A DNA stretch of 64,000 nt, taken from NCBI RefSeq assembly GCF_002367995.1, contig NZ_AP018207.1, positions 5,197,963 through 5,261,962 of the forward strand, in the 5' to 3' direction. Shown in pieces: positions 1-64,000 of the stretch. A model generated the notes under the pieces. It was not told where the DNA came from. It saw nothing but the letters and a program-made list of their open reading frames with translations, and ran no database searches. Numbering within the stretch: the stretch's first letter is position 1; every line of letters starts with the position of its first letter. The DNA is from Calothrix brevissima NIES-22. Its GTDB lineage: Bacteria > Cyanobacteriota > Cyanobacteriia > Cyanobacteriales > Nostocaceae. The position numbers and the translations under genes are program-made.

Positions 1-208
1 TATTATATTTCTTCAGTGCTTTCTTTTTTAAAGTCTTACCGCGTCTGATAATATTACCGCCGTTTTCATGACAACCAGCACATTGAATATCAAAGATTTT
101 CGCCCCGTTGGTTATATCTGCGGCTGTTGCAGGTTGTGTCACCATACTTGTGAAAATTAGGCAAGTAATTAATATCAATTTGATGATTGAAAAAAATTGT
201 ATTTTCAT
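1..208 (-). CDS. cytochrome c6-like protein, 3' end outside window
   Basis: The visible 69 residues begin with a signal peptide of about 30 residues ending in ATAA, followed by DITNGAKIF and a haem-binding CAGCH motif at residues 43-47, then a GGNIIRRGKTLKKKAL segment typical of class I cytochromes of the c6 family. Such proteins are soluble electron carriers of the thylakoid lumen or periplasm. The methionine axial ligand lies beyond the window edge, so c6 cannot be separated from c6-like paralogues. ATG at 206-208. It lies 26 bp downstream of the small gene at 235-456 on the same strand, so the two may be co-transcribed. Confidence 0.8.
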   Translation of the reverse strand, partial: MKIQFFSIIKLILITCLIFTSMVTQPATAADITNGAKIFDIQCAGCHENGGNIIRRGKTLKKKALKKYN

Positions 209-234
209 ATAATCAAGTTAAATTTCTGCTGATT

Positions 235-456
235 TCAAGATTCAAAGTAGGCTGTAAATCCTGGGAATTTTTGACATTCTTCTGTAAAAGTTTCGGCATC
301 GCTGACATCGGCGATTTTATATACCATAATCCGTTGACCATCAGGCAGTTTTTTAGAGGTAATGCAATCGCCTGGATATTTATCAGCGAGTGCTTTAAAT
401 GCAGCACCATAGCTTTTCCAAGCATCGCCTGAACAATTGATGTTTACTTGCCACAT
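235..456 (-). CDS. small conserved-looking hypothetical protein (73 aa)
   Basis: A 73-residue protein beginning MWQVNINCSGDAWK at the ATG of 454-456; a TTG seven codons earlier is possible but weaker. It has three cysteines, at NCSG, DCIT and ECQK, no signal peptide and no membrane segment. I do not recognise a family. Its position just upstream of the cytochrome gene suggests shared transcription. The opposite strand is also open here, but that frame shows no protein-like signature. Confidence 0.55.
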   Translation of the reverse strand: MWQVNINCSGDAWKSYGAAFKALADKYPGDCITSKKLPDGQRIMVYKIADVSDAETFTEECQKFPGFTAYFES

Positions 457-734
457 AATAGATTTATTTACTATCAACAGATATTCATCATCTCATAAAA
501 GGGAAATTGCAATACATATTAATTCCTCTGGATATCTATTTAAAGTATCGATAAAAGACTAAGTACGGCAATTACGCCAAAAAGAAGAGTATTTTCTGGG
601 TAGTAGGCAGACTGATAAGTAATTTGGCAGTAATTTCTATCTAAAGGAAGTGTCTGGTGGAAAAGGGCTAGGTCATAATGACAATAGAGGATGATGTCTA
701 GAAAATTTTATTAGCTAAATACCCAGAATTGAAA

Positions 735-1532
735 ATGAGTAACAATATCAAAGAAAAAATTCAAACTGACCTACAACAAGCTAAAGCAACTGGACAATTG
801 AGAAGCGATCGCATTCGTGAAATTGTCAAAGCTGCTGTTTCTCAGGTAGCATCTGAATTTAAGGCAGGTTCTATCGAACTACGGACTATTGTTAAGGATG
901 CAGTTTCAGCTGTGATGGAAACTGCGCAAGAACGTGGTAGCGAAATCAAAGAAGAGGTGACAGCTTCCATTGAAGGTGTGTTAGAAGGAGTCAATAGCCA
1001 ACGCCACGAAAATATTGCGAAAACGCAAACAGAAATTAAAAGATTACAGTCGCAATTAGATAGCGAAGAAGAACAACTGCAAAAAGATGTTGATGTAATT
1101 TTGGCAGAAATTGAAGAGACAGGAAAGGAAACTTCTACGAGTACAAAGAGTGTTCTTGATTCTGTAATTAACGGAATTAAAGATAGCGAAGAAGCAACTT
1201 TATTAAAGAAACGCTATGCACAATTGCAAGCACAACTGGCGATTGTACGCGCTAATTTAGCTGCGCGTTATGGCGGACGTTCTGAGGAAGTACAAAATTA
1301 TTTAGAAGACGCTAAACACTGGTATAATCAGGCGCGTCCCCAAGCAGAAAATATCGCAGCCCAAGTAGAACAAAAGCGATCGCAGCTGGATGATAAACTA
1401 GGAGAAGCGGGAAGTGCGATCGCAAAAAAAGAACGTCAGCTAAAACAGACTTTAAGAGAGGTACTTTTAGCTGCGGCTGATTTGTTTAAAGATAAAGATC
1501 ATTCCGATCAACCAAAACTTCCTCCCAGGTAA
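735..1532 (+). CDS. long helical coiled-coil protein (265 aa)
   Basis: Nearly the whole protein is predicted to be charged alpha helix, rich in E, K, Q and A, with long heptad-like stretches (for example EIKRLQSQLDSEEEQLQKD around residue 105) and a C-terminal helix ending KKERQLKQTLREVLLAAADLF. No catalytic motif is visible. Cyanobacterial proteins of this type are sometimes labelled apolipoprotein-like, or histidine kinase by mistake. ATG at 735 is preferred over the TTG two codons earlier. The gene contains HIP1 octamers, for example near 805. The role is unknown; a structural or stress function would be a guess. Confidence 0.75.
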   Translation: MSNNIKEKIQTDLQQAKATGQLRSDRIREIVKAAVSQVASEFKAGSIELRTIVKDAVSAVMETAQERGSEIKEEVTASIEGVLEGVNSQRHENIAKTQTEIKRLQSQLDSEEEQLQKDVDVILAEIEETGKETSTSTKSVLDSVINGIKDSEEATLLKKRYAQLQAQLAIVRANLAARYGGRSEEVQNYLEDAKHWYNQARPQAENIAAQVEQKRSQLDDKLGEAGSAIAKKERQLKQTLREVLLAAADLFKDKDHSDQPKLPPR

Positions 1533-1540
1533 TTTTTAAA

Positions 1541-1722
1541 GGCAAGAGGCAGGGGGCAGACGGCAGAAGGGATTATAATTTTCATGATGTAGGTAAGCTG
1601 TAACCTGAAAAAGTTATTTCGCCTTTCTCCTCATCTCCTTTTATTCCTTTCATACTCAAACATAGTGATAGTGATGAAAATCATTGTTTCATACTTCTGC
1701 CATCTGCCCTCTGCCCTCTGCC
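1541..1722. repeat. short tandem repeats (ggcaga / ctgccctctgccatc families)
   Basis: The intergenic DNA between two convergent genes holds GGCAGAxGG-type units at 1541-1568 and the complementary CTGCCATCTGCCCTC type at 1698-1722. The two arrays are in inverted orientation and could pair as a long hairpin. The second array runs up to the stop codon of the methyltransferase gene. Confidence 0.6.
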
Positions 1723-2391
1723 TTATTCACTCCAAATCCTTTCCGCCGTCCAATGGCGATGAGAATTTTGATAAATTTTGACATCTGATAACCCAGCTTG
1801 AGAAAATAACTCTGTCACTTCATCAAGAGTAAAAGCAGCATAGAGAGAATCGCGGAAGCATTTTGTCTGCATGGCGTTAAATTCTCCCCCAATACTGTTA
1901 ACTAGATCGTTAATTGTCCCTTCATCCGCCGGACGAAATAAATCTCTAATCAAAATTCCCCCACGAGGTTTTACCACTCGCTTAAGTTCTCGCAAGAATG
2001 GTAAAGGATCGGGTAAATGGTGAATTAAACTATTGGAAATTACCATATCAAATTGTGCATCTGGATATGGTAATTTTTTCGCATCGACTAATTCTAGATT
2101 AATTTGTGCTTGCAAACCAGCCTTTTGCACGTGTTGTGCAGCAATTTCCAACATAGTCGCCGCTAAATCAATTGCTGTTACCTGCCATTGTGGTTGCATT
2201 TGACAGATTAACACAGGAATTTGACCAGGGCCAGTACCCACATCTAAAATTTTAGCTCGTGCTTGGGGACAGAGTGCGATCGCTTCTTTCGCAAAAGCTG
2301 TATTTACCTCAGAAAAATCCATCGCGTCATAAGCAACAGATTCTTCTATTGAGTCCATTACTTCTGGTTCTAATACTCTGTTAATACTCAT
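1723..2391 (-). CDS. class I SAM-dependent methyltransferase
   Basis: A 222-residue protein with the SAM-binding motif I LDVGTGPGQ at about residues 49-57, an acidic residue at the end of strand 2 (TAIDLA), motif DAKKLPYPDAQFDMV and a post-motif NSLIHHLPDP. This is the UbiE/Methyltransf_11 fold. The substrate cannot be read from the sequence. ATG at 2389-2391. The gene is monocistronic, with repeat-rich DNA on both sides. The family call is secure, the substrate open. Confidence 0.85.
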   Translation of the reverse strand: MSINRVLEPEVMDSIEESVAYDAMDFSEVNTAFAKEAIALCPQARAKILDVGTGPGQIPVLICQMQPQWQVTAIDLAATMLEIAAQHVQKAGLQAQINLELVDAKKLPYPDAQFDMVISNSLIHHLPDPLPFLRELKRVVKPRGGILIRDLFRPADEGTINDLVNSIGGEFNAMQTKCFRDSLYAAFTLDEVTELFSQAGLSDVKIYQNSHRHWTAERIWSE

Positions 2392-2866
2392 AATTCGTTA
2401 TTTGGGCATTGGGCATTGGGCATTGGGCATTGGAACTTTTTCACCATACCCATAACCAATTTCTAAAAATTTTATAACGTTGTGATGCACTGAAATCGCC
2501 TCATTGTTTGTTAAATTTTCCATCAACTATTAAACTATTACCAAAAACAACTGACACAGTACCATAAAAATTGGTAATGGGAAAGATGAAATACACCAAA
2601 AACCCATTACCAATATTTTGTTTGATTTTGTATTCAACCCAGCTTCATTTGCAAACTAGTAAATAGACCTCTTGCAAAAGTTTTAACTTTCGCGTTCTTA
2701 TTTGCGTCTTTGCGTCTACCCTTCTCCTTCGGAGACGCTAACGCGAACGGGAACGACTTCGTCGAATGCGTGAGATTTTCAAACGAATACTCAACAACGC
2801 CAAAATATTTATGCAAGAAGTCTAATCAAGAGAAAATCTCTTCCCCTAATCCCTAGTCCCTAACCC
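2392..2866. repeat. repeat-rich intergenic region
   Basis: The stretch holds four GGGCATT heptamers at 2404-2433. At about 2718-2790 there is a cluster of small palindromes (CTCCTTCGGAG, CGCTAACGCG, ACTTCGTCGAA) related to those inside the MITE cores at 39094-39162 and 50162-50230. A CCCTAGTCCCTAACCCCTAG array at 2850-2870 reaches the stop codon of the next gene. A 60-codon frame on the minus strand crosses the palindromes and is unlikely to be a gene. Confidence 0.6.
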
Positions 2867-3049
2867 CTAGTATTGTCTATTAAATTGTTCGTCATGCTTG
2901 GCGATAACCCAAACAGCATGGATACTACCGGGAAGCCAACCTAATATTGTGAGTAAAATGTTGATAAATAAAGTAGGGCCAACACCAACTTCGAGAAATA
3001 CTCCAACTGGAGGTATCAACAGACCGAGAAGTAAGCGAGTTAATTTCAT
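2867..3049 (-). CDS. YqaE/Pmp3 family small membrane protein
   Basis: A 60-residue protein with two hydrophobic segments (LLLGLLIPPVGVFLEVGVG and LFINILLTILGWLPGSIHAVWVI), the classic Pmp3/YqaE pattern including the PPVGV turn and the GWLPGxxHA signature. Family members are small plasma-membrane proteins, often stress-induced in cyanobacteria and plants and linked to membrane potential. ATG at 3047-3049. The length matches the family. Confidence 0.9.
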   Translation of the reverse strand: MKLTRLLLGLLIPPVGVFLEVGVGPTLFINILLTILGWLPGSIHAVWVIAKHDEQFNRQY

Positions 3050-3171
3050 GGTTTTGATTCTAATGTTTGCTTAGTTTACTTACATTTGTATGACTGTCAT
3101 CGAATTATTAAATCTAGCGCAGGCATTAATTCGATGACTAATATCTAGCACAGAGATAGCTTAAATCATAT

Positions 3172-3570
3172 TTAGTTGGAGGGTAATTGAGTCTTGTCAT
3201 TCACATTTCCACTGCCTAATGCTAAATTCTTTTCAGCGAAGTAATTGTTAATGAAGGTGTTAGCAAAAGACAGAATTACTGGCCCCAGAATAAAAGCAAT
3301 AATTCCGTGGGCAGAAAAACCGGGAACTAATGCAGCAGCTATGGCAAAACAAATACCATTAACTACTAGAGAAAATGCACCAAAGCTTAAGAAATTAAGT
3401 GGTAAAGATAAAGTAGAAAGAACAGGCTTGACCGTACCATTAACTAAGCCAATTACTAACGCTGCAATTATGGCTGCGGGGAAATTAGCAATATTAACGC
3501 CGGGAACCACTAAATCAACTATTAGTAAGCTTAAGGCTGTAGCTATTGCTGTTAACACTGGACTTAGCAT
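3172..3570 (-). CDS. phage holin family (superfamily IV, YvlD-like) membrane protein
   Basis: A 132-residue protein with four hydrophobic helices and the typical pattern NGTVKPVLSTLSLPLNFLSFGAFSLVVN. It belongs to the Phage_holin_4_2 family (YvlD type), a common bacterial chromosomal membrane protein despite its name, with no lysis genes nearby. ATG at 3568-3570, preceded by GAGGT. Function is unknown. Confidence 0.85.
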   Translation of the reverse strand: MLSPVLTAIATALSLLIVDLVVPGVNIANFPAAIIAALVIGLVNGTVKPVLSTLSLPLNFLSFGAFSLVVNGICFAIAAALVPGFSAHGIIAFILGPVILSFANTFINNYFAEKNLALGSGNVNDKTQLPSN

Positions 3571-3917
3571 TATTTTTACCTCACAAACAGATTATTGATA
3601 ATGTGAACTTACTTTCACTATCTTGAATTAAATAATCTGTCTGAACATCAATATGAGGGTAGATTGTTGTTCTACCATTTGGCTGAAATATGCGGTTTTA
3701 ATTTTACTATTTGATGATTTTCTGCTAAAATGCATTTTTATAAGGGAAAATGTGAGCGCATAGATTTATAAAGAAAATATTAAAAATATAATAATGAGCG
3801 ACTATCTGGACAATTTAGTTTATATATCAATACGCTTCAGTTAAGGATAATTATAGATTCGGTTTCGTTCTTCAATCCAACCTACGCAGGTTATAGGGCG
3901 GAGACTGTCAAAACAAG
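3571..3917. other. gene-free AT-rich stretch
   Basis: About 350 bp with no convincing reading frame. Near 3862-3890 there is a degenerate copy of the GGTTTCGTTCxTCAAxCCAACCTAC repeat that occurs more fully at 9619-9648 and 44348-44376. It must contain the promoter of the holin-like gene, but no clear box is visible. Confidence 0.4.
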
Positions 3918-4241
3918 TTATTGCTTATAATAAAGCGAAGACTTATATAAAACCTGTTCTTGATGAGTTTCTAAAGTGCAATCCGAACGAGGATAAGTCA
4001 CACAAGTAACAACATAGCCAGCTGCTATTTCTTGGGGACGGAGAAATTTCTGTTCGCTTTGATCCACTTCACCACTGATAAGTTTAGCCACACAAGCAGA
4101 ACATTCGCCTTGTTTACACCCAGAGGGTAGGCGAATACCATTGTCTTCGGCAATATCAAGAATATATTGATCGTCTGGTACTTGAATAGTACGATCTAAA
4201 CCTATTGTTTGATTAATCAGTCGAACTTGATAAACTCCCAT
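3918..4241 (-). CDS. [2Fe-2S] plant-type ferredoxin
   Basis: A 107-residue ferredoxin with the cluster ligands Cys42, Cys47, Cys50 (CKQGECSAC) and Cys80 (VVTCVTYP). The fold is that of photosynthetic-type ferredoxins, but the C-terminus is about ten residues longer (ending KSSLYYKQ) and the core differs from the main PetF, so it is probably one of the alternative low-abundance ferredoxins. It carries electrons in the cytoplasm; its partner is unknown. ATG at 4239-4241; no neighbouring redox enzyme identifies its client. Confidence 0.88.
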   Translation of the reverse strand: MGVYQVRLINQTIGLDRTIQVPDDQYILDIAEDNGIRLPSGCKQGECSACVAKLISGEVDQSEQKFLRPQEIAAGYVVTCVTYPRSDCTLETHQEQVLYKSSLYYKQ

Positions 4242-4370
4242 TGGCGATGTCGTCGGATTTTCCCCATTACAAAACTTAATTAATTCCTCGCTTATTCTCT
4301 GTGTACCTTAGCGAATCTTGGCGTTAAAAATTCCCGCCTCAATCAACCACGATATTATGCAAAACTGTAC

Positions 4371-4703
4371 TTAGGACATATTTTTGAGATTAGTCCAGCC
4401 AATCGCGATGACAATCAGAGGAATCAGAAGCGCTAAAGGATTCCATACGCCTTTGGTTATGAGTACAATTTGGCTCATCATTGTCAATCCAATATAGGCA
4501 TAAACACCCCACTTCTTCATCAGCCACATACCGACGAAAGATATCAAACCACCGACTGATGCTAAGGCTAAAAACGGAGGATACCAAGCACCAATTCCAG
4601 CTGCTACCGGCGAGAAAATCAGTAGAAAAGAAGGAATTAAGCCAATAAAGCCAATAATGCAAATTACGGTTATCGCCACAGGTCGAGAGTTGGCTGTAGT
4701 CAT
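4371..4703 (-). CDS. hypothetical membrane protein (110 aa)
   Basis: The protein starts MTTANSRPVAITVICIIGF at the ATG of 4701-4703 (a TTG two codons upstream is less likely). Four hydrophobic segments fill it, with the charged pair WLMKKWG in the middle loop. I do not recognise a named family beyond small multi-pass membrane proteins. The gene lies between the ferredoxin and tex genes, all on the same strand, but with gaps too long to argue for an operon. Confidence 0.65.
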   Translation of the reverse strand: MTTANSRPVAITVICIIGFIGLIPSFLLIFSPVAAGIGAWYPPFLALASVGGLISFVGMWLMKKWGVYAYIGLTMMSQIVLITKGVWNPLALLIPLIVIAIGWTNLKNMS

Positions 4704-4792
4704 AATCAAAACTCTTGTAAAATCTGAATTTTTACAGCTTAACTCTATCTTTAGCTACATTTTCTCATTGCTCATAATAATTTAAGGCTTTG

Positions 4793-6955
4793 TTAACGCT
4801 TCATCCCTGCTTTCATCGATAAACTAATCCGCTTTAATTTCTCATTCACTTCTAATACCCTGACTTTGACAACTTGTCCGACTTTGACAATCTTTTTCGG
4901 ATCGTCAACAAATCTATCAGCTAATTGGGAAATATGCACCAACCCATCCTGATGTACGCCGATATCGACAAACGCACCAAAGTTGGCGACATTAGTAACG
5001 ATACCTTCCAATTCCATCCCCACTTCTAAATCTTTGATTTCGGTAATTCCTGCTTTGAAGGTGGCATACTTAAACTCAGCCCGAGGATCTCTACCGGGTT
5101 TTTCTAGTTCCTTGAGGATGTCGCGCAGTGTCGGTTCCCCTACGGTATCGGTGACGTATTTCTTCAGGTTAGCTTTTGGCAATTTAGCGGCGATTTGGGT
5201 GACCTGATTTAATGGTACGCTGAGGTCAGATGCGATCGCCTGGACTACAGCATAACTCTCAGGATGGACGGCTGTATTATCCAAAGGATTCTCACCGTTA
5301 CGAATTCGTAAAAATCCGGCTGCTTGTTCAAAGGCTTTCGGACCTAGTTTTGGTACCTTTAATAATTGACGACGATTTTTAAACGCTCCATTCTCGTTGC
5401 GATAGGTAACTATATTATTGGCGACTGCTGGGGTAATTCCCGAAACAAAAGTTAAAAGTTCTTTAGAAGCTGTATTTAAATCCACACCCACATAGTTAAC
5501 GCAGCTTTCTACTGTTTCATCCAATTTTTTCTTCAGCAATTTTTGGTCAACATCATGTTGATATTGTCCCACGCCAATAGATTTTGGATCGATTTTCACT
5601 AATTCCGCCAAAGGATCTTGTAACCGCCGACCAATACTAATCGCACCGCGCACGGTAATATCTAAATCGGGGAATTCTTCTAAGGCGACTTTGCTAGCAG
5701 AATATATCGATGCACCCGATTCATTTACCATAACTTTAATCGGTTTGCGTTCCATTGTTTGCAGTACTTGAGTGACAAATTCATCAGTTTCGCGGGAAGC
5801 TGTACCGTTACCAATGGCGATTAATTCGATTTTGTATTTTTCCAGTAAATTCTTGATAGTTTGCGCCGCTTTTGTGCGTTGTTCGGCTGCTTGATGGGGA
5901 AACACAGCTTGGTATTCTAAAAACTTCCCAGTTTGATCTAATACTGCTACTTTACACCCAGTTCTAAAACCTGGATCGATGGCTAAAGTAGGTTTCATTC
6001 CTGCTGGTGCAGATAATAGCAATTCTCGTAAATTGGTTTCAAAGGTTTTGATCGATTCAATATCAGCATAGGTTTTCTTTTCGGCGATAACTTCCCCCAT
6101 TAAAGATGCTTTCATTAAGCGGTTAAATGCATCTTTAATTGTCGCTTGATAAAAATCGCGAATGGCGCGCACTTTAGTTTTAATTTCTTTTGCTTCCAAA
6201 TAACCAAGTACGACATCTTCATCAAAAGAAATTTCAAAACTTAAGATTCCTTCCGCTTCACCGCGACACAATGCCAAAATATTATGAGGTGCAATATTTA
6301 CTACCTTAGCTTGGTAATTGCGGTACATTTCAAATTTTGTTGTTCCTTCGGGATGTTCATCTTTAATCCAAGAGATAAACACACCCGATTCTAACAGATA
6401 ATCGCGGATATATGCTCTAGAATCCGCTTTTTCAGCTATTTCCTCTGCCAAAATATCCGCCGCGCCTTTCAACGCTTCTTCCGCAGATTTTACCCCTAGA
6501 GTTTCGGAAATATATTTCGCTGCTTCTGTTTCTAAAGAACCAGATACAGGATTTTTCACATTCAGGGATTTAATAAACTCCGCCAATGGTTCTAAATTTT
6601 TCTCTCTGGCGATAGTGGCGCGAGTGCGACGCTTTGGTCGATAAGGTAAGTATAAATCCTCAAGTTCAGTTTTTTGTAAACAGGATGTAATTTGGGCTTT
6701 TAATTCATCAGTCAGCTTACCTTGATTGGCGATCGCATTTAAAATTACCCCCTTTCTTTCTTCCAGTTCAGTTAAGTATGTATACCTATCGGATAAGTCC
6801 CGCAATTGAACTTCATCCATCTCGCCGGTGCGCTCTTTGCGGTAACGTGCAATAAAAGGAATTGTTGCACCTTCTGCTAAAAGTTCCAGCGCATTTTGCA
6901 CCTGATAAGGTTTAAGCTCTAATTCAGTTGCCAGTAATTGAGGAATGTTCAGCAT
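4793..6955 (-). CDS. tex: Tex family RNA-binding protein with S1 domain
   Basis: A 720-residue protein with the full Tex architecture: N-terminal helical region (LELKPYQVQNALELLAEG, then FIARYRKERTGEMDE), a YqgF/RuvC-like domain (LAIDPGFRTGCKVAVLD), helix-hairpin-helix repeats (TFVSGITPAVANNIVTYR) and a C-terminal S1 domain (EGIVTNVANFGAFVDIGVHQDGLVHIS). Tex is a cytoplasmic nucleic-acid-binding factor tied to transcription and RNA turnover. The ATG at 6953-6955 gives the usual N-terminus MLNIPQLLATELELK; an in-frame TTG 21 codons upstream would add an atypical leader and was not used. Confidence 0.93.
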   Translation of the reverse strand: MLNIPQLLATELELKPYQVQNALELLAEGATIPFIARYRKERTGEMDEVQLRDLSDRYTYLTELEERKGVILNAIANQGKLTDELKAQITSCLQKTELEDLYLPYRPKRRTRATIAREKNLEPLAEFIKSLNVKNPVSGSLETEAAKYISETLGVKSAEEALKGAADILAEEIAEKADSRAYIRDYLLESGVFISWIKDEHPEGTTKFEMYRNYQAKVVNIAPHNILALCRGEAEGILSFEISFDEDVVLGYLEAKEIKTKVRAIRDFYQATIKDAFNRLMKASLMGEVIAEKKTYADIESIKTFETNLRELLLSAPAGMKPTLAIDPGFRTGCKVAVLDQTGKFLEYQAVFPHQAAEQRTKAAQTIKNLLEKYKIELIAIGNGTASRETDEFVTQVLQTMERKPIKVMVNESGASIYSASKVALEEFPDLDITVRGAISIGRRLQDPLAELVKIDPKSIGVGQYQHDVDQKLLKKKLDETVESCVNYVGVDLNTASKELLTFVSGITPAVANNIVTYRNENGAFKNRRQLLKVPKLGPKAFEQAAGFLRIRNGENPLDNTAVHPESYAVVQAIASDLSVPLNQVTQIAAKLPKANLKKYVTDTVGEPTLRDILKELEKPGRDPRAEFKYATFKAGITEIKDLEVGMELEGIVTNVANFGAFVDIGVHQDGLVHISQLADRFVDDPKKIVKVGQVVKVRVLEVNEKLKRISLSMKAGMKR

Positions 6956-7196
6956 TTGGTGTCTAAGTAGAAAACGCTTGTTCTGTAGGTAATATGCTAG
7001 ATCGTTCTTCCCATCCAAGCATATAGTGTTAAGCTAATTTATCAGATGATTATCGAATCTTGATTTTCTACACCGTTATTTTACACAGCCAGTTGTTTCT
7101 CAAAGCTGGGGCGATGTAAAATTAACCACAATGCCAAAATCTCTTTTTATCTGTTTATATCTAACGTTGTGCTTTTGATTTTAGAGGTTAGTAGAA

Positions 7197-7445
7197 ATGG
7201 CTTTGTTTTTCTTAGTTCCACTGTGTACTGCCTTATTAACCGGCTATTTCGTCAAGCAGTCTCACGATGAAATTGCTTATATAGCTGGTGTATTTGGCTT
7301 TATTTGCTTCATTTTGAGCTTGGTTTTAGCACCTTGGCAAGTTCAGCTTTTGATGTTAGTTGTTGTCCTTGTCACTACTAATCGGCTATTGTCCAAAAAT
7401 GAATACAATTTGCCCAATAATACAGATAAACAATCCCGGCAATGA
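7197..7445 (+). CDS. small membrane protein (82 aa), hypothetical
   Basis: ATG at 7197 preceded by AGAGG. Three hydrophobic segments (LVPLCTALLTGYFV, IAGVFGFICFILSLVLA, VQLLMLVVVLVTT) are followed by a hydrophilic tail NKQSRQ-like end. No family is recognised; it looks like a cyanobacterial integral membrane protein of unknown role. It stands alone between tex and the caspase gene. Confidence 0.6.
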   Translation: MALFFLVPLCTALLTGYFVKQSHDEIAYIAGVFGFICFILSLVLAPWQVQLLMLVVVLVTTNRLLSKNEYNLPNNTDKQSRQ

Positions 7446-7996
7446 TACTACCTCCGGTTAAATAGTAAAGTTTGACGGTAACAAAAATTGAATTAAGTTA
7501 ACTTTATTCCCGTTCTTGAGAAAATACGAGTATTATTTTTCCTAATTTACATTACCGCTACGTAGATTGGTAATTTCCTCATAGTTCCCTAAAAATCCTC
7601 AGGTTCGTTAATTGAAGCTCATCTCCATTTACAGCTAAATTATCAGAATTTTGCGTCAATCCCCCATTTATCAAGGCTATGCACATACAAAACAATATCT
7701 ATGCAGTTTGTGTATGTGCAAAATTAACCCTAAGTATTATTTCCCTGTTAGTTATCGCCAATCAAGAATTGAATTTTACACGCCTAATTATCAGTTTTTA
7801 GTCCGGAAACCTGGAAATTATAGCCGTAGAAAGAGTTGTTTGTCTCATATATGTAACAGGAAATACAAAGTATTCCGATTCTCAACCTTAAGATTTGTAA
7901 TTACTGGTTAAGGTGGAATTACTTTCAGGAGAATTCCTGAGATGACTGAGTTAGGATGGGCAAACTCTACTTGCACTGGCAATAATCTAAACTGAG
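7446..7996. other. long intergenic region with one inverted repeat
   Basis: About 550 bp. A perfect 10-bp inverted repeat TGCACATACA / TGTATGTGCA occupies 7680-7689 and 7711-7720 and could form a hairpin. An 86-codon frame starting with TTG at 7651 runs through it and has no recognisable features, so I do not call a gene. The promoter of the caspase-GUN4 gene must lie at the right end. Confidence 0.4.
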
Positions 7997-9475
7997 ATGG
8001 TTAAAAACTGGGCGTTAGTTATTGGTATTAATGATTATAACTTCTTGCAACCGCTTAAATATGCCCGGCGGGATGCAAAGTTGATGCAGAATTGGCTTCA
8101 CAATGAAATAGGTTGCGAGGGAGTTTTTTTATTTACGGATGACTCACCTCATCCCCATCGCCCTAATTTATTACAATTTATCCAAAAGTTATTTGCGCAT
8201 CCCTTTTTAGAACCAGAAGATAACTTCTGGTTTTTCTTTAGCGGTCATGGGATGATACATGGTCAACAGGATTACCTCATGCTTGCTGATGGTCATCCAG
8301 ATGATATTACAAATACAGGCATCTCTCTACAATATCTGACAGAATGCTTCCGCAATTCTGGCTGTGAAAATATTGTGATGATGTTAGATGCTTGTCGGCA
8401 GCAGCAACCCAATCATGGCGGATTTGGAAAACAAACACAACAGCTAGCCGATAAATCCGGAATCATCAGTATTTTATCTTGTCGTCCCGATGAAACATCG
8501 GCAGAAATTGATACAATTCAACAAGGTGTATTTACTCAGGCAATCTTAGAAGGATTAGGCATTCAGGGACAATGCGCCACTGTAAAACGTTTGCAGCAAT
8601 ACCTCAATTTCCGCGTGCCAGAACTATTGACACATTATAAGTATCCCCTGCAAACGCCTCAAATTAATAGTCAAGCTGCGCGATCGCCAAAGATTATTGT
8701 CAATAAGTATGCTAATTTAGCGGAAATTGCTGCTCAAAATCTGAATTTCTCTTCTACAGAAGCAACTCATAGCCAGGAACTAGCCAAATTAGAGCAACTG
8801 TGGATACGCACCAATAAGTTAGAGAATGGTGCCAATCATCATAATTCAAATAGCATTGTTAGCATAGCTGAATATTTGGCAGGTAGCGATACACAAGCTT
8901 CTATTTATGATTCCCCTGTAAATATCCTGGCACAACCCCAACATCAGTCAACTGTCACCATCACGGAAGCACCTAGCGATTACCTCAGTTCCGAATCCAA
9001 AGTCAACTACCAGCAATTATCCGCATTACTAGCTGCTGGTGATTGGAAAGCCGCAGAACGAGAAACTGTCACCCTGATGCTAAAAATAGCTCGCAGAGAA
9101 ACAGCCGGTTGGTTAGATATTGCCGCGATTAACAAATTTCCCTATACTGACCTTTTGATTATCGACCAGTTGTGGGTGAAATATAGCCAAGGACGCTTTG
9201 GATTTAGCGTGCAAAAGCGTATTTGGGAAAGTATGTGCGCTGAAGCTGATGGTGATTATCAAACATGGACTCAATTTGGCGATCGCATCGGCTGGCGCGT
9301 TAATCATCAATGGCGATTTTACTCCGACCTCAATTTTACAGCTAATGCACCAGAAGGACATTTCCCCGCCGCCGCTACTGTAGATTTACTCCACGTGCAT
9401 CAAGGTTGGGTAGTCGGTGTATTTGGTTGCCTGGTAGGATTCTCCGCTCTTACCGCCAGATTATCCCATTATTAA
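7997..9475 (+). CDS. orthocaspase-type protease fused to a GUN4 domain
   Basis: The N-terminal 230 residues form a caspase-hemoglobinase fold (peptidase C14): WALVIGINDY at the start, catalytic His84 in FSGHGM and catalytic Cys133 in MMLDACRQQ. A poorly conserved linker of about 100 residues follows. From about residue 335 to the end lies a GUN4 domain (QLSALLAAGDWKAAERET, then WLDIAAINKFPYTDLLIIDQLW and FGFSVQKRIW). GUN4 binds protoporphyrin and Mg-protoporphyrin and activates Mg-chelatase; as a fusion it probably serves as a sensor or targeting module. Both catalytic residues are present, so protease activity is plausible (basic-residue specificity is known for the family). ATG at 7997. Confidence 0.88.
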   Translation: MVKNWALVIGINDYNFLQPLKYARRDAKLMQNWLHNEIGCEGVFLFTDDSPHPHRPNLLQFIQKLFAHPFLEPEDNFWFFFSGHGMIHGQQDYLMLADGHPDDITNTGISLQYLTECFRNSGCENIVMMLDACRQQQPNHGGFGKQTQQLADKSGIISILSCRPDETSAEIDTIQQGVFTQAILEGLGIQGQCATVKRLQQYLNFRVPELLTHYKYPLQTPQINSQAARSPKIIVNKYANLAEIAAQNLNFSSTEATHSQELAKLEQLWIRTNKLENGANHHNSNSIVSIAEYLAGSDTQASIYDSPVNILAQPQHQSTVTITEAPSDYLSSESKVNYQQLSALLAAGDWKAAERETVTLMLKIARRETAGWLDIAAINKFPYTDLLIIDQLWVKYSQGRFGFSVQKRIWESMCAEADGDYQTWTQFGDRIGWRVNHQWRFYSDLNFTANAPEGHFPAAATVDLLHVHQGWVVGVFGCLVGFSALTARLSHY

Positions 9476-9545
9476 TATAGTATACAGCGATCGCACTTTT
9501 GTACAATCAGGACAAATTGCGATCGCGTTAGCTAGGGGTTAGGGA

Positions 9546-9681
9546 CTAGGGCGTGTTTTCAAACTCTAAAAGTAGGTTGATTGAAGTGAAAGCAACCCAA
9601 CGAAGCGACGTAAATGTTGGGTTTCGTTCCTCAACCCAACCTACATTGAAGTCTGATTTAGGGTTTGAAAACAGTCCCTAG
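9546..9681. mobile_element. MITE-like element with ~25-bp inverted ends
   Basis: Positions 9546-9570 and 9657-9681 are near-perfect inverted repeats (both contain TGTTTTCAAAC followed by CTAAA on the inner side, with about three mismatches). The interior contains GTAGGTTGA, CAACCCAAC and a TTGGGTTTCGTTCCTCAACC segment shared with 44348-44376. No coding capacity. It sits within a CTAGGGGTTAGGGA-type repeat tract, which obscures any target duplication. Confidence 0.6.
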
Positions 9682-9765
9682 GGGACAAGGGAAGGGGGAC
9701 AAGGAAGGAAAAATAACCAATAACCAATGACAATTGACAATTGACAATTGACTATTGACCATTGA
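9682..9765. repeat. short tandem repeats (gggacaagg and caattga families)
   Basis: GGGGGACAAGG units at 9682-9706 are followed by CAATTGACAATTGACAATTGAC and TATTGACCATTGACTATTGAC units at 9729-9770. The last unit reaches the stop codon of pdxA. Confidence 0.6.
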
Positions 9766-10851
9766 CTATTGACTCCTTTGCCTCACCAACTGTGCGCCTA
9801 ACTCAATTGCAGCTTTCATACTCGTAGCATCCGCAATTCCCTTACCCGCAATATCAAAAGCCGTACCATGATCCGGTGAAGTTCGGACAAAAGGAAGACC
9901 AATCGTAGTATTAACAGCGCGGTCAAAAGCCATCAATTTTACCGGAATTAAACCTTGGTCGTGGTACAGTGCTAAATAACCATCAGCAGAATTTTGACTT
10001 TGACCGTTGCCATACCAAGCTTGACCAGGCTTTACCCACATCGTATCAGGTGGGATAGGCCCTTCTAGCTGCCAATGGGGACGGTTTTGTCGTTCTTGTT
10101 CTAGCCAGGGAATTAACCAATCGATTTCTTCTGTTCCCAATTGTCCCTGTTCGCCACTGTGGGGATTTAAACCCGCGATCGCAATTTTCCCATTTTCGAT
10201 GCCAAAATCTTGCTCTAAACAATCCACCAGCAAATCTAGCTTTTTCGTTAATAATTGCGGTGTCAGCGTCTTTGATACTTGACAAAGTGGAATATGTGTG
10301 GTAGCCAATAAAGTACGCAACGTCCAATTAGTATAAGGCGATCGCGCTACAAATAACATCCCGAAGCGCTCCACACCTGATTTTTGGGCTAAAAGTTCCG
10401 TTTGTCCGGGATAATCGTAGCCTGCAGCCTTCCAAGCCGATTTGGCGATAGGAGCCGTAACAATACCATCAAATTTACCAGCTAAAGTTTGGGCGATCGC
10501 ATATTCCATATAAGCAAAACTCGCCGCACCACTCGCTTTATTTCCAGTGCCGATGATAATTTCATCTTGAATATCTGCTGGTAATGGCACATCAATCACA
10601 GATAAATCGGCTGGATTTGCCAAGGTAATGCGATCGCTCACAGCTAAATTTATGTAAATTTTGTTCAATAAATCTAAACTACCGATTACCGTCACATCAT
10701 AATTTTGCCACCAATCAAAATCAGCCAAAGCCTTTAAAATCACCTCTGCCCCAATTCCCGCCGGATCTCCCAACGTTAACGCCAACCTTGGGCGATTATG
10801 AGAAGCTGAATTAACTACCTGAATTTGATTAACTAAGTAGTGCCGTGTCAT
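9766..10851 (-). CDS. pdxA: 4-hydroxythreonine-4-phosphate dehydrogenase
   Basis: A 361-residue NAD-dependent dehydrogenase of the DXP-dependent pyridoxal phosphate pathway. Visible motifs: [18 protein letters not shown] at the N-terminus, [17 protein letters not shown], metal-ligand histidines in [17 protein letters not shown] and [11 protein letters not shown], and the end [15 protein letters not shown]. The ATG at 10849-10851 is preferred. An upstream in-frame ATG at 10882-10884 lies inside a GTCATTTGTCATT tandem repeat and would add 11 residues encoded mostly by repeat DNA. Cytoplasmic dimer in the family. Confidence 0.93.
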
Positions 10852-10869
10852 TAAAGATAGTTGATGAGG

Positions 10870-10986
10870 GCTGTCATTTGTCATTTGTCATTAGTCATTT
10901 GTCATTGGGCAAAAGTCAAATAGAATTCTTAATGCGTGAATTTTGCGGAAAGTCTGAGCGCCGGCTTCCGGCGATCAGAACTTTCC
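10870..10986. repeat. GTCATTT tandem repeat and strong palindrome
   Basis: GTCATTT/GTCATTA heptamers occupy 10872-10905. Positions 10947-10986 form a long imperfect hairpin: outer arms GGAAAGT / ACTTTCC, middle CTGA / TCAG, and inner CGCCGG CTT CCGGCG. There is no T-run, so it looks like a REP-like palindromic repeat rather than a terminator. Confidence 0.5.
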
Positions 10987-11365
10987 AAGAGAGAATTTTG
11001 AATTTTGAATTATTTGTCCCCCTTGTCCTCCTTGTCCCCCTGCTCCCTGCCCCCTGCCCAATAATAGCCACCAAACTGGTTTAAAATTATTTACACTGGT
11101 CTAATCCAACAGTGGCTGTTAAGAAGCTCCTGACAGACCTAGTTTACCTTGACTGCCTCCGGCAATTGGTGAAGGTAAAACTCAAATACCTGATTTTTAG
11201 GCATAGCGAACATCAGATTAGCGTCATCAAGTCTAATCTATGGAGCAAACCAAAAAACAGGCAAGCTAAAGGCTAACCTTTAGCATCCGCCGTAATCGAC
11301 TCAATGCAAGCAAGTTGAACGGCAATAAGTATCACATCAATCATTCGCTAAGGAGAATCACACCA
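10987..11365 (+). promoter_or_regulatory. petM upstream region with two hairpins
   Basis: After a CCCTTGTCC-type repeat at 11018-11060, the region upstream of petM contains AACAG-TGG-CTGTT near 11110-11122 and the perfect 8-bp hairpin GCTAAAGG CTAA CCTTTAGC at 11265-11284. Both are on the coding side of petM and may lie in its 5' leader. No terminator T-run follows them. No known riboswitch class is recognised. Confidence 0.35.
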
Positions 11366-11473
11366 ATGGGTGGCGAAATTTTGAATACAGCATTGTTGGC
11401 TTTCAGTTTAATCTTCGTAGGTTGGGGCATAGGCACTTTATTACTGAAAATTCAGGGTGCAGAAGAAGAATAA
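11366..11473 (+). CDS. petM: cytochrome b6f complex subunit PetM
   Basis: A 35-residue single-helix protein, [17 protein letters not shown] followed by [18 protein letters not shown], which matches cyanobacterial PetM (subunit VII) in length and sequence. It is a peripheral transmembrane subunit of the thylakoid cytochrome b6f complex, linking photosystems II and I. A clear ribosome binding site AAGGAG sits 11 bases before the ATG at 11366. It is followed by a terminator at 11529-11560, so it is probably transcribed alone. Confidence 0.95.
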
Positions 11474-11528
11474 CTCTGCTAAACAATAGATTTTCACTCG
11501 CCAGAGGTGTTTATATCTCTGGCAATAT

Positions 11529-11560
11529 AGCTTGTCCGGTTTTCGGACAAAGCTTTTTTT
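11529..11560 (+). terminator. Rho-independent terminator after petM
   Basis: AGCTTGTCCG, loop GTTTT, CGGACAAAGCT then TTTTTTT: a GC-rich stem with a single-base bulge followed directly by a seven-T run, 55 bp after the petM stop. Confidence 0.8.
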
Positions 11561-11663
11561 ACATATAACTTGTATAAATTATGAAAATAAATGTAAACTT
11601 TTGTTTAGGCGATCGTTCTGTTAAAATTTCTGTCATATAAATTAAAAAAAATTTACAACCCTC

Positions 11664-12686
11664 ATGACATTATTAATTGTCGGTGCCACTGGCACCTTAG
11701 GAAGACAAGTGGCTCGTCGTGCAATCGATGAGGGGTATAAGGTGCGCTGTCTTGTCCGGAGTACTAAAAAAGCTGCTTTCCTCAAAGAATGGGGTGCAGA
11801 ACTTGTATTAGGAGATTTATGTTACCCGCAAACCCTTCCCGGCGCACTCGAAGGAGTCACCGCCGTAATTGATGCGGCTACATCTCGTCCCACAGATTCA
11901 CTCAGCATTAAACAAGTAGATTGGGACGGTAAAGTCAGCCTCATCCAAGCAGCCAAAGCAGCAGGTGTAGAGCGCTTTATTTTCTTTTCCATTCTCGAAG
12001 CCGATAAATATCCAGAAGTACCCTTAATGGAAATTAAGCGGTGTACAGAACTGTTTTTAGCCGAATCTGGATTAAATTACACCATCTTACGGTTAGCTGG
12101 CTTTATGCAAGGGTTAATCGGTCAATATGGAATTCCGATTTTAGAAAATCAGCCAGTGTGGGTAACCGGTGAATCTTCACCTGTAGCTTACATGGATACT
12201 CTAGATATAGCTAAATTTGCCATCAAGGCATTGAATGTACCAGAAACCCAAAAGCAAACCTTCCCCGTAGTTGGTACTCGTGCTTGGAGTGCAGAAGAAA
12301 TCATTAACGTGTGCGAACGCCTTTCAGGTAAAGACGCGAGAGTCACGCGGATGCCAATCAATTTACTACGGACAGTGCGGCGTTGCCTGAGATTTTTCCA
12401 ATGGGGATGGAATGTAGCTGATAGACTAGCATTTACAGAAGTATTAGCCAGTGGTAAACCCTTAAATGCCTCAATGGATGAGGTATACCAAGTTTTCGGG
12501 TTAGATCCTCAACAAACAACTACCCTAGAAAGCTACCTGCAAGAGTACTTCAGCCGAATTATGAAAAAACTTAAAGAGCTGGACTACGAGAAAAATAAAG
12601 CTAAAAAGCAGAAGTCTAATAAAAAATCACCATTTAAACAGCCTGCAAAAATTAATGGTCAAGAGTCAAGGGTGAATGGTCAATAG
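11664..12686 (+). CDS. ycf39: Ycf39-like photosystem II assembly factor (atypical SDR/NmrA)
   Basis: A 340-residue protein of the atypical short-chain dehydrogenase group, with the NADP-binding motif GATGTLGRQ at residues 7-15 and RFIFFSILEADKYPEVPLMEIK, characteristic of Ycf39/HCF244. In cyanobacteria Ycf39 acts with Hlip proteins to deliver chlorophyll to newly made D1 during photosystem II assembly at the thylakoid. ATG at 11664. The last residues (AKINGQESRVNGQ) and the stop codon are encoded by the first units of a GTCAATG tandem repeat, so the C-terminus has been altered by repeat DNA. It follows petM. Confidence 0.9.
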   Translation: MTLLIVGATGTLGRQVARRAIDEGYKVRCLVRSTKKAAFLKEWGAELVLGDLCYPQTLPGALEGVTAVIDAATSRPTDSLSIKQVDWDGKVSLIQAAKAAGVERFIFFSILEADKYPEVPLMEIKRCTELFLAESGLNYTILRLAGFMQGLIGQYGIPILENQPVWVTGESSPVAYMDTLDIAKFAIKALNVPETQKQTFPVVGTRAWSAEEIINVCERLSGKDARVTRMPINLLRTVRRCLRFFQWGWNVADRLAFTEVLASGKPLNASMDEVYQVFGLDPQQTTTLESYLQEYFSRIMKKLKELDYEKNKAKKQKSNKKSPFKQPAKINGQESRVNGQ

Positions 12687-12788
12687 TCAATGGTCAATGG
12701 TCAATGGTCAATGGTCAATAAATTATCAACAGTGGACTTTTGACTCTGGACTTTTGACTACTGACTTTTGACTTTTGACTTTTGACCC
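12655..12788. repeat. inverted pair of heptamer arrays (GGTCAAT / TTTTGAC)
   Basis: About nine GGTCAAT-type heptamers at 12655-12720 are followed, after a short spacer, by about eight complementary-sense TTTTGACT-type units to 12786. As the two arrays are in opposite orientation, the transcript could fold into one long imperfect hairpin. The left array includes the stop codon of ycf39. Confidence 0.7.
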
Positions 12789-12866
12789 CAAACACATGAC
12801 TACGTTGTCAAAAATGTGTAAGGATTAGCATAATACAGAGCGTCGCCTAAACTTGGATATTTGAAT

Positions 12867-13784
12867 GTGCCGAAAGCAGGCATTATCTACAATGACCTTA
12901 AACCGATAGCGAGTCGCATTGCTATCGAACTCAAAGACAAACTAACCGCAGCCGGTTGGAATGTATGCATCACAACTAGTATCGGTGGTATATTGGGCTA
13001 CTCTAATCCAGAAAGTCCTGTATGCCACACCCCACTCGACGGTCTCACACCGCCAGGGTTTGACTCAGAGATGAAATTTGCTGTGGTATTAGGTGGAGAC
13101 GGGACTGTTTTAGCAGCGTCTCGCCAAGTAGCCCCCTGTGGAATTCCCCTATTAACAGTGAATACTGGACACATGGGGTTTTTGACAGAAGCTTACCTCA
13201 ATCAACTGCCGCAAGCAATTGAACAGGTGATGGCGGGTAACTATGAAATTGAAGAACGAGCCATGCTCGCCGTCAAAGTGCTACGGGGAGAATCGATACT
13301 TTGGGAAGCATTGTGTCTCAATGAAATGGTACTCCATCGAGAACCATTGACCTCTATGTGCCATTTTGAAATTGCCGTAGGGCGTCATGCAGCAGTTGAC
13401 ATTGCAGCTGATGGTGTAATTGTTTCCACACCAACTGGTTCTACCGCTTATTCTTTAAGTGCTGGCGGCCCTGTCGTCACCCCTGGCGTACCGGTGTTAC
13501 AGCTAGTACCCATTTGTCCCCATTCCCTAGCTTCTAGGGCTTTAGTGTTTCCCGACAGCGAACCAGTTAACATCTACCCAGTCAATATACCCCGGTTAGT
13601 GATGGTCGTAGATGGTAATGGGGGATGTTATGTATTCCCAGAGGATCGGGTATATTTAGAGCGATCGCAATATAGCGTCCGATTTATTCGCCTCCAAGCA
13701 CCAGAATTCTTTCGGATTTTGCGAGAAAAATTGGGTTGGGGTTTACCCCATATTGCCAAACCCACTTCGGTAGAATTACCTTAG
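12867..13784 (+). CDS. nadK: NAD(+) kinase
   Basis: A 305-residue ATP-NAD kinase with the GGDGT signature ([16 protein letters not shown]), [13 protein letters not shown], the NE/D motif in [10 protein letters not shown] and [16 protein letters not shown]. It phosphorylates NAD to NADP in the cytoplasm. I take the GTG at 12867 as start because it gives the usual N-terminus (M)PKAGIIYND; a TTG two codons earlier is the only alternative nearby. Cyanobacteria usually have two NAD kinases; the form here, with the insertion around [16 protein letters not shown], is the longer type. Confidence 0.92.
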
Positions 13785-14118
13785 ATAGTCATTAGTCATT
13801 AGTCATTGGTCATTAGTTTAAAACTGTAACCTATGGCTTATGGCTAGTGACTTTTGGTTTTTTTGGAGATTTCCTTCCAGATTTGAATTATGAATGGTGA
13901 ATTATTAATGATGAAATTACCCTAAAAATAAATTTAGGGAACAAGAATCAGAATTCTTCGCCATATTGTCTGTATTAGAGATAATTAGGTGTAACAGTTA
14001 GGGAAAGTTTCATGAGCTTTCCGCCTTTGTGGCTATTAATAATAGAGGTATCTGCCAAAATTATTGAGAATTCATTATTCATAATTCATTATTTATAATT
14101 CAACCTGGCAATATTCTT
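13785..14118. repeat. intergenic region with tandem repeats
   Basis: GTCATTA heptamers at 13788-13815 follow the nadK stop, and ATTCATTATTCATAATTCAT-type units lie at 14070-14102 just before the response regulator gene. The middle holds no visible gene or terminator. Confidence 0.5.
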
Positions 14119-14805
14119 ATGACAGCTGCTCATAGTCCTTGTGTTTTAGTTATTGAAACCGATGAAAGCCTAGCTAACCAGCTTTCTTTCGATTTACAAG
14201 AAGCTGGCTACGATTCGATTTTGGCACATGATGCCGTTAGTGGTTTACAATACAGTCGCGATCGCCAACCTGCATTAATTGTTCTCGATCGCATGTTAGC
14301 AGGCGAATCAGGACTTTCACTGTGTAAAAATCTCAGAAACTCTGGTATGCGCTCCCCTGTACTAGTGCTCATGGCACGAGATACAGTAGACGATCGCGTC
14401 GCTTGTTTAGAAGCTGGAGCCGATGACTATATTCTTAAACCTTACCGTTCCGAAGACTTTTTAAAGCTAATTCGGCTTTATTTAAAACCAGATGTAGACA
14501 CCACAGAACAGTTGCGCTTTGGCGACTTGGTTTTAGATATAGGTACTCGTCGCGCCATATACAACGGACGCATTATTGACTTAACCATGAAAGAATTTGA
14601 ACTTCTCAAGTTCTTAATGGAACATCCCAGAGAAGTATTAACCCGCGAGCAAATTCTGGAAAACGTCTGGGGTTACGATTTCATGGGAGAATCAAACGTC
14701 ATAGAAGTCTACATTCGCTACCTGCGCCTAAAAATTGAAGAAGAAGGGCAAAAGCGCTTAATTCAAACAGTACGTGGTGTAGGCTACGTATTAAGAGAAT
14801 CTTAA
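14119..14805 (+). CDS. nblR: OmpR-family response regulator, NblR-like
   Basis: 228 residues: receiver domain with phosphoacceptor Asp57 (LIVLDRMLAGE) and the lysine in ILKPYRSEDF, then a winged-helix DNA-binding domain (TMKEFELLKFLMEHPREVLTREQILENVWGY). The N-terminal and receiver sequences (IETDESLANQLS, CLEAGADDYILKPYR) fit NblR, the regulator that triggers phycobilisome breakdown and stress survival under nutrient starvation and high light. No sensor kinase is adjacent, which is usual for nblR. The regulator family is certain; assignment to NblR is from recognition of the sequence. Confidence 0.75.
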   Translation: MTAAHSPCVLVIETDESLANQLSFDLQEAGYDSILAHDAVSGLQYSRDRQPALIVLDRMLAGESGLSLCKNLRNSGMRSPVLVLMARDTVDDRVACLEAGADDYILKPYRSEDFLKLIRLYLKPDVDTTEQLRFGDLVLDIGTRRAIYNGRIIDLTMKEFELLKFLMEHPREVLTREQILENVWGYDFMGESNVIEVYIRYLRLKIEEEGQKRLIQTVRGVGYVLRES

Positions 14806-14877
14806 AAATTAATATCAGGACTTAGTAAGATTACAGCCTAATTATGTAACCGTCCCACCCTGAAACAAGGTGGGATT

Positions 14878-14962
14878 GTTAATTGTTGACTGTTGACTGT
14901 TGACTGTTGACTGTTGACTGTTGACTGTTGACGGCATAGCCAATGCCCAATGCCCAATGCCC
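14878..14962. repeat. TGTTGAC heptamer array and CCCAATG units
   Basis: Seven near-identical TGTTGAC heptamers at about 14884-14932 are followed by three ATGCCCA units at 14944-14962, immediately upstream of the DUF192 gene. The array contains ATG triplets that create false upstream start codons for that gene. Confidence 0.7.
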
Positions 14963-15009
14963 CATTTTCACAGTACAATCGAAATCCAAATCACAAAATA
15001 GGTAATTTT

Positions 15010-15519
15010 ATGTTGCGCGGACTAAGTTTATTTTCTATCTTGCTGAGTGTTTTGCTCATGGGTTGTTCTCCACCAACTACAGCTAAACCACCTAGCAATA
15101 CATCCGAGTCTCAAACTTTAACACCAGTATCTGCTGGGCAAAAACTGCCAATTACAGCTGAGGCTATTGTGCCTAATGGCACCAAAATTCAGTTAGAAGT
15201 GGCAAAGACTGCCAAGCAGCAAGAAATTGGCTTAATGAATCGGACATCTTTACCAGATAACCAGGGGATGTTGTTCAAGTTTCCTTCACCACAGCCAGTT
15301 CGCTTTTGGATGAAGAATACTCTTATCCCCTTAGATATGGTGTTCATTCACAATGGCGTTGTGAAATATATTCAAACTTCTGCCCCTCCTTGTACCAAAG
15401 ACCCCTGCCCTACTTATGGCCCTGATACCTCTATTGATACCGTAATTGAACTGCGCTCTGGTAGAAGTTCGGAATTAGGATTAAAAGTTGGTAATAGTAT
15501 CAAAATTAATTATTTTTAG
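15010..15519 (+). CDS. DUF192 family lipoprotein
   Basis: 169 residues starting MLRGLSLFSILLSVLLMGC, a lipoprotein signal peptide with lipobox LLMGC, a Ser/Thr/Pro-rich linker, then a DUF192 domain: EVAKTAKQQEIGLMNRTSLPDNQGMLF, FWMKNTLIPLDMVFIHNG and IDTVIELRSG. DUF192 proteins are small periplasmic or envelope proteins of unknown function. The ATG at 15010 is preferred; an in-frame ATG at 14950 lies in repeat DNA and would hide the signal peptide. Confidence 0.85.
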   Translation: MLRGLSLFSILLSVLLMGCSPPTTAKPPSNTSESQTLTPVSAGQKLPITAEAIVPNGTKIQLEVAKTAKQQEIGLMNRTSLPDNQGMLFKFPSPQPVRFWMKNTLIPLDMVFIHNGVVKYIQTSAPPCTKDPCPTYGPDTSIDTVIELRSGRSSELGLKVGNSIKINYF

Positions 15520-16062
15520 TTAGTGTTATTACTGACAACTGCACAATTAGTGAGATGTTTCACTGATTGTGAAATCTTGATGAAGAATATAGATGTAAAA
15601 AATATTACGTCATATAGTATAATATGCTATCACTCAGTGACTATTGAAAATATCACCAAACATTCGGAAGTCTTATGTCTCCACAGTAGAACCAGACCTG
15701 TGAAGTTTATCTGTTAAAGATCATCCTTTTGGTGTAGGTGTAAATAGTCGCTCATAAGAGACTATTTACTAAGGAATTTTGATTACTACATGTGTAATTA
15801 AAGAAGCTGCTATAGTTACTAGAAATTCAACTTATTGACCTGAGCTAAATGCTACTTGAACAGCAATCAAGCAAGTAGCTTGGGAGTTTCAAATTTAACC
15901 TTCCTACGATCGGGGCAATTTCTTTAAAGTAAATTTAGACAAAATTTGCTGTGGAATTTCAGTATTAATGTCATAGTGACAGATAAGATACTGGCTACTG
16001 GTTAAGGAGAAATGGTGAACTAATATATGACAATACACTCTGCACAAGGAGGTGAGATACAA
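15520..16062. other. 540-bp gene-free stretch with a 10-bp hairpin
   Basis: No convincing frame. A perfect 10-bp inverted repeat GTAAATAGTC / GACTATTTAC lies at 15740-15749 and 15760-15769 with a 10-base loop; no T-run follows. The right end must hold the promoter of the DUF2949 gene. Confidence 0.4.
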
Positions 16063-16254
16063 ATGTCACCATCGAAGTATTCTCGACTGATTCATTTTTT
16101 GCAAGAAGATTTGGCAATTTCTACAGCGTCTTTAGCTGTGGCGTTACGACATCGCGAACAAGACCCAGGCCCTTTACCCATGATTCTTTGGCAATATGGT
16201 TTAATTACGCTGGAGCAACTAGAAAAAATTTATGATTGGTTGGAGACAGCATAG
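16063..16254 (+). CDS. DUF2949 family protein (63 aa)
   Basis: A small soluble protein, MSPSKYSRLIHFLQEDLAIS then VALRHREQDPGPLPMILWQYGLITLEQLEKIYDWLE, matching the cyanobacterial DUF2949 family. The start at 16063 is fixed by an excellent ribosome binding site AAGGAGGTG (16046-16054), eight bases upstream; an earlier ATG at 16027 would place this site inside the gene. Function is unknown. Confidence 0.82.
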   Translation: MSPSKYSRLIHFLQEDLAISTASLAVALRHREQDPGPLPMILWQYGLITLEQLEKIYDWLETA

Positions 16255-16367
16255 ATATAAACAGCTCGTAGGAGGATTGAGAGATGTCAAATCTGCTATG
16301 TCTGTTACCAAAGCTGATCAATAAAAAAACAAAATTTTACCTTAATTATTTTTGGCAATTTAAATTT

Positions 16368-16400
16368 AAAAAGCGAGTTAAATCTTTAACTCGCTTTTTT
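16368..16400. terminator. strong terminator, near-symmetric
   Basis: AAAAAGCGAGTTAAA, two-base loop TC, then TTTAACTCGCTTTTTT: a perfect 15-bp stem with A-run and T-run on either side, so it can work on both strands. It lies about 115 bp after the DUF2949 stop and ends that transcript. Confidence 0.85.
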
Positions 16401-16469
16401 GATTTGGTGCAGTTTTTGAACTGTCAGTCTGTAGCCAAGCTAACAATTCTCACTTTACACAAATAATAT

Positions 16470-16564
16470 CAATTCAAATAACCTTTACGACACATCAAAA
16501 TATTCTAGAGGGCATGGCAGTGCCAGTCCCCCTACAATCTATCGCATTCTTTTTTCCAATTGGT
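16470..16564. repeat. dispersed ~95-bp repeat, copy 1
   Basis: AATTCAAATAAC, then CGACACATCAA, TAGAGGGCATGGCA, CCCCTACAATCTATCGCAT and CAATTGGT. The same order of blocks occurs at 51000-51097 with about 80 percent identity by eye. In this copy the terminal inverted repeats are degenerate. Confidence 0.6.
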
Positions 16565-16810
16565 CTAATTTTCTAGAAATCAACCAAACTGTTTGAGAAC
16601 AGGTAAATAGCCTGGAAACCCTTACCAATGACTAATGTAAGGGCGGGTTCACACATATCTTAGTCGATCAACGATGATCTAAATAAACCCGCCCCTACTG
16701 ACAAATGACCAATGACAATTATTTTGATATTTTGGGTATTAGATATATTTTGTAGTCAAAAATTACTGTATTCTAAGAAAGAATACAGTAAAGGAAGATA
16801 TCCAGAGTTT

Positions 16811-17059
16811 TTATTCGGGAGCAACAGCTTTTTCTGTTTGGTGGTTGATTGACCAACGATAGTCAATCGGGACAGAGGAAAACTGGCAAATCTCTTCCAG
16901 GTGCTTTTGTTGGACAGCTGCTTTACGCAGAGTAATAATTAGCTGATTCACCTGATGACGCAAATCCGGGTTTTGACTTACTGCTGACATTGTTTGTCTC
17001 TCTAAGAGTTGCAGTATAAGTTCGTAGTGGATAGGTGATGGCAGAGGAATTTGCTCCAT
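16811..17059 (-). CDS. DUF5340-type small cyanobacterial protein
   Basis: An 82-residue protein beginning MEQIPLPSPIHYELILQLLERQTM and containing HQVNQLIITLRKAAVQQKHLEE and VPIDYRWSIN. It is mostly helical and soluble. I recognise it as the cyanobacterial DUF5340 type, with moderate certainty. The ATG at 17057-17059 gives the start usual for the family; another ATG seven codons upstream is possible. It lies about 120 bp downstream of trpC on the same strand. Confidence 0.65.
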   Translation of the reverse strand: MEQIPLPSPIHYELILQLLERQTMSAVSQNPDLRHQVNQLIITLRKAAVQQKHLEEICQFSSVPIDYRWSINHQTEKAVAPE

Positions 17060-17181
17060 GAAGTTAATTTGCTTTTTCAAATAGGGGATTGTGGGAGAAG
17101 CGAAGTTTTTTGGGCAATAACTAAATTGTTACATATGCAACCAGTATTTGCTAAACCCTGAGATAGATTCAGTGAGAAAAG

Positions 17182-18072
17182 CTATAAAGATTTAGCAAAG
17201 AGATTGGTAATAGCTAACTGTGGATCTACTTGTTTGACTAATGACTCACCAATAAGTACAGCCGATGCACCTGCGGTTGATACTAAATTCAAATCCTCTG
17301 CTGTATGTAATCCTGACTCGCTGACAACTAAGATGTTCCGTTCTTGTAATTGCTGACCTCTGGTTGCGAGTAATTCACAAGTTGTTTGTAAGTTTACAGA
17401 AAAATCTTCTAAGTTGCGGTTGTTAATTCCTACTAAAGTGATGCCATCTAAGGCTAACACGCGGTCAAGTTCTGCGAGACTATGGACTTCGATTAATGCA
17501 GCCATTTTGAGAGAATTGGCAATTTTGACGAAATACTGCAAATCTTGGTCGCTCAGTATAGCCGCAATTAATAAAACTGCATCTGCCCCCCGAATCCTTG
17601 CTAAATACATCTGATAGGGATAGATGATAAACTCTTTACATAATAAAGGTAAGTCTACGACGCTACGCACCTTGGCTAAATTATCAAAGCTACCTTGAAA
17701 GAACTTTTCATCTGTAAGTACAGACAAGCAACTAGCACCACCTTGTTGATAAGCAAGTGCGATCGCAATTGGGTCAAAATCTTCCCGTAGAACTCCCTTA
17801 CTTGGGGAAGCTTTTTTTACTTCGGCAATTAACGCTGGTTTTGTCTTTCCTTGTTTTAACGCCCCTACAAAATCACGGGTAGGTGCGGCGGTGAGTGCTT
17901 GCTTTTGCAATTCTCTTAAAGGCACTTTTTCCCGCATTTTCTCAACTTCTATTTCTTTGTGCCAGACAATTTCTTCCAAAATATTATTTGGCTCTGCGCC
18001 AGGAACAGCCACCTGATAACTTAAATAGGAAATTGAAACAGGTGTACTCGGTGCGACACGACGGATTTGCAT
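17182..18072 (-). CDS. trpC: indole-3-glycerol phosphate synthase
   Basis: A 296-residue TIM-barrel enzyme of tryptophan synthesis (CdRP to indole-3-glycerol phosphate), with [22 protein letters not shown] (catalytic Lys and phosphate loop), [32 protein letters not shown] and the phosphate-binding [12 protein letters not shown] and AVLIGESLV. The N-terminal extension of about 50 residues with [11 protein letters not shown] is usual in cyanobacteria. ATG at 18070-18072; a TTG three codons upstream lies at the edge of the repeat array. No other trp genes are adjacent. Confidence 0.95.
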
Positions 18073-18075
18073 AAT

Positions 18076-18230
18076 AGTCAATAGTCAAGGGTCAAGGGTC
18101 AATGGTCAATGGTCAATGGTCAAGGGTCAATGGTCAATGGTCAAGGGTCAACAGTGTGAATTTGTAACTATAAACTATTGACTTTGGACTATTGACTTTG
18201 GACTTTGGACTATTGACCCTTGACTCTTAA
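18076..18230. repeat. inverted pair of heptamer arrays (GGTCAAT / GGACTAT)
   Basis: About ten GGTCAAT/GGTCAAG heptamers at 18080-18150 are followed by the opposite-sense TTTGGACTATTGAC array at 18178-18228. They fill the gap between lpdA and trpC and could form a long hairpin, as at 12655-12788 and 51518-51622. Confidence 0.7.
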
Positions 18231-18231
18231 A

Positions 18232-19662
18232 TTAATGCACGATCGCTCTTTTATAAGCTTCATCTAGTACTTCGGAAAGTGTCGGATGAGCGTGGACTAA
18301 ATGAGCGAGGGTGTTTACAGATTGGCGTTGCGCTACGGCGGCTGAGGCTTCATGGATGATGTCTGAGGCGTGTAGTCCAAAAATGTGGACACCTAAGACT
18401 TCTCCGGTATCTTGGCGATATATAACCTTGGCAATCCCGTCGGCTTCGTTTTCTGCTAAGGCTTTAGAATTACCTTTGAAATAACTCTTGCTCGTAGCTA
18501 TGGCAAAACCTTGCTCTGCACCTAGTTCTTTGGCGGCGGTTTCTGTTAAGCCAACATAGCTCACTTCTGGATGGGTAAAGGCGGCTGCGGGAATGCTGCG
18601 ATAATCTACCTCACGCGGTCTACCAACGATATTTTCCACAGCGACGATACCTTGGGCAGATGCAGCATGAGCTAGCATCATTTTGCCGTTAGCATCGCCA
18701 ATTGCCCAAAGATGGGGGACAACTTCGCCACCAGATAATACCGCCATGCTGTCATTAACGGGGATGAAATTACGGCGGTCGAGTTCTACACCCACAGATT
18801 CTAAACCGAGATTTTTGGTAGCTGGGATGCGTCCAGTGGCGACTAGACAAGCATCTACCTCAATCACTTCTAAATCTTCTTTGGTTTGAAAATCAGCTAA
18901 CTCAATTACCACTGGGGAACCAGGGATAACTCGTTTGGCGTAGATACCAACTTTTGTTTCAATATCGCGGGGGGTAATTAACACCCGTTCGGCTAATTTG
19001 GCGATATCGCGGTCAAATCCTGGCATTAATTGATCCAGGGCTTCAATCATCGTGATTTCGCAGCCTAAAGCCGAGTATATATCCGAGAATTCTAAACCAA
19101 TGTAACCACTGCCAATAATTGCTACCCAGTTAGGTAGTGATTCTAACCTGACACCTTGGTCGCTAGTAAATACAGTTTTGCCATCTACTTCAATGCCTGG
19201 AGGAACAAAGGGCACTGAACCAGGAGACAAAATAATGTCTTTGGCGGTGATAGTTTTTTCACCACTATCGCCAATAATACTGACTTTTTGCGTACCGGCT
19301 AACTTTGCCCAACCTCTGATGATATCAACACCTAGACGCTTGAGGCTGTTGGTTAAATCGCCTTGGATTTTATTTACAAGATTGGTAGCATGATTAGCGA
19401 TCGCTTGACGATCGAACTCCACATTACCGATTTGAATTCCTAAGGACTTGAGATGGTGGGTATTCCGTAACTCCCGCACCCTTCCCGAAGCCGCTAACAG
19501 CGCTTTTGAGGGAATACAGCCCCGGTTAACACAGGTTCCCCCCATATCAGCTGCTTCCACAATCGCTGTTTTTAAGCCGCAACTAACGGCGTGTAGGGCT
19601 GCTCCATGTCCACCTACACCAGCGCCTATAATGACTAAATCGTAATCGTATCCCTGACTCAC
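18232..19662 (-). CDS. lpdA: dihydrolipoyl dehydrogenase
   Basis: A 476-residue flavoprotein disulfide reductase: FAD motif [15 protein letters not shown], redox-active pair Cys44/Cys49 in [19 protein letters not shown] motif [11 protein letters not shown], second FAD motif [15 protein letters not shown] and the C-terminal HAHPTLSE with the catalytic His-Glu dyad. It is the E3 subunit of pyruvate dehydrogenase (and possibly glycine decarboxylase), cytoplasmic. The start is a GTG at 19660-19662 giving [13 protein letters not shown], the usual N-terminus. Repeat arrays separate it from trpC downstream. Confidence 0.95.
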
Positions 19663-19800
19663 GTTAGTTTCCCCGTGTGCTCCGCCTATTTATTCTCAAC
19701 TTGACTAGCAATCAGTGCAACCGCTCTATAAAACTTACCCAAAATTACCCAAGTCTAGACTTAACTGGACAATGGTAGTTTTGATATTTACTTCCTGATT

Positions 19801-19965
19801 CAACGTAGTCTCAAGATGACTCTTGAGAGGTTTGTCTACTTCACAGGCTGACACGGTAGAGCTTACCGCCCAACGGGAGAGCCAGTTGCTCTACTTGGGA
19901 AGCCACCCCATTGGACGGGTTCCCCGGCTTGAAGGGAGTGGCGTGAGATCCCTGCGTACCCGTCA
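19801..19965 (-). ncRNA. probable omega RNA (reRNA) and right end of the TnpB element
   Basis: Directly downstream of tnpB on its strand lies a GC-rich structured segment (GGGATCTCACGCCACTCCC, CCGGGGAACCCG, GGGGTGGCTTCCC, then CTCTACCG), ending in a hairpin CTCAAG ATGACT CTTGAG at 19810-19827. This is where IS200/IS605-type elements carry the guide RNA that overlaps the 3' end of tnpB, with the guide read past the right end. The exact element boundary, and hence the guide, is inferred to lie near 19800 and has not been proved. Confidence 0.6.
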
Positions 19966-21099
19966 CTGGCTCACCAAATCTGAACATTTTGGAATATACA
20001 TTCCATCAAACCAACGTTCTAGATTTTTTGATGCGTTTAAATCTCTGTCTTCAATGTGACCACATTCTGGACAAACATAAACACGATTTTTTAATGGCAT
20101 CTTGTGACGATGCTGACCACAATTAGAGCAAATCTGAGAACTAGGAAACATTCTATCTACTAGCGTTAACTTACTAGAGAATTTCTCGGTTTTGTACTCT
20201 AATTGACGCTTAAATTCATACATACCACAATCAGCAATAGCGCCAGCTAATTTATGATTTTTCAAAAATGCTTTAACTGATAAGTCTTCTATCTTTATTT
20301 CGCTGTGGTTTTTAGCAAGATAGTTGGTCAGTTTGTGGATTGCATCTTTGCGAACATTGGTGATTTTGGCATGTATTTTACTCAGTTTCTCGACAGCTAA
20401 TTGCCTATTTTTAGATCCTTTAACCTTGCGGCTAACACTACGCTGTAAACGCTTCATACGTTTATTCATGCGTTTGTAAGCTTTGGGGTTTTTGAACACT
20501 TCACCATTGCTAGTTACAGCTAATTCTTTAATACCAATATCAACGCCTACAATAGGTCTATTATCTGCAACCGGAGGTTTTTCAATTTCATACTTAATTG
20601 CAATAAACCATTTATCAGCTTGGCGTGAAATGACACAGTTATGAACTGCTGTAATTGGTAATGGTTCAGCAAGTCTTACCCAACCAATAGACGGTAAACG
20701 TACTCGCTTACCATCGTTTGGTATTTTTGGTTGTGCTTTAGTACCTTGCTCTAAATAGAAAGAATCTCTCTGACCTTTCTTTTTATAACGTGGTTGTTTT
20801 GATGTTTTTTTAAAACATCTATCCCAAGCTTTTCGTAAGTCAGCTAATGCTTTTTGTGGCACATTCTTATTCACTTCGTAGTACCATTCATTAGCTGACT
20901 TAACTTCAGCAATTAACTTTTTATGTAAGTCAATTGCTGAGGGAACTTTGATTGACTTGTCATGCTTGCGAAGTTCTAACACCTCTTTAACATAGGCATT
21001 TGACCAGTTATAAGCATGACGCGCCACGCCACAAGCTTTTTTGAATGCCGTTTGTTGTTTGTTGTTCGGTATTAATGCCGTCTTGAAACTGAGTAACAT
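19963..21099 (-). CDS. tnpB: TnpB RNA-guided nuclease (IS200/IS605-type), solitary
   Basis: A 378-residue TnpB, apparently intact: N-terminus MLLSFKTALIPNNKQQTAF, RuvC catalytic residues in GVDIGIKELAV (Asp), IKIEDLSVKAF (Glu) and DRDLNASKN (Asp), and a zinc finger CSNCG...CPECG. TnpB is the omega-RNA-guided DNA endonuclease that maintains IS605-family elements and is the ancestor of Cas12. There is no tnpA nearby, so the element is a non-autonomous tnpB-only type. ATG at 21097-21099. Confidence 0.92.
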   Translation of the reverse strand: MLLSFKTALIPNNKQQTAFKKACGVARHAYNWSNAYVKEVLELRKHDKSIKVPSAIDLHKKLIAEVKSANEWYYEVNKNVPQKALADLRKAWDRCFKKTSKQPRYKKKGQRDSFYLEQGTKAQPKIPNDGKRVRLPSIGWVRLAEPLPITAVHNCVISRQADKWFIAIKYEIEKPPVADNRPIVGVDIGIKELAVTSNGEVFKNPKAYKRMNKRMKRLQRSVSRKVKGSKNRQLAVEKLSKIHAKITNVRKDAIHKLTNYLAKNHSEIKIEDLSVKAFLKNHKLAGAIADCGMYEFKRQLEYKTEKFSSKLTLVDRMFPSSQICSNCGQHRHKMPLKNRVYVCPECGHIEDRDLNASKNLERWFDGMYIPKCSDLVSQ

Positions 21100-21202
21100 T
21101 GCTCGACCTCCAATGCCTAGTATACTATAGGATTCATATTTGCTTTTTGAACAAATACGTAATATTTGGATAGAATTTAGCTTACAGTTTTAAACCCCCT
21201 TG

Positions 21203-21228
21203 AGTTTCGGTAGTTGCTAATTGAAACT
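21203..21228. mobile_element. candidate left-end hairpin of the TnpB element
   Basis: AGTTTC / GAAACT, 6 bp perfect with a 14-base loop, lies about 105 bp upstream of tnpB. IS605-family ends carry short subterminal hairpins recognised by TnpA as single strands. The assignment is positional only. Confidence 0.3.
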
Positions 21229-21310
21229 TATGATTTACGCTAACAGGCAAAGGGTCTGAATATCTTCAGTATGCTATTTAAACTTGTATGATCGCTGTAT
21301 TTTATACTTA

Positions 21311-21465
21311 AATGGGGCATGGGGCATGGGGCATTGGGCATTGGGCATTGCGAAAAAAAGCAATAACCATACAAGACTTTTGATATTATTTCATCCCCTT
21401 CCCTTGCTCTCGCTCCCCCTGCTCCCCTTGCTCCCCCTACTCCCCCTGCTCCCTCATCTCCCACT
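21311..21465. repeat. GGGGCAT heptamers and CTCCCCCTG tandem repeats
   Basis: Five GGGGCAT/GGGCATT heptamers at 21313-21349, then eight or so CTCCCCCTGCT-type nonamers at 21395-21458, ending eight bases before the SWIM gene start. Open frames crossing this region on both strands are artefacts of the repeats. Confidence 0.7.
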
Positions 21466-21470
21466 CTCAG

Positions 21471-23246
21471 ATGTTAATTCCTAAGTTAAGTGAATTTACA
21501 ATCCGCCGGAATGCTAGCGCTAAATCGTTTCAACGCGGTGAGGCTTATTATGAGGCGGATGCGGTGCTATATCTAACTCAACGCGGTAATGTCATTGAGG
21601 GGGAAGTAGATGGTAATGAACCGCATCCTTATGAAGTCGGATTGAGTTTTGATAGTGGGGGATTAACCTCAGTTAAATGTAGTTGTCCTTATGATGGTGA
21701 GGGCTGGTGTAAACATATTGTGGCTACTATGCTGGTTTGTATGCGTCAGCCAGAAATGATTGAGGAACGTCCGACTTTAGAACAACTCCTGAATCGCCTG
21801 GATCATCAGCAAACCCAAAGATTAGTGCAACAGTTGGTGGTGGAGTATCCCAGATTGATTGAGGCTATCGATCGCCATGTCACCTGGATTACTTACACTC
21901 CTGTAAAGCATGACAATGTTAAACCTTTACGCCACTATAATCTTGATTCTAAACCCTTTGCCCAAAGAGTACGCCAGATTCTCCGCGATGCTGTACGTGC
22001 TTGGGAAGATGGCTATGATGAAGATTCAATTACGGAAGAAATACTGAATTTGGTGCAAGGGGCGGTAGATTTGTGCGAACAAGGAAATGGGAAAAGTGCG
22101 ATCGCAATTTTAGCAGCCATTACTTCTAGTTGTGTGGATAATTGGGATGATGTGGCTGATTATGGCGCTGATAACTATGAAATTCTCCCAGAATTAAATG
22201 CAGCTTGGTGCGAAGCCATTCTCACCGCCGAACTTACCCCAGTAGAAAAAGTCGATTTACAAGTTAATTTAGAAACTTGGCAAGATGAGTGGGATGCTGA
22301 TTTTAGCTTGGCTTCGGAAGCTTTACGCCAAGGTTGGGATTACCCACTGTTAGTACAAGTGCTGCAAGGTGATATTCCCGATATGGGAGTATGGGAAGAT
22401 GATATCCCCGACTACGCCGATGATTTAGCCTTAATTCGCCTGAAAATTCTCGAACGGCAAGAACGTTACCAAGAATACTTGTATTTAGCCGCCGCCGAAG
22501 GACAAACCGAACAATATTTAACTATGTTGGGGCGTTTGGGTAGAGTAGACGAAGCGATAATTGCTGCTCAAGCCCAGATGAATACAATGGAAGAAGCCTT
22601 TGCTTTGGGAAAAACTCTCAAAGAGCAAAATTCCTTGTTAGAAGCCTTAGAGATTGCTCAAATTGGTTTAGATTTACCAGGAAATTGTCAGTACGATTTG
22701 GCAATATGGACAACAGATTTAGCTTTAGAATTAAATAATCAACCAGCTGCTTTATCTGCAATGATAGCTGCTTTTCAAATTCAACCATCATTGATTAGCT
22801 ATGAAAAAATTGCTGAATTAGCTGGGGAAGAATGGGCGATTGTTAAACCAGATTTATTACAAATTCTCCGCACCTTTGGCGGTTGGGGAACAGAAGCAGC
22901 CAAAGTAGATATATTTTTACAAGAAGGCTTAATTGAAGATGCGATCGCCATTGTTAACGAAATGAGTTCATACCATGCCGATTTAATTTATCGTGTCATG
23001 GATGTGGCAATTGCGCAAAAGCCTGGTTGGGTAATTGCTAATGCTCGTCACCGTGCCGAATTAATTATGGAAGCCGGGAAAGCAGAATATTATAATACCG
23101 CAGTTCAATGGTTAAAAAAAGTCCGTGCTGCTTATTTAGAAGCGGGAAGAAAAGCAGATTGGGATAGTTATAAAGCCAAGTTAATTCAAGAGCATGGGCG
23201 GAAGCGGAAATTGATGGGATTAATTAAAGAACAGGGGTTAGATTAG
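21471..23246 (+). CDS. SWIM zinc-finger protein with helical repeats
   Basis: A 591-residue protein. The N-terminal 90 residues carry a SWIM finger with ligands Cys70, Cys72, Cys80 and His82 (VKCSCPYDGEGWCKHIVAT). The rest is alpha-helical, with TPR-like pairs (AEGQTEQYLTMLGRLGRVDEAIIAAQAQ, and similar stretches to the end). SWIM domains bind DNA or protein partners; family members are widespread in cyanobacteria without assigned function. ATG at 21471. A nucleic-acid-binding or scaffold role is inferred only. Confidence 0.85.
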   Translation: MLIPKLSEFTIRRNASAKSFQRGEAYYEADAVLYLTQRGNVIEGEVDGNEPHPYEVGLSFDSGGLTSVKCSCPYDGEGWCKHIVATMLVCMRQPEMIEERPTLEQLLNRLDHQQTQRLVQQLVVEYPRLIEAIDRHVTWITYTPVKHDNVKPLRHYNLDSKPFAQRVRQILRDAVRAWEDGYDEDSITEEILNLVQGAVDLCEQGNGKSAIAILAAITSSCVDNWDDVADYGADNYEILPELNAAWCEAILTAELTPVEKVDLQVNLETWQDEWDADFSLASEALRQGWDYPLLVQVLQGDIPDMGVWEDDIPDYADDLALIRLKILERQERYQEYLYLAAAEGQTEQYLTMLGRLGRVDEAIIAAQAQMNTMEEAFALGKTLKEQNSLLEALEIAQIGLDLPGNCQYDLAIWTTDLALELNNQPAALSAMIAAFQIQPSLISYEKIAELAGEEWAIVKPDLLQILRTFGGWGTEAAKVDIFLQEGLIEDAIAIVNEMSSYHADLIYRVMDVAIAQKPGWVIANARHRAELIMEAGKAEYYNTAVQWLKKVRAAYLEAGRKADWDSYKAKLIQEHGRKRKLMGLIKEQGLD

Positions 23247-23265
23247 GCATAGATGTCAACTTAAC

Positions 23266-23407
23266 GTGAAACCCGCTTACCGCAAGGAACTGAAGTTCCT
23301 TGCTCATAGCCAAAGTCATCTCAAGATGACTAAATATCTTCAAAATCTTGAGTCTACTTCAGTAGACTTGGGCTATGAGCCTTGGAATGAATTCCAAGGC
23401 GGGTGAC
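23266..23407. mobile_element. nested palindromic element (MITE-like)
   Basis: The ends are GTGAAACCCGC and GCGGGTGAC. Inside are the hairpins AAGGAAC TGAA GTTCCTT, CATCTCAAGATG, GTCTACTTCAGTAGAC and CTTGGAATGAATTCCAAG, plus a 10-bp pair GCTCATAGCC / GGCTATGAGC (23302-23311 and 23371-23380). It has no coding capacity. It resembles palindromic repeats common in Nostocales genomes. Confidence 0.6.
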
Positions 23408-23611
23408 AAAGCTAAATTTTATTGCATCCCCAAATTAATAAACCTATTACTAAACCAAAAAAGTAAGCTGTAATTAATTAATCTGGTAAAGCAATTTACC
23501 ACTGAAGATTACATAGCTTTGAGGATGTATTGTTTGAATTAGATATCCCGGAAGTGAGCAAGATGTTGTATTTGTTTTGAATACCTGCGGTTGTGCTTGA
23601 TAAAGTTTTGA

Positions 23612-23852
23612 TACTCGTGAATGAGGTTATTTTCCTCGTGAATGAGGCTCGAAAGCTCGTGAATGAGGTTATTTTCCTCGTGAATGAGGCTCGAAAGCTC
23701 GTGAATGAGGTTATTTTCCTCGTGAATGAGGCTCAAAAGCTCATTAATGAGGTTATTTTCCTCGTGAATGAGGCTCAAAAGCTCATTAATGAGGTTATTT
23801 TCCTCGTGAATGAGGCTCAAAAGCTCGTAAATGAGGTTATTTTCCTCGTTAA
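23612..23852. repeat. 42-bp tandem array (two 21-bp half-units), about 5.5 copies
   Basis: The unit is GTGAATGAGGTTATTTTCCTC (exact position 23618-23638 onward) alternating with a GTGAATGAGGCTCGAAAGCTC-type half-unit, repeated to 23852. Each half-unit has its own small inverted repeat (GAGG...CCTC and GCTCGAAAGC). Since 21 is divisible by three, both strands stay open: the plus strand would encode LVNEVIFLVNEARK repeats and the minus strand SLIHEENNLIHELS repeats. Neither has an ATG start or a ribosome binding site, so I annotate a repeat and not a gene. Confidence 0.85.
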
Positions 23853-23894
23853 ACAGTAAATATACTGAGGCGATCGCCTAAACAATTGAGTAAA

Positions 23895-23933
23895 GCGATG
23901 CCTACGGCTGGCTACGCCTACGCTTTATTGCAA
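23895..23933. repeat. REP-like palindrome cluster
   Basis: GCGATGCCTACGGCTGGCTACGCCTACGC-like palindromic sequence (given here only by its parts GCCTACGGC, GGCTACGCC and CTACGC), of a type scattered through cyanobacterial genomes. It lies just before the Rpn gene. Confidence 0.4.
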
Positions 23934-23962
23934 AATAATACTTACTGAGTAAATATCCGCCC

Positions 23963-24799
23963 TTGAGTTACGATAACACCTGCAAATACCTCGCAGAAAC
24001 CTACCCAGCCGATTTTGCCAGATGGCTACTTGCATCTGAAACTTCAGATATCCAAGTACTTAAAACCGAACTAACTCTCGAACCAATTCGCGCTGATTCT
24101 GTCACCTTTCTGCAAATCGCCAATCAAATCCTGCATTTAGAGTTTCAAACTTCGCCCAAATCCACACCACCCCTTGACTTTCGGATGCTGGATTACTACA
24201 CCAGATTAAAGCGTCAATACGGGTGTGAGATTCAGCAGGTACTCATTTTTCTGCAAGCGACATCTTCAGAAATTGCTTATCAAACCCAATATGTAGACAC
24301 AAACACCATACATAAATACCGCGTCATTCGCCTCTGGGAAGAAGATCCCACCCCTTTGCTAGCTAACCCCGCACTCTTACCCCTGGCGACATTAGCGCAA
24401 AGCAACTCACCCCCAGACTTATTACAGCAAGTCGCGACTGCTGTAGATATGATTGAAGAAACAGATGAGCGACAAAATATATCAGCTTGCGTACAAGTTC
24501 TAGCTGGTTTGCGGTTTGACAAAAGTTTAATTACACAGCTTTTTCGAGAGGATATTATGCAAGAATCTGTGATTTACCAAGATATTTTGCAGAAGGGAGA
24601 GCAAAAAGGTTTACAAAAAGGAGAGGTAGCAGTAATACTGCGTCAGTTAACACGCCGTTTGGGTGCAATTGAACCTCAGACGGAACAGCAGATTCAGGCT
24701 TTAGCGATCGCGCAACTAGAAGATTTAGCCGAGGCGCTGTTAGATTTCACTAGCCAAGCTGATTTAGCTAATTACCTAACAAATATTTCCCCAGCTTAA
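23963..24799 (+). CDS. Rpn family recombination-promoting nuclease / PD-(D/E)XK transposase-like, with DUF4351
   Basis: 278 residues: an N-terminal PD-(D/E)XK nuclease fold of the Rpn/PDDEXK transposase family (YDNTCKYLAETYPADFARWLL, then RADSVTFLQ and HLEFQTSPK supplying the Asp and Glu-x-Gln catalytic residues) and a C-terminal DUF4351 helical domain (LRQLTRRLGAIEPQTEQQIQ). Family members promote RecA-independent recombination and cut DNA. The start is a TTG at 23963, which gives the standard N-terminus MSYDNTCKYLAE. A truncated duplicate of its 3' end follows. Confidence 0.85.
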   Translation: MSYDNTCKYLAETYPADFARWLLASETSDIQVLKTELTLEPIRADSVTFLQIANQILHLEFQTSPKSTPPLDFRMLDYYTRLKRQYGCEIQQVLIFLQATSSEIAYQTQYVDTNTIHKYRVIRLWEEDPTPLLANPALLPLATLAQSNSPPDLLQQVATAVDMIEETDERQNISACVQVLAGLRFDKSLITQLFREDIMQESVIYQDILQKGEQKGLQKGEVAVILRQLTRRLGAIEPQTEQQIQALAIAQLEDLAEALLDFTSQADLANYLTNISPA

Positions 24800-24813
24800 G
24801 CAGATACAGAAAA

Positions 24814-24852
24814 AAAGTGATCGCCTGAATAATTCAGCAAGGCGATCGCTTT
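24814..24852 (+). terminator. hairpin after the Rpn gene built on a HIP1 octamer
   Basis: AAAGTGATCGCCT and AGGCGATCGCTTT form a 13-bp stem (one G-U pair) around a 13-base loop, starting 15 bp after the Rpn stop. The T-run is short, so termination strength is uncertain. Confidence 0.55.
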
Positions 24853-24862
24853 CAGAAAAATT

Positions 24863-25135
24863 TTGATTAAACAGCTTTTTCGAGCGGAAATTATGCAAGA
24901 ATCTGTGATTTACCAAGATATTTTGCAGAAGGGAGAAGAACGAGGAAAGAAACAAGGGGCTTTACAACTGGTTCTGCGTCAATTGACACGCCGTTTAGGT
25001 GCAGTTGAACCGCAGACGGAACAACAGATTCGTGCTTTAGCGATCGCGCAATTAGAAGATTTAGCCGAGGCGCTGTTAGATTTCACTAGCCAAGCTGATT
25101 TAGCCAGTTACCTGACAAATATCTCCCCAGCTTAA
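24863..25135 (+). pseudogene. truncated duplicate of the Rpn C-terminus (DUF4351 remnant)
   Basis: 90 codons that copy the last third of the upstream Rpn gene: both contain QESVIYQDILQKGE, LRQLTRRLGA, LEDLAEALLDFTSQADLA and end YLTNISPA with stop. The nuclease half is missing. Nucleotide identity is about 85-90 percent by eye, lowest in the KGEERGKKQGALQLV section, so the copy is not recent. There is only a TTG start and no ribosome binding site. It is a duplication remnant, though a free DUF4351 peptide cannot be excluded. Confidence 0.75.
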
Positions 25136-25162
25136 CCAGATATAAGGAAATAAGCGATGTGC

Positions 25163-25380
25163 CCAGATCCCCGACTTTTTCAAAAAGTCGGGGATCTAAA
25201 TGTAGATGCGGTTTCTAACCAGGGCTGTCATTAAATATTCGCTTGTTGGCGTTGATAAAGTGACCAGTACAAGCCTTTTTGCTGCAACAATTGCACATGG
25301 GTACCGCGTTCGGCAATAACTCCTTGTTCCATCACCAAAATTAAATCCGCACGTTTGAGGGGGGCGAATCGATGGGCGAT
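25163..25380. repeat. 218-bp tandem duplication, left copy (includes ABC transporter 3'-end fragment)
   Basis: Positions 25163-25380 repeat 25381-25598 at a constant offset of 218 bp with about five mismatches. Each copy begins with the palindrome AGATCCCCGACTTTTT...GGGGATCT and runs into the last 50 codons of the ABC transporter gene. In the left copy the coding fragment (25231-25380, minus strand, ending QQANI-like and stop) is cut off from the gene, so it is a dead piece. Confidence 0.9.
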
Positions 25381-25598
25381 CCAGATCCCCGACTTTTTGA
25401 AAAAGTCGGGGATCTAAATGTAGATGCGGTTTCTAACCAGCGCTGTCATTAAATATTCGCTTGCTGGCGTTGATAAAGTGACCAGTACAAGCCTTTTTGC
25501 TGCAACAATTGCACATGAGTACCGCGTTCGGCAATAACTCCTTGTTCCATCACCAAAATTAAGTCCGCACGTTTGAGGGGGGCGAATCGATGGGCGAT
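25381..25598. repeat. 218-bp tandem duplication, right copy
   Basis: This copy contains the functional 3' end and stop codon (25449-25451) of the ABC transporter gene. The hairpin palindrome at 25383-25415 is also found at 25165-25197 and, as a variant, at 60263-60295, so the junction of the duplication lies at a dispersed palindrome. Confidence 0.9.
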
Positions 25599-28214
25599 GA
25601 GAAACACGGTGCGGTTGGCGGAAATTGTTTGCAGGTTTTGCAGTACTTGTTGTTCGGTTTCGCTATCTAGGGCGCTGGTGGCTTCATCTAGGATTAAAAT
25701 CGGTGCGGAGGAAAGGAACAACCGCGCTAGGGCTATGCGTTGTCTCTGTCCCCCTGATAAGGCTGTACCCCGTTCGCCGACGTTGGTTTCGTAACCGTAG
25801 GGTAATTGACTGATGAAATCATGGGCTACGGCTAGTCTAGCTGCTTCTACTACTTGTTCGGCGGTAATATCGGGGTTGCCAAGGGTGATATTTTCTAAGA
25901 TGGAACCGTTAAATAAAAAGTCTTCTTGCAAAACTACACCAATTTGTTGCCGCAGTGAAGCTAAATCGGCACTTTTGATATCAAAACCATCAATTAAAAT
26001 GCGTCCTGATTCAATTTGATAAAGGCGTTGCAATAATTTGGAAAGGGTACTTTTGCCAGAACCACTACGCCCAACAATCCCGACAAATTGTCCTGGTTCA
26101 ACGTTAAAAGAAATGCCCCTTAATACTGGTTCTATACTGGATTGATAACGGAAAAATACTTGCTCAAAAGCAATTTGTCCGTTGAGAGTTGGTAATACTA
26201 ATCCGGTTCCAGATTCGGCTTCGGGTGCAACGTTAAGAATATCACCGATTCTATCTACAGATAGGAGAACTTGTTGCAAATTCTGCCATAACTGTACTAA
26301 GCGCAATAGCGGCCCGGTGACTCTTCCTGATAACATTTGAAAAGCAATTAATTGACCAATTGTCAGTTTTTGGTCAATAACTAATTTCGCCCCAAACCAA
26401 AGAATTAATAAGGTAGAAAAATTGGTGAGAAAGTCACCTAAATTGCTACTGATGTTGGAAGTAGTTGAGGCTTTAAAACTGGTGCGAATAAAGCGTGCAA
26501 ATAAACCTTCCCAGCGATCGCGCGCTGCTGGTTCAGCTGCGTGGGCTTTAACTGAATGTATGCCGGTAACTGTCTCTACTAAAAAGGATTGACTGTCGGC
26601 GCTGCGGTTAAAGGTTTCGTTCAGCCAACCCCGCAAAATTGGTGTCGCGACGATGGTTAATGTGGCAAATAATGGCAATACTGCTAAAGCTACAAAAGTG
26701 AGGGGAATATTGTAATAAAACATCAATGCTAAATACACCACAGCAAAGACGCTATCCAATATCACCGTTAAGGCTGTACCTGTCAGAAATTGGCGGATTT
26801 GTTCGAGTTCTTGGACTCTGGCTACTGTATCCCCAACGCGCCGCGATTCAAAATAAGCTAAGGGTAAGCGCATTAAGTGGCGAAATAACTGCGCTGATAA
26901 ACTTAAATCTAAACGTCGGGCTGTATGGGTAAAGATAAATAACCGCAGTATACCGAGTACAGCTTCAAATATCGCTACTAATAAAAGTGCGATCGCCATG
27001 ACATCGAGAGTTGGTAAACTCTCTTGCACCATGACTTTATCAATCACAACTTGAGTAATTAGCGGTGTGGCTAACCCCAAAAATTGCAATGTCAAAGAAG
27101 CTAGCAAAACTTCCCCTAATAATCCCCGATATTTCCAAACTGCGGGTGTAAACCAACTCAGGTTAAATTTTTCTTGCTGGGAAATGAGTTCAACAGTCCA
27201 GATTTTCCCATCCCAAGCGGCTGCGACTACAGATTGGGGGAGACTTTCACAAGTGCGATCGCTATTTAAAGGATTAGCGATAATTAAGCGATCGCCTTTC
27301 ATCCCATAGACTACCACCCAAGTAGGACTTTCTTGCCCCGCAGCATACCACTGCATTAAAGCCGGAAATGACAACGAGCGCAAATCACCCCAATCAATTT
27401 GCAAACGCTGCAACAATAAGCCTAACTTTTCTCCTGCTTCCACGACATTTTTTGGGCGTTGTCCCCGCAGTTGGCGTTGTACCCATTCCAACTTAACCGC
27501 ATTATCCAACTGCTGCGCCACCATCGTTAAACAAGCTGCGGCTGTATTCCCACTCGCCACAAACGGATAGTTATAACTAGGGGCTAGGGGCTGGGGGCTA
27601 GGGGTTAGGGGTTGGGAGTTAGGGGCTAGGGGCTGGGGGCTAGGGGCTAGGGAATTATCTATTCCTCCTTGTCTCCCTTGTCCCCCTTGTCCCCCTTGTC
27701 CCCCTTGTCCTCCTTGTCCTCCTTGTCCCCCTTGTCCCCCTTGTCCTCCTTGTCCCCCTTGTCCCCCTTCCCTTTGTCCTTCAAAAAACCCCGCCATTTC
27801 TGGCGTTAAAACTTCCGCCCAAAGTGCAGTTTCCCAACAAACTACAATGACTTCTTTACTAGCAGCAACAGCTTTGCATTCTACAGATAATTTTTGTAAA
27901 TCACCAAACCAGTCTCCTGGTTGTAAAGCTGCTAATGGCTTACCAATTTCTTCTTCGCGCAAGCGAACTTTACCAGTGACAATAAAAAACTGGTAACCTC
28001 CAATAGTGTTTGACCAAATTTTTTCTCCCAGGCGATACCGACGAATTTCTGATTGATTTTGTAATCGGGATTGTTGTTCAGAAGTTAGCCAGCATAGCGG
28101 CGGTTGATTCCACGGTACAGAAGCTAGCACGTTAATTTTTAAAGAGTGATTATCCAGAATTTTTATTTCACTTGTAACTTGACTGTTAGCTTTTGAATTT
28201 TTTCTGCTAGCCAT
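25449..28214 (-). CDS. peptidase-like-domain ABC transporter (type I secretion ATPase/permease) with cNMP-like N-domain
   Basis: A 921-residue HlyB-type transporter. Order: cyclic-nucleotide-binding-like domain (about 40-145; FIVTGKVRLREEEIG), a low-complexity GGQ run (about 148-186), a PQPLAP run (about 190-212), a C39-like domain (about 215-345) that reads GNTAAACLTM where active enzymes have DCGAAC, so it lacks the catalytic cysteine, then a membrane domain (350-640) and an ATPase with GRSGSGKST and LSGGQRQRIALARL. It probably exports proteins or peptides. ATG at 28212-28214; it overlaps the 3' end of the ppiC-like gene by 52 bp, indicating co-transcription. No HlyD gene is adjacent. Confidence 0.88.
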   Translation of the reverse strand: MASRKNSKANSQVTSEIKILDNHSLKINVLASVPWNQPPLCWLTSEQQSRLQNQSEIRRYRLGEKIWSNTIGGYQFFIVTGKVRLREEEIGKPLAALQPGDWFGDLQKLSVECKAVAASKEVIVVCWETALWAEVLTPEMAGFFEGQREGGQGGQGGQGGQGGQGGQGGQGGQGGQGGQGRQGGIDNSLAPSPQPLAPNSQPLTPSPQPLAPSYNYPFVASGNTAAACLTMVAQQLDNAVKLEWVQRQLRGQRPKNVVEAGEKLGLLLQRLQIDWGDLRSLSFPALMQWYAAGQESPTWVVVYGMKGDRLIIANPLNSDRTCESLPQSVVAAAWDGKIWTVELISQQEKFNLSWFTPAVWKYRGLLGEVLLASLTLQFLGLATPLITQVVIDKVMVQESLPTLDVMAIALLLVAIFEAVLGILRLFIFTHTARRLDLSLSAQLFRHLMRLPLAYFESRRVGDTVARVQELEQIRQFLTGTALTVILDSVFAVVYLALMFYYNIPLTFVALAVLPLFATLTIVATPILRGWLNETFNRSADSQSFLVETVTGIHSVKAHAAEPAARDRWEGLFARFIRTSFKASTTSNISSNLGDFLTNFSTLLILWFGAKLVIDQKLTIGQLIAFQMLSGRVTGPLLRLVQLWQNLQQVLLSVDRIGDILNVAPEAESGTGLVLPTLNGQIAFEQVFFRYQSSIEPVLRGISFNVEPGQFVGIVGRSGSGKSTLSKLLQRLYQIESGRILIDGFDIKSADLASLRQQIGVVLQEDFLFNGSILENITLGNPDITAEQVVEAARLAVAHDFISQLPYGYETNVGERGTALSGGQRQRIALARLFLSSAPILILDEATSALDSETEQQVLQNLQTISANRTVFLIAHRFAPLKRADLILVMEQGVIAERGTHVQLLQQKGLYWSLYQRQQANI
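27570..27775. repeat. in-gene expansion of two intergenic repeat families
   Basis: GGGGCTAGGGGCTGG-type units (27577-27652) and then twelve or so CCCCCTTGTC nonamers (27667-27770) lie inside the ABC transporter gene. The same two families occur between genes at 30397-30468, 37910-37955 and 52680-52722. On the minus strand in this frame they read as SLAPSPQPLAP and GGQGGQGGQ. They separate the cNMP-like from the C39-like domain. Confidence 0.9.
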
Positions 28215-28921
28215 TTTTCAAACAACTCATTTTGTAGTGTTTGCTTTAGTTGAGTATCTTCTAAAGAGGCTGGCAAAAATTGTTCTACTCGAAACAAACC
28301 ATAACGTCCTTCAATTTCTATTGGCCCGATCAATTCTCCGGGATTTGCTGCATCAATAGCAGATCTGACGATATCTGGTAATGTTCCCCGACTAATGGCT
28401 CCCATCATGCCGTTAACAATGCGATCCTCTGTTAATGAATATTCTTTAGCTAGTTGTTCAAAGCTGCCTCCTTCTTCAATTTGTGTATGTAATTCCTCGC
28501 TCAATTCGCGATTATCCACAAATATTCTCGAAATTACTACCCTATCTAAATATATTTTACGTTCAATAAAATATTCTGGGAGTTTAGGCTCAGTAATTAA
28601 CGCTCTCAATTTTTCTAATTTGAAATTAAAAGCAATTGATGAATGAAATGTTTGATAATCCGTGCCATTTTTCTTTAACCATTCTTGAAAAGTTTGCGGA
28701 TCTGTAAGTTGATTTTTTAGGCGAAAATCAATAATTGCTTGTTCTGTTAAAGCCGAACTGATATCAATATCATCTCTGATGTTGATTTCTTGGTCAATTA
28801 TGTACTGACGAATAATTTCTCCAATAAACTGAGTCAACTTACCCGATGCTTGGAGATATTTTACTGCTTGTTCTAGAGAAATTGGTTGTTCGTTTACAGT
28901 TAAAAATGATAAAGGTTCCAT
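28163..28921 (-). CDS. PpiC/SurA-type peptidylprolyl isomerase
   Basis: 252 residues: N-terminal helical SurA-like region and a parvulin domain (VVISRIFVDNRELSEELHTQ, GGSFEQLAKEYSLTEDR, GMMGAISRGTLPDIVRSAI, GPIEIEGRYGLFRVEQ). There is no obvious signal peptide. In cyanobacteria such genes are regularly paired with HlyB-type ABC transporters and are thought to handle the secreted substrate, as seen here. ATG at 28919-28921 (MEPLSFLTVNEQPISLEQ); an in-frame upstream start would add 15 residues. Confidence 0.85.
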   Translation of the reverse strand: MEPLSFLTVNEQPISLEQAVKYLQASGKLTQFIGEIIRQYIIDQEINIRDDIDISSALTEQAIIDFRLKNQLTDPQTFQEWLKKNGTDYQTFHSSIAFNFKLEKLRALITEPKLPEYFIERKIYLDRVVISRIFVDNRELSEELHTQIEEGGSFEQLAKEYSLTEDRIVNGMMGAISRGTLPDIVRSAIDAANPGELIGPIEIEGRYGLFRVEQFLPASLEDTQLKQTLQNELFEKWLAEKIQKLTVKLQVK

Positions 28922-29094
28922 AATTTTATTACGAATAAAAATAATCAGTGTTTTATCGAATTTCAACTGTAATAATATAGAGATTATCTAATTTTATTGG
29001 TTATATTGCATACCAAAATCTCTATAAAACAAATTAGTAAATTAGTTTGCGTTGGCATAAATACTTAAATCAGTCTTTAGCTAGAGAAAAATAT

Positions 29095-29234
29095 AGGACT
29101 TACGCACCGAACACAAAAACCCTCACAAGGGTGGTCAAAAGTCAAAAGTCAATGGTCAAAATTCAGGTTTTTGGACTATTGACTATTGACCATTGACAAA
29201 AAGCATGAAAAATATCTGACACTGCGTAAGTCCT
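29095..29234. mobile_element. 140-bp MITE with 12-bp inverted ends and 7-bp direct flanks
   Basis: AGGACTTACGCA at 29095-29106 and its complement TGCGTAAGTCCT at 29223-29234 are perfect terminal inverted repeats. The element is flanked on both sides by AAAATAT (29088-29094 and 29235-29241), a likely target-site duplication, although it is AT-rich. The interior holds inverted GTCAAAA / GACTATT heptamers and no gene. Confidence 0.78.
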
Positions 29235-29396
29235 AAAATATTGAAGTTATTTGTATCTCTAGAACTCAACTAGATGCAAGAGAATTATTTGACATTTACA
29301 TAAAAATGCCAAATTATCTGTAACCATAAAAAATGGCTAAAGACTGACGATAAATAACACCCTTAAAAATGGATTTAAATTGTGCGCCCTAATTAA

Positions 29397-30194
29397 TTAA
29401 GCAATAAATAAGCCCCAGATGTAGGCAATTAACATAGCTGCGATCGCACCGATGAATGTATTGAGAACATTCACTAATTCATTAGTGAGCCAGGTATATC
29501 GAGATTGCAGGGTAGCACCAATGACACTTTCTAAGCTAGTGGCAATCAAAGCCGCGATCGCACACCAAACCACGCCTAACAAAGATATCAAACCGACTCC
29601 CCAACCGAGAATTGCGATCGCAATTGAAGCCACCACCCCGGCTAAAGTCCCCTCTAAACTGACAGCGCCTTCTGTTCCGCGAGGTACAGGTTGCATAGTG
29701 GTAATCAAAAAAGTTCGTTTACCGTAAGCCTTACCCACCTCACTAGCACAAGTGTCAGAAAGTTTGGTACTAAAACTCGCCACATAGCCCAACACCAGTA
29801 GAGACTGAAGACTAGCGACTACAGACTGATTAACAGCAGCCAATAATCCAGCATTTAAAGCACCAATTCCCAAAGCACAAAGCGCCGCCACCAACGCCGA
29901 ACCCCAGACATTTTCCGGGCCCCTTGCGCCAGAACGCTTTTCCGCAATTCCTTCGGCTTCTTTTTGCGCTATACCTATCCGCGTCACACCAGAACCCACT
30001 AAAAAATAGAATCCGACTACCAGATACCCTTCCCAACCCAATGTTCCCCAAATAATCACACCCAAAACCCAAGCATGGAAGATTCCCGCAGGGGTGAGCA
30101 GCTTTTTAGGAGCAATCCAAACTAAACCCAAAAGAATAGCGTTTAATCCGACTCCTACCAACCAAGGATTTGCAGAATCAAAGAAAGAGAGCAT
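29397..30194 (-). CDS. DUF92/TIGR00297 family protein, VTE6-like phytyl-phosphate kinase candidate
   Basis: A 265-residue integral membrane protein with about six helices and the DUF92 signatures TPAGIFHAWVLGVIIWGTLGWEG, KRSGARGPENVWGSA and SFSTKLSDTCASEVGKAYGKRTFLITTMQPVPRGTEGAVSLEGT. The plant homologue VTE6 phosphorylates phytyl phosphate to phytyl diphosphate for tocopherol and phylloquinone synthesis; this function in cyanobacteria is inferred from homology. ATG at 30192-30194. Confidence 0.85.
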   Translation of the reverse strand: MLSFFDSANPWLVGVGLNAILLGLVWIAPKKLLTPAGIFHAWVLGVIIWGTLGWEGYLVVGFYFLVGSGVTRIGIAQKEAEGIAEKRSGARGPENVWGSALVAALCALGIGALNAGLLAAVNQSVVASLQSLLVLGYVASFSTKLSDTCASEVGKAYGKRTFLITTMQPVPRGTEGAVSLEGTLAGVVASIAIAILGWGVGLISLLGVVWCAIAALIATSLESVIGATLQSRYTWLTNELVNVLNTFIGAIAAMLIAYIWGLFIA

Positions 30195-30515
30195 CAGTAA
30201 TACATCTCATTTAGTGTGGACTGATGATCAACAGAATAGCGAAATTCGCACTTTACTGCTTGATCCTCTCCACCCCATAATCCAACAATTACAGATATTC
30301 TCTTGTCTTTCCGGATAAAGTTGATGGTTGTCAGTTGTCAGTTGTCAGTTGTCAGTTGTCAATAATTTCTCTCCCCTGCTTCCTCTGCTTTTTGTCCTCC
30401 TTGTCTCCCTTGTCCCCCTTGTCTCCCTTGTCCCCTTCCCTAACCCCTAGCCCCTAGCCCCTAGCCCCTTTAAGATAGATAGCAATAATCAGTACTAGTG
30501 TTCTAAGCGAAAACT
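30195..30515. repeat. intergenic region with three repeat families
   Basis: GTTGTCA heptamers at 30326-30360, CCTTGTCCC/CCTTGTCTC units at 30396-30445 and CCCCTAGCCCCTAG units at 30447-30470. All three occur elsewhere in the window. The first 130 bp contain the promoter region of the DUF92 gene. Confidence 0.6.
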
Positions 30516-30947
30516 ATGAGCGCAACTTTATTTCATCTTGCTTTCCCAGTCAGCAATATTGCTCAAACCAAAGCATATTATGTAGATGGTTTGGGCTGTA
30601 TTCCCGGAAGAGAAAACCCCCATGCTTTAATACTTAATTTATACGGTCATCAGTTAGTAGCTCATACCACTAAGGAACCTTTGACACCCCAACGCGGTAT
30701 TTATCCCCGACATTTTGGCCTAGTGTTTACTGCCGAACAAGATTGGCAAGAGTTACTAGAAAGGGCACAACAGCACCAACTACCTTTTCGCGAAGAACCG
30801 AAAAACCGCTTTGTGGGTATGCCTTTAGAGCATCGCACTTTCTTTTTAGAAGATCCGTTTTATAACATAATGGAATTTAAATATTACCGTCACCCAGAGG
30901 CGATTTTTGGCGGTGCTGAGTATTCACAAATTGGGGATAGGACTTAA
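30516..30947 (+). CDS. VOC (glyoxalase/dioxygenase fold) family protein
   Basis: 143 residues with the VOC pattern: LFHLAFPVSNIAQTKAYYVDGLGC at the N-terminus, RHFGLVF with a metal-ligand His, and RTFFLEDPFYNIMEFKYYRH with a Glu ligand. The metal-dependent fold is clear, the reaction is not. ATG at 30516. The last 71 bp overlap the 3' end of the convergent lipase-like gene. Confidence 0.85.
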   Translation: MSATLFHLAFPVSNIAQTKAYYVDGLGCIPGRENPHALILNLYGHQLVAHTTKEPLTPQRGIYPRHFGLVFTAEQDWQELLERAQQHQLPFREEPKNRFVGMPLEHRTFFLEDPFYNIMEFKYYRHPEAIFGGAEYSQIGDRT

Positions 30948-31551
30948 TCGGCTGGCTTAATGTCTCTGCTACTACTGCCAAACACCGGGAATCTGAGAGC
31001 ATCCAAGGGTGTAAAGCTACTGGTAATATTACCTCGTTACCTACGGGTAATTGAGAACTCTTAGCGGGGACAATCATCAAATCATAGGGAGTCCAGATTG
31101 ATGTAAAGTTTATCTCCTGCAACATCTCCACATCAGAATTTAAATCTTGCAGAAAAGCACTTTTAGGACGCATTTGCACGCAACCTGGCCGCATTGAGCC
31201 ATAAGCAATCACAGTACCTTGATGGGGCGAAGAAATGGTGATAAACCTCTGTACGCGCTTAATTCCTGCCAACCTCTGGATATAGTAACGACTGACAATT
31301 CCGCCCATACTGAAACCAACTACATCCAGTGGTTGTTCTGGGGAAAATTCTCTGTCTACATAATCCCTGACTTGCTTTGCTAACTCATCCAAACCTTTAG
31401 CACCGTTATTGGGGACTAAATCTAGGGCATATACAGACCAACCTTGTTCTTTTAAATACTTGCCCATCCGGTAGAAAACTGCGCCCGTATCATCAATACC
31501 ATGTACTAACAACACAGAATTCCGTTGCTGATTTTGATTGTTTGTTACCAT
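30877..31551 (-). CDS. alpha/beta hydrolase, lipase/acyltransferase type
   Basis: 224 residues of alpha/beta-hydrolase fold: oxyanion-hole LLVHGIDDTG, nucleophile Ser81 in the elbow GFSMGGIVSRYYIQ, Asp in TPYDLMIVP and His in LHPWMLSD. This resembles triacylglycerol lipase EstA-like proteins of cyanobacteria. No signal peptide. ATG at 31549-31551. Its tail of about 24 residues is encoded in the overlap with the VOC gene, so it may be a recent read-through extension. Confidence 0.85.
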   Translation of the reverse strand: MVTNNQNQQRNSVLLVHGIDDTGAVFYRMGKYLKEQGWSVYALDLVPNNGAKGLDELAKQVRDYVDREFSPEQPLDVVGFSMGGIVSRYYIQRLAGIKRVQRFITISSPHQGTVIAYGSMRPGCVQMRPKSAFLQDLNSDVEMLQEINFTSIWTPYDLMIVPAKSSQLPVGNEVILPVALHPWMLSDSRCLAVVAETLSQPIKSYPQFVNTQHRQKSPLGDGNI

Positions 31552-31968
31552 ATTTGTGCTTGATTTCTCCTGTACAAAATTTAACTGAGTCTGATTGCTG
31601 CTGAAAAATTATCTATGACAGTCTTTTTACTGGTTAAAAAACAACAACTGTACTTAGTGGAAATTCATAATTACACAAATAAATAATTGTTAATTTTTGT
31701 TAAGCCACCTATCAGAATCTTGCTCTCAGTTACCGTAAAATTTAATAATTAATTCTTAGGGTATGCATTGTATTCAGGTTATGAGCGCGATCGCAAATCA
31801 GGCGAAAACGCTTGCGCTGTATTATTACTACAATGTTGATTAAGTAAAAACCTTATATAGGTTGTCATCGATCGCTCCGATGACGCAAAGTAAAAAAATG
31901 TAAAATAATGTCGTAATTTTTAATAATTACGGTAGAAATTCTCAATTATAAAGGCAGGAGCAATTGTA
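31552..31968 (+). promoter_or_regulatory. long leader/promoter region of the K/A-rich gene
   Basis: About 415 bp between divergent genes. Hairpins GTCATCG ATCGCTC CGATGAC (31864-31884) and CGTAATT TTTAAT AATTACG (about 31912-31931) lie before the ribosome binding site AGGCAGGAG at 31952-31960. No T-run follows either hairpin, so they may be leader structures. Confidence 0.35.
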
Positions 31969-32445
31969 ATGGATTTTATCAAAAAGTTGATTTCGGGCAT
32001 TGTCAGTTTCCTGACTGGACTATTACCAGGAAAAAATAAGAAAAGCAACGGCTACTTCTTGGAACTAGATGAAGCTAAAGATACAGTCAAGAAAGCAGCA
32101 GAAACAGTAGTAGACAATACTAAGAAGGTAGCAGAAACAGTTACAGCAGCAGCACCAAAAGCAGAATCCCTAAACGGTACAAAAGCTGCTGCGAAGAAAA
32201 AATCAGCTAAGGAAGCAAAACCAGCTGATGTACAACTAGTTCAAACTGCGCAAGGTTTGAAGGTTGAACCAGGTAAGAATGAAAAAGCTGCTGCTGCTAA
32301 AGTAGTTAAAGAAGAACCAAAAGTAACCACCTTTGCACCCAAGTATGTTGCTGCAACATCTGGTAGCACTAACGGTCGCCGCCTTCCTGGAGCTAATATG
32401 AGTTCTTACTTGGATCTTGCACTTCAAGTTAAAACTTCTAAATAA
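31969..32445 (+). CDS. K/A-rich hypothetical protein with amphipathic N-terminus
   Basis: 158 residues in three parts: an amphipathic or membrane-seeking helix MDFIKKLISGIVSFLTGLL, a long K/A/E-rich, LEA-like section (DTVKKAAETVVDNTKKVAETV, AAAKKKSAKEAKPA) and a compact end RRLPGANMSSYLDLALQVK. A strong ribosome binding site (GGCAGGAG) precedes the ATG. I recognise no named family. The composition suggests a membrane-associated, largely disordered protein. The role is unknown. Confidence 0.75.
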   Translation: MDFIKKLISGIVSFLTGLLPGKNKKSNGYFLELDEAKDTVKKAAETVVDNTKKVAETVTAAAPKAESLNGTKAAAKKKSAKEAKPADVQLVQTAQGLKVEPGKNEKAAAAKVVKEEPKVTTFAPKYVAATSGSTNGRRLPGANMSSYLDLALQVKTSK

Positions 32446-32463
32446 ATTGATTTGCTTGGTTCG

Positions 32464-33555
32464 CTAATTATCCTCATCTCGATTGTGGGTAAGGTGAGAA
32501 AATACGAGTCCACTATATAAATGAAATGCTGGGTCCCAGTTAGTCTTATCCCTACGGAACAGGTGAATGTGAGACTGAATGTTACCCAGCATTTCTGTTT
32601 GGTCTAAGATAGTTTCCGCAAAAGGTGTAAAATCTGACCAAATCTTGATTTGCGGTAGTTGTTGGTCAAGCCATTCTAGTAACAAATTCCAATTAATTCT
32701 GATAGTATTTTGGCTAGCTTGAGGTGCAATTTCTAAGCCTTTTTGAAATTCATAGCTTTTATCAGCCAGTCGCAAAATACAACCCCTACCAGGTAGATGT
32801 AAATCACAAAACTGTGCATAGTCTTGGGTTTTAGTTTTGCGTTCTATTTGGTAACGGGCATCAACATCCACAACTTGCTCAAAAATAGGTAATAGTCCGA
32901 CTACTCGCGCTTTCACTTCTGACCATTTAAAAGTTAAAGAACCGAGTTGATTTGCGGGGTTGCGACAAATAACAGTAGTATTAGCACCAGCCTCAAAAAC
33001 ATAATTCGCCTGAAATACTCGAATTTGCCCAATCGCCGCGATTTTTGTCCAAAAGCAGGGAATCCCAGCTTGTTGTAATTGCGTACCGTAAAACTTCAGT
33101 TCTCCGATTTGTCCAGTGCGATATAACTTCCAGCCGCGACTAGGTAAAGTTAGTCTTGCAGTATAATTATCAATTTGGAATATCTGAGCAAATTTAGGTG
33201 CTAATTGGGTTTTTAATTCATGATTAAGAGGTTCTAATACTAGTACACCTAATTCTGTATTGCTAGGTTCACTTGTCGCCTCAATAATAGCTCTTTGTCT
33301 AGCTTCTTGCTCAATTTCTTGCAATCGCTGCAAACCCTGACGCGCTAGTGTCAAAATTTTGCTATTTGTTGTACTTTGCAGTAAGTTTCGGTAAACTTTT
33401 TCTGCATTCTTATACTTTTTTGATACTTCATGCAGCCTTGCCAGATAAAATTGCACCCAAGGATTATCGGGTGATTCATCTAACAAGGTTTTGAGTAATT
33501 TAGCAGCAGTGTGATAATCTTTACGCTCAAAGGCTGCGGCAACTTGTTCAATCAT
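32464..33555 (-). CDS. tetratricopeptide-repeat protein
   Basis: A 363-residue protein starting MIEQVAAAFERKDYHTAAKLL. The first 90 residues form TPR helices (VQFYLARLHEVSKKYKNAEKVYRNLL); the rest is a mixed fold without a known motif, including LGVLVLEPLNHELKTQLAPKFAQIF and LPGRGCILRLADKSYEF. ATG at 33553-33555. A longer frame to 33642 would encode residues from a CGCAAAGG repeat and is rejected. It follows rsmE on the same strand with a 76-bp gap. Confidence 0.8.
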   Translation of the reverse strand: MIEQVAAAFERKDYHTAAKLLKTLLDESPDNPWVQFYLARLHEVSKKYKNAEKVYRNLLQSTTNSKILTLARQGLQRLQEIEQEARQRAIIEATSEPSNTELGVLVLEPLNHELKTQLAPKFAQIFQIDNYTARLTLPSRGWKLYRTGQIGELKFYGTQLQQAGIPCFWTKIAAIGQIRVFQANYVFEAGANTTVICRNPANQLGSLTFKWSEVKARVVGLLPIFEQVVDVDARYQIERKTKTQDYAQFCDLHLPGRGCILRLADKSYEFQKGLEIAPQASQNTIRINWNLLLEWLDQQLPQIKIWSDFTPFAETILDQTEMLGNIQSHIHLFRRDKTNWDPAFHLYSGLVFSHLTHNRDEDN

Positions 33556-33589
33556 CACTTTGTTTACAAACAAACTAAAAGGATGTCTC

Positions 33590-33618
33590 ACGCAAAGGCG
33601 CAAAGGCGCAAAGGCGCG
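33590..33618. repeat. GCGCAAAGG nonamer repeat
   Basis: Three to four GCGCAAAGG units between rsmE and the TPR gene, in the frame just upstream of the TPR start. Confidence 0.6.
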
Positions 33619-33631
33619 AGACATACATCCT

Positions 33632-34351
33632 TTATACTTCACAGGCTGCGGAAACTAGTGATAAAGCCACTACTGGCGCTGTGACAGCCCGCAAAATTCG
33701 CCGCCCTAGAGATACTGCTTGAAATCCAGATGCGATCGCACTCTCAACTTCTGGCTGCGTCCATCCACCTTCCGGGCCTGTAGCGATAACTAATTCTTGG
33801 TCATTTGTCATTTGTCCTTGGTATTGCAAGCAATTATTAAGGTGTGGAAAATTACCACGGGCTTCACATATATATTTGTGGCTGCTTGTCAATGACAAAC
33901 TACTGCTAAAAGCTACAGGTTCTAAAATTGTCGGCACAAACGCCCGCTCTGACTGTTCTGCAGCTTCCGCCGCAATCCGCCGCCAGCGTTCGAGTTTTTG
34001 CGGACTAGGTTGCAATAAAGTGCGATCGCTCAAAACAGGGGCAATAGTTGTAACTCCTAACTCAGTACAACACCGGACTACTTCATCAAACCCGTTACCT
34101 TTAGGTAAAGCTATCAGTAGGGTAATGGCTACAGGTAACTCAGTTTCCACTACCAAAGGTTCTAAAACCTGTCCTTGTTCCCCTGCTAGCTGGGTTAACC
34201 ACCATTTACCCTTACCATCCATTGCAATAAAGCGATCGCCTTCACGCAACCGCAACACCCGTGTTAGATAGTGTTGTTGCTCTTTGGTGAGAGCAATTTG
34301 TCCTTGTTGGAGTTGAGAAGGTGCGATCGCAATTCGTTGCAGTTGAGACAT
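33632..34351 (-). CDS. rsmE: 16S rRNA (uracil(1498)-N(3))-methyltransferase
   Basis: 239 residues of the SPOUT family: PUA-like N-terminus (QQHYLTRVLRLREGDRFIAMDGKG), then LIALPKGNGFDEVVRCCTELGVTTIAPV, the SAM-binding knot VIATGPEGGWTQPEVE and SLGRRILRAVTAPVVAL. It methylates U1498 of 16S rRNA in the assembled 30S subunit. ATG at 34349-34351 (MSQLQRIAIAPSQ); an upstream TTG-type extension is unlikely. Confidence 0.93.
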   Translation of the reverse strand: MSQLQRIAIAPSQLQQGQIALTKEQQHYLTRVLRLREGDRFIAMDGKGKWWLTQLAGEQGQVLEPLVVETELPVAITLLIALPKGNGFDEVVRCCTELGVTTIAPVLSDRTLLQPSPQKLERWRRIAAEAAEQSERAFVPTILEPVAFSSSLSLTSSHKYICEARGNFPHLNNCLQYQGQMTNDQELVIATGPEGGWTQPEVESAIASGFQAVSLGRRILRAVTAPVVALSLVSAACEV

Positions 34352-34448
34352 GATAATTCGTAAGTCGTAATTCGTAATTTTTACGAACCGCAGAGGCGCA
34401 GAGAACACAGAGTAAGAGAGGATAGAGAGAATTTTTCCAGAAATAAAA

Positions 34449-34482
34449 ATAAACGCCGATATTTTATATTATCGACGTTTAT
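34449..34482 (-). terminator. probable terminator downstream of sir
   Basis: ATAAACGCCGATA / TATCGACGTTTAT forms a 13-bp stem with one mismatch and an 8-base loop. Read on the minus strand it is followed by a T-rich stretch (TTTATTTTTATTT). It lies 166 bp after the sir stop. Confidence 0.55.
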
Positions 34483-34647
34483 CAGTAGTTAAATTTGTTT
34501 AGACCAATTCGCTGTGATGGACTTAATATTTATTTAATGAACCGCCAAGAACGCCAAGTGCGCCAAGAGAAAAGAAGCAATTATTAAGTGCAAGTGCACA
34601 GAGAATTGGTATTAGTAGTTGCTGGGAAAATTTCTCTTCCCTAGCCC

Positions 34648-36672
34648 CTATTTCTCCAGATTCTGGAAATAAGCTTCTAACGCCTCATGTACCAATTCGG
34701 TCATCGGTCTACCTTGGCTGCTGGCTGCGTCTTTGAGCTTATTGTAAACCTCATGTTGCAAGCTGACACGGCGGCGAGTCTTATAAGTAGCAATGGTAGT
34801 GTTTTCAATTGCTACTTCTTGTCCTTCGCTGTCTGCTGTTCGCGAATCGGCTATTGCTTCCACTAAACCGTCGCTATCGTCTGTAATATCTGAATTTGCC
34901 ACGGATTGTACTGTGTAATTAGCTGCAAACTCGCGGATAGCATCAAAACCGACGCGATCGCAAAAATCACCAAAGCTTTCTTCTGCGTTTTTCGCCTGCT
35001 TAAAGTAAACGAAAATCGGCTCTAGTTGGGTTTCTAAATCGTTGTGGTGTAGCCGTTCCATGTAAGGCTGGGCTAACCGCGTCTGATTGGGTGAACCGCC
35101 TAACCATACTTGATAACTTTCTGGGGCGCTTCCCACAAAAGCTAGTTCCGCCATGTAAGGACGAGCGCAGCCATTAGGGCAGCCTGTCATCCTTACCACA
35201 AATTGCTCATTTTGTAAACCCACTTTATCGAGAATCGTGCTAATCCGGTCTAAAATACCGGGAATTGCTCTTTCTGATTCGGTGATGGCTAAACCGCAAG
35301 TAGGTAAAGCGGGACAAGCCATTGCTAACCTTTCTAAGCGGTCTATTTTACTAGGGTCGGAGATAACGCCACAACGGTCAAGAATTGCTTGAATTGCGGC
35401 TTTATCTGCTGGTGCAATTTCGTAGAAAATTAGGTTTTGGTGGGCTGTGAGGCGGATAGGTAAGTTAAATTGCTCTACAATTTCCCTTAAGGCGGTTTTC
35501 AGTTGAAACGCACCTTCATCTTTTACCCGACCGTTATCAATGGAAATGCCTAAAAATAGCTTGCCATCGCCTTGTTCGTTCCAGCCCAAAAAGTCATGAT
35601 ATTTAAATTCTGGCAGTTCTTTGAAAGGAGCGATCGCTTTGCCAAAATATTCTTCAACTTTGGCGCGGAACTTCTCTACACCCCAATCGTGCAGTAAATA
35701 TTTTAATCGAGCGTGGCGGCGGTCAGTGCGATCGCCATAATCTCGCTGGGTAGCCACAATGGCTTTGACGATGTCGTAAACATCTGCTTTCGCTACATAG
35801 CCAATCGGATCGGCTAGCCTAGCAAAGGTTTCTTCTTTGTTATGCGTCCGCCCTAAACCACCACCAGCAAATACGTTAAAACCTTCTAATTTGCCTTTTT
35901 TATTGGTAATAACGACCAAAGTCAAGTCTTGGGAATATAAATCAATAGAATTATCCCCTGGCACTGTCACACAAGCTTTAAACTTGCGCGGCATATAGTA
36001 AGTGCCATAGATAGGTTCTTGGGAATTATTGATTAATGTCCCGTTAGTATCGCTTTGTCTGGCTGCTTTTACCTCTGGGCTTTCTTCCGCGCTAATTACC
36101 TTTTCGCCATCTAGCCAAATTTCGTAATAAGCACCGGTTTGAGGCGACAACAAATCAGCAATATTTTGGGCATATTCCCAAGCATACTGATATTCTGGGC
36201 GATTTTTAAAAGGTACGGGGGGAGCCATGACGTTGCGGTTAACATCGCCACAAGCGCCCAAGGTAGAACCGAGATTGTTGACGATAGAAGCGATCGCAGT
36301 TTTGAGATTTTTCTTTAAAATCCCATGTAACTGAAACCCTTGGCGGGTAGTAGCTCGCAAAGTATGGTTACCATATTCATCAGACAGCTTATCCAAAGCT
36401 AGATATAGCTGCGGCGGTACTAAACCGCCCGGATTTTTCGTCCGCAGCATAAACTGGTAATCTTTCTCCTGCCCCTTGACGCGATTATCACGGTTATCTT
36501 GTTGATAAGACCCGTGAAACTTCAGCAACTGCACTGCATTTTCGCTAAAGTGAGTTGTATCCTGAAGTACTTCAGTGGCTACAGGTTCACGCAAAAAATT
36601 ACTGTTTTCCTTGATTCCTTCGACTTTGGAAGGCTTACGGCTAGCGATCGGGGAAGGAGGAGATTTAACCAT
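34648..36672 (-). CDS. sir: ferredoxin-sulfite reductase with C-terminal ribbon-helix-helix tail
   Basis: 674 residues. The body is a full ferredoxin-dependent sulfite reductase: [44 protein letters not shown] and the 4Fe-4S/siroheme cysteines in [12 protein letters not shown] and [15 protein letters not shown]. It reduces sulfite to sulfide with electrons from ferredoxin in the cytoplasm. After a variable acidic linker ([15 protein letters not shown]) the last 45 residues read [20 protein letters not shown] then [16 protein letters not shown], a ribbon-helix-helix DNA-binding pattern. This is extra to the usual enzyme. ATG at 36670-36672. Confidence 0.9.
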
Positions 36673-37071
36673 TAGAGTTGTAGACTGTTCTTAATAAGGC
36701 ATCAGTAGACGCCGAAGCTGCAAATTTGAAAGCACCTATTCGGCCAGGTGATCCCCGGATATCCGGTCGGAATTATGAGGAATATTTTATTCTAACATGA
36801 CAAAAAGCTGGTCTTGTTAGTGACGCAACACTTAACAAAACCAGCATACCAGTATATCTGGTTGTGCCAAACTTTCAGATTGGGAACTTTAGAACAAACA
36901 ACTCCCTCAACTAGCTAATCTGACACCTTTTTGCAAACCTATAAAATACTTCAATCCCTGGGTAAATATTTCCGGGCTAAGGCATGAAAAAAATTATCCC
37001 ATGACGGCAGTTGCTACAACGGGGGGAACCCCCGCAACGCACTGCCTCCCCCATGCCCCATGCCCCATGCC
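36673..37071. promoter_or_regulatory. sir upstream region with a 12-bp palindrome
   Basis: CCGGATATCCGG, a perfect 12-bp palindrome, lies at 36755-36766, 83 bp upstream of sir. Further left the region contains AAAAAGCTGG...ACCAGC sequences (36812-36848) and a CCCCATGCCCCATGCC repeat ending at the stop of the barrel-protein gene. The palindrome is a candidate operator; no regulator is identified. Confidence 0.35.
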
Positions 37072-37608
37072 CTATCTAAACCGATAACCTACACCACCTT
37101 GAATGCTGACAGCCGAAGCTGGGCTATTTTGGTAAGTCTTCATACCTAGTGTGGTGTTACCGTAGAGCATGAAGTTTTTCGCAACTTCAGATTCTACACC
37201 AGCAGTCAGAGCTACACCATCGCGATCGCCTAGAGGAGTTTGTTTACCATCAGTTTCCACAAAAGAATAACCACCAGCTAAGTAAACATTAGTTCCTTTA
37301 GCAATTGGTGCGTCTATAGAAAGTTGAGGAATAATTGCAGTCGTCTGATCGGTAAATAAGATTTGAGTCCGTGCAGAAAAGGGAGTAGGGCCTAATTTTA
37401 AACGGCCTGTAACGTTACCAGCAAATTGAGCATCTTGACCAGATTGTCCGCCATTAGTTACACCACCTGCAACACCAGCACCAATATAGCTAGCATCAGT
37501 ACCTTTTTGTGTTTGTGCAGAAGCTTGCCCTGCATTCATTAAAAGAGGAGCAATTACTACAGAAGACAACGCAGAAATTGTCAGAGCAGACTTAATTAAA
37601 CCTTTCAT
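37072..37608 (-). CDS. exported beta-barrel-like protein
   Basis: 178 residues beginning MKGLIKSALTISALSSVVIA, with signal peptide cleavage likely after GQASA. The mature part alternates polar and hydrophobic residues as in outer-membrane barrels (YIGAGVAGGVTNGG, NVYLAGGYSFVETDG, NFMLYGNTTLGMKTY) and ends in GGVGYRFR, close to the aromatic-terminal signature of barrels. ATG at 37606-37608; the TTG four codons upstream is less likely. Probably an outer-membrane or surface protein of unknown function. Confidence 0.7.
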   Translation of the reverse strand: MKGLIKSALTISALSSVVIAPLLMNAGQASAQTQKGTDASYIGAGVAGGVTNGGQSGQDAQFAGNVTGRLKLGPTPFSARTQILFTDQTTAIIPQLSIDAPIAKGTNVYLAGGYSFVETDGKQTPLGDRDGVALTAGVESEVAKNFMLYGNTTLGMKTYQNSPASAVSIQGGVGYRFR

Positions 37609-38068
37609 AATTCGCACCAAATATTGTTTTTTTGCTGTTAAATTAAAAGTCGCAATCTAATAAAAAAGGTTCCAATATTTTTTCAATTTCTACTAAATTT
37701 CTGTCTCTATTGATGCTGGTACGTTTCCAGCCCTGTATTAATCTGAACTGATAATAGCGGCGCTATAATTACAAGCTTTTTGCAGAATATCCGGGAGTTT
37801 TTCTAAAAGGTAGACGCTTTGATAACTGGCACAATAAATATTAATAATTAGTCATTTGTTAGAGACGCGATAACCCTTGTCTGTACAATTGTCATTTATC
37901 ATTTCTCTCCCTTGTCCCCCTTGTCCCCCTTGTCCCCCTTGTCTTCCTTGTCCCTTTTTTTTGCATATAAAATAGGATTGCTAAATATGAGGTTGTAACA
38001 GCTATTGCAACAAGCTCTAGAGGGAATCTATAAAGTTAAGTTTTAGAGACTTTTATGGAGATTGAATA
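37609..38068. repeat. 460-bp intergenic region with CCTTGTCCC array
   Basis: The right half holds GTCATTTxTCATT at 37890-37904 and about five CCCTTGTCC nonamers at 37910-37956. The segment AGAGACGCGATAACCCTTGTCTGTACAATTGTCATTT (in parts at 37861-37896) recurs at 52637-52675, so the repeat travels with a longer flank. Confidence 0.5.
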
Positions 38069-39013
38069 ATGCTAGCCGCTACAAAAACGTTATCTGGATT
38101 GATGGGTTTATGTGTCGGTGATGCGTTGGGTGTGCCAGTGGAGTTTACCAGCCGCGCTGAACGAGTTCAATCTCCAGTGACAAAGATGTTGGGTTATGGC
38201 ACGTGGAATCAGCCACCAGGAACTTGGTCAGATGACAGTTCTTTGACGTTTTGCTTGGCAGAAAGTCTTTGTAGAGGTTATTCCTTAGATGCCATAGCTA
38301 ATTCCTTCTGGCGCTGGTATAAAGCCGCTTATTGGACTCCTAGAGGTCAGCTATTTGATATTGGCAATACCACCCATGCCGCAATTATGCGTCTGAAACA
38401 AGGTATTTTGCCCCGGGAAGCCGGGGGAAAAATCGAAAACACCAATGGTAATGGTTCGTTGATGAGAATCTTGCCAATGGCTTATTGCCACAAAATCTTG
38501 ACCTATAACGAATTAATTTCGCGGGTACATGATGTTTCAGCCATTACCCATGCTCATGCGCGATCGCTCATGGCTTGTGGTATTTATATTACAATCGCCG
38601 TTGCCCTGTTAGAAGGAGCTGACCCACAAACAGCTTATTTACAAAGTTTAGAGAAAATTCAAGCTATTTATTCTGTACGGGATTATTTGCTAGAAAAACC
38701 CCATTTTAACCGTATTTATACTGGTGAAATCCATAAACTGCCCGTAGAAGAGATTAATTCTGGCGGCTATGTCATCGATACCCTAGAAGCAGCATTATGG
38801 TGTTTGTTAAATAGTTCATCTTATTCTCAAGCAGTGTTAACTGCTGTTAACTTAGGTGGCGATACAGATACTACTGCGGCGGTAACTGGCGGTTTAGCAG
38901 GAATTTACTACGGTATAGAGAACATACCCCAAGCATGGGTTAACCAAATCGCCCGCAAACAAGACATTATTAACTTAGCAAACCGCTTTGCGGTGGCTGT
39001 TTATAGTCAATAG
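38069..39013 (+). CDS. ADP-ribosylglycohydrolase family protein
   Basis: A 314-residue protein of the ARH/DraG fold. The metal-ligand signatures are GTWSDDSSLTFCLAESL (Asp55, Asp56) and NLGGDTDTTAAVTGGLAG near residue 268, with GLCVGDALGVPVEF at the N-terminus. Such enzymes remove ADP-ribose from proteins or small molecules in a Mg-dependent way; the target is unknown. ATG at 38069 preceded by GGAG. The stop codon lies in the first unit of a TAGTCAA repeat. Confidence 0.88.
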   Translation: MLAATKTLSGLMGLCVGDALGVPVEFTSRAERVQSPVTKMLGYGTWNQPPGTWSDDSSLTFCLAESLCRGYSLDAIANSFWRWYKAAYWTPRGQLFDIGNTTHAAIMRLKQGILPREAGGKIENTNGNGSLMRILPMAYCHKILTYNELISRVHDVSAITHAHARSLMACGIYITIAVALLEGADPQTAYLQSLEKIQAIYSVRDYLLEKPHFNRIYTGEIHKLPVEEINSGGYVIDTLEAALWCLLNSSSYSQAVLTAVNLGGDTDTTAAVTGGLAGIYYGIENIPQAWVNQIARKQDIINLANRFAVAVYSQ

Positions 39014-39032
39014 TCAACAGTCATCCGTCAAC

Positions 39033-39217
39033 GGGAGCATCCCAAATGTGCAAAAACGCCCTCACCCTATAAGGGTGGGGCTAGAAATACGAAGCCTGCC
39101 TTCTTTTGCTAAAAGTTTGATAGCCTGCGTTCGTCGAAGACGTTCCCGAAGGGTAGGCAGGCTTTGTTGGTATAGCAATACCCTAGAAGGGTATTGCGTC
39201 AAAATTGGGATGCTCCC
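39033..39217. mobile_element. 185-bp MITE, copy 1
   Basis: Perfect 13-bp terminal inverted repeats GGGAGCATCCCAA / TTGGGATGCTCCC (39033-39045 and 39205-39217), flanked by the 8-bp direct repeat CCGTCAAC (39025-39032 and 39218-39225). Inner hairpins: CACCCTTATAGGGTG-like at 39063-39077, a 69-bp core bounded by GCCTGCC / GGCAGGC (39094-39162), and AATACCC TAGA AGGGTATT at 39177-39195. No coding capacity. The second copy is at 50101-50285, with the core inverted. Confidence 0.92.
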
Positions 39218-39252
39218 CCGTCAACCGTCAACCGTCAACCGTCAACAGCCAT

Positions 39253-39315
39253 AAAAAAAAATTCCCCAATAAATAACCCCATCTCCGAGAAACTTCAAAA
39301 GATGGGGTTATTTAT
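39253..39315 (-). terminator. terminator of the cutA operon
   Basis: A perfect 16-bp inverted repeat ATAAATAACCCCATCT / AGATGGGGTTATTTAT (39269-39284 and 39300-39315). On the minus strand it is followed by GGGGAATTTTTTTTT, a long T-run, and lies 10 bp after the cutA stop. Confidence 0.85.
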
Positions 39316-39325
39316 GTTGAATCGT

Positions 39326-39658
39326 CTAGGAATCGCCCTTGATTTGTTCCGCAATCCATTGCAGGTAAGGTTGAGAACCCGCAATAATCGGTAAAGCGAT
39401 AATTTCCGACAACTCATAGGAGTGCAGTTCGCGAATTTTGGCTTCCAAGGTAGAAAATTGTGCCAAATCAGCTTTAATGAGTAACTGCCATTCATCTTCT
39501 GTGTGTATTTTCCCTTGCCAGGTGTAAATCGAGTGGATTGGCAATAGACTCACACAAGCAGCGAGTTTAGCTTCCACCAGGGCATTAGCGATGGCTTGTG
39601 CCTCTTGGACATTGGCGGCTGTCGCTAATACCACACCGTAGCCAGCAGGTATTTCCAT
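39326..39658 (-). CDS. cutA: divalent-cation tolerance protein CutA
   Basis: A 110-residue trimer-forming ferredoxin-like fold protein with the family motifs VVLATAANVQEAQAIANALVE, LAACVSLLPIHSIYTWQGKI, DEWQLLIKADLAQFSTLEAKI and HSYELSEIIALPI. It has been linked to copper and other metal tolerance, but the biochemical role is unsettled; it is soluble. ATG at 39656-39658, two bases after the stop of the upstream gene, so it is the last gene of a three-gene operon ending in the terminator at 39253-39315. Confidence 0.93.
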   Translation of the reverse strand: MEIPAGYGVVLATAANVQEAQAIANALVEAKLAACVSLLPIHSIYTWQGKIHTEDEWQLLIKADLAQFSTLEAKIRELHSYELSEIIALPIIAGSQPYLQWIAEQIKGDS

Positions 39659-39660
39659 AA

Positions 39661-40752
39661 CTAAACCGGAGATAAGGAATATACCTGACCATCAATCAAT
39701 AGCCGCGTGATGCCTTTAGCTTGGAGATGGGTACGCGCCTTGTGTAGCATTTTACTATCAGGCACTTTAATCACGCGATCGCGCTTGGTAGAGAAACGCT
39801 TGGCAACGCGATGGTTATCGAACACTGGTAGAGTTCTTTGCTGAGTTTCTAGGTTCGGAATTTGACCTAAATCGCCAAAGTCTCTCAGTGGTCGAGTAAT
39901 TAATTCTGAGGATCGATCAATCACCAAATAGCAAGTTTTCGGCAACTGCGCTGAGGACAATGGTAACACCTGTACAGGTGCTTCCCCTGCTCTGCGTCTT
40001 GTGACTAAAGGTCTTGCTTCCTCATAGTCATCGTCCTCATCCTCATCATAAAAATCATCGTCTTCGTCTAAATCGTCCTCTAAATCGTCCAAATCTTCAG
40101 ATTCATCCAACAAGTCTTCGCCTAGCATTTGCGCTAAAACGTTAGCTTGTGGTGGCTCATCATCTAAGATGCGGCTAGAAATATTGCCAACTTCTGCCCG
40201 CTTAGGAATCGGCAGGTTAGGAACTTCTGTTACTTTAGGAGTAGGTAGGCTGACGATTTCTGGCAGTTTCGGACTGGGGGCGCTAGGAACTTCCGGCGGC
40301 TTTTTGGGGATAATTTCTAGCTGTTGTGCGACGGGTTGCTTTTCTTTTGCTGCTGCTGAAGAACGCCGCTTTACCCGTCTATTAGCCTGATTTGATTCTA
40401 GGCTATCGTCTTCTTCTGATGCAGCTACTACTTTTTCTGGCTCAACCTTAGGCGACTCCACAATCGGTTTGTCGATTGTCGGAGTTTCTGGTTTAGGTGG
40501 TTGCTGAATTAAAAGTGGTAACTGCTCGTAGTTTACCTGTGCCCTTCCCTCAGGAGTTCTCGCAGCCCGTTTCAAAGAAACGAGATACTCGTACTCATCT
40601 TCTGGCAAAGTACTTTTCAGTAAGCGGCTAATTGTCGAGTTACTCACGTCATACCGTTCTGCCAAAGTTGAGGTGGTTTCGGCAGATTCTCGATATAACT
40701 TAAGAATTTCTTGTTTGTCAGAATCAGTTAATTTTCTCACGGTAGACACCAA
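39661..40752 (-). CDS. HTH-domain protein with acidic linker, hypothetical regulator
   Basis: 363 residues. N-terminus: a resolvase/transposase-like helix-turn-helix, RKLTDSDKQEILKLYRESAE then TLAERYDVSNSTISRLLKS. Middle: Pro/Glu-rich, then a strongly acidic run (ESEDLDDLEDDLDEDDDFYD). C-terminus: a conserved-looking domain of about 90 residues (TCYLVIDRSSELITRPLRDFGDLGQ, ITRLLIDGQVYSL). The start is uncertain: TTG at 40752, GTG at 40749 or GTG at 40740, the last giving (M)RKLTDSDK. Probably a cyanobacterial DNA-binding regulator; no target known. It lies between a membrane-protein gene (9 bp) and cutA (2 bp). Confidence 0.75.
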   Translation of the reverse strand: MVSTVRKLTDSDKQEILKLYRESAETTSTLAERYDVSNSTISRLLKSTLPEDEYEYLVSLKRAARTPEGRAQVNYEQLPLLIQQPPKPETPTIDKPIVESPKVEPEKVVAASEEDDSLESNQANRRVKRRSSAAAKEKQPVAQQLEIIPKKPPEVPSAPSPKLPEIVSLPTPKVTEVPNLPIPKRAEVGNISSRILDDEPPQANVLAQMLGEDLLDESEDLDDLEDDLDEDDDFYDEDEDDDYEEARPLVTRRRAGEAPVQVLPLSSAQLPKTCYLVIDRSSELITRPLRDFGDLGQIPNLETQQRTLPVFDNHRVAKRFSTKRDRVIKVPDSKMLHKARTHLQAKGITRLLIDGQVYSLSPV

Positions 40753-40761
40753 AAATCTTTG

Positions 40762-41613
40762 CTACGCTCTTTTTCTTCCTCTCTCCCGCCGCGATCGGCT
40801 CAGTGATGTGTCATATTCTAAGACAGCGCCCATACCAAATAAAACTCCACTAAAAACCCAAAACACTTCTAATATCTCTCCACTTTGATAATTGGGACCT
40901 TGAGCATATTTAAACCACATATCTGCAATGTAGAGCGAAAATGCCGCAGCTGCAATCATTCTCCATGATTGCGCAACTTTTCCTCCCCAAAAGGCTAAGA
41001 GCAAAGTTGTGGCGATAATCAAAATCGCTACATCGCTGACTATGTAGAACCAATTCAAAATGGTGCCTAGCAACTCTAGTTCTTTGCTCTGTTGCAGCGA
41101 AATCCACCAAGCTAACAAACTACCAAATACGCCAATGGCTAATACAATTAGCCATTGCCATTTTTCGAGATTGATTCGCCTGTGAGCTGCTGCTAAAATC
41201 ATACCTGTACCAAGACACAGATAGGTTACTACAAAAAACACATCGCCAATAGAAACATCCGGTTCTTCTTTTAAGATTATTTCCGTATAACCGAAAAATA
41301 TCCCCCCAAGGAAATAAGACAGCATACCTATGCCAATGGCGAGCCAAACATTGCGACCACTGACAATTTGCGGACTACGCCAATTCCTCAAGCATAAGAT
41401 ACCGGCACCCAGGTAAGCTAACGCTTCAAAAACATTTGTCCCAATTAAATACCATTCGGCACGACTTTCTCCGCCATTTGCTCCTGGGACTTTAGCGCTA
41501 AATAATAAAAAGTATAGCAGTGCCAGTACAGCCCAGCCAATGCCAGCTAAAATCAGGTTCCCGGTTGAGAAAACAGATTTAGAACGGTAAGAATTTTCGT
41601 AAGAACTACCCAT
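40762..41613 (-). CDS. multi-pass membrane protein, hypothetical
   Basis: 283 residues with about eight hydrophobic helices (LILAGIGWAVLALLYFLLFSA, WLAIGIGMLSYFLGGIFFGYTEII, GDVFFVVTYLCLGTGMILAAAHR, VAILIIATTLLLAFWG). The layout resembles the membrane part of some bacterial sensor proteins, but no signalling domain follows. ATG at 41611-41613. First gene of an operon with the HTH protein (9-bp gap) and cutA. Confidence 0.75.
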   Translation of the reverse strand: MGSSYENSYRSKSVFSTGNLILAGIGWAVLALLYFLLFSAKVPGANGGESRAEWYLIGTNVFEALAYLGAGILCLRNWRSPQIVSGRNVWLAIGIGMLSYFLGGIFFGYTEIILKEEPDVSIGDVFFVVTYLCLGTGMILAAAHRRINLEKWQWLIVLAIGVFGSLLAWWISLQQSKELELLGTILNWFYIVSDVAILIIATTLLLAFWGGKVAQSWRMIAAAAFSLYIADMWFKYAQGPNYQSGEILEVFWVFSGVLFGMGAVLEYDTSLSRSRRERGRKRA

Positions 41614-41774
41614 AAGGCTTGATTATCTAAACAAAATTTGGCAGAATTTGACTTGCATGACTTTGTAGGCAGGAGTTTCTCTAGAAACCAACTAGTCAAT
41701 TGCTCTTGCCAAGAATGCACAATTAGCTGCCAAGAGCAAGTATCCGTGGCAACAGTTTTCCTAACTTGTCTATG

Positions 41775-42431
41775 CTATTGCCACAGTTTACTCATTGGAG
41801 ATTGATTTAGCCAACTGATAAATAGTGATCGCTCTTCATCTGACATATCCTGTAACCTATCGACTACTGGATGAGCAAAGTTAGCATTGCCAAAGTAAGT
41901 TTTACCTAGCTTATGGAGTTCCTGTAAAAAAGTAGTTACATGATTTTCTTGCCAATTGGGCAGGCTGTGGGTATCTAGCGGATCTTGCTTGAGCAAGAAT
42001 TTGACTGCTTCTGGCGTAGTTGCTTGGGGAAGTTGCTTTTGTCGCAATATCTCCGTGATATCTTTTTCAAATAAAGCTGCTTGTTTAGCACCTAAAAAAT
42101 CTTCAATGTCCATATATACAGCTTGCAATAGCAGCAGACTACCTTGGGTAAAAATTCCTGCTTTGCTGTGACTACCTGTATCACTTAGCTGTTCTAAACG
42201 GATTTTGCCCCAGACGCTAAAACGATCTGGTTCTTCCAACAATACACAGGCTTTACCTCGTTGATCCGTTAATTCTCTCCACAAGGCTCTAGCTTCTTCC
42301 TCTTGGCTAGCTTTAAAAACACTAATCAAGCGAAATGTTTGCCCCTGATAGTGGATAACTGGCACTGGCTGATCCCGCTTCGGGTGCTGAATGCTTGATA
42401 TTTCTACATCCTGCCGTTTGAGAATAAACAT
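41775..42431 (-). CDS. conserved cyanobacterial hypothetical protein (218 aa)
   Basis: A soluble 218-residue protein starting MFILKRQDVEISSIQHPKRD and containing RALWRELTDQRGKACVLLEE, IYMDIEDFLGAKQAALFEKD-like segments and the end DEERSLFISWLNQSPMSKLW. I recall this as a family restricted to cyanobacteria and named after a Nostoc punctiforme locus (Npun_F0813 type), with moderate certainty. No catalytic motif is seen. ATG at 42429-42431; single gene. Confidence 0.75.
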   Translation of the reverse strand: MFILKRQDVEISSIQHPKRDQPVPVIHYQGQTFRLISVFKASQEEEARALWRELTDQRGKACVLLEEPDRFSVWGKIRLEQLSDTGSHSKAGIFTQGSLLLLQAVYMDIEDFLGAKQAALFEKDITEILRQKQLPQATTPEAVKFLLKQDPLDTHSLPNWQENHVTTFLQELHKLGKTYFGNANFAHPVVDRLQDMSDEERSLFISWLNQSPMSKLWQ

Positions 42432-42720
42432 GGCACTAGCAAATAACTCCTCTCAGGGGCGTTCTCAATATGCGATCTATAATCTGATTTACCAGCATCG
42501 CCAAGAGTGCGATTACCTAGCATACTGCAGACGAAAACCTCGCGATCGCTAGAGGCTACTCTACAATAGACTACCCAGTATTGATTTATTCCAATACCCA
42601 AATTAGCCATTGACCATAAAATATATAAAAGAAATAGTCCATTTACTTGGTTTTCAATGTACATTCAGTAACCAGCGACTAGCATCTTAGCCTTCTTACT
42701 GGGAAATCTGCAATTTTCAA

Positions 42721-42749
42721 TTGCTTCTTGGTAAAGGAAAAGATATAAT
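42721..42749 (+). promoter_or_regulatory. sigma-70-type promoter of tRNA-Arg
   Basis: TTGCTT (42721-42726), 17-bp spacer, TATAAT (42744-42749), 38 bp before the mature tRNA. The -10 box is perfect and the -35 box matches four of six. The rest of the 42432-42787 gap shows nothing else of note. Confidence 0.65.
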
Positions 42750-42787
42750 TAAACAAATGACTCTTGCAAGAGCCATCTTATTATTTT

Positions 42788-42860
42788 GGGCGCGTAGCTC
42801 AGTGGATAGAGCAATTGCCTTCTAAGCAATCGGCCGCAGGTTCGAACCCTGCCGCGCTCG
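42788..42860 (+). tRNA. tRNA-Arg (anticodon TCT)
   Basis: A complete cloverleaf of 73 nt: acceptor GGGCGCG / CGCGCTC (one G-U), D-arm GCTCAGTGGATAGAGC, anticodon arm TTGCC TTCTAAG CAA with anticodon TCT, T-arm GCAGG TTCGAAC CCTGC, discriminator G. CCA is not encoded. Confidence 0.95.
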
Positions 42861-42954
42861 TGGGAAAATAAATTATAAAGTAGTGCGATCGCCTGCTGAA
42901 TGTATCTAGCGATCGCTATCCTATAAGATAGGGTTGAGTTTTAGTAGCGATCGC

Positions 42955-43245
42955 GTGTCCAAGATTAAATTAGAGCAATGTGAACTCTGTCACAGAGAGA
43001 TGGCGAATTTAACCGTCCATCACCTAGTTCCGCGACAAAATACCAAACGCAAGCACCAAGAACCAGGTGAAACAGTCAATATCTGTTCTGCTTGTCATCG
43101 CCAGATTCATGCTTTATTCGATAATAAGCTACTGGCTAAAGAACTGAATACCCTAGAAAAACTCAGCAATGAGCCACAAATGCAGAAATTCCTGGCTTGG
43201 GTAAGAAAACAAGATCCTGGTAAGCGAATTTCCGTCCATCGTTAA
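42955..43245 (+). CDS. HNH endonuclease-like small protein
   Basis: 96 residues with an HNH zinc-type motif: CELCHREMANLTVHHLVPR (CxxC and the His-His core) and NICSACHRQIHALF (second CxxC and His). It is soluble. The length and the start at the GTG of 42955 ((M)SKIKLEQCELCH) fit small HNH proteins found in cyanobacteria; a TTG seven codons upstream is an alternative. DNA cleavage is likely by family but the role is unknown. It sits 95 bp after tRNA-Arg. Confidence 0.8.
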   Translation: MSKIKLEQCELCHREMANLTVHHLVPRQNTKRKHQEPGETVNICSACHRQIHALFDNKLLAKELNTLEKLSNEPQMQKFLAWVRKQDPGKRISVHR

Positions 43246-43421
43246 AATCATTAGTCATTAATCATTAGTCAATAGTAAGGGATTCAAAGGCTATCATCAT
43301 CAACGCTATGTGATAAAAAGACAATTCTGTCTGAATAAATAGTTACTTTTTAGCTGCTTATCTTAATGCTAGCTTGGAATTTCAAGTCATAGATAGCAAC
43401 CTAGTAGAACTTAGAAATATT

Positions 43422-43883
43422 ATGTGGGTAAGTGCGATCGTTGCGTATTTGCATTACTTAAGCTTTATCTTGTGTTTTGGTGCGTTGGTGTTAGAAGCAT
43501 TTACCTTAAACAAAGATTTGAGTCTCAAAGAAGCTTGGAAAATTGTCATAGCCGATGCGATTTATGGTATAGCAGCAATTGTTGTGCTGATTACAGGTAT
43601 TTTGCGAGTTCTTTATTTTGGTAAAGGTACAGATTACTATTTAAACAACCCAGTTTTTTACGTCAAAGTAGCAGCTTTTATCGTGGTGGGGTGTTTGTCT
43701 ATTTATCCCACTGTTTCTTTTTTAGGTTGGTTGAAAAGTCTGTTACGGGGGGAAGTACCCAAGTTAGAATTAGCAAAAATTAACCGTCTAATCTGGTTAA
43801 TTAGGGCTGAATTATTTGGCTTTATTATCATTCCCTTATTAGCAACTATAATGGCTAGAGGAATAGGCATAAACTTAGCATAA
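43422..43883 (+). CDS. DUF2214 family membrane protein
   Basis: 153 residues, four helices: VSAIVAYLHYLSFILCFGALVLE, IADAIYGIAAIVVLITGILRVLYF, FYVKVAAFIVVGCLSIYPTVSFLGW and the end FGFIIIPLLATIMARGIG. This matches the DUF2214 family. The ATG at 43422 (MWVSAIVAYLHYLSF) is preferred over a TTG 16 codons upstream. Function unknown. Confidence 0.85.
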   Translation: MWVSAIVAYLHYLSFILCFGALVLEAFTLNKDLSLKEAWKIVIADAIYGIAAIVVLITGILRVLYFGKGTDYYLNNPVFYVKVAAFIVVGCLSIYPTVSFLGWLKSLLRGEVPKLELAKINRLIWLIRAELFGFIIIPLLATIMARGIGINLA

Positions 43884-43890
43884 ATAAATT

Positions 43891-43972
43891 TACAGCAGAT
43901 TGCCAGTTGGTGAGGTAAAGATTATCGTTGATTGTAGGGGCACTGGCACTGCCATGCCCCAAAGTGCGTACT
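43891..43972. repeat. dispersed ~82-bp repeat, copy 1
   Basis: TTGCCAGTTGGTGAGGTA, CGTTGATTGTAGGGGCACTG, then GCACTGCCATGCCCC and GCGTAC. Copy 2 at 57531-57612 keeps the same order with a handful of changes. The inner GGGGCA TGG-type palindrome (GGGGCACTGGCACTGCCATGCCCC in part) also resembles the middle of the repeat at 16470-16564. Confidence 0.7.
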
Positions 43973-44451
43973 ATATGAACAATGATTTCTCTATAAATAA
44001 CAGAGTGCGATCGCACCGATTACCATGAATGATATCTCTCAATAAATACAATATCACCGAATACCTCTATAAAGAAAAAATAGAACTTCTCAAGCCTTTC
44101 TTTCTCAGGTAGAGATGTAATCCGCTTAATTTCATCGTTACCTATTCGGATTATCTAGATTTCCATACAAAATAACCTGCTTCATATAAAAATTCGTCCA
44201 TAATGAATTAGATAGCTTGTTTAGCTTTTATATTCCTGACTATAACGATAGACAATATCTATCCTGGTTATTTTTCAATAATAAAATAATAGGCTAGTAG
44301 GTTGAGTTTAAAGAAGTAAAATCTAACAATACCAAGGTGTTTATGTGTTGGGTTTCGTTCCTCAACCCAACCTACGATTGCTCTGATTACTCAATTAATT
44401 TATAAGGAAGCTACGATGCGGGTGTCAGCATTCAACCCAACATACAATTGA
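43973..44451. other. gene-free region with a GTAGGTTGAG...CTCAACCCAACCTAC inverted repeat
   Basis: Outer arms at about 44299-44308 and 44363-44377 with GTTGGGTTTCGTTCC between them: the same family as the interior of the MITE at 9546-9681. Nothing else is recognisable in this 480-bp stretch downstream of the recombinase gene. Confidence 0.45.
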
Positions 44452-45618
44452 CTATAGTGGCTTCAATTGTTCTAATACTTGAGAATCAAGATATTTTTGT
44501 TCAATTATTTCTACCGAATTATCACACCATTTAGCAACTACAGCCGTAGGAACACCTTTGGCGATTTGTTCAGATATGAAAGTATCACGACAAGAATAGG
44601 GAGTTGTTTTACGACCAACTAATGGATCTACAATTTTATCCCAAGCTCGGCGTGAAAAGTTTCTGTAATGTATTGATAATCCTTCAGGAGATGGAAATAT
44701 TAAAGCTTCAAAATCGAGATTTTCTGGTTTTATGTTTAATAATAGTTTTTGTAATCTCTCGTTACAATTAAAAACCCGCTTTTTATTGTTCTTAGAACCA
44801 TTAACTCGCACTCTTTCCCCATTTCCTACTTGCACTAATGCACTGTCAAAAGTAATTCGAGAACAATCATCTGTAAGATGCTTCCATTGTAGACCAATAG
44901 CCTCTGAAGGTCGGCAACCTGTCAAAAATAAAAACTCTACAAATGGTGCATAATGACTATATCCTATACCTTTAGATGGTTTGTGATTTTTAAAAGCCTG
45001 AATTATTTTGTGCTTTTCTTCTTCACTGAAAGCATTAGGTTTTGAATCATCCTGCCATTTATGCTTGGGAAGTTCATTATACATACCTGCAAAGGGATTA
45101 AATCTGACTAAACCAAGTTTTATTCCCCATTTACAAGCTGCTGACAGATACATGAGTACATCTTTAGCTTGTGAAGTAGTCGTTTGCTGTAATAATGCAA
45201 GCCGAATTTTAATACCCTCATCTAAATTCTGATAGTGACAGCGCTTAATATGTTTTTCTAGTATTGCTAGTTTATCGATTGTTCTAGGTTTGAGAGATTG
45301 GCGTTTGTACTCAATATACTTATCCCATAGTTCAGAAATTGTTAAGACTATTTGGGGTTCATCTGCATTGACTATTGATAAGTGTCTTTGTGGCTTGTAC
45401 TTAGCCAATGTTTCATCGAATTCGCCAGATTTAATGTCTAAATCTATCTGATGTGCTTTCTGTTCTGCTAGCTGACGATTTTCAGGCGTATCAGCTAAAT
45501 TCAGAGTCAGATACTTTTGCGTACCTTCATAAAGTTGTCTTGGCAGTCTCAGACGTAATCTATCTTGAAATGATTCAACACCTACTGTTCCCTTAGATGC
45601 CTTTTGTGTTTTATTCAT
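44452..45618 (-). CDS. tyrosine recombinase with R-Y-R-Y catalytic set
   Basis: 388 residues: an N-terminal arm and SAM-like DNA-binding domain (ISELWDKYIEYKRQSLKPRTIDK), then the catalytic domain with Arg236 (TGCRPSEAIGLQWKHL), box II TTPYSCRDTFISEQIA carrying Tyr341 where most integrases have His, Arg344, and nucleophile Tyr376 (EQKYLD). Box III has Asp in place of His. The His-to-Tyr change is, to my knowledge, also found in the heterocyst excisases XisA and XisC. ATG at 45616-45618. Upstream lie five direct iterons and two tRNA genes. It could be an integrase of a lost element. Confidence 0.85.
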   Translation of the reverse strand: MNKTQKASKGTVGVESFQDRLRLRLPRQLYEGTQKYLTLNLADTPENRQLAEQKAHQIDLDIKSGEFDETLAKYKPQRHLSIVNADEPQIVLTISELWDKYIEYKRQSLKPRTIDKLAILEKHIKRCHYQNLDEGIKIRLALLQQTTTSQAKDVLMYLSAACKWGIKLGLVRFNPFAGMYNELPKHKWQDDSKPNAFSEEEKHKIIQAFKNHKPSKGIGYSHYAPFVEFLFLTGCRPSEAIGLQWKHLTDDCSRITFDSALVQVGNGERVRVNGSKNNKKRVFNCNERLQKLLLNIKPENLDFEALIFPSPEGLSIHYRNFSRRAWDKIVDPLVGRKTTPYSCRDTFISEQIAKGVPTAVVAKWCDNSVEIIEQKYLDSQVLEQLKPL

Positions 45619-45651
45619 AAAATTTGACTATAAAAATAATGTGTTCCACTA

Positions 45652-45747
45652 AAATCATAGTCAAATCATAGTCAAAAAAACAAGCAGGATAACGAAAATT
45701 TTGACCCAATAGCCAAATCATAGTCAAATCATAGTCAAATCATAGTC
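45652..45747. promoter_or_regulatory. five 11-bp iterons AAATCATAGTC upstream of the recombinase
   Basis: Exact copies at 45652-45662, 45663-45673, 45715-45725, 45726-45736 and 45737-45747: a pair and a triplet, abutting within groups, 41 bp apart, starting 34 bp before the recombinase ATG. The 11-bp period puts sites on nearly the same face of the helix. They could be recombinase arm sites, an autoregulatory operator or excisionase sites. Confidence 0.85.
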
Positions 45748-45841
45748 AAAAACATGAGTAAAGGACTCTGTTTTTACCATTTAAATCTTTTGTAAGGGCT
45801 GAAACCCTTAATTTAGCGTAGATTATCTAGACAAAATAAAA

Positions 45842-45913
45842 AGCCCGTGACGAGGATTGAACTCGTGACCTCACCCTTACCAAGGGTGTGCTCTACCACT
45901 GAGCCACACGGGC
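45842..45913 (-). tRNA. tRNA-Thr (anticodon GGT)
   Basis: A 72-nt cloverleaf on the minus strand: acceptor GCCCGTG / CACGGGC, D-arm GCTCAGTGGTAGAGC, anticodon arm ACCCT TGGTAAG GGT with anticodon GGT, T-arm CGAGTTCGAATCCTCG, discriminator T. It lies about 85 bp downstream of tRNA-Tyr and about 225 bp upstream of the recombinase gene, all on the same strand. Confidence 0.95.
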
Positions 45914-45999
45914 AAAACTTAAATTTTATTATAGTTGAGAGTTATAATGCTGGGACAATTACCATCACTCAGCGATTATAACTCTTAACTGTGAAGTGG

Positions 46000-46082
46000 T
46001 GGGCCGGGCTGGATTTGAACCAGCGTAGGCGCAAACCAACGGATTTACAGTCCGTCTCCATTAACCACTCGGACACCGACCC
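46000..46082 (-). tRNA. tRNA-Tyr (anticodon GTA)
   Basis: An 83-nt class II tRNA on the minus strand: acceptor GGGTCGG / CCGGCCC, anticodon arm ACGGACTGTAAATCCGT with anticodon GTA, long variable arm, T-arm GCTGGTTCAAATCCAGC, discriminator A. It precedes tRNA-Thr, probably in one transcript. Confidence 0.95.
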
Positions 46083-46155
46083 GTTTTGCATCACGATTTA
46101 TAACATTAGCACCAAGTTTTTGAGACTGCAAGGGGTTGAGAAAAATTTTTTGGGA

Positions 46156-46184
46156 AAACTGGGTTAAGTAAATAAACCCAGTTT
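46156..46184 (-). terminator. terminator downstream of the ABC exporter
   Basis: AAACTGGGTT / AACCCAGTTT, a perfect 10-bp stem with a 9-base loop, 8 bp past the exporter stop; on the minus strand it is followed by TTTCCC then AAAAAATTTTT. Moderate T-run. Confidence 0.6.
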
Positions 46185-46191
46185 CTTGAAG

Positions 46192-48012
46192 CTAACTCAG
46201 GAGTTCGCCAGTTTCTTGCAAGGAATGCAAGCGGCGGTAAATACCCTCTTGGCGCAAAAGTTCTTCGTGGCTACCAACTTCTACAATTCTTCCGCGATCG
46301 AGAACAACAATTTTATCGGCTTCGCGGACTGTACTCAGGCGGTGAGCGATGATGATTGTGGTGCGGGTTCCTTGAATCGATCGCATGGCTAATTGAATGG
46401 AACGCTCGGATTCGTAATCTAAGCTGGAGGTAGCTTCGTCAAACACTAGTATGTCTGGTTCTACGAGCAAGGCTCTAGCAATTCCCAAGCGCTGTCTTTG
46501 TCCGCCAGATAATCTCACGCCACGTTCGCCAACAACGGTGTAATAACCTTGGGGTAGGCATTGTAGCACTTCATCGACTCTGGCTATCCTACAGGCTTCC
46601 TGAACCTGCTCAAAGGTGGCATTTGGTCTGCCATAGGTGAGATTATCTAACACAGTACCGTTGAAGATATCGACTTCTTGGTGAACGATCGCTAATCTGC
46701 GGCGATAATTGCCGACATCTAATGTGCGAATATCTTGTCCATCAACGAGAATTTGTCCCTGTTGTGGTTCAAAATACCGCAACAATAGTTTAACTAAGGT
46801 AGATTTACCGGAACCAGAACGCCCAACTAAGGCTACTGTTTGGTATGGCTCAATCAATAAGTTGATATCTTCCAATACTAAACGGTTGACATCATATCCA
46901 AAATGGATATGAGATAACTCAATTTTCCCGGTAAATTGATAAGGTGATTGTCCTTGATTTTCTACTGCTAATAAACCATCTGTATCCGCGCCAGTTGGTT
47001 CTTGGAGAAATTCGTGAAACCGCAACATAGAAGAATAGCGTCGAGCGAATACTTCTGCTAAGTTGCTGATAGGTTCTAACTCAGAATATGCCATGCTGGA
47101 AAGAGTTAAGGTCATGACGAAATGACCTAGAGAAATCTTTCCACCGACTGTGGCGGCTAAAGTTAAGCCGAGTATGGCAAATACACAGAATTGAATTACT
47201 GTTTTCTGCCAAGTTAGGAGATCTACGTAACCTTTATGGATGCGGTAATCTACTACTTTTAGTTCCCGTTCTAAGCGTTGTGTTTGTCTTTTAAGTTCGT
47301 TACCTTCTGTGGCAAATGCTTTGACAGTTTTGATATTTGTGATTAGCTCAGAAGTGCGACTTTCGGTATTTTCCATATACCTATCTAGTCGGCTTTCGTA
47401 ACCAATTATCTTTTGCAAATCTCGCAAACTGAATGTGAGAATAATGGCGAAGGAAATTATATATAAAGTCGCAATCCGCCAATCAATTAACAAGATAAAT
47501 ACAAAAATTCCCAACACCCGGATTAATTTGGGAATTAATTGCCCGGCTATTTCTGGATATGTCCAAGTGTGGTTAGCCAGTCCTCTGGCTACTCTCCCAG
47601 CTATCCGTCCGGGGTTATTTTCATCATAAAATTCTAGTGGGAGAGTGAGAATTTTAGCTATGGCTGTTTCGGTTTTTTCGCGACGCGCTCTTAAGGCTAT
47701 ATCCCAGTGAAACCAACTGGTTAACCAAGGTTGTGTAGGCGCTCTGACAACCGTTGCTACAAAAATTATCCCTAGCAATATACCCAAGGAAAGATTTTTA
47801 TCAACTGGGTAATTAATAAGGTGAGAAAAAGTTGCGATCGCACTTCCTAGCGGTTTATCTAATGGTTCATTAGATAAGATGTTTAAAATTTGTCCAATGG
47901 CATAAGGTACAACTAAATCAATCAGTTCGTAAACGCTGGATGCAGCAATACTAAAAATACTCAAACCCCAGTAGGGGCGAAAATAATGTATAATGTCTCG
48001 AAATTTGGCCAT
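46192..48012 (-). CDS. ABC exporter (fused permease and ATPase)
   Basis: 606 residues: six-helix exporter membrane domain (residues about 15-310, with LPLEFYDENNPGRIAGRVARG at the coupling region) and an ATPase with Walker A GRSGSGKST, signature LSGGQRQRLGIARALL, Walker B ILVFDEATSSLD and switch His IIAHRLSTVREAD. It is a half-transporter acting as a dimer, of the MsbA/lipid or multidrug type; the substrate is unknown. ATG at 48010-48012. Confidence 0.9.
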   Translation of the reverse strand: MAKFRDIIHYFRPYWGLSIFSIAASSVYELIDLVVPYAIGQILNILSNEPLDKPLGSAIATFSHLINYPVDKNLSLGILLGIIFVATVVRAPTQPWLTSWFHWDIALRARREKTETAIAKILTLPLEFYDENNPGRIAGRVARGLANHTWTYPEIAGQLIPKLIRVLGIFVFILLIDWRIATLYIISFAIILTFSLRDLQKIIGYESRLDRYMENTESRTSELITNIKTVKAFATEGNELKRQTQRLERELKVVDYRIHKGYVDLLTWQKTVIQFCVFAILGLTLAATVGGKISLGHFVMTLTLSSMAYSELEPISNLAEVFARRYSSMLRFHEFLQEPTGADTDGLLAVENQGQSPYQFTGKIELSHIHFGYDVNRLVLEDINLLIEPYQTVALVGRSGSGKSTLVKLLLRYFEPQQGQILVDGQDIRTLDVGNYRRRLAIVHQEVDIFNGTVLDNLTYGRPNATFEQVQEACRIARVDEVLQCLPQGYYTVVGERGVRLSGGQRQRLGIARALLVEPDILVFDEATSSLDYESERSIQLAMRSIQGTRTTIIIAHRLSTVREADKIVVLDRGRIVEVGSHEELLRQEGIYRRLHSLQETGELLS

Positions 48013-48100
48013 GATGCACTCTTTCCAAGAACGTGAGCTTGGAATTTATATACTACATGCGTAATACAATGTAGTCAAGTTCTCTCGCTCGAAATCAATC

Positions 48101-48889
48101 TTAAGGAGTAGTTGCTAATTGGGAAGGTGAAAATTCTAAGCGATAGCGATAAAGTGCAACTGGTTGAGAATTAGCAATAAAGTAATCTGGATCTTGAGGA
48201 GAAAGGTAGACAGCAGTTACTTGATCCGCTTCTATAGTTGGCGGAGATTGAGAAACTTGACGGTAAGCCGTAGTAGATTCTACCTTATTTAAATAAGGAC
48301 GAGAACCACCTTTAAACAGTTGTTGAAACACTTCTGTAGTGATAAACTCGCCATCAGCAGTGGTTTCGGTGGCGCGATCGCTTACAATCGAAACTAATTG
48401 GCGATCGCCTCGCAATAATATTATCTGGCGATTAGGCGAATTTGGATCGATTTTTACAGATAACACCGCTTCATTACCTAAATAAGCACGGGCTAAATTT
48501 AGGCTATTAAAAACTCTATCGGCTACTAAGATTGAGGATTTTTTACTTATCTGTGGAAAAGTTTTGATGCTAGCAACCGGAGATTTTTCGGGAATAAATC
48601 TGACTAAAAAACTTATTGGTTGATTAAGTTGTTTGCGGTTAGCTTCAAATCCTGGTGTAACTATATCTGGTGCTAAAGGTGCAACTAAATCTACTAATGT
48701 ACTTTTAACTTGCCAATCACCAGCCATCCAGTCAGGATAAGCTAAATCACCTACAGCAGGTTGCACAGAGGTTAATTTCTCCCATTGGGGAAACTTCGCC
48801 AGCCTTTCTGATAATTCCCCAGCTGTAGCGTTTCCACTCCACCCGAAGAGGAACAAAGCCACTAAGCAAAAACTCCAAATCGCCTTCAT
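48101..48889 (-). CDS. exported hypothetical protein, DUF6816-like (lumen/periplasm)
   Basis: 262 residues with a clear signal peptide (MKAIWSFCLVALFLFGWSG, cleavage near ATA-GELS). The mature part contains LAYPDWMAGDWQVKSTLVD, NSLNLARAYLGNEAVLSVKIDPNSPN-like segments and the end PVALYRYRLEFSP. I associate this pattern with a cyanobacterial/plastid lumenal family (DUF6816), with limited certainty. ATG at 48887-48889. It lies 88 bp upstream of the exporter gene on the same strand. Confidence 0.7.
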   Translation of the reverse strand: MKAIWSFCLVALFLFGWSGNATAGELSERLAKFPQWEKLTSVQPAVGDLAYPDWMAGDWQVKSTLVDLVAPLAPDIVTPGFEANRKQLNQPISFLVRFIPEKSPVASIKTFPQISKKSSILVADRVFNSLNLARAYLGNEAVLSVKIDPNSPNRQIILLRGDRQLVSIVSDRATETTADGEFITTEVFQQLFKGGSRPYLNKVESTTAYRQVSQSPPTIEADQVTAVYLSPQDPDYFIANSQPVALYRYRLEFSPSQLATTP

Positions 48890-49338
48890 AGCCAGTACTT
48901 AATTTTTTAGCGAGTAAAAATTCATCTCCAAGATTATTGTGTTACATTTCGTTGATGCAAGCAAAAACACAAGCAAACATAACTTATCAGCTGTCAGCTC
49001 ACTAATTATGCAGATAGAAAATTACTTTGCTTTGTATGATGTAACACACTACTTTATATACAAAAAAATAATGAGTTAATGTTTGAAAAGTAAATTAATA
49101 ATAGTGTAAAATCCGTTAAAGTACTGATGACCGAGTTTCAGGGTGCGTAATAACTGGTGTAATTGCTTGATAGTTGCATCTACGCTGAAGAATAGTTACG
49201 TCAAAATTTTCCTAGCATACTGGAATTACTGATGTGATTCCAGAGTATATTTGCACTCCTGATATCAGTGTGAGTAATTTTTATTGCTTTCACGCTCATA
49301 GAAGGTAGCTCTGCGATGATCTCAAGGGCTATATAAAT
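48890..49338. other. divergent intergenic region, nothing recognised
   Basis: About 450 bp between the exported protein gene and the GTPase stub. No repeat family, hairpin with T-run or frame of note was found by eye. Confidence 0.4.
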
Positions 49339-49446
49339 ATGATTGTTGCGGAGATGGAGAAAGAAATCCTACGTATTGCGATCGCAGGTTGCGTAGGTGC
49401 AGGGAAAACGAGCTTAATTCGCAGTATCAGTGACATAGAAATCTGA
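49339..49446 (+). pseudogene. truncated small GTPase (P-loop stub)
   Basis: 35 codons from the ATG at 49339 to TGA at 49444: MIVAEMEKEILRIAIAGCVG then AGKTSLIRSISDIEI. The P-loop GxxxxGKT/S (GCVGAGKT) and the following residues match the N-terminus of the cyanobacterial MglA/Ras-like GTPases that are partnered with roadblock proteins. Everything after the first 30 residues of the G domain is missing. It lies 27 bp before the roadblock gene. It is a decayed GTPase, or possibly a short P-loop peptide. Confidence 0.7.
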
Positions 49447-49473
49447 GATTTTTTAGCTAGCAAATTAGCCTCA

Positions 49474-49983
49474 ATGCATTTGGGCAAAATCCTTAAGCTA
49501 ATTCCCCGAAAATTGAAACAAATATTTGGGGATAGAAATCAACCTGTAAATTTGCAAATTGATTTACAAACAACTAATCAACAAATTTTACCAATACTTA
49601 CTGAAGAAAAAGCCATGATAAATATTTCCATGTTGCAACAGGTTCTCCAAGAATTTGTTAGTGGTACATCCCACATTCAAGGCGCAGCTTTAGTCAGTCC
49701 TGATGGTTTAGCCTTAGCTTCAGTATTACCTAGTGAAATGGATGAAGACCGCACCGCAGCCATGTCAGCAGCTATGCTTTCTTTAGGCGAACGCATAGGT
49801 AGTGAATTAGTTAGAGGAACTATTGACCGGATTGTAGTTGAAGGTGAAAAAGGTTTTGGAATTGTTGTGAGTTGTGGCCCCGATGCAGTTTTACTAGTTT
49901 TAGCTAATGCTGCTGTTAAACAAGGTTTATTGTTTTTAGAAATCAAACGCGCTGTGGCTCAAATTGCACCTTTAGTTGCTTAA
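49474..49983 (+). CDS. roadblock/LC7 domain protein
   Basis: 169 residues. The core from about residue 48 (MINISMLQQVLQEFVSGTSHIQ, AALVSPDGLALASVLPSEMDEDRTAAMSAA, LVRGTIDRIVVEGEKGFGIVVSCGPDAVLLVL) is a roadblock/LC7 fold, the MglB-like partner and GAP of small GTPases. The first 47 residues (MHLGKILKLIPRKLKQIFGD and following) are basic and unusual. If they are not translated, the start is the ATG at 49615, the usual N-terminus of the family. The normal GTPase partner upstream is truncated. Confidence 0.85.
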   Translation: MHLGKILKLIPRKLKQIFGDRNQPVNLQIDLQTTNQQILPILTEEKAMINISMLQQVLQEFVSGTSHIQGAALVSPDGLALASVLPSEMDEDRTAAMSAAMLSLGERIGSELVRGTIDRIVVEGEKGFGIVVSCGPDAVLLVLANAAVKQGLLFLEIKRAVAQIAPLVA

Positions 49984-50100
49984 TTTTCAGCGTAATTAAG
50001 GCTAATTCTGCAAATTCGCAAACAAAAGATTTTATCTCACAAAAACCTAGATAATCACAATAAATTGTGAATTCTGTCAATATCTCTAAATTGTAGAGTT

Positions 50101-50285
50101 GGGAGCATCCCAAATGTGCAAAAACGCCCTCACCCTATAAGGGTGGGGCTAAAAATACGAAGCCTGCCTACCCTTCGGGAACGTCTTCGACGAACGCAGG
50201 CTATCAAACTTTTAGCAAAAGAAGGCAGGCTTTGTTGGTATAGCAATACCCTTCTAGGGTATTGCGTCAAAATTGGGATGCTCCC
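50101..50285. mobile_element. 185-bp MITE, copy 2 (core inverted)
   Basis: Terminal repeats GGGAGCATCCCAA / TTGGGATGCTCCC at 50101-50113 and 50273-50285, flanked by a perfect 8-bp target duplication GTAGAGTT (50093-50100 and 50286-50293) in unique DNA. The outer arms match copy 1 in the same orientation, while the 69-bp core 50162-50230 is the exact reverse complement of 39094-39162. The loop of the AATACCC hairpin is reversed as well. Confidence 0.95.
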
Positions 50286-50368
50286 GTAGAGTTCACAATT
50301 TATAAATTGCTGGCGCTGACAAAATACCATTTTATCCACTGCTGATTAATTTTTAGGAAATCTAAATC

Positions 50369-50923
50369 ATGACTTTAGATCCACATACTTTCATGGCTAC
50401 GCTAGAAAAGCGCATTGGTTTGACATCTGAGGATAAAGAACTGCTGAAATCTGAAGCAAATTGGGGCTTAGAACTAGCTTCAGAAATGGCGGATCATTTT
50501 TATGCATACTTGGGACGAGATGCGGAAATGAATGCAATTTTACATGCGAGTAACGAGCGGATGCATCGCCTCCATGAAACTTTTATTCAATGGTTTCACG
50601 AAATGTTTACAGGTATGGATAATTGGGGTAATGCTTATGCAGAAAGGCGCTGGAAAATTGGACTAGTTCATGTCCGCCTTGGTATTGGGCCTCAACATGT
50701 TGTCCCCGCAATGGCGACGGTAATATATGAGGTAGGTAAGCGATTAACAAAAGATGGCAAAAGTGCAAATTTAAAAGATGCTCTTGGGCGAATGTGTATG
50801 ATTGATTTGGCCTTTATTGAGCAAGCTTATATTGAAGTATCTTCATCTGCGGTTTTGCGCGAAACAGGTTGGTCAGAAGGTTTGTTTAAGCGTTTGATTG
50901 TGAGCGGTGCAAAAGCTATGTAA
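50369..50923 (+). CDS. protoglobin-domain haem protein
   Basis: 184 residues forming a single globin-sensor/protoglobin domain: ANWGLELASEMADHFYAYLGRD, RLHETFIQWFHEMFTGMD, then the proximal-haem region WKIGLVHVRLGIGPQHVVPAM with His101 as likely axial ligand, and CMIDLAFIEQAYIE. There is no output domain, so it is a stand-alone oxygen, NO or CO binding sensor. ATG at 50369 after TAGGAAA. It follows the roadblock gene on the same strand, separated now by the MITE. Confidence 0.85.
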   Translation: MTLDPHTFMATLEKRIGLTSEDKELLKSEANWGLELASEMADHFYAYLGRDAEMNAILHASNERMHRLHETFIQWFHEMFTGMDNWGNAYAERRWKIGLVHVRLGIGPQHVVPAMATVIYEVGKRLTKDGKSANLKDALGRMCMIDLAFIEQAYIEVSSSAVLRETGWSEGLFKRLIVSGAKAM

Positions 50924-50999
50924 GAGCAGATAATTTAGTGATAAATAAATAATATTTATTTACGCAATTTACTTCTGCACTATGCTTAATTCCAAAATT

Positions 51000-51097
51000 A
51001 TACCAATTCAAATAATGTTGGCGACACATCAATATATTTTAGAGGGCAAGGCATTGCCTTGCCCCTACAATCTATCGCATTTTTTTCAAATTGGTAT
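51000..51097. mobile_element. ~98-bp repeat with 9-bp inverted ends, copy 2
   Basis: ATACCAATT at 51000-51008 and AATTGGTAT at 51089-51097 are perfect inverted ends. The interior includes CGACACATCAA, TAGAGGGCAAGGCATTGCC and CCCCTACAATCTATCGCAT, shared with 16470-16564. Its last base is the first base of the ChuX-like gene's stop codon complement, so it abuts that gene exactly. Confidence 0.7.
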
Positions 51098-51504
51098 TAG
51101 ATTTCGGCGGGTAAAGGTTGCCAAACTTCGCCATATTTGTCTTTAAGGGCTTGCCAATTTTCTACTTGGCCTGGTTCATATTCTCCTGGCTTACCCCATT
51201 GCAAAAAGAAACTTAAAGCTGGCTCTTGTTTCTCATCTAAAAAGCGGATAGCATAGGTTGTAAAATTACCTCTTTTCGCTTCACCAGTTTCAAATTTCAC
51301 TTGCGTAATTTTATCCATATTCAAGTGAAATTCAAAATTTTCGGTATGCATATTGGCATATTTACCCTTGTTAGGTAATTCTGCATAAAATAGCTTTTCT
51401 AACTTGCTTCTAACTTCCAATACACCAGCGCTGCTAGTGACAATTAAACGCAAAGTTCCTAAGTTTTCGCAAGCTGTTAAAAATTCTTTCAATGTAGTAG
51501 TCAT
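51097..51504 (-). CDS. ChuX/HutX-like haem-binding protein
   Basis: 135 residues: LKEFLTACENLGTLRLIVTS, VRSKLEKLFYAELPNKGKYANMHTENFEFHLNMD, KRGNFTTYAIRFLDEKQEPALSFFLQWG. The pattern resembles the ChuX/HutX family of cytoplasmic haem carriers found in cyanobacteria; I am moderately sure. ATG at 51502-51504. It converges with the protoglobin gene, so the neighbourhood is rich in haem proteins. Its stop codon touches the repeat at 51000-51097. Confidence 0.6.
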   Translation of the reverse strand: MTTTLKEFLTACENLGTLRLIVTSSAGVLEVRSKLEKLFYAELPNKGKYANMHTENFEFHLNMDKITQVKFETGEAKRGNFTTYAIRFLDEKQEPALSFFLQWGKPGEYEPGQVENWQALKDKYGEVWQPLPAEI

Positions 51505-51517
51505 GATTCAGAGTTAA

Positions 51518-51622
51518 GGATCAAGGGTCAAAGGTCAAGAGTCAATGGTCAATGGTCAATGGTCAATGGTCAAAAGTAGTTAGTCATTTGACTATGGACT
51601 GTTGACTGTGGACTTTTGACTA
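51518..51622. repeat. inverted pair of heptamer arrays (GGTCAAT / TTGACTG)
   Basis: About seven GGTCAAx units at 51525-51576 and five oppositely oriented GGACTxTTGACT units at 51588-51620, filling the whole gap between phoH and the ChuX-like gene. Confidence 0.7.
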
Positions 51623-51626
51623 TAAA

Positions 51627-52580
51627 CTATTTTTCGTATTGTTCGTAAGCAGCGACGATGCGCTGAACTAGGGGATGACGCACGACATCTTTTTGGGAAA
51701 ATTCGCAAAAAGCAATACCTTCAACGTTTTTTAAAACGTGTAAGGCTACGGCTAAACCTGATTGTTGGTTGATTGGTAAATCGGTTTGTGTCATGTCACC
51801 TGTAATTACCATACGCGAACGGAAGCCCAATCGCGTCAAAACCATTTTGATTTGGGCGGGTGTGGTATTTTGGGCTTCATCGACAATTACAAAGGCGTTA
51901 TTGAGAGTACGTCCCCGCATATAAGCTAGTGGTGCGACTTCAATCACACCCCGTTCCATTAAATTAGGAACTTTTTCCGGATCGATAAATTCATTAATTG
52001 CATCGTAAAGAGGACGGAGATAAGGATTAACCTTTTGTTGTAAATCTCCGGGTAAAAAACCGAGTTTTTCGCCAGCTTCGACGGCGGGACGGGTTAAAAT
52101 TATCTTTTCAAATTGGTTCGCGAGGAGTGCTTGAACGGCGACAACGACAGCGAGAAAGGTTTTACCAGTCCCCGCAGGCCCGGTACCGAAAACTAAGTCA
52201 CGCTTGCGAAGAACATCAATGTATTGACGCTGACGAAAGGTTTTAGCGCGAATTTCTTCACCCCGGCGAGTTCTGGCGAGGATATCGCGCTGTAGGTCTT
52301 GTAATTCGCCTTCTCGATGGGTATCTAAAGCTTGGCGGGCTGTGGAAATATCCGCACTGGAGATATTATTACCTTTAACCCAAATTTCTTCGAGCGATCG
52401 CACTAATCGCGAAGCTAAATCAACTTGTTTGGGCGTTCCCGAAATATGTAAGTCCTGTCCGCGTAATACCAAGTTAGCCCCTGTTTGCTGGGATAAAAGT
52501 TTGAGATTTTCTTCTCCATCTCCAGCTAAAGCGATCGCACTTGAAATATTCGGCAGCTCAATTTTATAGGCCTCTGCCAT
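51627..52580 (-). CDS. PhoH family P-loop ATPase
   Basis: 317 residues: N-terminal KH-like region (GANLVLRGQDLHISGTPKQVDLASRLV), linker, then the PhoH ATPase domain with Walker A GTGPAGTGKTFLA (about 132-143), LTRPAVEAGEKLGFLPGDLQQKV, Walker B FVIVDEAQNTTPAQIKM and ITGDMTQTDLP. PhoH-like proteins are cytoplasmic ATPases linked to RNA metabolism and phosphate stress. ATG at 52578-52580. Confidence 0.93.
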   Translation of the reverse strand: MAEAYKIELPNISSAIALAGDGEENLKLLSQQTGANLVLRGQDLHISGTPKQVDLASRLVRSLEEIWVKGNNISSADISTARQALDTHREGELQDLQRDILARTRRGEEIRAKTFRQRQYIDVLRKRDLVFGTGPAGTGKTFLAVVVAVQALLANQFEKIILTRPAVEAGEKLGFLPGDLQQKVNPYLRPLYDAINEFIDPEKVPNLMERGVIEVAPLAYMRGRTLNNAFVIVDEAQNTTPAQIKMVLTRLGFRSRMVITGDMTQTDLPINQQSGLAVALHVLKNVEGIAFCEFSQKDVVRHPLVQRIVAAYEQYEK

Positions 52581-52857
52581 AGTATTTTTTAATTATAAAA
52601 TTTTCGCTTAAAGGCATTAGTTATTAGTTATTGGTCAGAGACGCGATAACCCTTGTCTGTACAATTGTCATTTGTCATTTGTCCTCCTTGTCCCCCTTGT
52701 CCCCCTTGTCCCCCTTCATTAGCCCCTCTTTAAGGAGAAAAGTAGAGATACGATGAATCACATCTCTACTTTTAGTAGGTTTGCTATCAAATAGTTTCAA
52801 ACCTTAAATTAGATAGTTAATTTAGGTTAACCACATAGCAAAGACGCTACTTTGAAT
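52581..52857. repeat. intergenic repeats (GTCATTT, CCTTGTCCC) between rpsU and phoH
   Basis: Positions 52637-52675 repeat the 37861-37896 sequence (AGAGACGCGATAACCCTTGT and following), then four CCCTTGTCC nonamers at 52680-52718. A weak inverted pair AAGTAGAGAT / ATCTCTACTT lies at 52740-52772 (rpsU terminator candidate on the minus strand, no strong T-run). Confidence 0.5.
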
Positions 52858-53034
52858 TTAGTAGCGCACACCTTTGCGTGCGGCTTCCTCTTTACGCTTG
52901 CGTCGTAAACTAGGCTTTTCGTAACGTTCCCGGCGTCTAATTTCTGATAAAATGCCGGCTTTTTGAATTTTCTTTTTAAAACGTCTCAGCGCTGAGTCTA
53001 TTGACTCATTTTCACCTAAACGAACTTCAGCCAC
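52858..53034 (-). CDS. rpsU: 30S ribosomal protein S21
   Basis: 58 residues, (M)[57 protein letters not shown]: full-length bacterial S21 of the cyanobacterial type. It starts with GTG at 53032-53034; a strong AGGAGGTG ribosome binding site 11 bases upstream confirms it. It binds the small subunit near the mRNA exit platform. Confidence 0.96.
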
Positions 53035-53093
53035 TCCCTGGTTTCACCTCCTGACAGAGATTGTTCAGAGTTAAATATGATTATCGGTAACTT

Positions 53094-53260
53094 TGACATA
53101 CCTCCTCGTCCTATAAAAGCGAGGATTCCTTGACGCTTCACTGAAACTAGCTACTAGGTAGTCTTATAGTCTCTCCACATCCGTTTAAAGTCTCCCAATG
53201 CCCTATGGCGACTGTTTGTACTGTAACAAAAATATTGGTAAAGCCGTTTTAGAAGGACGG
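53094..53260 (-). mobile_element. probable right-end scar of an IS200/IS605 (IS1341-type) element
   Basis: On the minus strand the stretch ends GTCAAGGAATCCTCGCTTTT then ATAGGACGAGGAGGTATGTC, a hairpin (CCTCG / CGAGG) preceded by GGAATCC, which is the standard shape of the 3' ends of tnpB-only elements. Upstream DNA (ACTACCTAGTAGCTAGTTTCAG in part) resembles a decayed omega RNA region. No tnpB reading frame remains. The call is by pattern only. Confidence 0.45.
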
Positions 53261-53449
53261 AGTCTTAGACCCAGATTTTCTATAAGCAGTGTGCGATCGC
53301 TCTCTTGATGGGAAACACCCATTAATTAATCAAGCAATGCCTCACCCTACTGTTGCCAGAGTACCAAATTTGGCGTTTTTTAACCATTCCTCTTGACCAG
53401 AATGTCTGAGCGGATCATAAACCGCCCAGACTGGCTATAAAGTTTCCAC

Positions 53450-53887
53450 CTAGCGGGTGCGGGGTTTGGCGATTGGTCTGGGGCCGTTTCCGTTTCCGCG
53501 TCGTTCTCTTGATTTGGGTGGCGGTAATCGCTCTTCCCTATCTTCATCAAAAGATCCGCCTTCCCGTGAGGCGCTGCTGCCATAGATATCCAGATATACT
53601 GATTGTCCAGCTACTTCGGCCGCTGCGGCAATTACTGTGCGAATCGCCTGAATATTGCGTCCTCCCCGACCAAATACTTTGCCTTTATCTGCACTGTCAA
53701 AAGCGATGCGAATCCAAGCCTTGTTGAGACTTTGGGAAATTTCACAATCGACGCTTAAAGACTCTGGGGATTCTAAAAACGGCTGCACTAAAAACCTCAC
53801 CAACCCTTCGTAATTGGGGCTGGCTGAGGAAGATTGGTTTCCGATACTATGATGCGGCTGTTGTGGCACTGACCTGTTCAAAAACAT
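53450..53887 (-). CDS. khpA: KH-domain RNA-binding protein KhpA
   Basis: 145 residues: core [22 protein letters not shown] and the KH signature [20 protein letters not shown], then a charged, probably disordered tail rich in R, E and P ([18 protein letters not shown]). KhpA acts with KhpB as an RNA chaperone. The ATG at 53885-53887 overlaps the rpsP 3' end by 41 bp, so it is translationally linked; the family's usual N-terminus is shorter and a later start is possible. Third gene of the ffh-rpsP-khpA operon. Confidence 0.9.
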
Positions 53888-54110
53888 TAGCTTTTACTAG
53901 GATGCGACGAACGGTGTCAGTTGGTTGAGCACCTTGTTGCAGTCGCTTGACGATTCCGGGAACGTCCAATCTAACTTCATCGGTTCTGGGGTTATAAAAT
54001 CCCAGTTCTTCTAAGGGACGACCATCGCGGCGAGCGAGGCTGTTGATAGCTATGATGCGGTAACTCGCTTCCCGCTTTTTACCGTATCGCTTCAAGCGCA
54101 GTTTGATCAT
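53847..54110 (-). CDS. rpsP: 30S ribosomal protein S16
   Basis: 87 residues, [71 protein letters not shown]: standard S16. ATG at 54108-54110. It lies between ffh and khpA, the classical order in cyanobacteria and many bacteria; a repeat-filled 325-bp gap separates it from ffh. Confidence 0.96.
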
Positions 54111-54435
54111 GATTTAAAAATCGTTCTCCTGTTTTGTAGATTTCAGTTGGAAGTAAGTGCGGTTTTGTGTCGGTCAAAAGTCAATAGTCCAAAGTCAAAA
54201 GACTTTTTTCTGTAGTTTTCGACCTTAAAGAGCCTACAAATTATCTTTGGCTATTGCCGCTATGTTGAGGCTCAACTTGTTTTAGGCACAATTTTCCATC
54301 CTGGAATGCTAATTTTAGCACTTGCTGGGTATGAACTGCTATTTGTTATTGGTCAGTTGTCAGTTGTCAGTTGTCAGTTGTTTAGGCTGATGACTATTGA
54401 CCGTTGACTGTTGACTATTGACTGTTGACTATTGA
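54111..54435. repeat. ffh-rpsP gap with heptamer arrays
   Basis: TCAGTTGTCAGTTGTCAG units at 54353-54380 and TTGACTATTGACTGTTGACT units at 54390-54436, ending at the ffh stop codon. A GTCAAAAGTCAATAGTCCAAAG tract (in parts, 54174-54200) lies near rpsP. The remainder shows no signal. Confidence 0.6.
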
Positions 54436-55893
54436 CTAAAGATTGCCGAAGCCTTTCTTTTTCTTCTCTTTCTTTTTCTTTTTCGCTGCGCCGGGATTGT
54501 TTCCGGTGTAGCCGCGCCAACCAGGGGCGGGGGGGCGATTACCTCCGCCTGCGAAGGCGTTACCCATACCGCCAAACATTCCAGGCATACCAAATTGACC
54601 TTGACCCATTTGTTGCATGAGCGATCGCATTTTTTGGAAATCGGCTACAAGTTTGCTCACATCTGCTTCTTTATAGCCAGATCCTGTAGCAATCCGCCGT
54701 CTGCGGCTGGGAGAACTAGCTAATAAATCGGGGTCGCGTCTTTCTTGGCGAGTCATGGAGTTAATCATGGCTTCACAGCGTTTTAGCTGGGTTTCTCCAT
54801 GTTTTAGTTGGTCGTCAGAAAGCTTGTTCATCCCTGGAATCATTTTGATGATTCCACCTAGCGATCCCATGTTTTTCAGCAGGCGCAATTGCTTGAGAAA
54901 GTCGGTAAAGTCAAACTTGGCTGAGAGGATTTTCTCCTGCATTTGCTCCGCATCTGCCAAGTCAATTTCTTCTTGGGCTTTTTCCACCAAGGTGAGGACA
55001 TCGCCCATACCCAGAATCCGCGATGCCATCCGGTCTGGGTAAAATGGTTGCAGCGCTTCGACTTTTTCACCGACACCGACAAACTTAATCGGTGCGCCAG
55101 AAATTTGTCTTACAGATAGTGCAGCACCACCTCGGCTATCACCATCTAGCTTGGTAAGAATTGCACCAGTAATGCCAATTTCTTCATGGAAGGTACGGGT
55201 CAAATTGGCAGCTTCTTGACCAGTCATCGAGTCCACTACCAACAAGGTTTCCTGGGGTTGGACTGTCTGTTTAATTGTGGCTAATTCTGCCATCATATCT
55301 GCGTCTATTTGCAGACGACCAGCAGTATCAATAATTACTGTATTTATGCCTTCTACTTTAGCGCGTTCTACACCTTGGCGGGCGATTTCTACGGGATCTG
55401 CATCGCTTCCCAGTTCAAAAACTGGTACGTCAATTTGTTTACCTAAGGTAATTAACTGATCGATCGCGGCTGGACGATATACGTCTGTAGCTACTAACAA
55501 ACAGCTGCGATTTAATTTCCGCAGATGCAAAGCTAACTTAGCCGTAGCAGTGGTTTTACCAGTACCCTGCAATCCAGCCATGAGGACAATGGTAGTTTCT
55601 CCCTCGACTTCTACCAAGGGGACATTTTCTTCCCCCATCACCTGAACTAGTTCATCGTAAACAATTTTGATGAACTGTTGGTCAGGGCGCACGCCAGCGA
55701 TTACCTCAGATCCCTGTGCTTTGGCTTCGACTTCACTAATAAAATCTTTAACTACCTGGAGGTTGACATCTGCTTCCAACAAAGCGCGGCGAACCTCGCG
55801 CAAAGCATCTTGAATGTTGGACTGGGAAATTTTATCCTGTCCCCGTAGTTTCTTCCAGGCAGATTCTAAACGATCGGCTAATGCATCAAACAT
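54436..55893 (-). CDS. ffh: signal recognition particle protein Ffh
   Basis: 485 residues: N domain, GTPase domain with G1 GLQGTGKTTATAKLA, G3 DTAGRLQID, G4 TKLDGDSRGG and the closing G5 FVGVGEKVEALQPFYPDRMASRIL, and the M domain (RLLKNMGSLGGIIKMIPGM, RRDPDLLASSPSRRRRIATGSG) that binds SRP RNA and signal peptides. The C-terminus is a Gly/Met-rich tail ending in a lysine run (KKKKKEKKKK). It targets membrane proteins co-translationally. ATG at 55891-55893. Confidence 0.96.
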   Translation of the reverse strand: MFDALADRLESAWKKLRGQDKISQSNIQDALREVRRALLEADVNLQVVKDFISEVEAKAQGSEVIAGVRPDQQFIKIVYDELVQVMGEENVPLVEVEGETTIVLMAGLQGTGKTTATAKLALHLRKLNRSCLLVATDVYRPAAIDQLITLGKQIDVPVFELGSDADPVEIARQGVERAKVEGINTVIIDTAGRLQIDADMMAELATIKQTVQPQETLLVVDSMTGQEAANLTRTFHEEIGITGAILTKLDGDSRGGAALSVRQISGAPIKFVGVGEKVEALQPFYPDRMASRILGMGDVLTLVEKAQEEIDLADAEQMQEKILSAKFDFTDFLKQLRLLKNMGSLGGIIKMIPGMNKLSDDQLKHGETQLKRCEAMINSMTRQERRDPDLLASSPSRRRRIATGSGYKEADVSKLVADFQKMRSLMQQMGQGQFGMPGMFGGMGNAFAGGGNRPPAPGWRGYTGNNPGAAKKKKKEKKKKGFGNL

Positions 55894-55999
55894 AATTTCG
55901 ATTACAGGTAGTGAGGCAGTAGAAATTTTCAGTAGAGTTTAAACGTGCTATTTACCAGCTTAGTAGTTTTCCTTGCGACTTGAGCAACCTGATACATAT

Positions 56000-56099
56000 C
56001 TGGGAAGGGGGACAAGGGGGACAAGGAGGACAAGGGGGACAAGGAGGATAAATGATAATTGTACAGACGCGATTAATCGCGTCTCTGACTATTGACTAA
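56000..56099. repeat. GGGGGACAAGG nonamer array and GACGCGATT flank
   Basis: About four GGGGGACAA units at 56007-56045 (inverse sense to the CCTTGTCCC arrays), followed by ACAGACGCGATTAATCGCGTCTC, which contains the 10-bp palindrome GACGCGATTAATCGCGTC, and TTGACTATTGACTAAT at the pepP stop. Confidence 0.6.
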
Positions 56100-57467
56100 T
56101 TGTTCTATGGTATCGGCATCATTGGGTAATGCAGCCGTTAAAACTTCGCTGCCTTCTGCTGTCACTAATACATCATCTTCGATGCGGATTCCTCGGACAT
56201 CGGCAAATTCCGCTAATCTGTCCCAATTGACTGTGTACTGATATGTTGAGCGATTTTGAGGATTGTTTAAAATTGCTGGAACTTGATAAAAACCTGGCTC
56301 AATTGTGACTAGCATTCCTGGGCGGAGAGGACGATTTAAACGTAGGTAGCTTAAGCCAAAGCGATCGCTTCTGTTTCTCCCTTCTTCATAGCCTGCTAAA
56401 TCTCCCAAGTCTTCCATATCATGCACATCTAAGCCTAAGAGATGCCCGATACCGTGGGGGAAAAATAAAGCATGAATATCTCTAGATACTAAATCTTCGG
56501 CATTTCCTTGTAAAATGCCTAAATTTACTAATCCTTCGGCAATTACTGTGGCTGCTAATAAATGAATCTCGCCATACTCGACACCAGGACGGATTTTGGC
56601 AATACAAGCATCATGGGCGGCTAGGACAATATCATAAATATCTCTTTGGGTAGATGAAAATTTACCAGATACAGGCCAAGTTCTCGTAATATCTGCCGCC
56701 CAGCCTGTGTCTGTTTCTGCACCCACATCGGCTAATAGTAAATCGCCTGGTTGTAAGGGGTGGTGATAATGCTCGTTGTGCAATACTTCGCCGTGGACTG
56801 TGACAATACTGTTGTAGGAAGTAGTCATATTATGGGCGATGATAACTCCTTCCATTGCCCCACGAATTTCTGCTTCCCGTTTTGCTTGCATTGTGGCTGA
56901 CATTCCGGCTTTATGGGCTTCTACACTGACAGCCGCAGCTTTGCGTAATTCGGCTAACGCGCCTTCGTCGTGGGTGAGGCGTAAGGATACAACAGCCTTG
57001 GCTAACTCTAAATCAATTCCTTGGGGGGGATTTTGCGGTAAAACCCACCTATTTAGCAGTTGGGATTGTTTTGTCCATGTGGCTGCATCTTGAACTGCGA
57101 TCGTGGCTGCGTCGGCTACCAAGAATTCTAATTCTGACATTGGTTTAGCACTATCAGCGCCAATAATTTGGGCGATTTCCTCTCGTTTGGGCATTTCTCC
57201 ATGCCATAGGGCGCTGCTAGGATGAGGATCGTCCATAAATAACTCTAGCTTCCCTGCTTCTAAGCGAATTGCCGCATTTGGTAGGTTTAGCCCAGCAAAA
57301 TAAAGGAAATGACTGCTAGCGCGAAATGGATAGACGTTAGCAGCAAAATTGCGCGGATTGCTGCTTCCTGACCAAAAAACTGCGGGAAAATCTATAATTT
57401 GAGCTAGTCTTTGCCGTCTTTGACGTAAAGTATCAATTAAAGAGCTTGAGGTTTTGGGGATAAGCAT
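56073..57467 (-). CDS. pepP: Xaa-Pro aminopeptidase (aminopeptidase P)
   Basis: 464 residues: an N-terminal creatinase-like domain (SFHFL-type region ASSHFLYFAGLNLPNAAIRL) and a pita-bread catalytic domain with the dinuclear metal ligands in DVGAETDTGWAADITRTWP (two Asp), GIGHLLGLDVHD (His), TIEPGFYQ (Glu) and GIRIEDDVLVT (Glu). It removes N-terminal residues preceding proline; cytoplasmic. ATG at 57465-57467, next to a tandem repeat. The stop codon is formed within a TTGACTA repeat unit, giving a QLVNSQRRD tail. Confidence 0.93.
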   Translation of the reverse strand: MLIPKTSSSLIDTLRQRRQRLAQIIDFPAVFWSGSSNPRNFAANVYPFRASSHFLYFAGLNLPNAAIRLEAGKLELFMDDPHPSSALWHGEMPKREEIAQIIGADSAKPMSELEFLVADAATIAVQDAATWTKQSQLLNRWVLPQNPPQGIDLELAKAVVSLRLTHDEGALAELRKAAAVSVEAHKAGMSATMQAKREAEIRGAMEGVIIAHNMTTSYNSIVTVHGEVLHNEHYHHPLQPGDLLLADVGAETDTGWAADITRTWPVSGKFSSTQRDIYDIVLAAHDACIAKIRPGVEYGEIHLLAATVIAEGLVNLGILQGNAEDLVSRDIHALFFPHGIGHLLGLDVHDMEDLGDLAGYEEGRNRSDRFGLSYLRLNRPLRPGMLVTIEPGFYQVPAILNNPQNRSTYQYTVNWDRLAEFADVRGIRIEDDVLVTAEGSEVLTAALPNDADTIEQLVNSQRRD

Positions 57468-57531
57468 TATGAATTATGAATTATGAGTTATGAATTATGA
57501 GTTATGAATTATGAGTTATGAATTATGAGTT
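57468..57531. repeat. TATGAATTATGAGT tandem repeat
   Basis: About four to five 14-bp units TATGAATTATGAGT between pepP and the dispersed repeat at 57531; likely in the pepP 5' leader or promoter. Confidence 0.7.
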
Positions 57532-57612
57532 ACAACAGATTGCCAGTTGGTGAGGTAGAAACGATCGTTGATTGTAGGGGCACTGGCACTGCCATGCCCC
57601 TAAGCGCGTACC
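57531..57612. repeat. dispersed ~82-bp repeat, copy 2
   Basis: Same sequence blocks as at 43891-43972 (TTGCCAGTTGGTGAGGTA, CGTTGATTGTAGGGGCACTG, GCACTGCCATGCCCC), with a HIP1-like CGATCG in place of TTATCG. Confidence 0.7.
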
Positions 57613-57708
57613 TCATTTATCTGAAATATGCTGTATAAATTATTATGGCTAAAAAATCTCATATTTTTGCTCTAGGGACATCCAATTTTTTAAATACCCA
57701 ATAAATTT

Positions 57709-57764
57709 GTAGTGCGAGCATCTTGCTCGCTTTTAAACACCAGCGAGCAAGATGCTCGCACTAC
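57709..57764. repeat. perfect 22-bp inverted repeat (56-bp hairpin element)
   Basis: Arms at 57709-57730 and 57743-57764 are perfectly complementary (they start GTAGTGCGAGCATC and end GATGCTCGCACTAC), with a 12-base loop. Partial complementarity continues outward (TACCCA...TGGGTA). No T-run follows. It is probably a small palindromic mobile repeat. Confidence 0.75.
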
Positions 57765-57879
57765 GAAATATGGGTAATTTATTTTTTGTAAGTCCCCTAT
57801 ATTCTATGAATTTGGAGTTTCAGTCAGAGATTTAGGTGTGACTGAAACATTCTTCCAAAACCGATTAACTTCGTTTTAA

Positions 57880-58152
57880 TTAGTCTTTATCATCATCGTC
57901 TTTGTCATCTTTAAGATGACCTTTTTTCTCATCATCGTTATCATCATCGTCATCGTCATTATTCTTCTGATTCGATTCAGATTCTTGATTTGATTGATTT
58001 TTGTACTGTTCCTTTTGTTGCTCAGTTTGATTGAGTGGGTTTTGAACTTCATTAGAGCAGCCAATTAATCCTACAGCAAGCGATACTAAGTTCATAGCTG
58101 CAAAAATGACACCAAGAATTTTAAAACTCAATTGTTTGTTTTGATTAAGCAT
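57880..58152 (-). CDS. small putative lipoprotein with acidic tail
   Basis: 90 residues: MLNQNKQLSFKILGVIFAAM, a hydrophobic stretch ending in VGLIGC (lipobox-like, Cys32), then a Q/N/E-rich linker and a tail of nearly only Asp and Lys (NNDDDDDDNDDEKKG, KDDKDDDDKD). The position of the cysteine and signal fits a lipoprotein. The acidic tail could bind cations such as calcium. The tail comes from ATC-ATC-type triplet repeats and may vary in length. No family recognised. ATG at 58150-58152. Confidence 0.65.
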   Translation of the reverse strand: MLNQNKQLSFKILGVIFAAMNLVSLAVGLIGCSNEVQNPLNQTEQQKEQYKNQSNQESESNQKNNDDDDDDNDDEKKGHLKDDKDDDDKD

Positions 58153-58450
58153 TGCTCGGAACTCTTAAACGGTAATTTGGCTCAGTTTTTAACATAGACT
58201 AAATCTCTGTTTAAGAGCCATTATTTTTCTTGAGCGATCGCCTAGTTAATCATCTCTTTATTACTAACTAATTGTTATAAACCCTGTAATTACCCTTTTG
58301 TATTTTGTCGTTAATAAAACCTAGCAACTACGATGCTTGAGTTATTTGACTCAATTGTATAAAAAATATACTCGGCAAATGTATTATTTTTTATATTAAG
58401 TTGTTAAAGGCGATCGCAGTCTAAATACAGCTAAATACAAGGGTGATGTT

Positions 58451-59248
58451 ATGGGACAAATAATTACACAGGTGGATGCTTTTACCAATACGCCATTTGC
58501 AGGAAATCCGGCTGCTGTATGTGTGTTACCAACTCCCGAAAGCGATCGCTGGATGCAGAATGTGGCGCTGGAAATGAATTTATCGGAGACGGCTTTTCTC
58601 GTCAAACAGAATGATGGCTTTAATTTGCGCTGGTTTACACCGACTGTAGAAGTACCCCTTTGTGGTCATGCGACTTTAGCTAGCGCTCATGTACTCTGGT
58701 CAGAAGGACATTTATCACCAGATGAGATTGCCCGTTTTTATACTAAAAGTGGTGTATTAATTGCTGCAAAACAAGGTGAATGGATTGAATTAGATTTTCC
58801 GGTGAATCATTCACAATCTATTGCTGTACCAGAAGAACTGAGTCAAGCTTTGGGTGTAGCTTGTAAATCTGTGGTGCAGAATTCCCTCGGATATTTGGTA
58901 GAGTTGGAGTCTGAGGATTTGGTACGACAGTTACAGCCAAATTTTCAACAATTGAAAAGCTTACCTGTGGCTGATGTGATCGTTACTAGCATTACGCAAG
59001 CTGATTCCGAGTATGATTTTGTCTCTCGCTTTTTTGCGCCGGGATTAGGTATAAATGAAGACCCTGTAACTGGTGCTGCACATTGCTGTCTCGCTGCTTA
59101 TTGGCGCGATCGCTTAGGTAAGGATGAGTTTTTAGCTTATCAAGCATCCAGTCGTGGGGGGGTTGTCAAGGTGCGTTATCCCGGAGGCGATCGCGTTTAT
59201 TTAGCTGGGCAAGCGGTTACAGTGATGCGTGGGGAATTGTACAATTAA
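58451..59248 (+). CDS. PhzF family isomerase
   Basis: 265 residues with PhzF fold signatures: QVDAFTNTPFAGNPAAVCVL, EMNLSETAFL (catalytic Glu), RWFTPTVEVPLCGHATLASAHVLW and FAPGLGINEDPVTGAAHCCLAAYW. This is related to diaminopimelate epimerase; the substrate is unknown, and there are no phenazine genes nearby. ATG at 58451 preceded by GTGATGTT. Confidence 0.9.
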   Translation: MGQIITQVDAFTNTPFAGNPAAVCVLPTPESDRWMQNVALEMNLSETAFLVKQNDGFNLRWFTPTVEVPLCGHATLASAHVLWSEGHLSPDEIARFYTKSGVLIAAKQGEWIELDFPVNHSQSIAVPEELSQALGVACKSVVQNSLGYLVELESEDLVRQLQPNFQQLKSLPVADVIVTSITQADSEYDFVSRFFAPGLGINEDPVTGAAHCCLAAYWRDRLGKDEFLAYQASSRGGVVKVRYPGGDRVYLAGQAVTVMRGELYN

Positions 59249-59385
59249 CTTCTCAAAGAATTACGAATTGTAGCAGCTTAGTTCATAAATAATTACAATA
59301 GACCTCTTGCATAATTGGTCAGGATTAGTGTTGATCGGTAATAACAAATTGCTGTTATTGATGCTGACTGATTTATATAGAGGCT

Positions 59386-60246
59386 ATGGAATTATTTTAT
59401 GCCCATGAAAATGGTGAACTTTGGCGGGGAGATGCAATAGAGTGGTTATCTAGTTTAGAAACTGAATCAGTAGATTTAGTAATTGCTGACCCTCCATATA
59501 ATATTAAAAAAGCCGAGTGGGATAATTTTGAATCGCAGGAAGCTTATGTACAATGGTCTGTAATTTGGATTGAGCAAGTTTCGCGAATTCTTAAGCCTAC
59601 AGGTAGTTTTTATATTTGTGGTTTTTCGGAAATATTAGCTGATATTAAATTACCTGCGTCTCGTTTCTTTAAAGGATGTCGCTGGCTGATTTGGCACTAT
59701 AAAAATAAAGCTAATTTAGCAAAAGATTGGGGACGTTCCCATGAAAGTATTTTGCATTTTCGTAAGTCTAAGAATTTCTATATGAATATCGAAAACGTCA
59801 GAATATTATATGGCGAACACACTTTAAAATATCCCTTGCATCCCCAAGCTAATACTAGTCAGTATGGTAATAATGGTAAGAATAATGGAAAGATATGGAA
59901 CCCAAATTTAAAAGGTGCTAAACCCAGAGATGTCATCGAAATTCCCACAACTTGTAATGGAATGCATGAGAAAACTAAACATCCTACTCAAAAGCCAGAA
60001 GCATTGATCAGAAAATTTATTCTAGCTTCATCGCAACGCCAAGATATTGTAATTGACCCATTTTTAGGTTCAGGTACTACAGCAGTAACGGCTGAACAAT
60101 TAGGTAGAAAATGGCTAGGATGTGAGATTAATTCTGAGTATTTAGAATTGGCTGTACATAGGATAAAACATGCCCAACATATGAGTGATGAAGAATGGTT
60201 TTTGTATGATAGGAAAAATGAAGAACGTAGAAAGAAAATTAGATAA
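59386..60246 (+). CDS. orphan DNA methyltransferase (amino-methylating, DPPY type)
   Basis: 286 residues with motif IV ADPPYNIKKAEWDNF (residues 34-48) near the N-terminus and motif I DPFLGSGTTAVTAEQLGRKWLGCEIN near the C-terminus, hence beta-type order. DPPY is used by enzymes that methylate N6 of adenine or N4 of cytosine. No restriction enzyme is nearby, so it is solitary. It may correspond to one of the conserved cyanobacterial methyltransferases (for example the GGCC-specific group), but specificity cannot be read here. ATG at 59386 just after AGAGG. Confidence 0.88.
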   Translation: MELFYAHENGELWRGDAIEWLSSLETESVDLVIADPPYNIKKAEWDNFESQEAYVQWSVIWIEQVSRILKPTGSFYICGFSEILADIKLPASRFFKGCRWLIWHYKNKANLAKDWGRSHESILHFRKSKNFYMNIENVRILYGEHTLKYPLHPQANTSQYGNNGKNNGKIWNPNLKGAKPRDVIEIPTTCNGMHEKTKHPTQKPEALIRKFILASSQRQDIVIDPFLGSGTTAVTAEQLGRKWLGCEINSEYLELAVHRIKHAQHMSDEEWFLYDRKNEERRKKIR

Positions 60247-60262
60247 TAGAAACATAATTAAC

Positions 60263-60295
60263 AGATCCCCGACTTCTTGAAGAAGTCGGGGATCT
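60263..60295. repeat. AGATCCCCGAC palindrome (dispersed hairpin)
   Basis: A 33-bp near-perfect palindrome, AGATCCCCGACTTCTT / AAGAAGTCGGGGATCT, 16 bp after the methyltransferase stop; variants lie at 25165-25197 and 25383-25415. It may also act as a stem in the transcript end of the methyltransferase gene, but has no T-run. Confidence 0.75.
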
Positions 60296-60582
60296 AAGCA
60301 CAAGCAATATTTTCTGGTTATGCGATCGCTCTCGGTTTATGGACGGTTTAGCACTGCTTAAACTCCTACAATAGATATGTATTTATATGACAAATATTTA
60401 GTTTATGTATTAATAATTCAGTTCATAAAATGGCTTGATTCTTAACTCAAAATTAAGAAATTATAGATATTATAAAATTGAATTATCATGCCTTGTAACC
60501 TTCTGCCATCTGCCATCTGCCATCTGCCTTCACGAACTTTCTACGGCACAATAGTTACAACAGCCCTTATTTAATTAAAGAA
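60296..60582. other. AT-rich intergenic region with CTGCCAT repeats
   Basis: About 290 bp; CTGCCATCTGCCATCTGCC heptamers at 60501-60529, otherwise no recognisable signal. Confidence 0.45.
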
Positions 60583-61020
60583 ATGCCTTCTAAACAAACC
60601 GCTAGTAATAACACCATTCAAGGGTGTGACTGGCCGATTGAACAATTACCGGGATTGAGTCTAGAAGAACAATCTCAATTGCAAAGCTGGGGAATTACCA
60701 CCACAGGATTATTAGTCAAGCAAGGGAAAACCCCAGAAGCAAAGTTGGCGTTAGCAAATAAATTACAAGTTCACCTGCAATATGTAAATAAATGGGTAGC
60801 CTTGGCTGATTTGGCGCGAATTCCCACTGTGGGGACGCAATATTGTGGTTTATTATTACACGCGGGTATTGGTTCTGTAGCCCAATTAGCGCAGGTTCCT
60901 ACACACCGATTACACCAACAAATTCTCCGCTTGCAAGTAGCCACAATGCAACGGCGAGATTTGTGTCCAGCTATCGAGTTAGTACAGCAGTGGAGTTATC
61001 AAGCACGACAAATTAGTTAA
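60583..61020 (+). CDS. DUF4332 domain protein
   Basis: 145 residues, helical: IEQLPGLSLEEQSQLQSWGITTTGLLVKQG, then KWVALADLARIPTVGTQYCGLLLHAGIGSVAQLAQ. Two helix-hairpin-helix-like modules are typical of DUF4332, which may bind DNA non-specifically. ATG at 60583. Single gene followed by repeat arrays. Confidence 0.8.
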   Translation: MPSKQTASNNTIQGCDWPIEQLPGLSLEEQSQLQSWGITTTGLLVKQGKTPEAKLALANKLQVHLQYVNKWVALADLARIPTVGTQYCGLLLHAGIGSVAQLAQVPTHRLHQQILRLQVATMQRRDLCPAIELVQQWSYQARQIS

Positions 61021-61024
61021 AAGG

Positions 61025-61147
61025 TCATTTGTCATTTGTCATTTGTCATTTGTCATTTGTCATTGGTAATGAAAGAGTCATTTCTCCTTTGTCCTCCTTC
61101 CCTTGTCCTCTTTGTCTCCCTTGTCCTCCTTGTCCTCATTTAGTCCC
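61025..61147. repeat. GTCATTT array and TTGTCCTCC array
   Basis: Five GTCATTT heptamers at 61025-61060 and about five CCTTGTCCTC nonamers at 61087-61136, ending at the TetR stop. The two families adjoin as they do at 52663-52718 and 37890-37956. Confidence 0.7.
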
Positions 61148-61762
61148 TTATTCTTTGGCGAGTACACCGTTGAGAAAGATATCCGCGAGTCCTTCAGCCA
61201 TTTGCTGCATTTCTTGGGGAGAGGCGTTTGGTTCCATGAGGGTATTGTTGGAAAAGCCGGCGATCGCAAACATTCCCAAGAATACCTTAGCCACTAGTTT
61301 GGCATCGGTTTGGCGATAAATGCCTTTATCCATCGCCGTTTGAAAGAAAGCCTCAGCTACATCTGTCATTTTTTCAATCACATCCGATTGAATGCGATCG
61401 CGTAAATCTGGATGAAACTGCACCTCCATAAAGCAAACTTTCATTAAATCGACATTTTTGTGCAAATTCCACATCCGGCGGCGCATTACTTGGGCTACGG
61501 CTTTATAACTGCCCATTTCGCTTAATTCTGTCAGCAAATCTGTGAGAATATCTACCCAGCCACTAGTCGCCACCTCTACCAAAATTGCCTTTTTATTGGG
61601 AAAATGACGAAACAAAGTACCCTCGGCTACACCAGCGGCCTGTGCTAAGTCGCGGGTAGTGGTACCATCAAAACCTTGGGAGGCAAACAATTTTTGTGCC
61701 GCTTGTAAAATGCGGGTACGTGTCTGTGCCTCTGAGGGAGGAGAAGAATTAAAAACTCGCAT
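61148..61762 (-). CDS. TetR/AcrR family transcriptional regulator
   Basis: 204 residues: N-terminal TetR helix-turn-helix (TRTRILQAAQKLFASQGFDGTTTRDLAQAAGV in part, then AEGTLFRHFPNKKAILVEV) and an all-helical ligand/dimer domain. It probably represses a nearby or self promoter; the divergent M16 peptidase genes start 345 bp away. The ligand is unknown. ATG at 61760-61762. Confidence 0.9.
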   Translation of the reverse strand: MRVFNSSPPSEAQTRTRILQAAQKLFASQGFDGTTTRDLAQAAGVAEGTLFRHFPNKKAILVEVATSGWVDILTDLLTELSEMGSYKAVAQVMRRRMWNLHKNVDLMKVCFMEVQFHPDLRDRIQSDVIEKMTDVAEAFFQTAMDKGIYRQTDAKLVAKVFLGMFAIAGFSNNTLMEPNASPQEMQQMAEGLADIFLNGVLAKE

Positions 61763-62106
61763 AGTAGTTATTGGGAGATTTCCGGAACACGACTTGTAGC
61801 ATTATTGTCTAACAGCAAATCCAAAAAGCACAGAAAGCTTAATACAAGATTAACGCTCTGTTTCTCTCTTAACCTGCCTCTGAGGTATTAAACAATTCGT
61901 AGTTGTAATTCATAATTCGTAATCATGTTTTGTGACAAAGATTTAACAATAAATCAAGCTGAAGCTTTCCATTTATCTGGCTTCTACAAAAGAAACATAA
62001 ACACAAAACAAGTCGTTTATCTAAATGAGCTATCAATCTCTATTGAATTACGAATTACGAATGAGTAATTACGAATTAATATGAAACTTTACTGAAATTT
62101 TCGCTT
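61763..62106. promoter_or_regulatory. divergent intergenic region tetR / M16 peptidase
   Basis: Contains AATTACGAATTACGAATGAG-type repeats at 62044-62080 and TTCATAATTCGTAAT near 61905-61922. A TetR operator would be expected here, but I see no clear palindrome. The M16 promoter lies at the right end. Confidence 0.35.
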
Positions 62107-63729
62107 ATGAATCAGCCCAATTGCGGGAGAGCAATTTTCAATTTTTCCCAAAGATTATCCGTGATGCTTTACCGGATGTTTGTGACTTTGCTAACTCTGG
62201 TATTTTTGTGGAGTAGTTTACTTCCAGAGGTGGCGCTAGCCCAAACTACAGCACCTCCAGCGCCAAAAGTCCAGCCAAGTAGCAAAACTCCGACTTCGAT
62301 TCAACCGTATCTAGATCGCGTCATCAAGCAGTTGACGGAGTTTCGCCTAGATAATGGTCTGAAGTTCATTGTTTTGGAACGCCATCAAGCCCCAGTAGTA
62401 TCTTTTTTAACTTATGCTGATGTTGGCGGTGTGGATGAGCCAGATGGAAAAACTGGTGTAGCCCACTTTCTAGAACATTTGGCATTTAAGGGTACAAAGC
62501 GTATTGGTACAAAAGACTACAATACAGAAAAACCACTATTAGACCAACTGCAACAGTTAGACACCAAAATTAGAGCTGCAAAAGCCGCAGGTAAAACAGA
62601 GGAACTGGCGAAGCTACAAGCTGAGTTTGATCGGGTGGAATTGCAAGCAACCAAACTCAGCAAGCAAAATGAAATGGGACAAATTGTCGAACAAGCTGGA
62701 GGTGTAGGCTTAAATGCCAATACTTCTACGGAGGCGACTCGTTATTTTTATAGCTTCCCCGCCAATAAGGTGGAATTGTGGATGTCTTTAGAATCGGAAC
62801 GTTTTCTCGAACCTGTACTCAGCCGCGATTTTTATAAAGAGAAAGAGGTAATTCTAGAAGAACGGCGTTTGCGGGTAGAAAATTCCCCCATTGGCTTAAT
62901 GATCGAAAAATTTATCGATGCAGCCTATAAAGTTCATCCCTACAGACGACCGGTGATTGGTTATGACCAGGATATCCGCAATTTGACACCGGATGATGTG
63001 CAAAAGTTTTTTAACAATTATTATGTACCGAGTAATTTAGCGATCGCAATTGTGGGTGATGTGAACCCCAATGAAGTCAAAAGGCTAGCGCAAATCTACT
63101 TCGGACGCTTCCCCGCAAAAACAAAAACTGTTCAGCCAATTCCTACAGAACCACCACAGGCGCAAACCAGAGAGGTAACTGTAGAATTACCTTCCCAACC
63201 TTGGTATTTAGAAGGTTATCATCGTCCAGCAATTACCCATCCCGATAATGCTGTGTATGAAATTATTGCTGGTTTATTAAGCAATGGACGCACATCGCGG
63301 TTGTATAAATCTTTAGTGGAACAGAAAAGATTGGCTTTAGCTGCTCAAGGTTATAGTGGTTTTCCTGGCGATAAATACCCAAACCTGATGTTATTTTATG
63401 CGCTGACAGCACCAGGACATACAGTTGATGAATTAGCCGCAGGTTTAGGCACAGAAATTGAAAAATTGAAAACTGAACCTGTCACCGATGCGGAATTGCA
63501 GCGTGTGAAAACCCAAGCTAGAGCAGATTTGTTACGCACCCTCGATTCTAATATGGGCATGGCGCAGCAGTTGTTGGAATATGAGGTAAAAACTGGCTCT
63601 TGGCGGAATTTGTTTAAGCAATTGGATGAAATTGCCGCAGTTACGGCTGCTGATGTGCAACGAGTAGCAAAAGCATCGTTTACCGCCGAAAATCGCACAA
63701 TTGGCAAGTTGTTGTCAAAACAGGGATGA
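62107..63729 (+). CDS. M16 family zinc metallopeptidase (HxxEH, active type)
   Basis: 540 residues: signal peptide (hydrophobic LYRMFVTLLTLVFLWSSLLP, cleavage near ALA-QTT), then an M16 domain with inverted zinc motif HFLEH at 120-124, the distal Glu region NTSTEATRYFY, and the partner domain (YVPSNLAIAIVGDVNP, LSNGRTSRLYKSLVE). Exported, probably periplasmic. An insertion of about 60 helical residues (LLDQLQQLDTKIRAAKAAG) splits the active domain. The ATG at 62107 is listed; the ATG at 62164 gives a cleaner signal peptide. It overlaps the next M16 gene by four bases. Confidence 0.9.
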   Translation: MNQPNCGRAIFNFSQRLSVMLYRMFVTLLTLVFLWSSLLPEVALAQTTAPPAPKVQPSSKTPTSIQPYLDRVIKQLTEFRLDNGLKFIVLERHQAPVVSFLTYADVGGVDEPDGKTGVAHFLEHLAFKGTKRIGTKDYNTEKPLLDQLQQLDTKIRAAKAAGKTEELAKLQAEFDRVELQATKLSKQNEMGQIVEQAGGVGLNANTSTEATRYFYSFPANKVELWMSLESERFLEPVLSRDFYKEKEVILEERRLRVENSPIGLMIEKFIDAAYKVHPYRRPVIGYDQDIRNLTPDDVQKFFNNYYVPSNLAIAIVGDVNPNEVKRLAQIYFGRFPAKTKTVQPIPTEPPQAQTREVTVELPSQPWYLEGYHRPAITHPDNAVYEIIAGLLSNGRTSRLYKSLVEQKRLALAAQGYSGFPGDKYPNLMLFYALTAPGHTVDELAAGLGTEIEKLKTEPVTDAELQRVKTQARADLLRTLDSNMGMAQQLLEYEVKTGSWRNLFKQLDEIAAVTAADVQRVAKASFTAENRTIGKLLSKQG

Positions 63730-64000
63730 GGAACCGCAAAGAACCGATGAAAAGAAATATCCACAGGTACCACAGTAAAAGGCAGATGTTATTCGGAATC
63801 CAAAATGGCAAGAAGTTGATTTACGCTTTAGTGATTGCTTTTGCCTTTGTACTTTTGACTTTTAACTTTTCTTTAGCGGCGACAGCAGCAGCCAAGCATT
63901 ACACGGAGTTGCAGTTACCACCGTTACCTCAGATTAAGTTACCTAAATACGAGCGCTTTGTCTTGGGCAATGGTTTGGTAGTTTATTTAATGGAGGATCG
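63726..64000 (+). CDS. second M16-like peptidase, 5' part (continues beyond window)
   Basis: The ATG at 63726 overlaps the preceding stop (ATGA), indicating translational coupling; an in-frame ATG at 63747 is the alternative. The visible 91 codons hold a signal-type helix (LIYALVIAFAFVLLTFNFSLA, cleavage after AATAAA-like) and then LPKYERFVLGNGLVVYLMED, the typical start of an M16 domain. By analogy with known pairs, one gene of the pair carries the zinc site and the other the partner function; the zinc region is outside the window. Confidence 0.8.
   Translation, partial: MRNRKEPMKRNIHRYHSKRQMLFGIQNGKKLIYALVIAFAFVLLTFNFSLAATAAAKHYTELQLPPLPQIKLPKYERFVLGNGLVVYLMED

Follow-up and report, generated by a model that had tools for sequence, protein, structure and literature searches.

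How can the middle of a short repeated element come to lie back to front when its ends have stayed as they were? The question is raised by two copies of one element in the window, the 64,000-nucleotide stretch of Calothrix brevissima NIES-22 DNA analyzed here. Alignment of the two copies, each 185 bp long and in the same orientation, identifies them as one element, and the core of the first copy is the exact reverse complement of the core of the second over 73 bp (Table 1). The preliminary description had placed this inversion at 39094-39162 against 50162-50230, which is correct, the exact inversion being 4 bp longer. Because the inverted match is exact over 73 bp, chance is excluded. As they stand, the two copies are mismatched at 39 positions; with one core inverted, they differ at 4 of 185, which bears out the earlier claim that the outer arms share one orientation and are nearly identical. 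Three of the four residual differences form the loop of the right hairpin, AGA in one copy and TCT in the other between arms GCAATACCCT and AGGGTATTGC, so that the flipped loop previously given as TAGA against TTCT is also real; the remaining difference is a G/A change at a single position. Both copies are intergenic, the first with an ADP-ribosylglycohydrolase gene on one side and the cutA gene on the other, the second with a Roadblock/LC7 gene on one side and a protoglobin gene on the other.

Table 1. Coordinates, in window positions, of the two element copies and their parts.
Feature	Position	Strand	Basis
MITE copy 1, 185 bp, core orientation 1, locus L001	39033..39217	+	alignment, extraction, target-site duplication
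8-bp target-site duplication CCGTCAAC of copy 1, left	39025..39032	.	
8-bp target-site duplication CCGTCAAC of copy 1, right	39218..39225	.	
Terminal inverted repeat GGGAGCATCCCAA, left; contains mini-hairpin GGGA[GCA]TCCC	39033..39045	+	
Terminal inverted repeat, right	39205..39217	-	
Left hairpin CACCCT[ATA]AGGGTG, 6-bp arms	39063..39077	.	
Invertible core of copy 1, outer arms AAGCCTGCCT / AGGCAGGCTT, 10 bp	39092..39164	+	
Inner spacer AAAAGTTTGAT, 11 nt	39111..39121	+	
28-bp loop in place of 4-nt loop (+24 bp)	39129..39156	+	
Right hairpin GCAATACCCT[AGA]AGGGTATTGC, 10-bp arms; loop 39185-39187	39175..39197	.	
MITE copy 2, 185 bp, core in opposite orientation	50101..50285	+	
8-bp target-site duplication GTAGAGTT of copy 2, left; right copy 50286-50293	50093..50100	.	
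Invertible core of copy 2	50160..50232	-	
Right hairpin of copy 2, inverted loop TCT (50253-50255)	50243..50265	.	

A mobile element built of nested hairpins

Copies of the element were collected by a pattern search with its 13-bp terminal inverted repeat (TIR), which gave 96 matches in the 9.26-Mb genome, followed by extraction. Forty-six copies with both ends are present in the genome, and these were combined with 4 incomplete or altered copies into a comparison set of 50. Most copies are 185 bp (22 copies) or 161 bp (21 copies) long, and lengths of 160, 132 and 130 bp also occur. An exact 8-bp target-site duplication flanks 34 of the 46 two-ended copies; a further 4 have a duplication matching at 7 of 8 positions, 3 have a 9-bp duplication, and 5 have none that is clear. 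For the first window copy, an empty site was found in two of seven genomes of the same genus (G004 and G006), where the flanks lie approximately 20-30 bases apart and the element is absent; the other five show the left flank only, among the matches listed. Short, multicopy, bounded by TIRs and by target-site duplications of fixed length, and matched by an empty site in relatives, the element is a MITE, that is, a non-autonomous transposable element, and it is built of nested hairpins.

The element has one hairpin on the left and one on the right, with a compound core between them, and other genomes in the family contain elements of the same plan with diverged sequence. The core of the 161-bp form is made of two hairpins (arms AGCCTGC/GCAGGCT, 4-nt loops) that flank the 11-nt spacer AAAAGTTTGAT, with one hairpin arm degenerate in some copies. 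One of the core loops is 24 bp longer in the 185-bp form, and the 130- and 132-bp copies have a single simple hairpin where the core would be. The sequence of the lengthened loop, GTTCGTCGAAGACGTTCCCGAAGGGTAG, recurs in at least 14 of the 58 relatives searched, with matches that are confined to query positions 95-137 and are mostly 93-100% identical (some 89-91%). Because of this recurrence, the loop seems, judging by sequence, to be a small dispersed repeat lodged in a hairpin loop. A related insert occupies the corresponding hairpin at four loci (L087-L089 and L092) of G021, the sole genome of its genus, which hints that hairpin loops may be favored landing sites for small dispersed repeats. 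At another locus of that genome (L091, contig C23), the core of a related element contains an inverted copy of the element's own flank (TTTGTTCGTGTAGC), which looks like the product of an incomplete template switch.

In the sequence read on either side of solitary TIR copies, no transposase gene was recognized, and the TIR searches made, which were non-exhaustive, returned no TIR pair 1-2 kb apart. A 38-base pattern comprising the left arm and the start of the core had no match among genome contigs, nor did the element have one among plasmids, in search sets from which this genome or its near relatives may be absent. The letters of the TIR likewise gave no match in a text search of the literature. 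Short elements in other genomes (L074 and L081) carry the same terminal repeats (GGGAGCATCCCAAATGTG / GGGAGCATCCCAATYTTG) around different interiors, and therefore one unknown transposase may mobilize several MITE families. In one copy (L051), the left part is broken by other sequence that leads into a related, diverged element, an arrangement suggestive of a nested insertion or of a hybrid.

Orientation states and their dependence on arm length

When the cores of the 50 copies are classified without regard to orientation, four of the types occur in both directions (9 versus 7, 4 versus 2, 2 versus 1, and 3 versus 1 copies). In the last of these, an inversion of the core and an inversion of just the spacer give identical sequences, and core inversion is thus distinguishable in at least three types. 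Core inversion is seen again in G021, where the whole core of L087 is inverted relative to that of L088: 15 of 42 positions differ when the two are compared directly, and 3 differ after inversion. Among copies of a single core type that occurs in both orientations, the outer arms are the same or 1-2 bases apart. The preliminary description had considered that the copies might fall into two old subfamilies with fixed orientations and diverged arms. The result is the opposite, and we reject that possibility given that both orientations occur inside single core types and that near-identical copies show mixed states.

Inversion was also observed at levels inside and beside the core, each time with the arms kept. 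The spacer alone is inverted between L053 and L040, which have an arm mutation in common, and between L035 and the core of L010 taken in inverted form; each comparison gives 7 differences, all of them inside the spacer. Small inner loops occur in both states (AA/TT and CTTC/GAAG) between matching flanks. The right loop reads TCT in 39, AGA in 13, TTT in 1 and TAT in 1 of the 54 right hairpins of this genome (divergent subfamily counted), and both states with matching flanks are found again in G021 and in a further genome, G062. Core, spacer and loops have therefore been inverted separately, which supports the earlier proposal that nested palindromes switch independently by way of their own inverted repeats. 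As in spacer inversion, the segment is an exact reverse complement between unaltered arms, and the flips recur across core types.

We found no inversion at any level in a divergent subfamily (7 copies, 6 of them from 10 stretches plus L054), which may be very young. The state of the right loop shows no association with the strand of the element (Fisher p = 0.75, 52 hairpins), and a replication-direction bias, as judged by element strand, was accordingly set aside. The idea that the core is a separate small element inserted in either direction is not favored, since the spacer and loops flip too; moreover, the 24 full-length core matches listed, from 40 of 79 candidates scored, are all at places of the element. 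A second, different repeat in the window, at 25172 and 25390, has the form CAGATCCCCGACTTTT[TCA or TGA]AAAAGTCGGGGATCTA; its loop differs in one central base, which is compatible with either a flip or a substitution.

We compared the flips with substitutions in 15 full copies that were selected for having the same, identical core, using the 109 bases outside the core and the right loop. These bases contain 9 substitutions in the 15 copies, or approximately 0.55% per site and copy. Nonetheless, all four combinations of core direction and right-loop state are represented (3, 3, 5 and 3 copies, with 1 more copy having TTT; Fisher p = 1). The 7 copies that lack any substitution outside the core and loop are distributed among three states (3, 2 and 2). 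Mixed states among near-identical copies indicate that flips are recurrent, unless copies often recombine with each other; any count of independent flips presupposes little recombination between copies.

The hairpins of the element differ in arm length, and so does their behavior. The left hairpin, with 6-bp arms, is inverted in 0 of 46 copies (loop ATA in 45, AGA in 1). For the terminal mini-hairpin, no inversion is seen at the 89 ends at which its arms are 4-7 bp, and one is seen among the 4 ends (L043) at which flanking sequence lengthens the arms to at least 8 bp, the 93 ends read including both ends of one locus (L045 = L203) counted twice. The flip at L043 must have come after insertion, because target-site sequence is needed for the 8-bp stem. 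The spacer flip between L040 and L053 took place between arms of 7 bp. The arm-length limit is therefore soft, with most flips at 8 bp or more and some at 7.

Inverted loops at unrelated hairpins in sister genomes

Hairpins that do not belong to the element were compared between two sister genomes, G003 and G005, in stretches amounting to approximately 121 kb of alignment at 95.3-95.8% identity. We considered hairpins with perfect arms that are conserved between the genomes and with loops of 2-20 nt. Where the arms are at least 10 bp long, 3 of 10 loops are inverted, two of them exactly and the third, a 13-nt loop, with one mismatch. The proportion is 1 of 38 orthologous hairpins for arms of 8-9 bp, 0 of 89 for 7 bp and 0 of 299 for 6 bp (0 of 388 for 6-7 bp together), 1 of 1098 for 5 bp and 0 of 4309 for 4 bp, which makes 1 of 5795 for all arms shorter than 8 bp. 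The single case with 5-bp arms is a 2-nt inversion and may be due to chance. A further apparent exact flip, TTGGGGGA, was dropped as a mis-paired repeat. At the four long-armed flipped sites, the contexts match between the two genomes; three of these sites are crossed by no open frame of more than 64 codons, whereas the fourth has one of 93 codons and lies approximately 20 bases after a tRNA-Arg gene.

As a control, we examined mismatch clusters regardless of arms in three stretch pairs; exact inversions were not in excess among them, with 16 clusters inverted against 26 reversed and 4 complemented. The inversion effect therefore depends on the arms. In another pair of genomes, G007 and G001, no inversion was found within 8 kb of alignment. 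The element and the sister-genome hairpins together indicate that flip frequency rises with arm length and that flipping has no sequence preference, on the basis of few long-armed cases (10 + 38 G003/G005 hairpins).

We consider it probable, at roughly 0.78, that replication template switching inverts the segments between inverted-repeat arms in this nested-hairpin MITE. A growing strand that is copying one arm would jump to the matching arm of the opposite strand, copy the loop or core backwards, and return to its own template within the other arm, so that the arms would be left unchanged and the intervening segment inverted. Each pair of arms of approximately 7 bp or more would act independently, which would account for the separate flips observed in the core as a whole, in its spacer and small loops, in the right loop and, in one instance, in the loop of the terminal repeat. 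We infer both these steps and their occurrence in ordinary replication. Template switching is favored because it predicts unchanged arms, an inverted segment, dependence on arm length, the lack of a sequence preference, and recurrence.

One alternative would retain template switching at palindromes and move it from normal replication to transposition, or to repair of the donor gap after excision. It draws on the fact that states differ among insertions with few or no substitutions, from which it follows that flips are frequent relative to mutation. However, the flip at L043 required flanking sequence for its stem and so postdates insertion, and hairpins outside the element flip in place between sister genomes. 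We therefore regard this alternative as improbable. We judge it equally improbable that gene conversion or recombination between copies has redistributed a small number of old flips. Such reshuffling could also yield all of the observed combinations of core direction and right loop, but the core is inverted in at least three distinguishable core types and again in G021, the spacer-only flips and the terminal flip at L043 each require a separate event, and the flipped G003/G005 hairpins are not copies of the element.

Two mechanisms had been proposed in the preliminary description, template switching at hairpins and a recombinase, and it is the former that our data support. A site-specific recombinase recognizing the AAGCCTGCCT repeats could be imagined to invert the core in the manner of a phase-variation switch, given that short perfect inverted repeats lie at the core ends and that both orientations are common. 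Loops of 2, 3, 4 and 11 nt flip too, however, some of them between arms unrelated to the core arms, and unrelated hairpins in the sister genomes also flip. A recombinase that occupies both arms is not known to be able to invert a segment of 2-3 nt. A site-specific invertible switch, with one pair of sites and a segment of synapsis length, is largely refuted by the 2-3-nt loops, and we consider a recombinase very unlikely. An artefact of assembly or sequencing is just as implausible: hairpins are difficult to sequence and G003 is a draft of approximately 160 contigs, but the genome studied here was assembled into 9 contigs, one of them 8.5 Mb long, and usual reads are long in comparison with arms of 7-20 bp.

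With template switching as the preferred reading, there remains the matter of how fast the element flips. In a rough comparison made with no formal calculation, the MITE looks to flip more per substitution than the long-armed G003/G005 hairpins. Inheritance from flipped source copies or small numbers could explain such an excess, which plain in-place flipping does not. A bolder proposal, which we hold to be doubtful, treats the element as a self-scrambling cassette, in which inversion of the nested hairpins so outpaces point mutation that a mixture of states exists within clones and polyploid filaments. Under this proposal, the element might even flip more than ordinary hairpins because its three adjacent hairpins jointly stall the replication fork, and the copies would be built-in reporters of the strand switches that occur at such forks.

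Relation to known inversions at inverted repeats

Measuring template switching at short inverted repeats is difficult, since each event is rare and unique. The element described here offers approximately 50 near-identical copies with varied arm and loop lengths, and its left (6-bp) and terminal (4-bp) hairpins serve as built-in negative controls, so that both the dependence on arm length and the frequency of flips per substitution become measurable in a bacterium. In practice, the orientation of their loops is a poor guide to the classification of repeats of this kind. Kelchner and Wendel in 1996, and Kim and Lee in 2005, reportedly described small hairpin-associated inversions in chloroplast DNA. 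Our observations raise the question of whether the small inversions of chloroplasts are a trait held in common with cyanobacteria. We found no report of loop inversion in cyanobacteria in the titles and abstract openings covered by our search, with the subscription literature lying mostly outside it.

Chloroplast DNA undergoes small inversions of 4-50 bp, which are likely aided by hairpins according to a review (PMC12371153). The flips reported here resemble them in being short inversions attributed to hairpins; the chloroplast inversions of that review were found by comparing plants, whereas here a single genome supplies approximately 50 copies that serve as replicates. In Escherichia coli, template-switch mutation at quasipalindromes involves imperfect inverted repeats (PMC7202029, as summarized there), and it shares with the process proposed here a template switch at hairpins in bacterial replication. 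Template switching has also been linked, in the summary of another study, to both the making and the mending of hairpin stems (PMC8794818). The Nezha elements are introduced as MITEs of cyanobacteria (PMC3733652); both they and the element described here are cyanobacterial MITEs.

The closest parallel is found in yeast, where the spacer of inverted repeats is inverted by intermolecular template switching, only with arms of more than 9 bp, and where parallel and reversed events have been described (PMC8604942). As in that account, the inversions in the element are exact and recurrent, occur between perfect arms, and depend on arm length. In that study (PMC8604942), the yeast hairpins are single ones located within genes, and 2-5 bp of the spacer are substituted. 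In contrast to yeast, the inversions here occur at several nested levels of a repeated mobile element, with at most 53 nt between 10-bp arms, and in a bacterium. Thus, the process itself, inversion of the spacer between inverted repeats, is known, and the element is a new and unusually rich example of it, one that is unusually informative because nested hairpins of graded arm length recur approximately 50 times in one genome.
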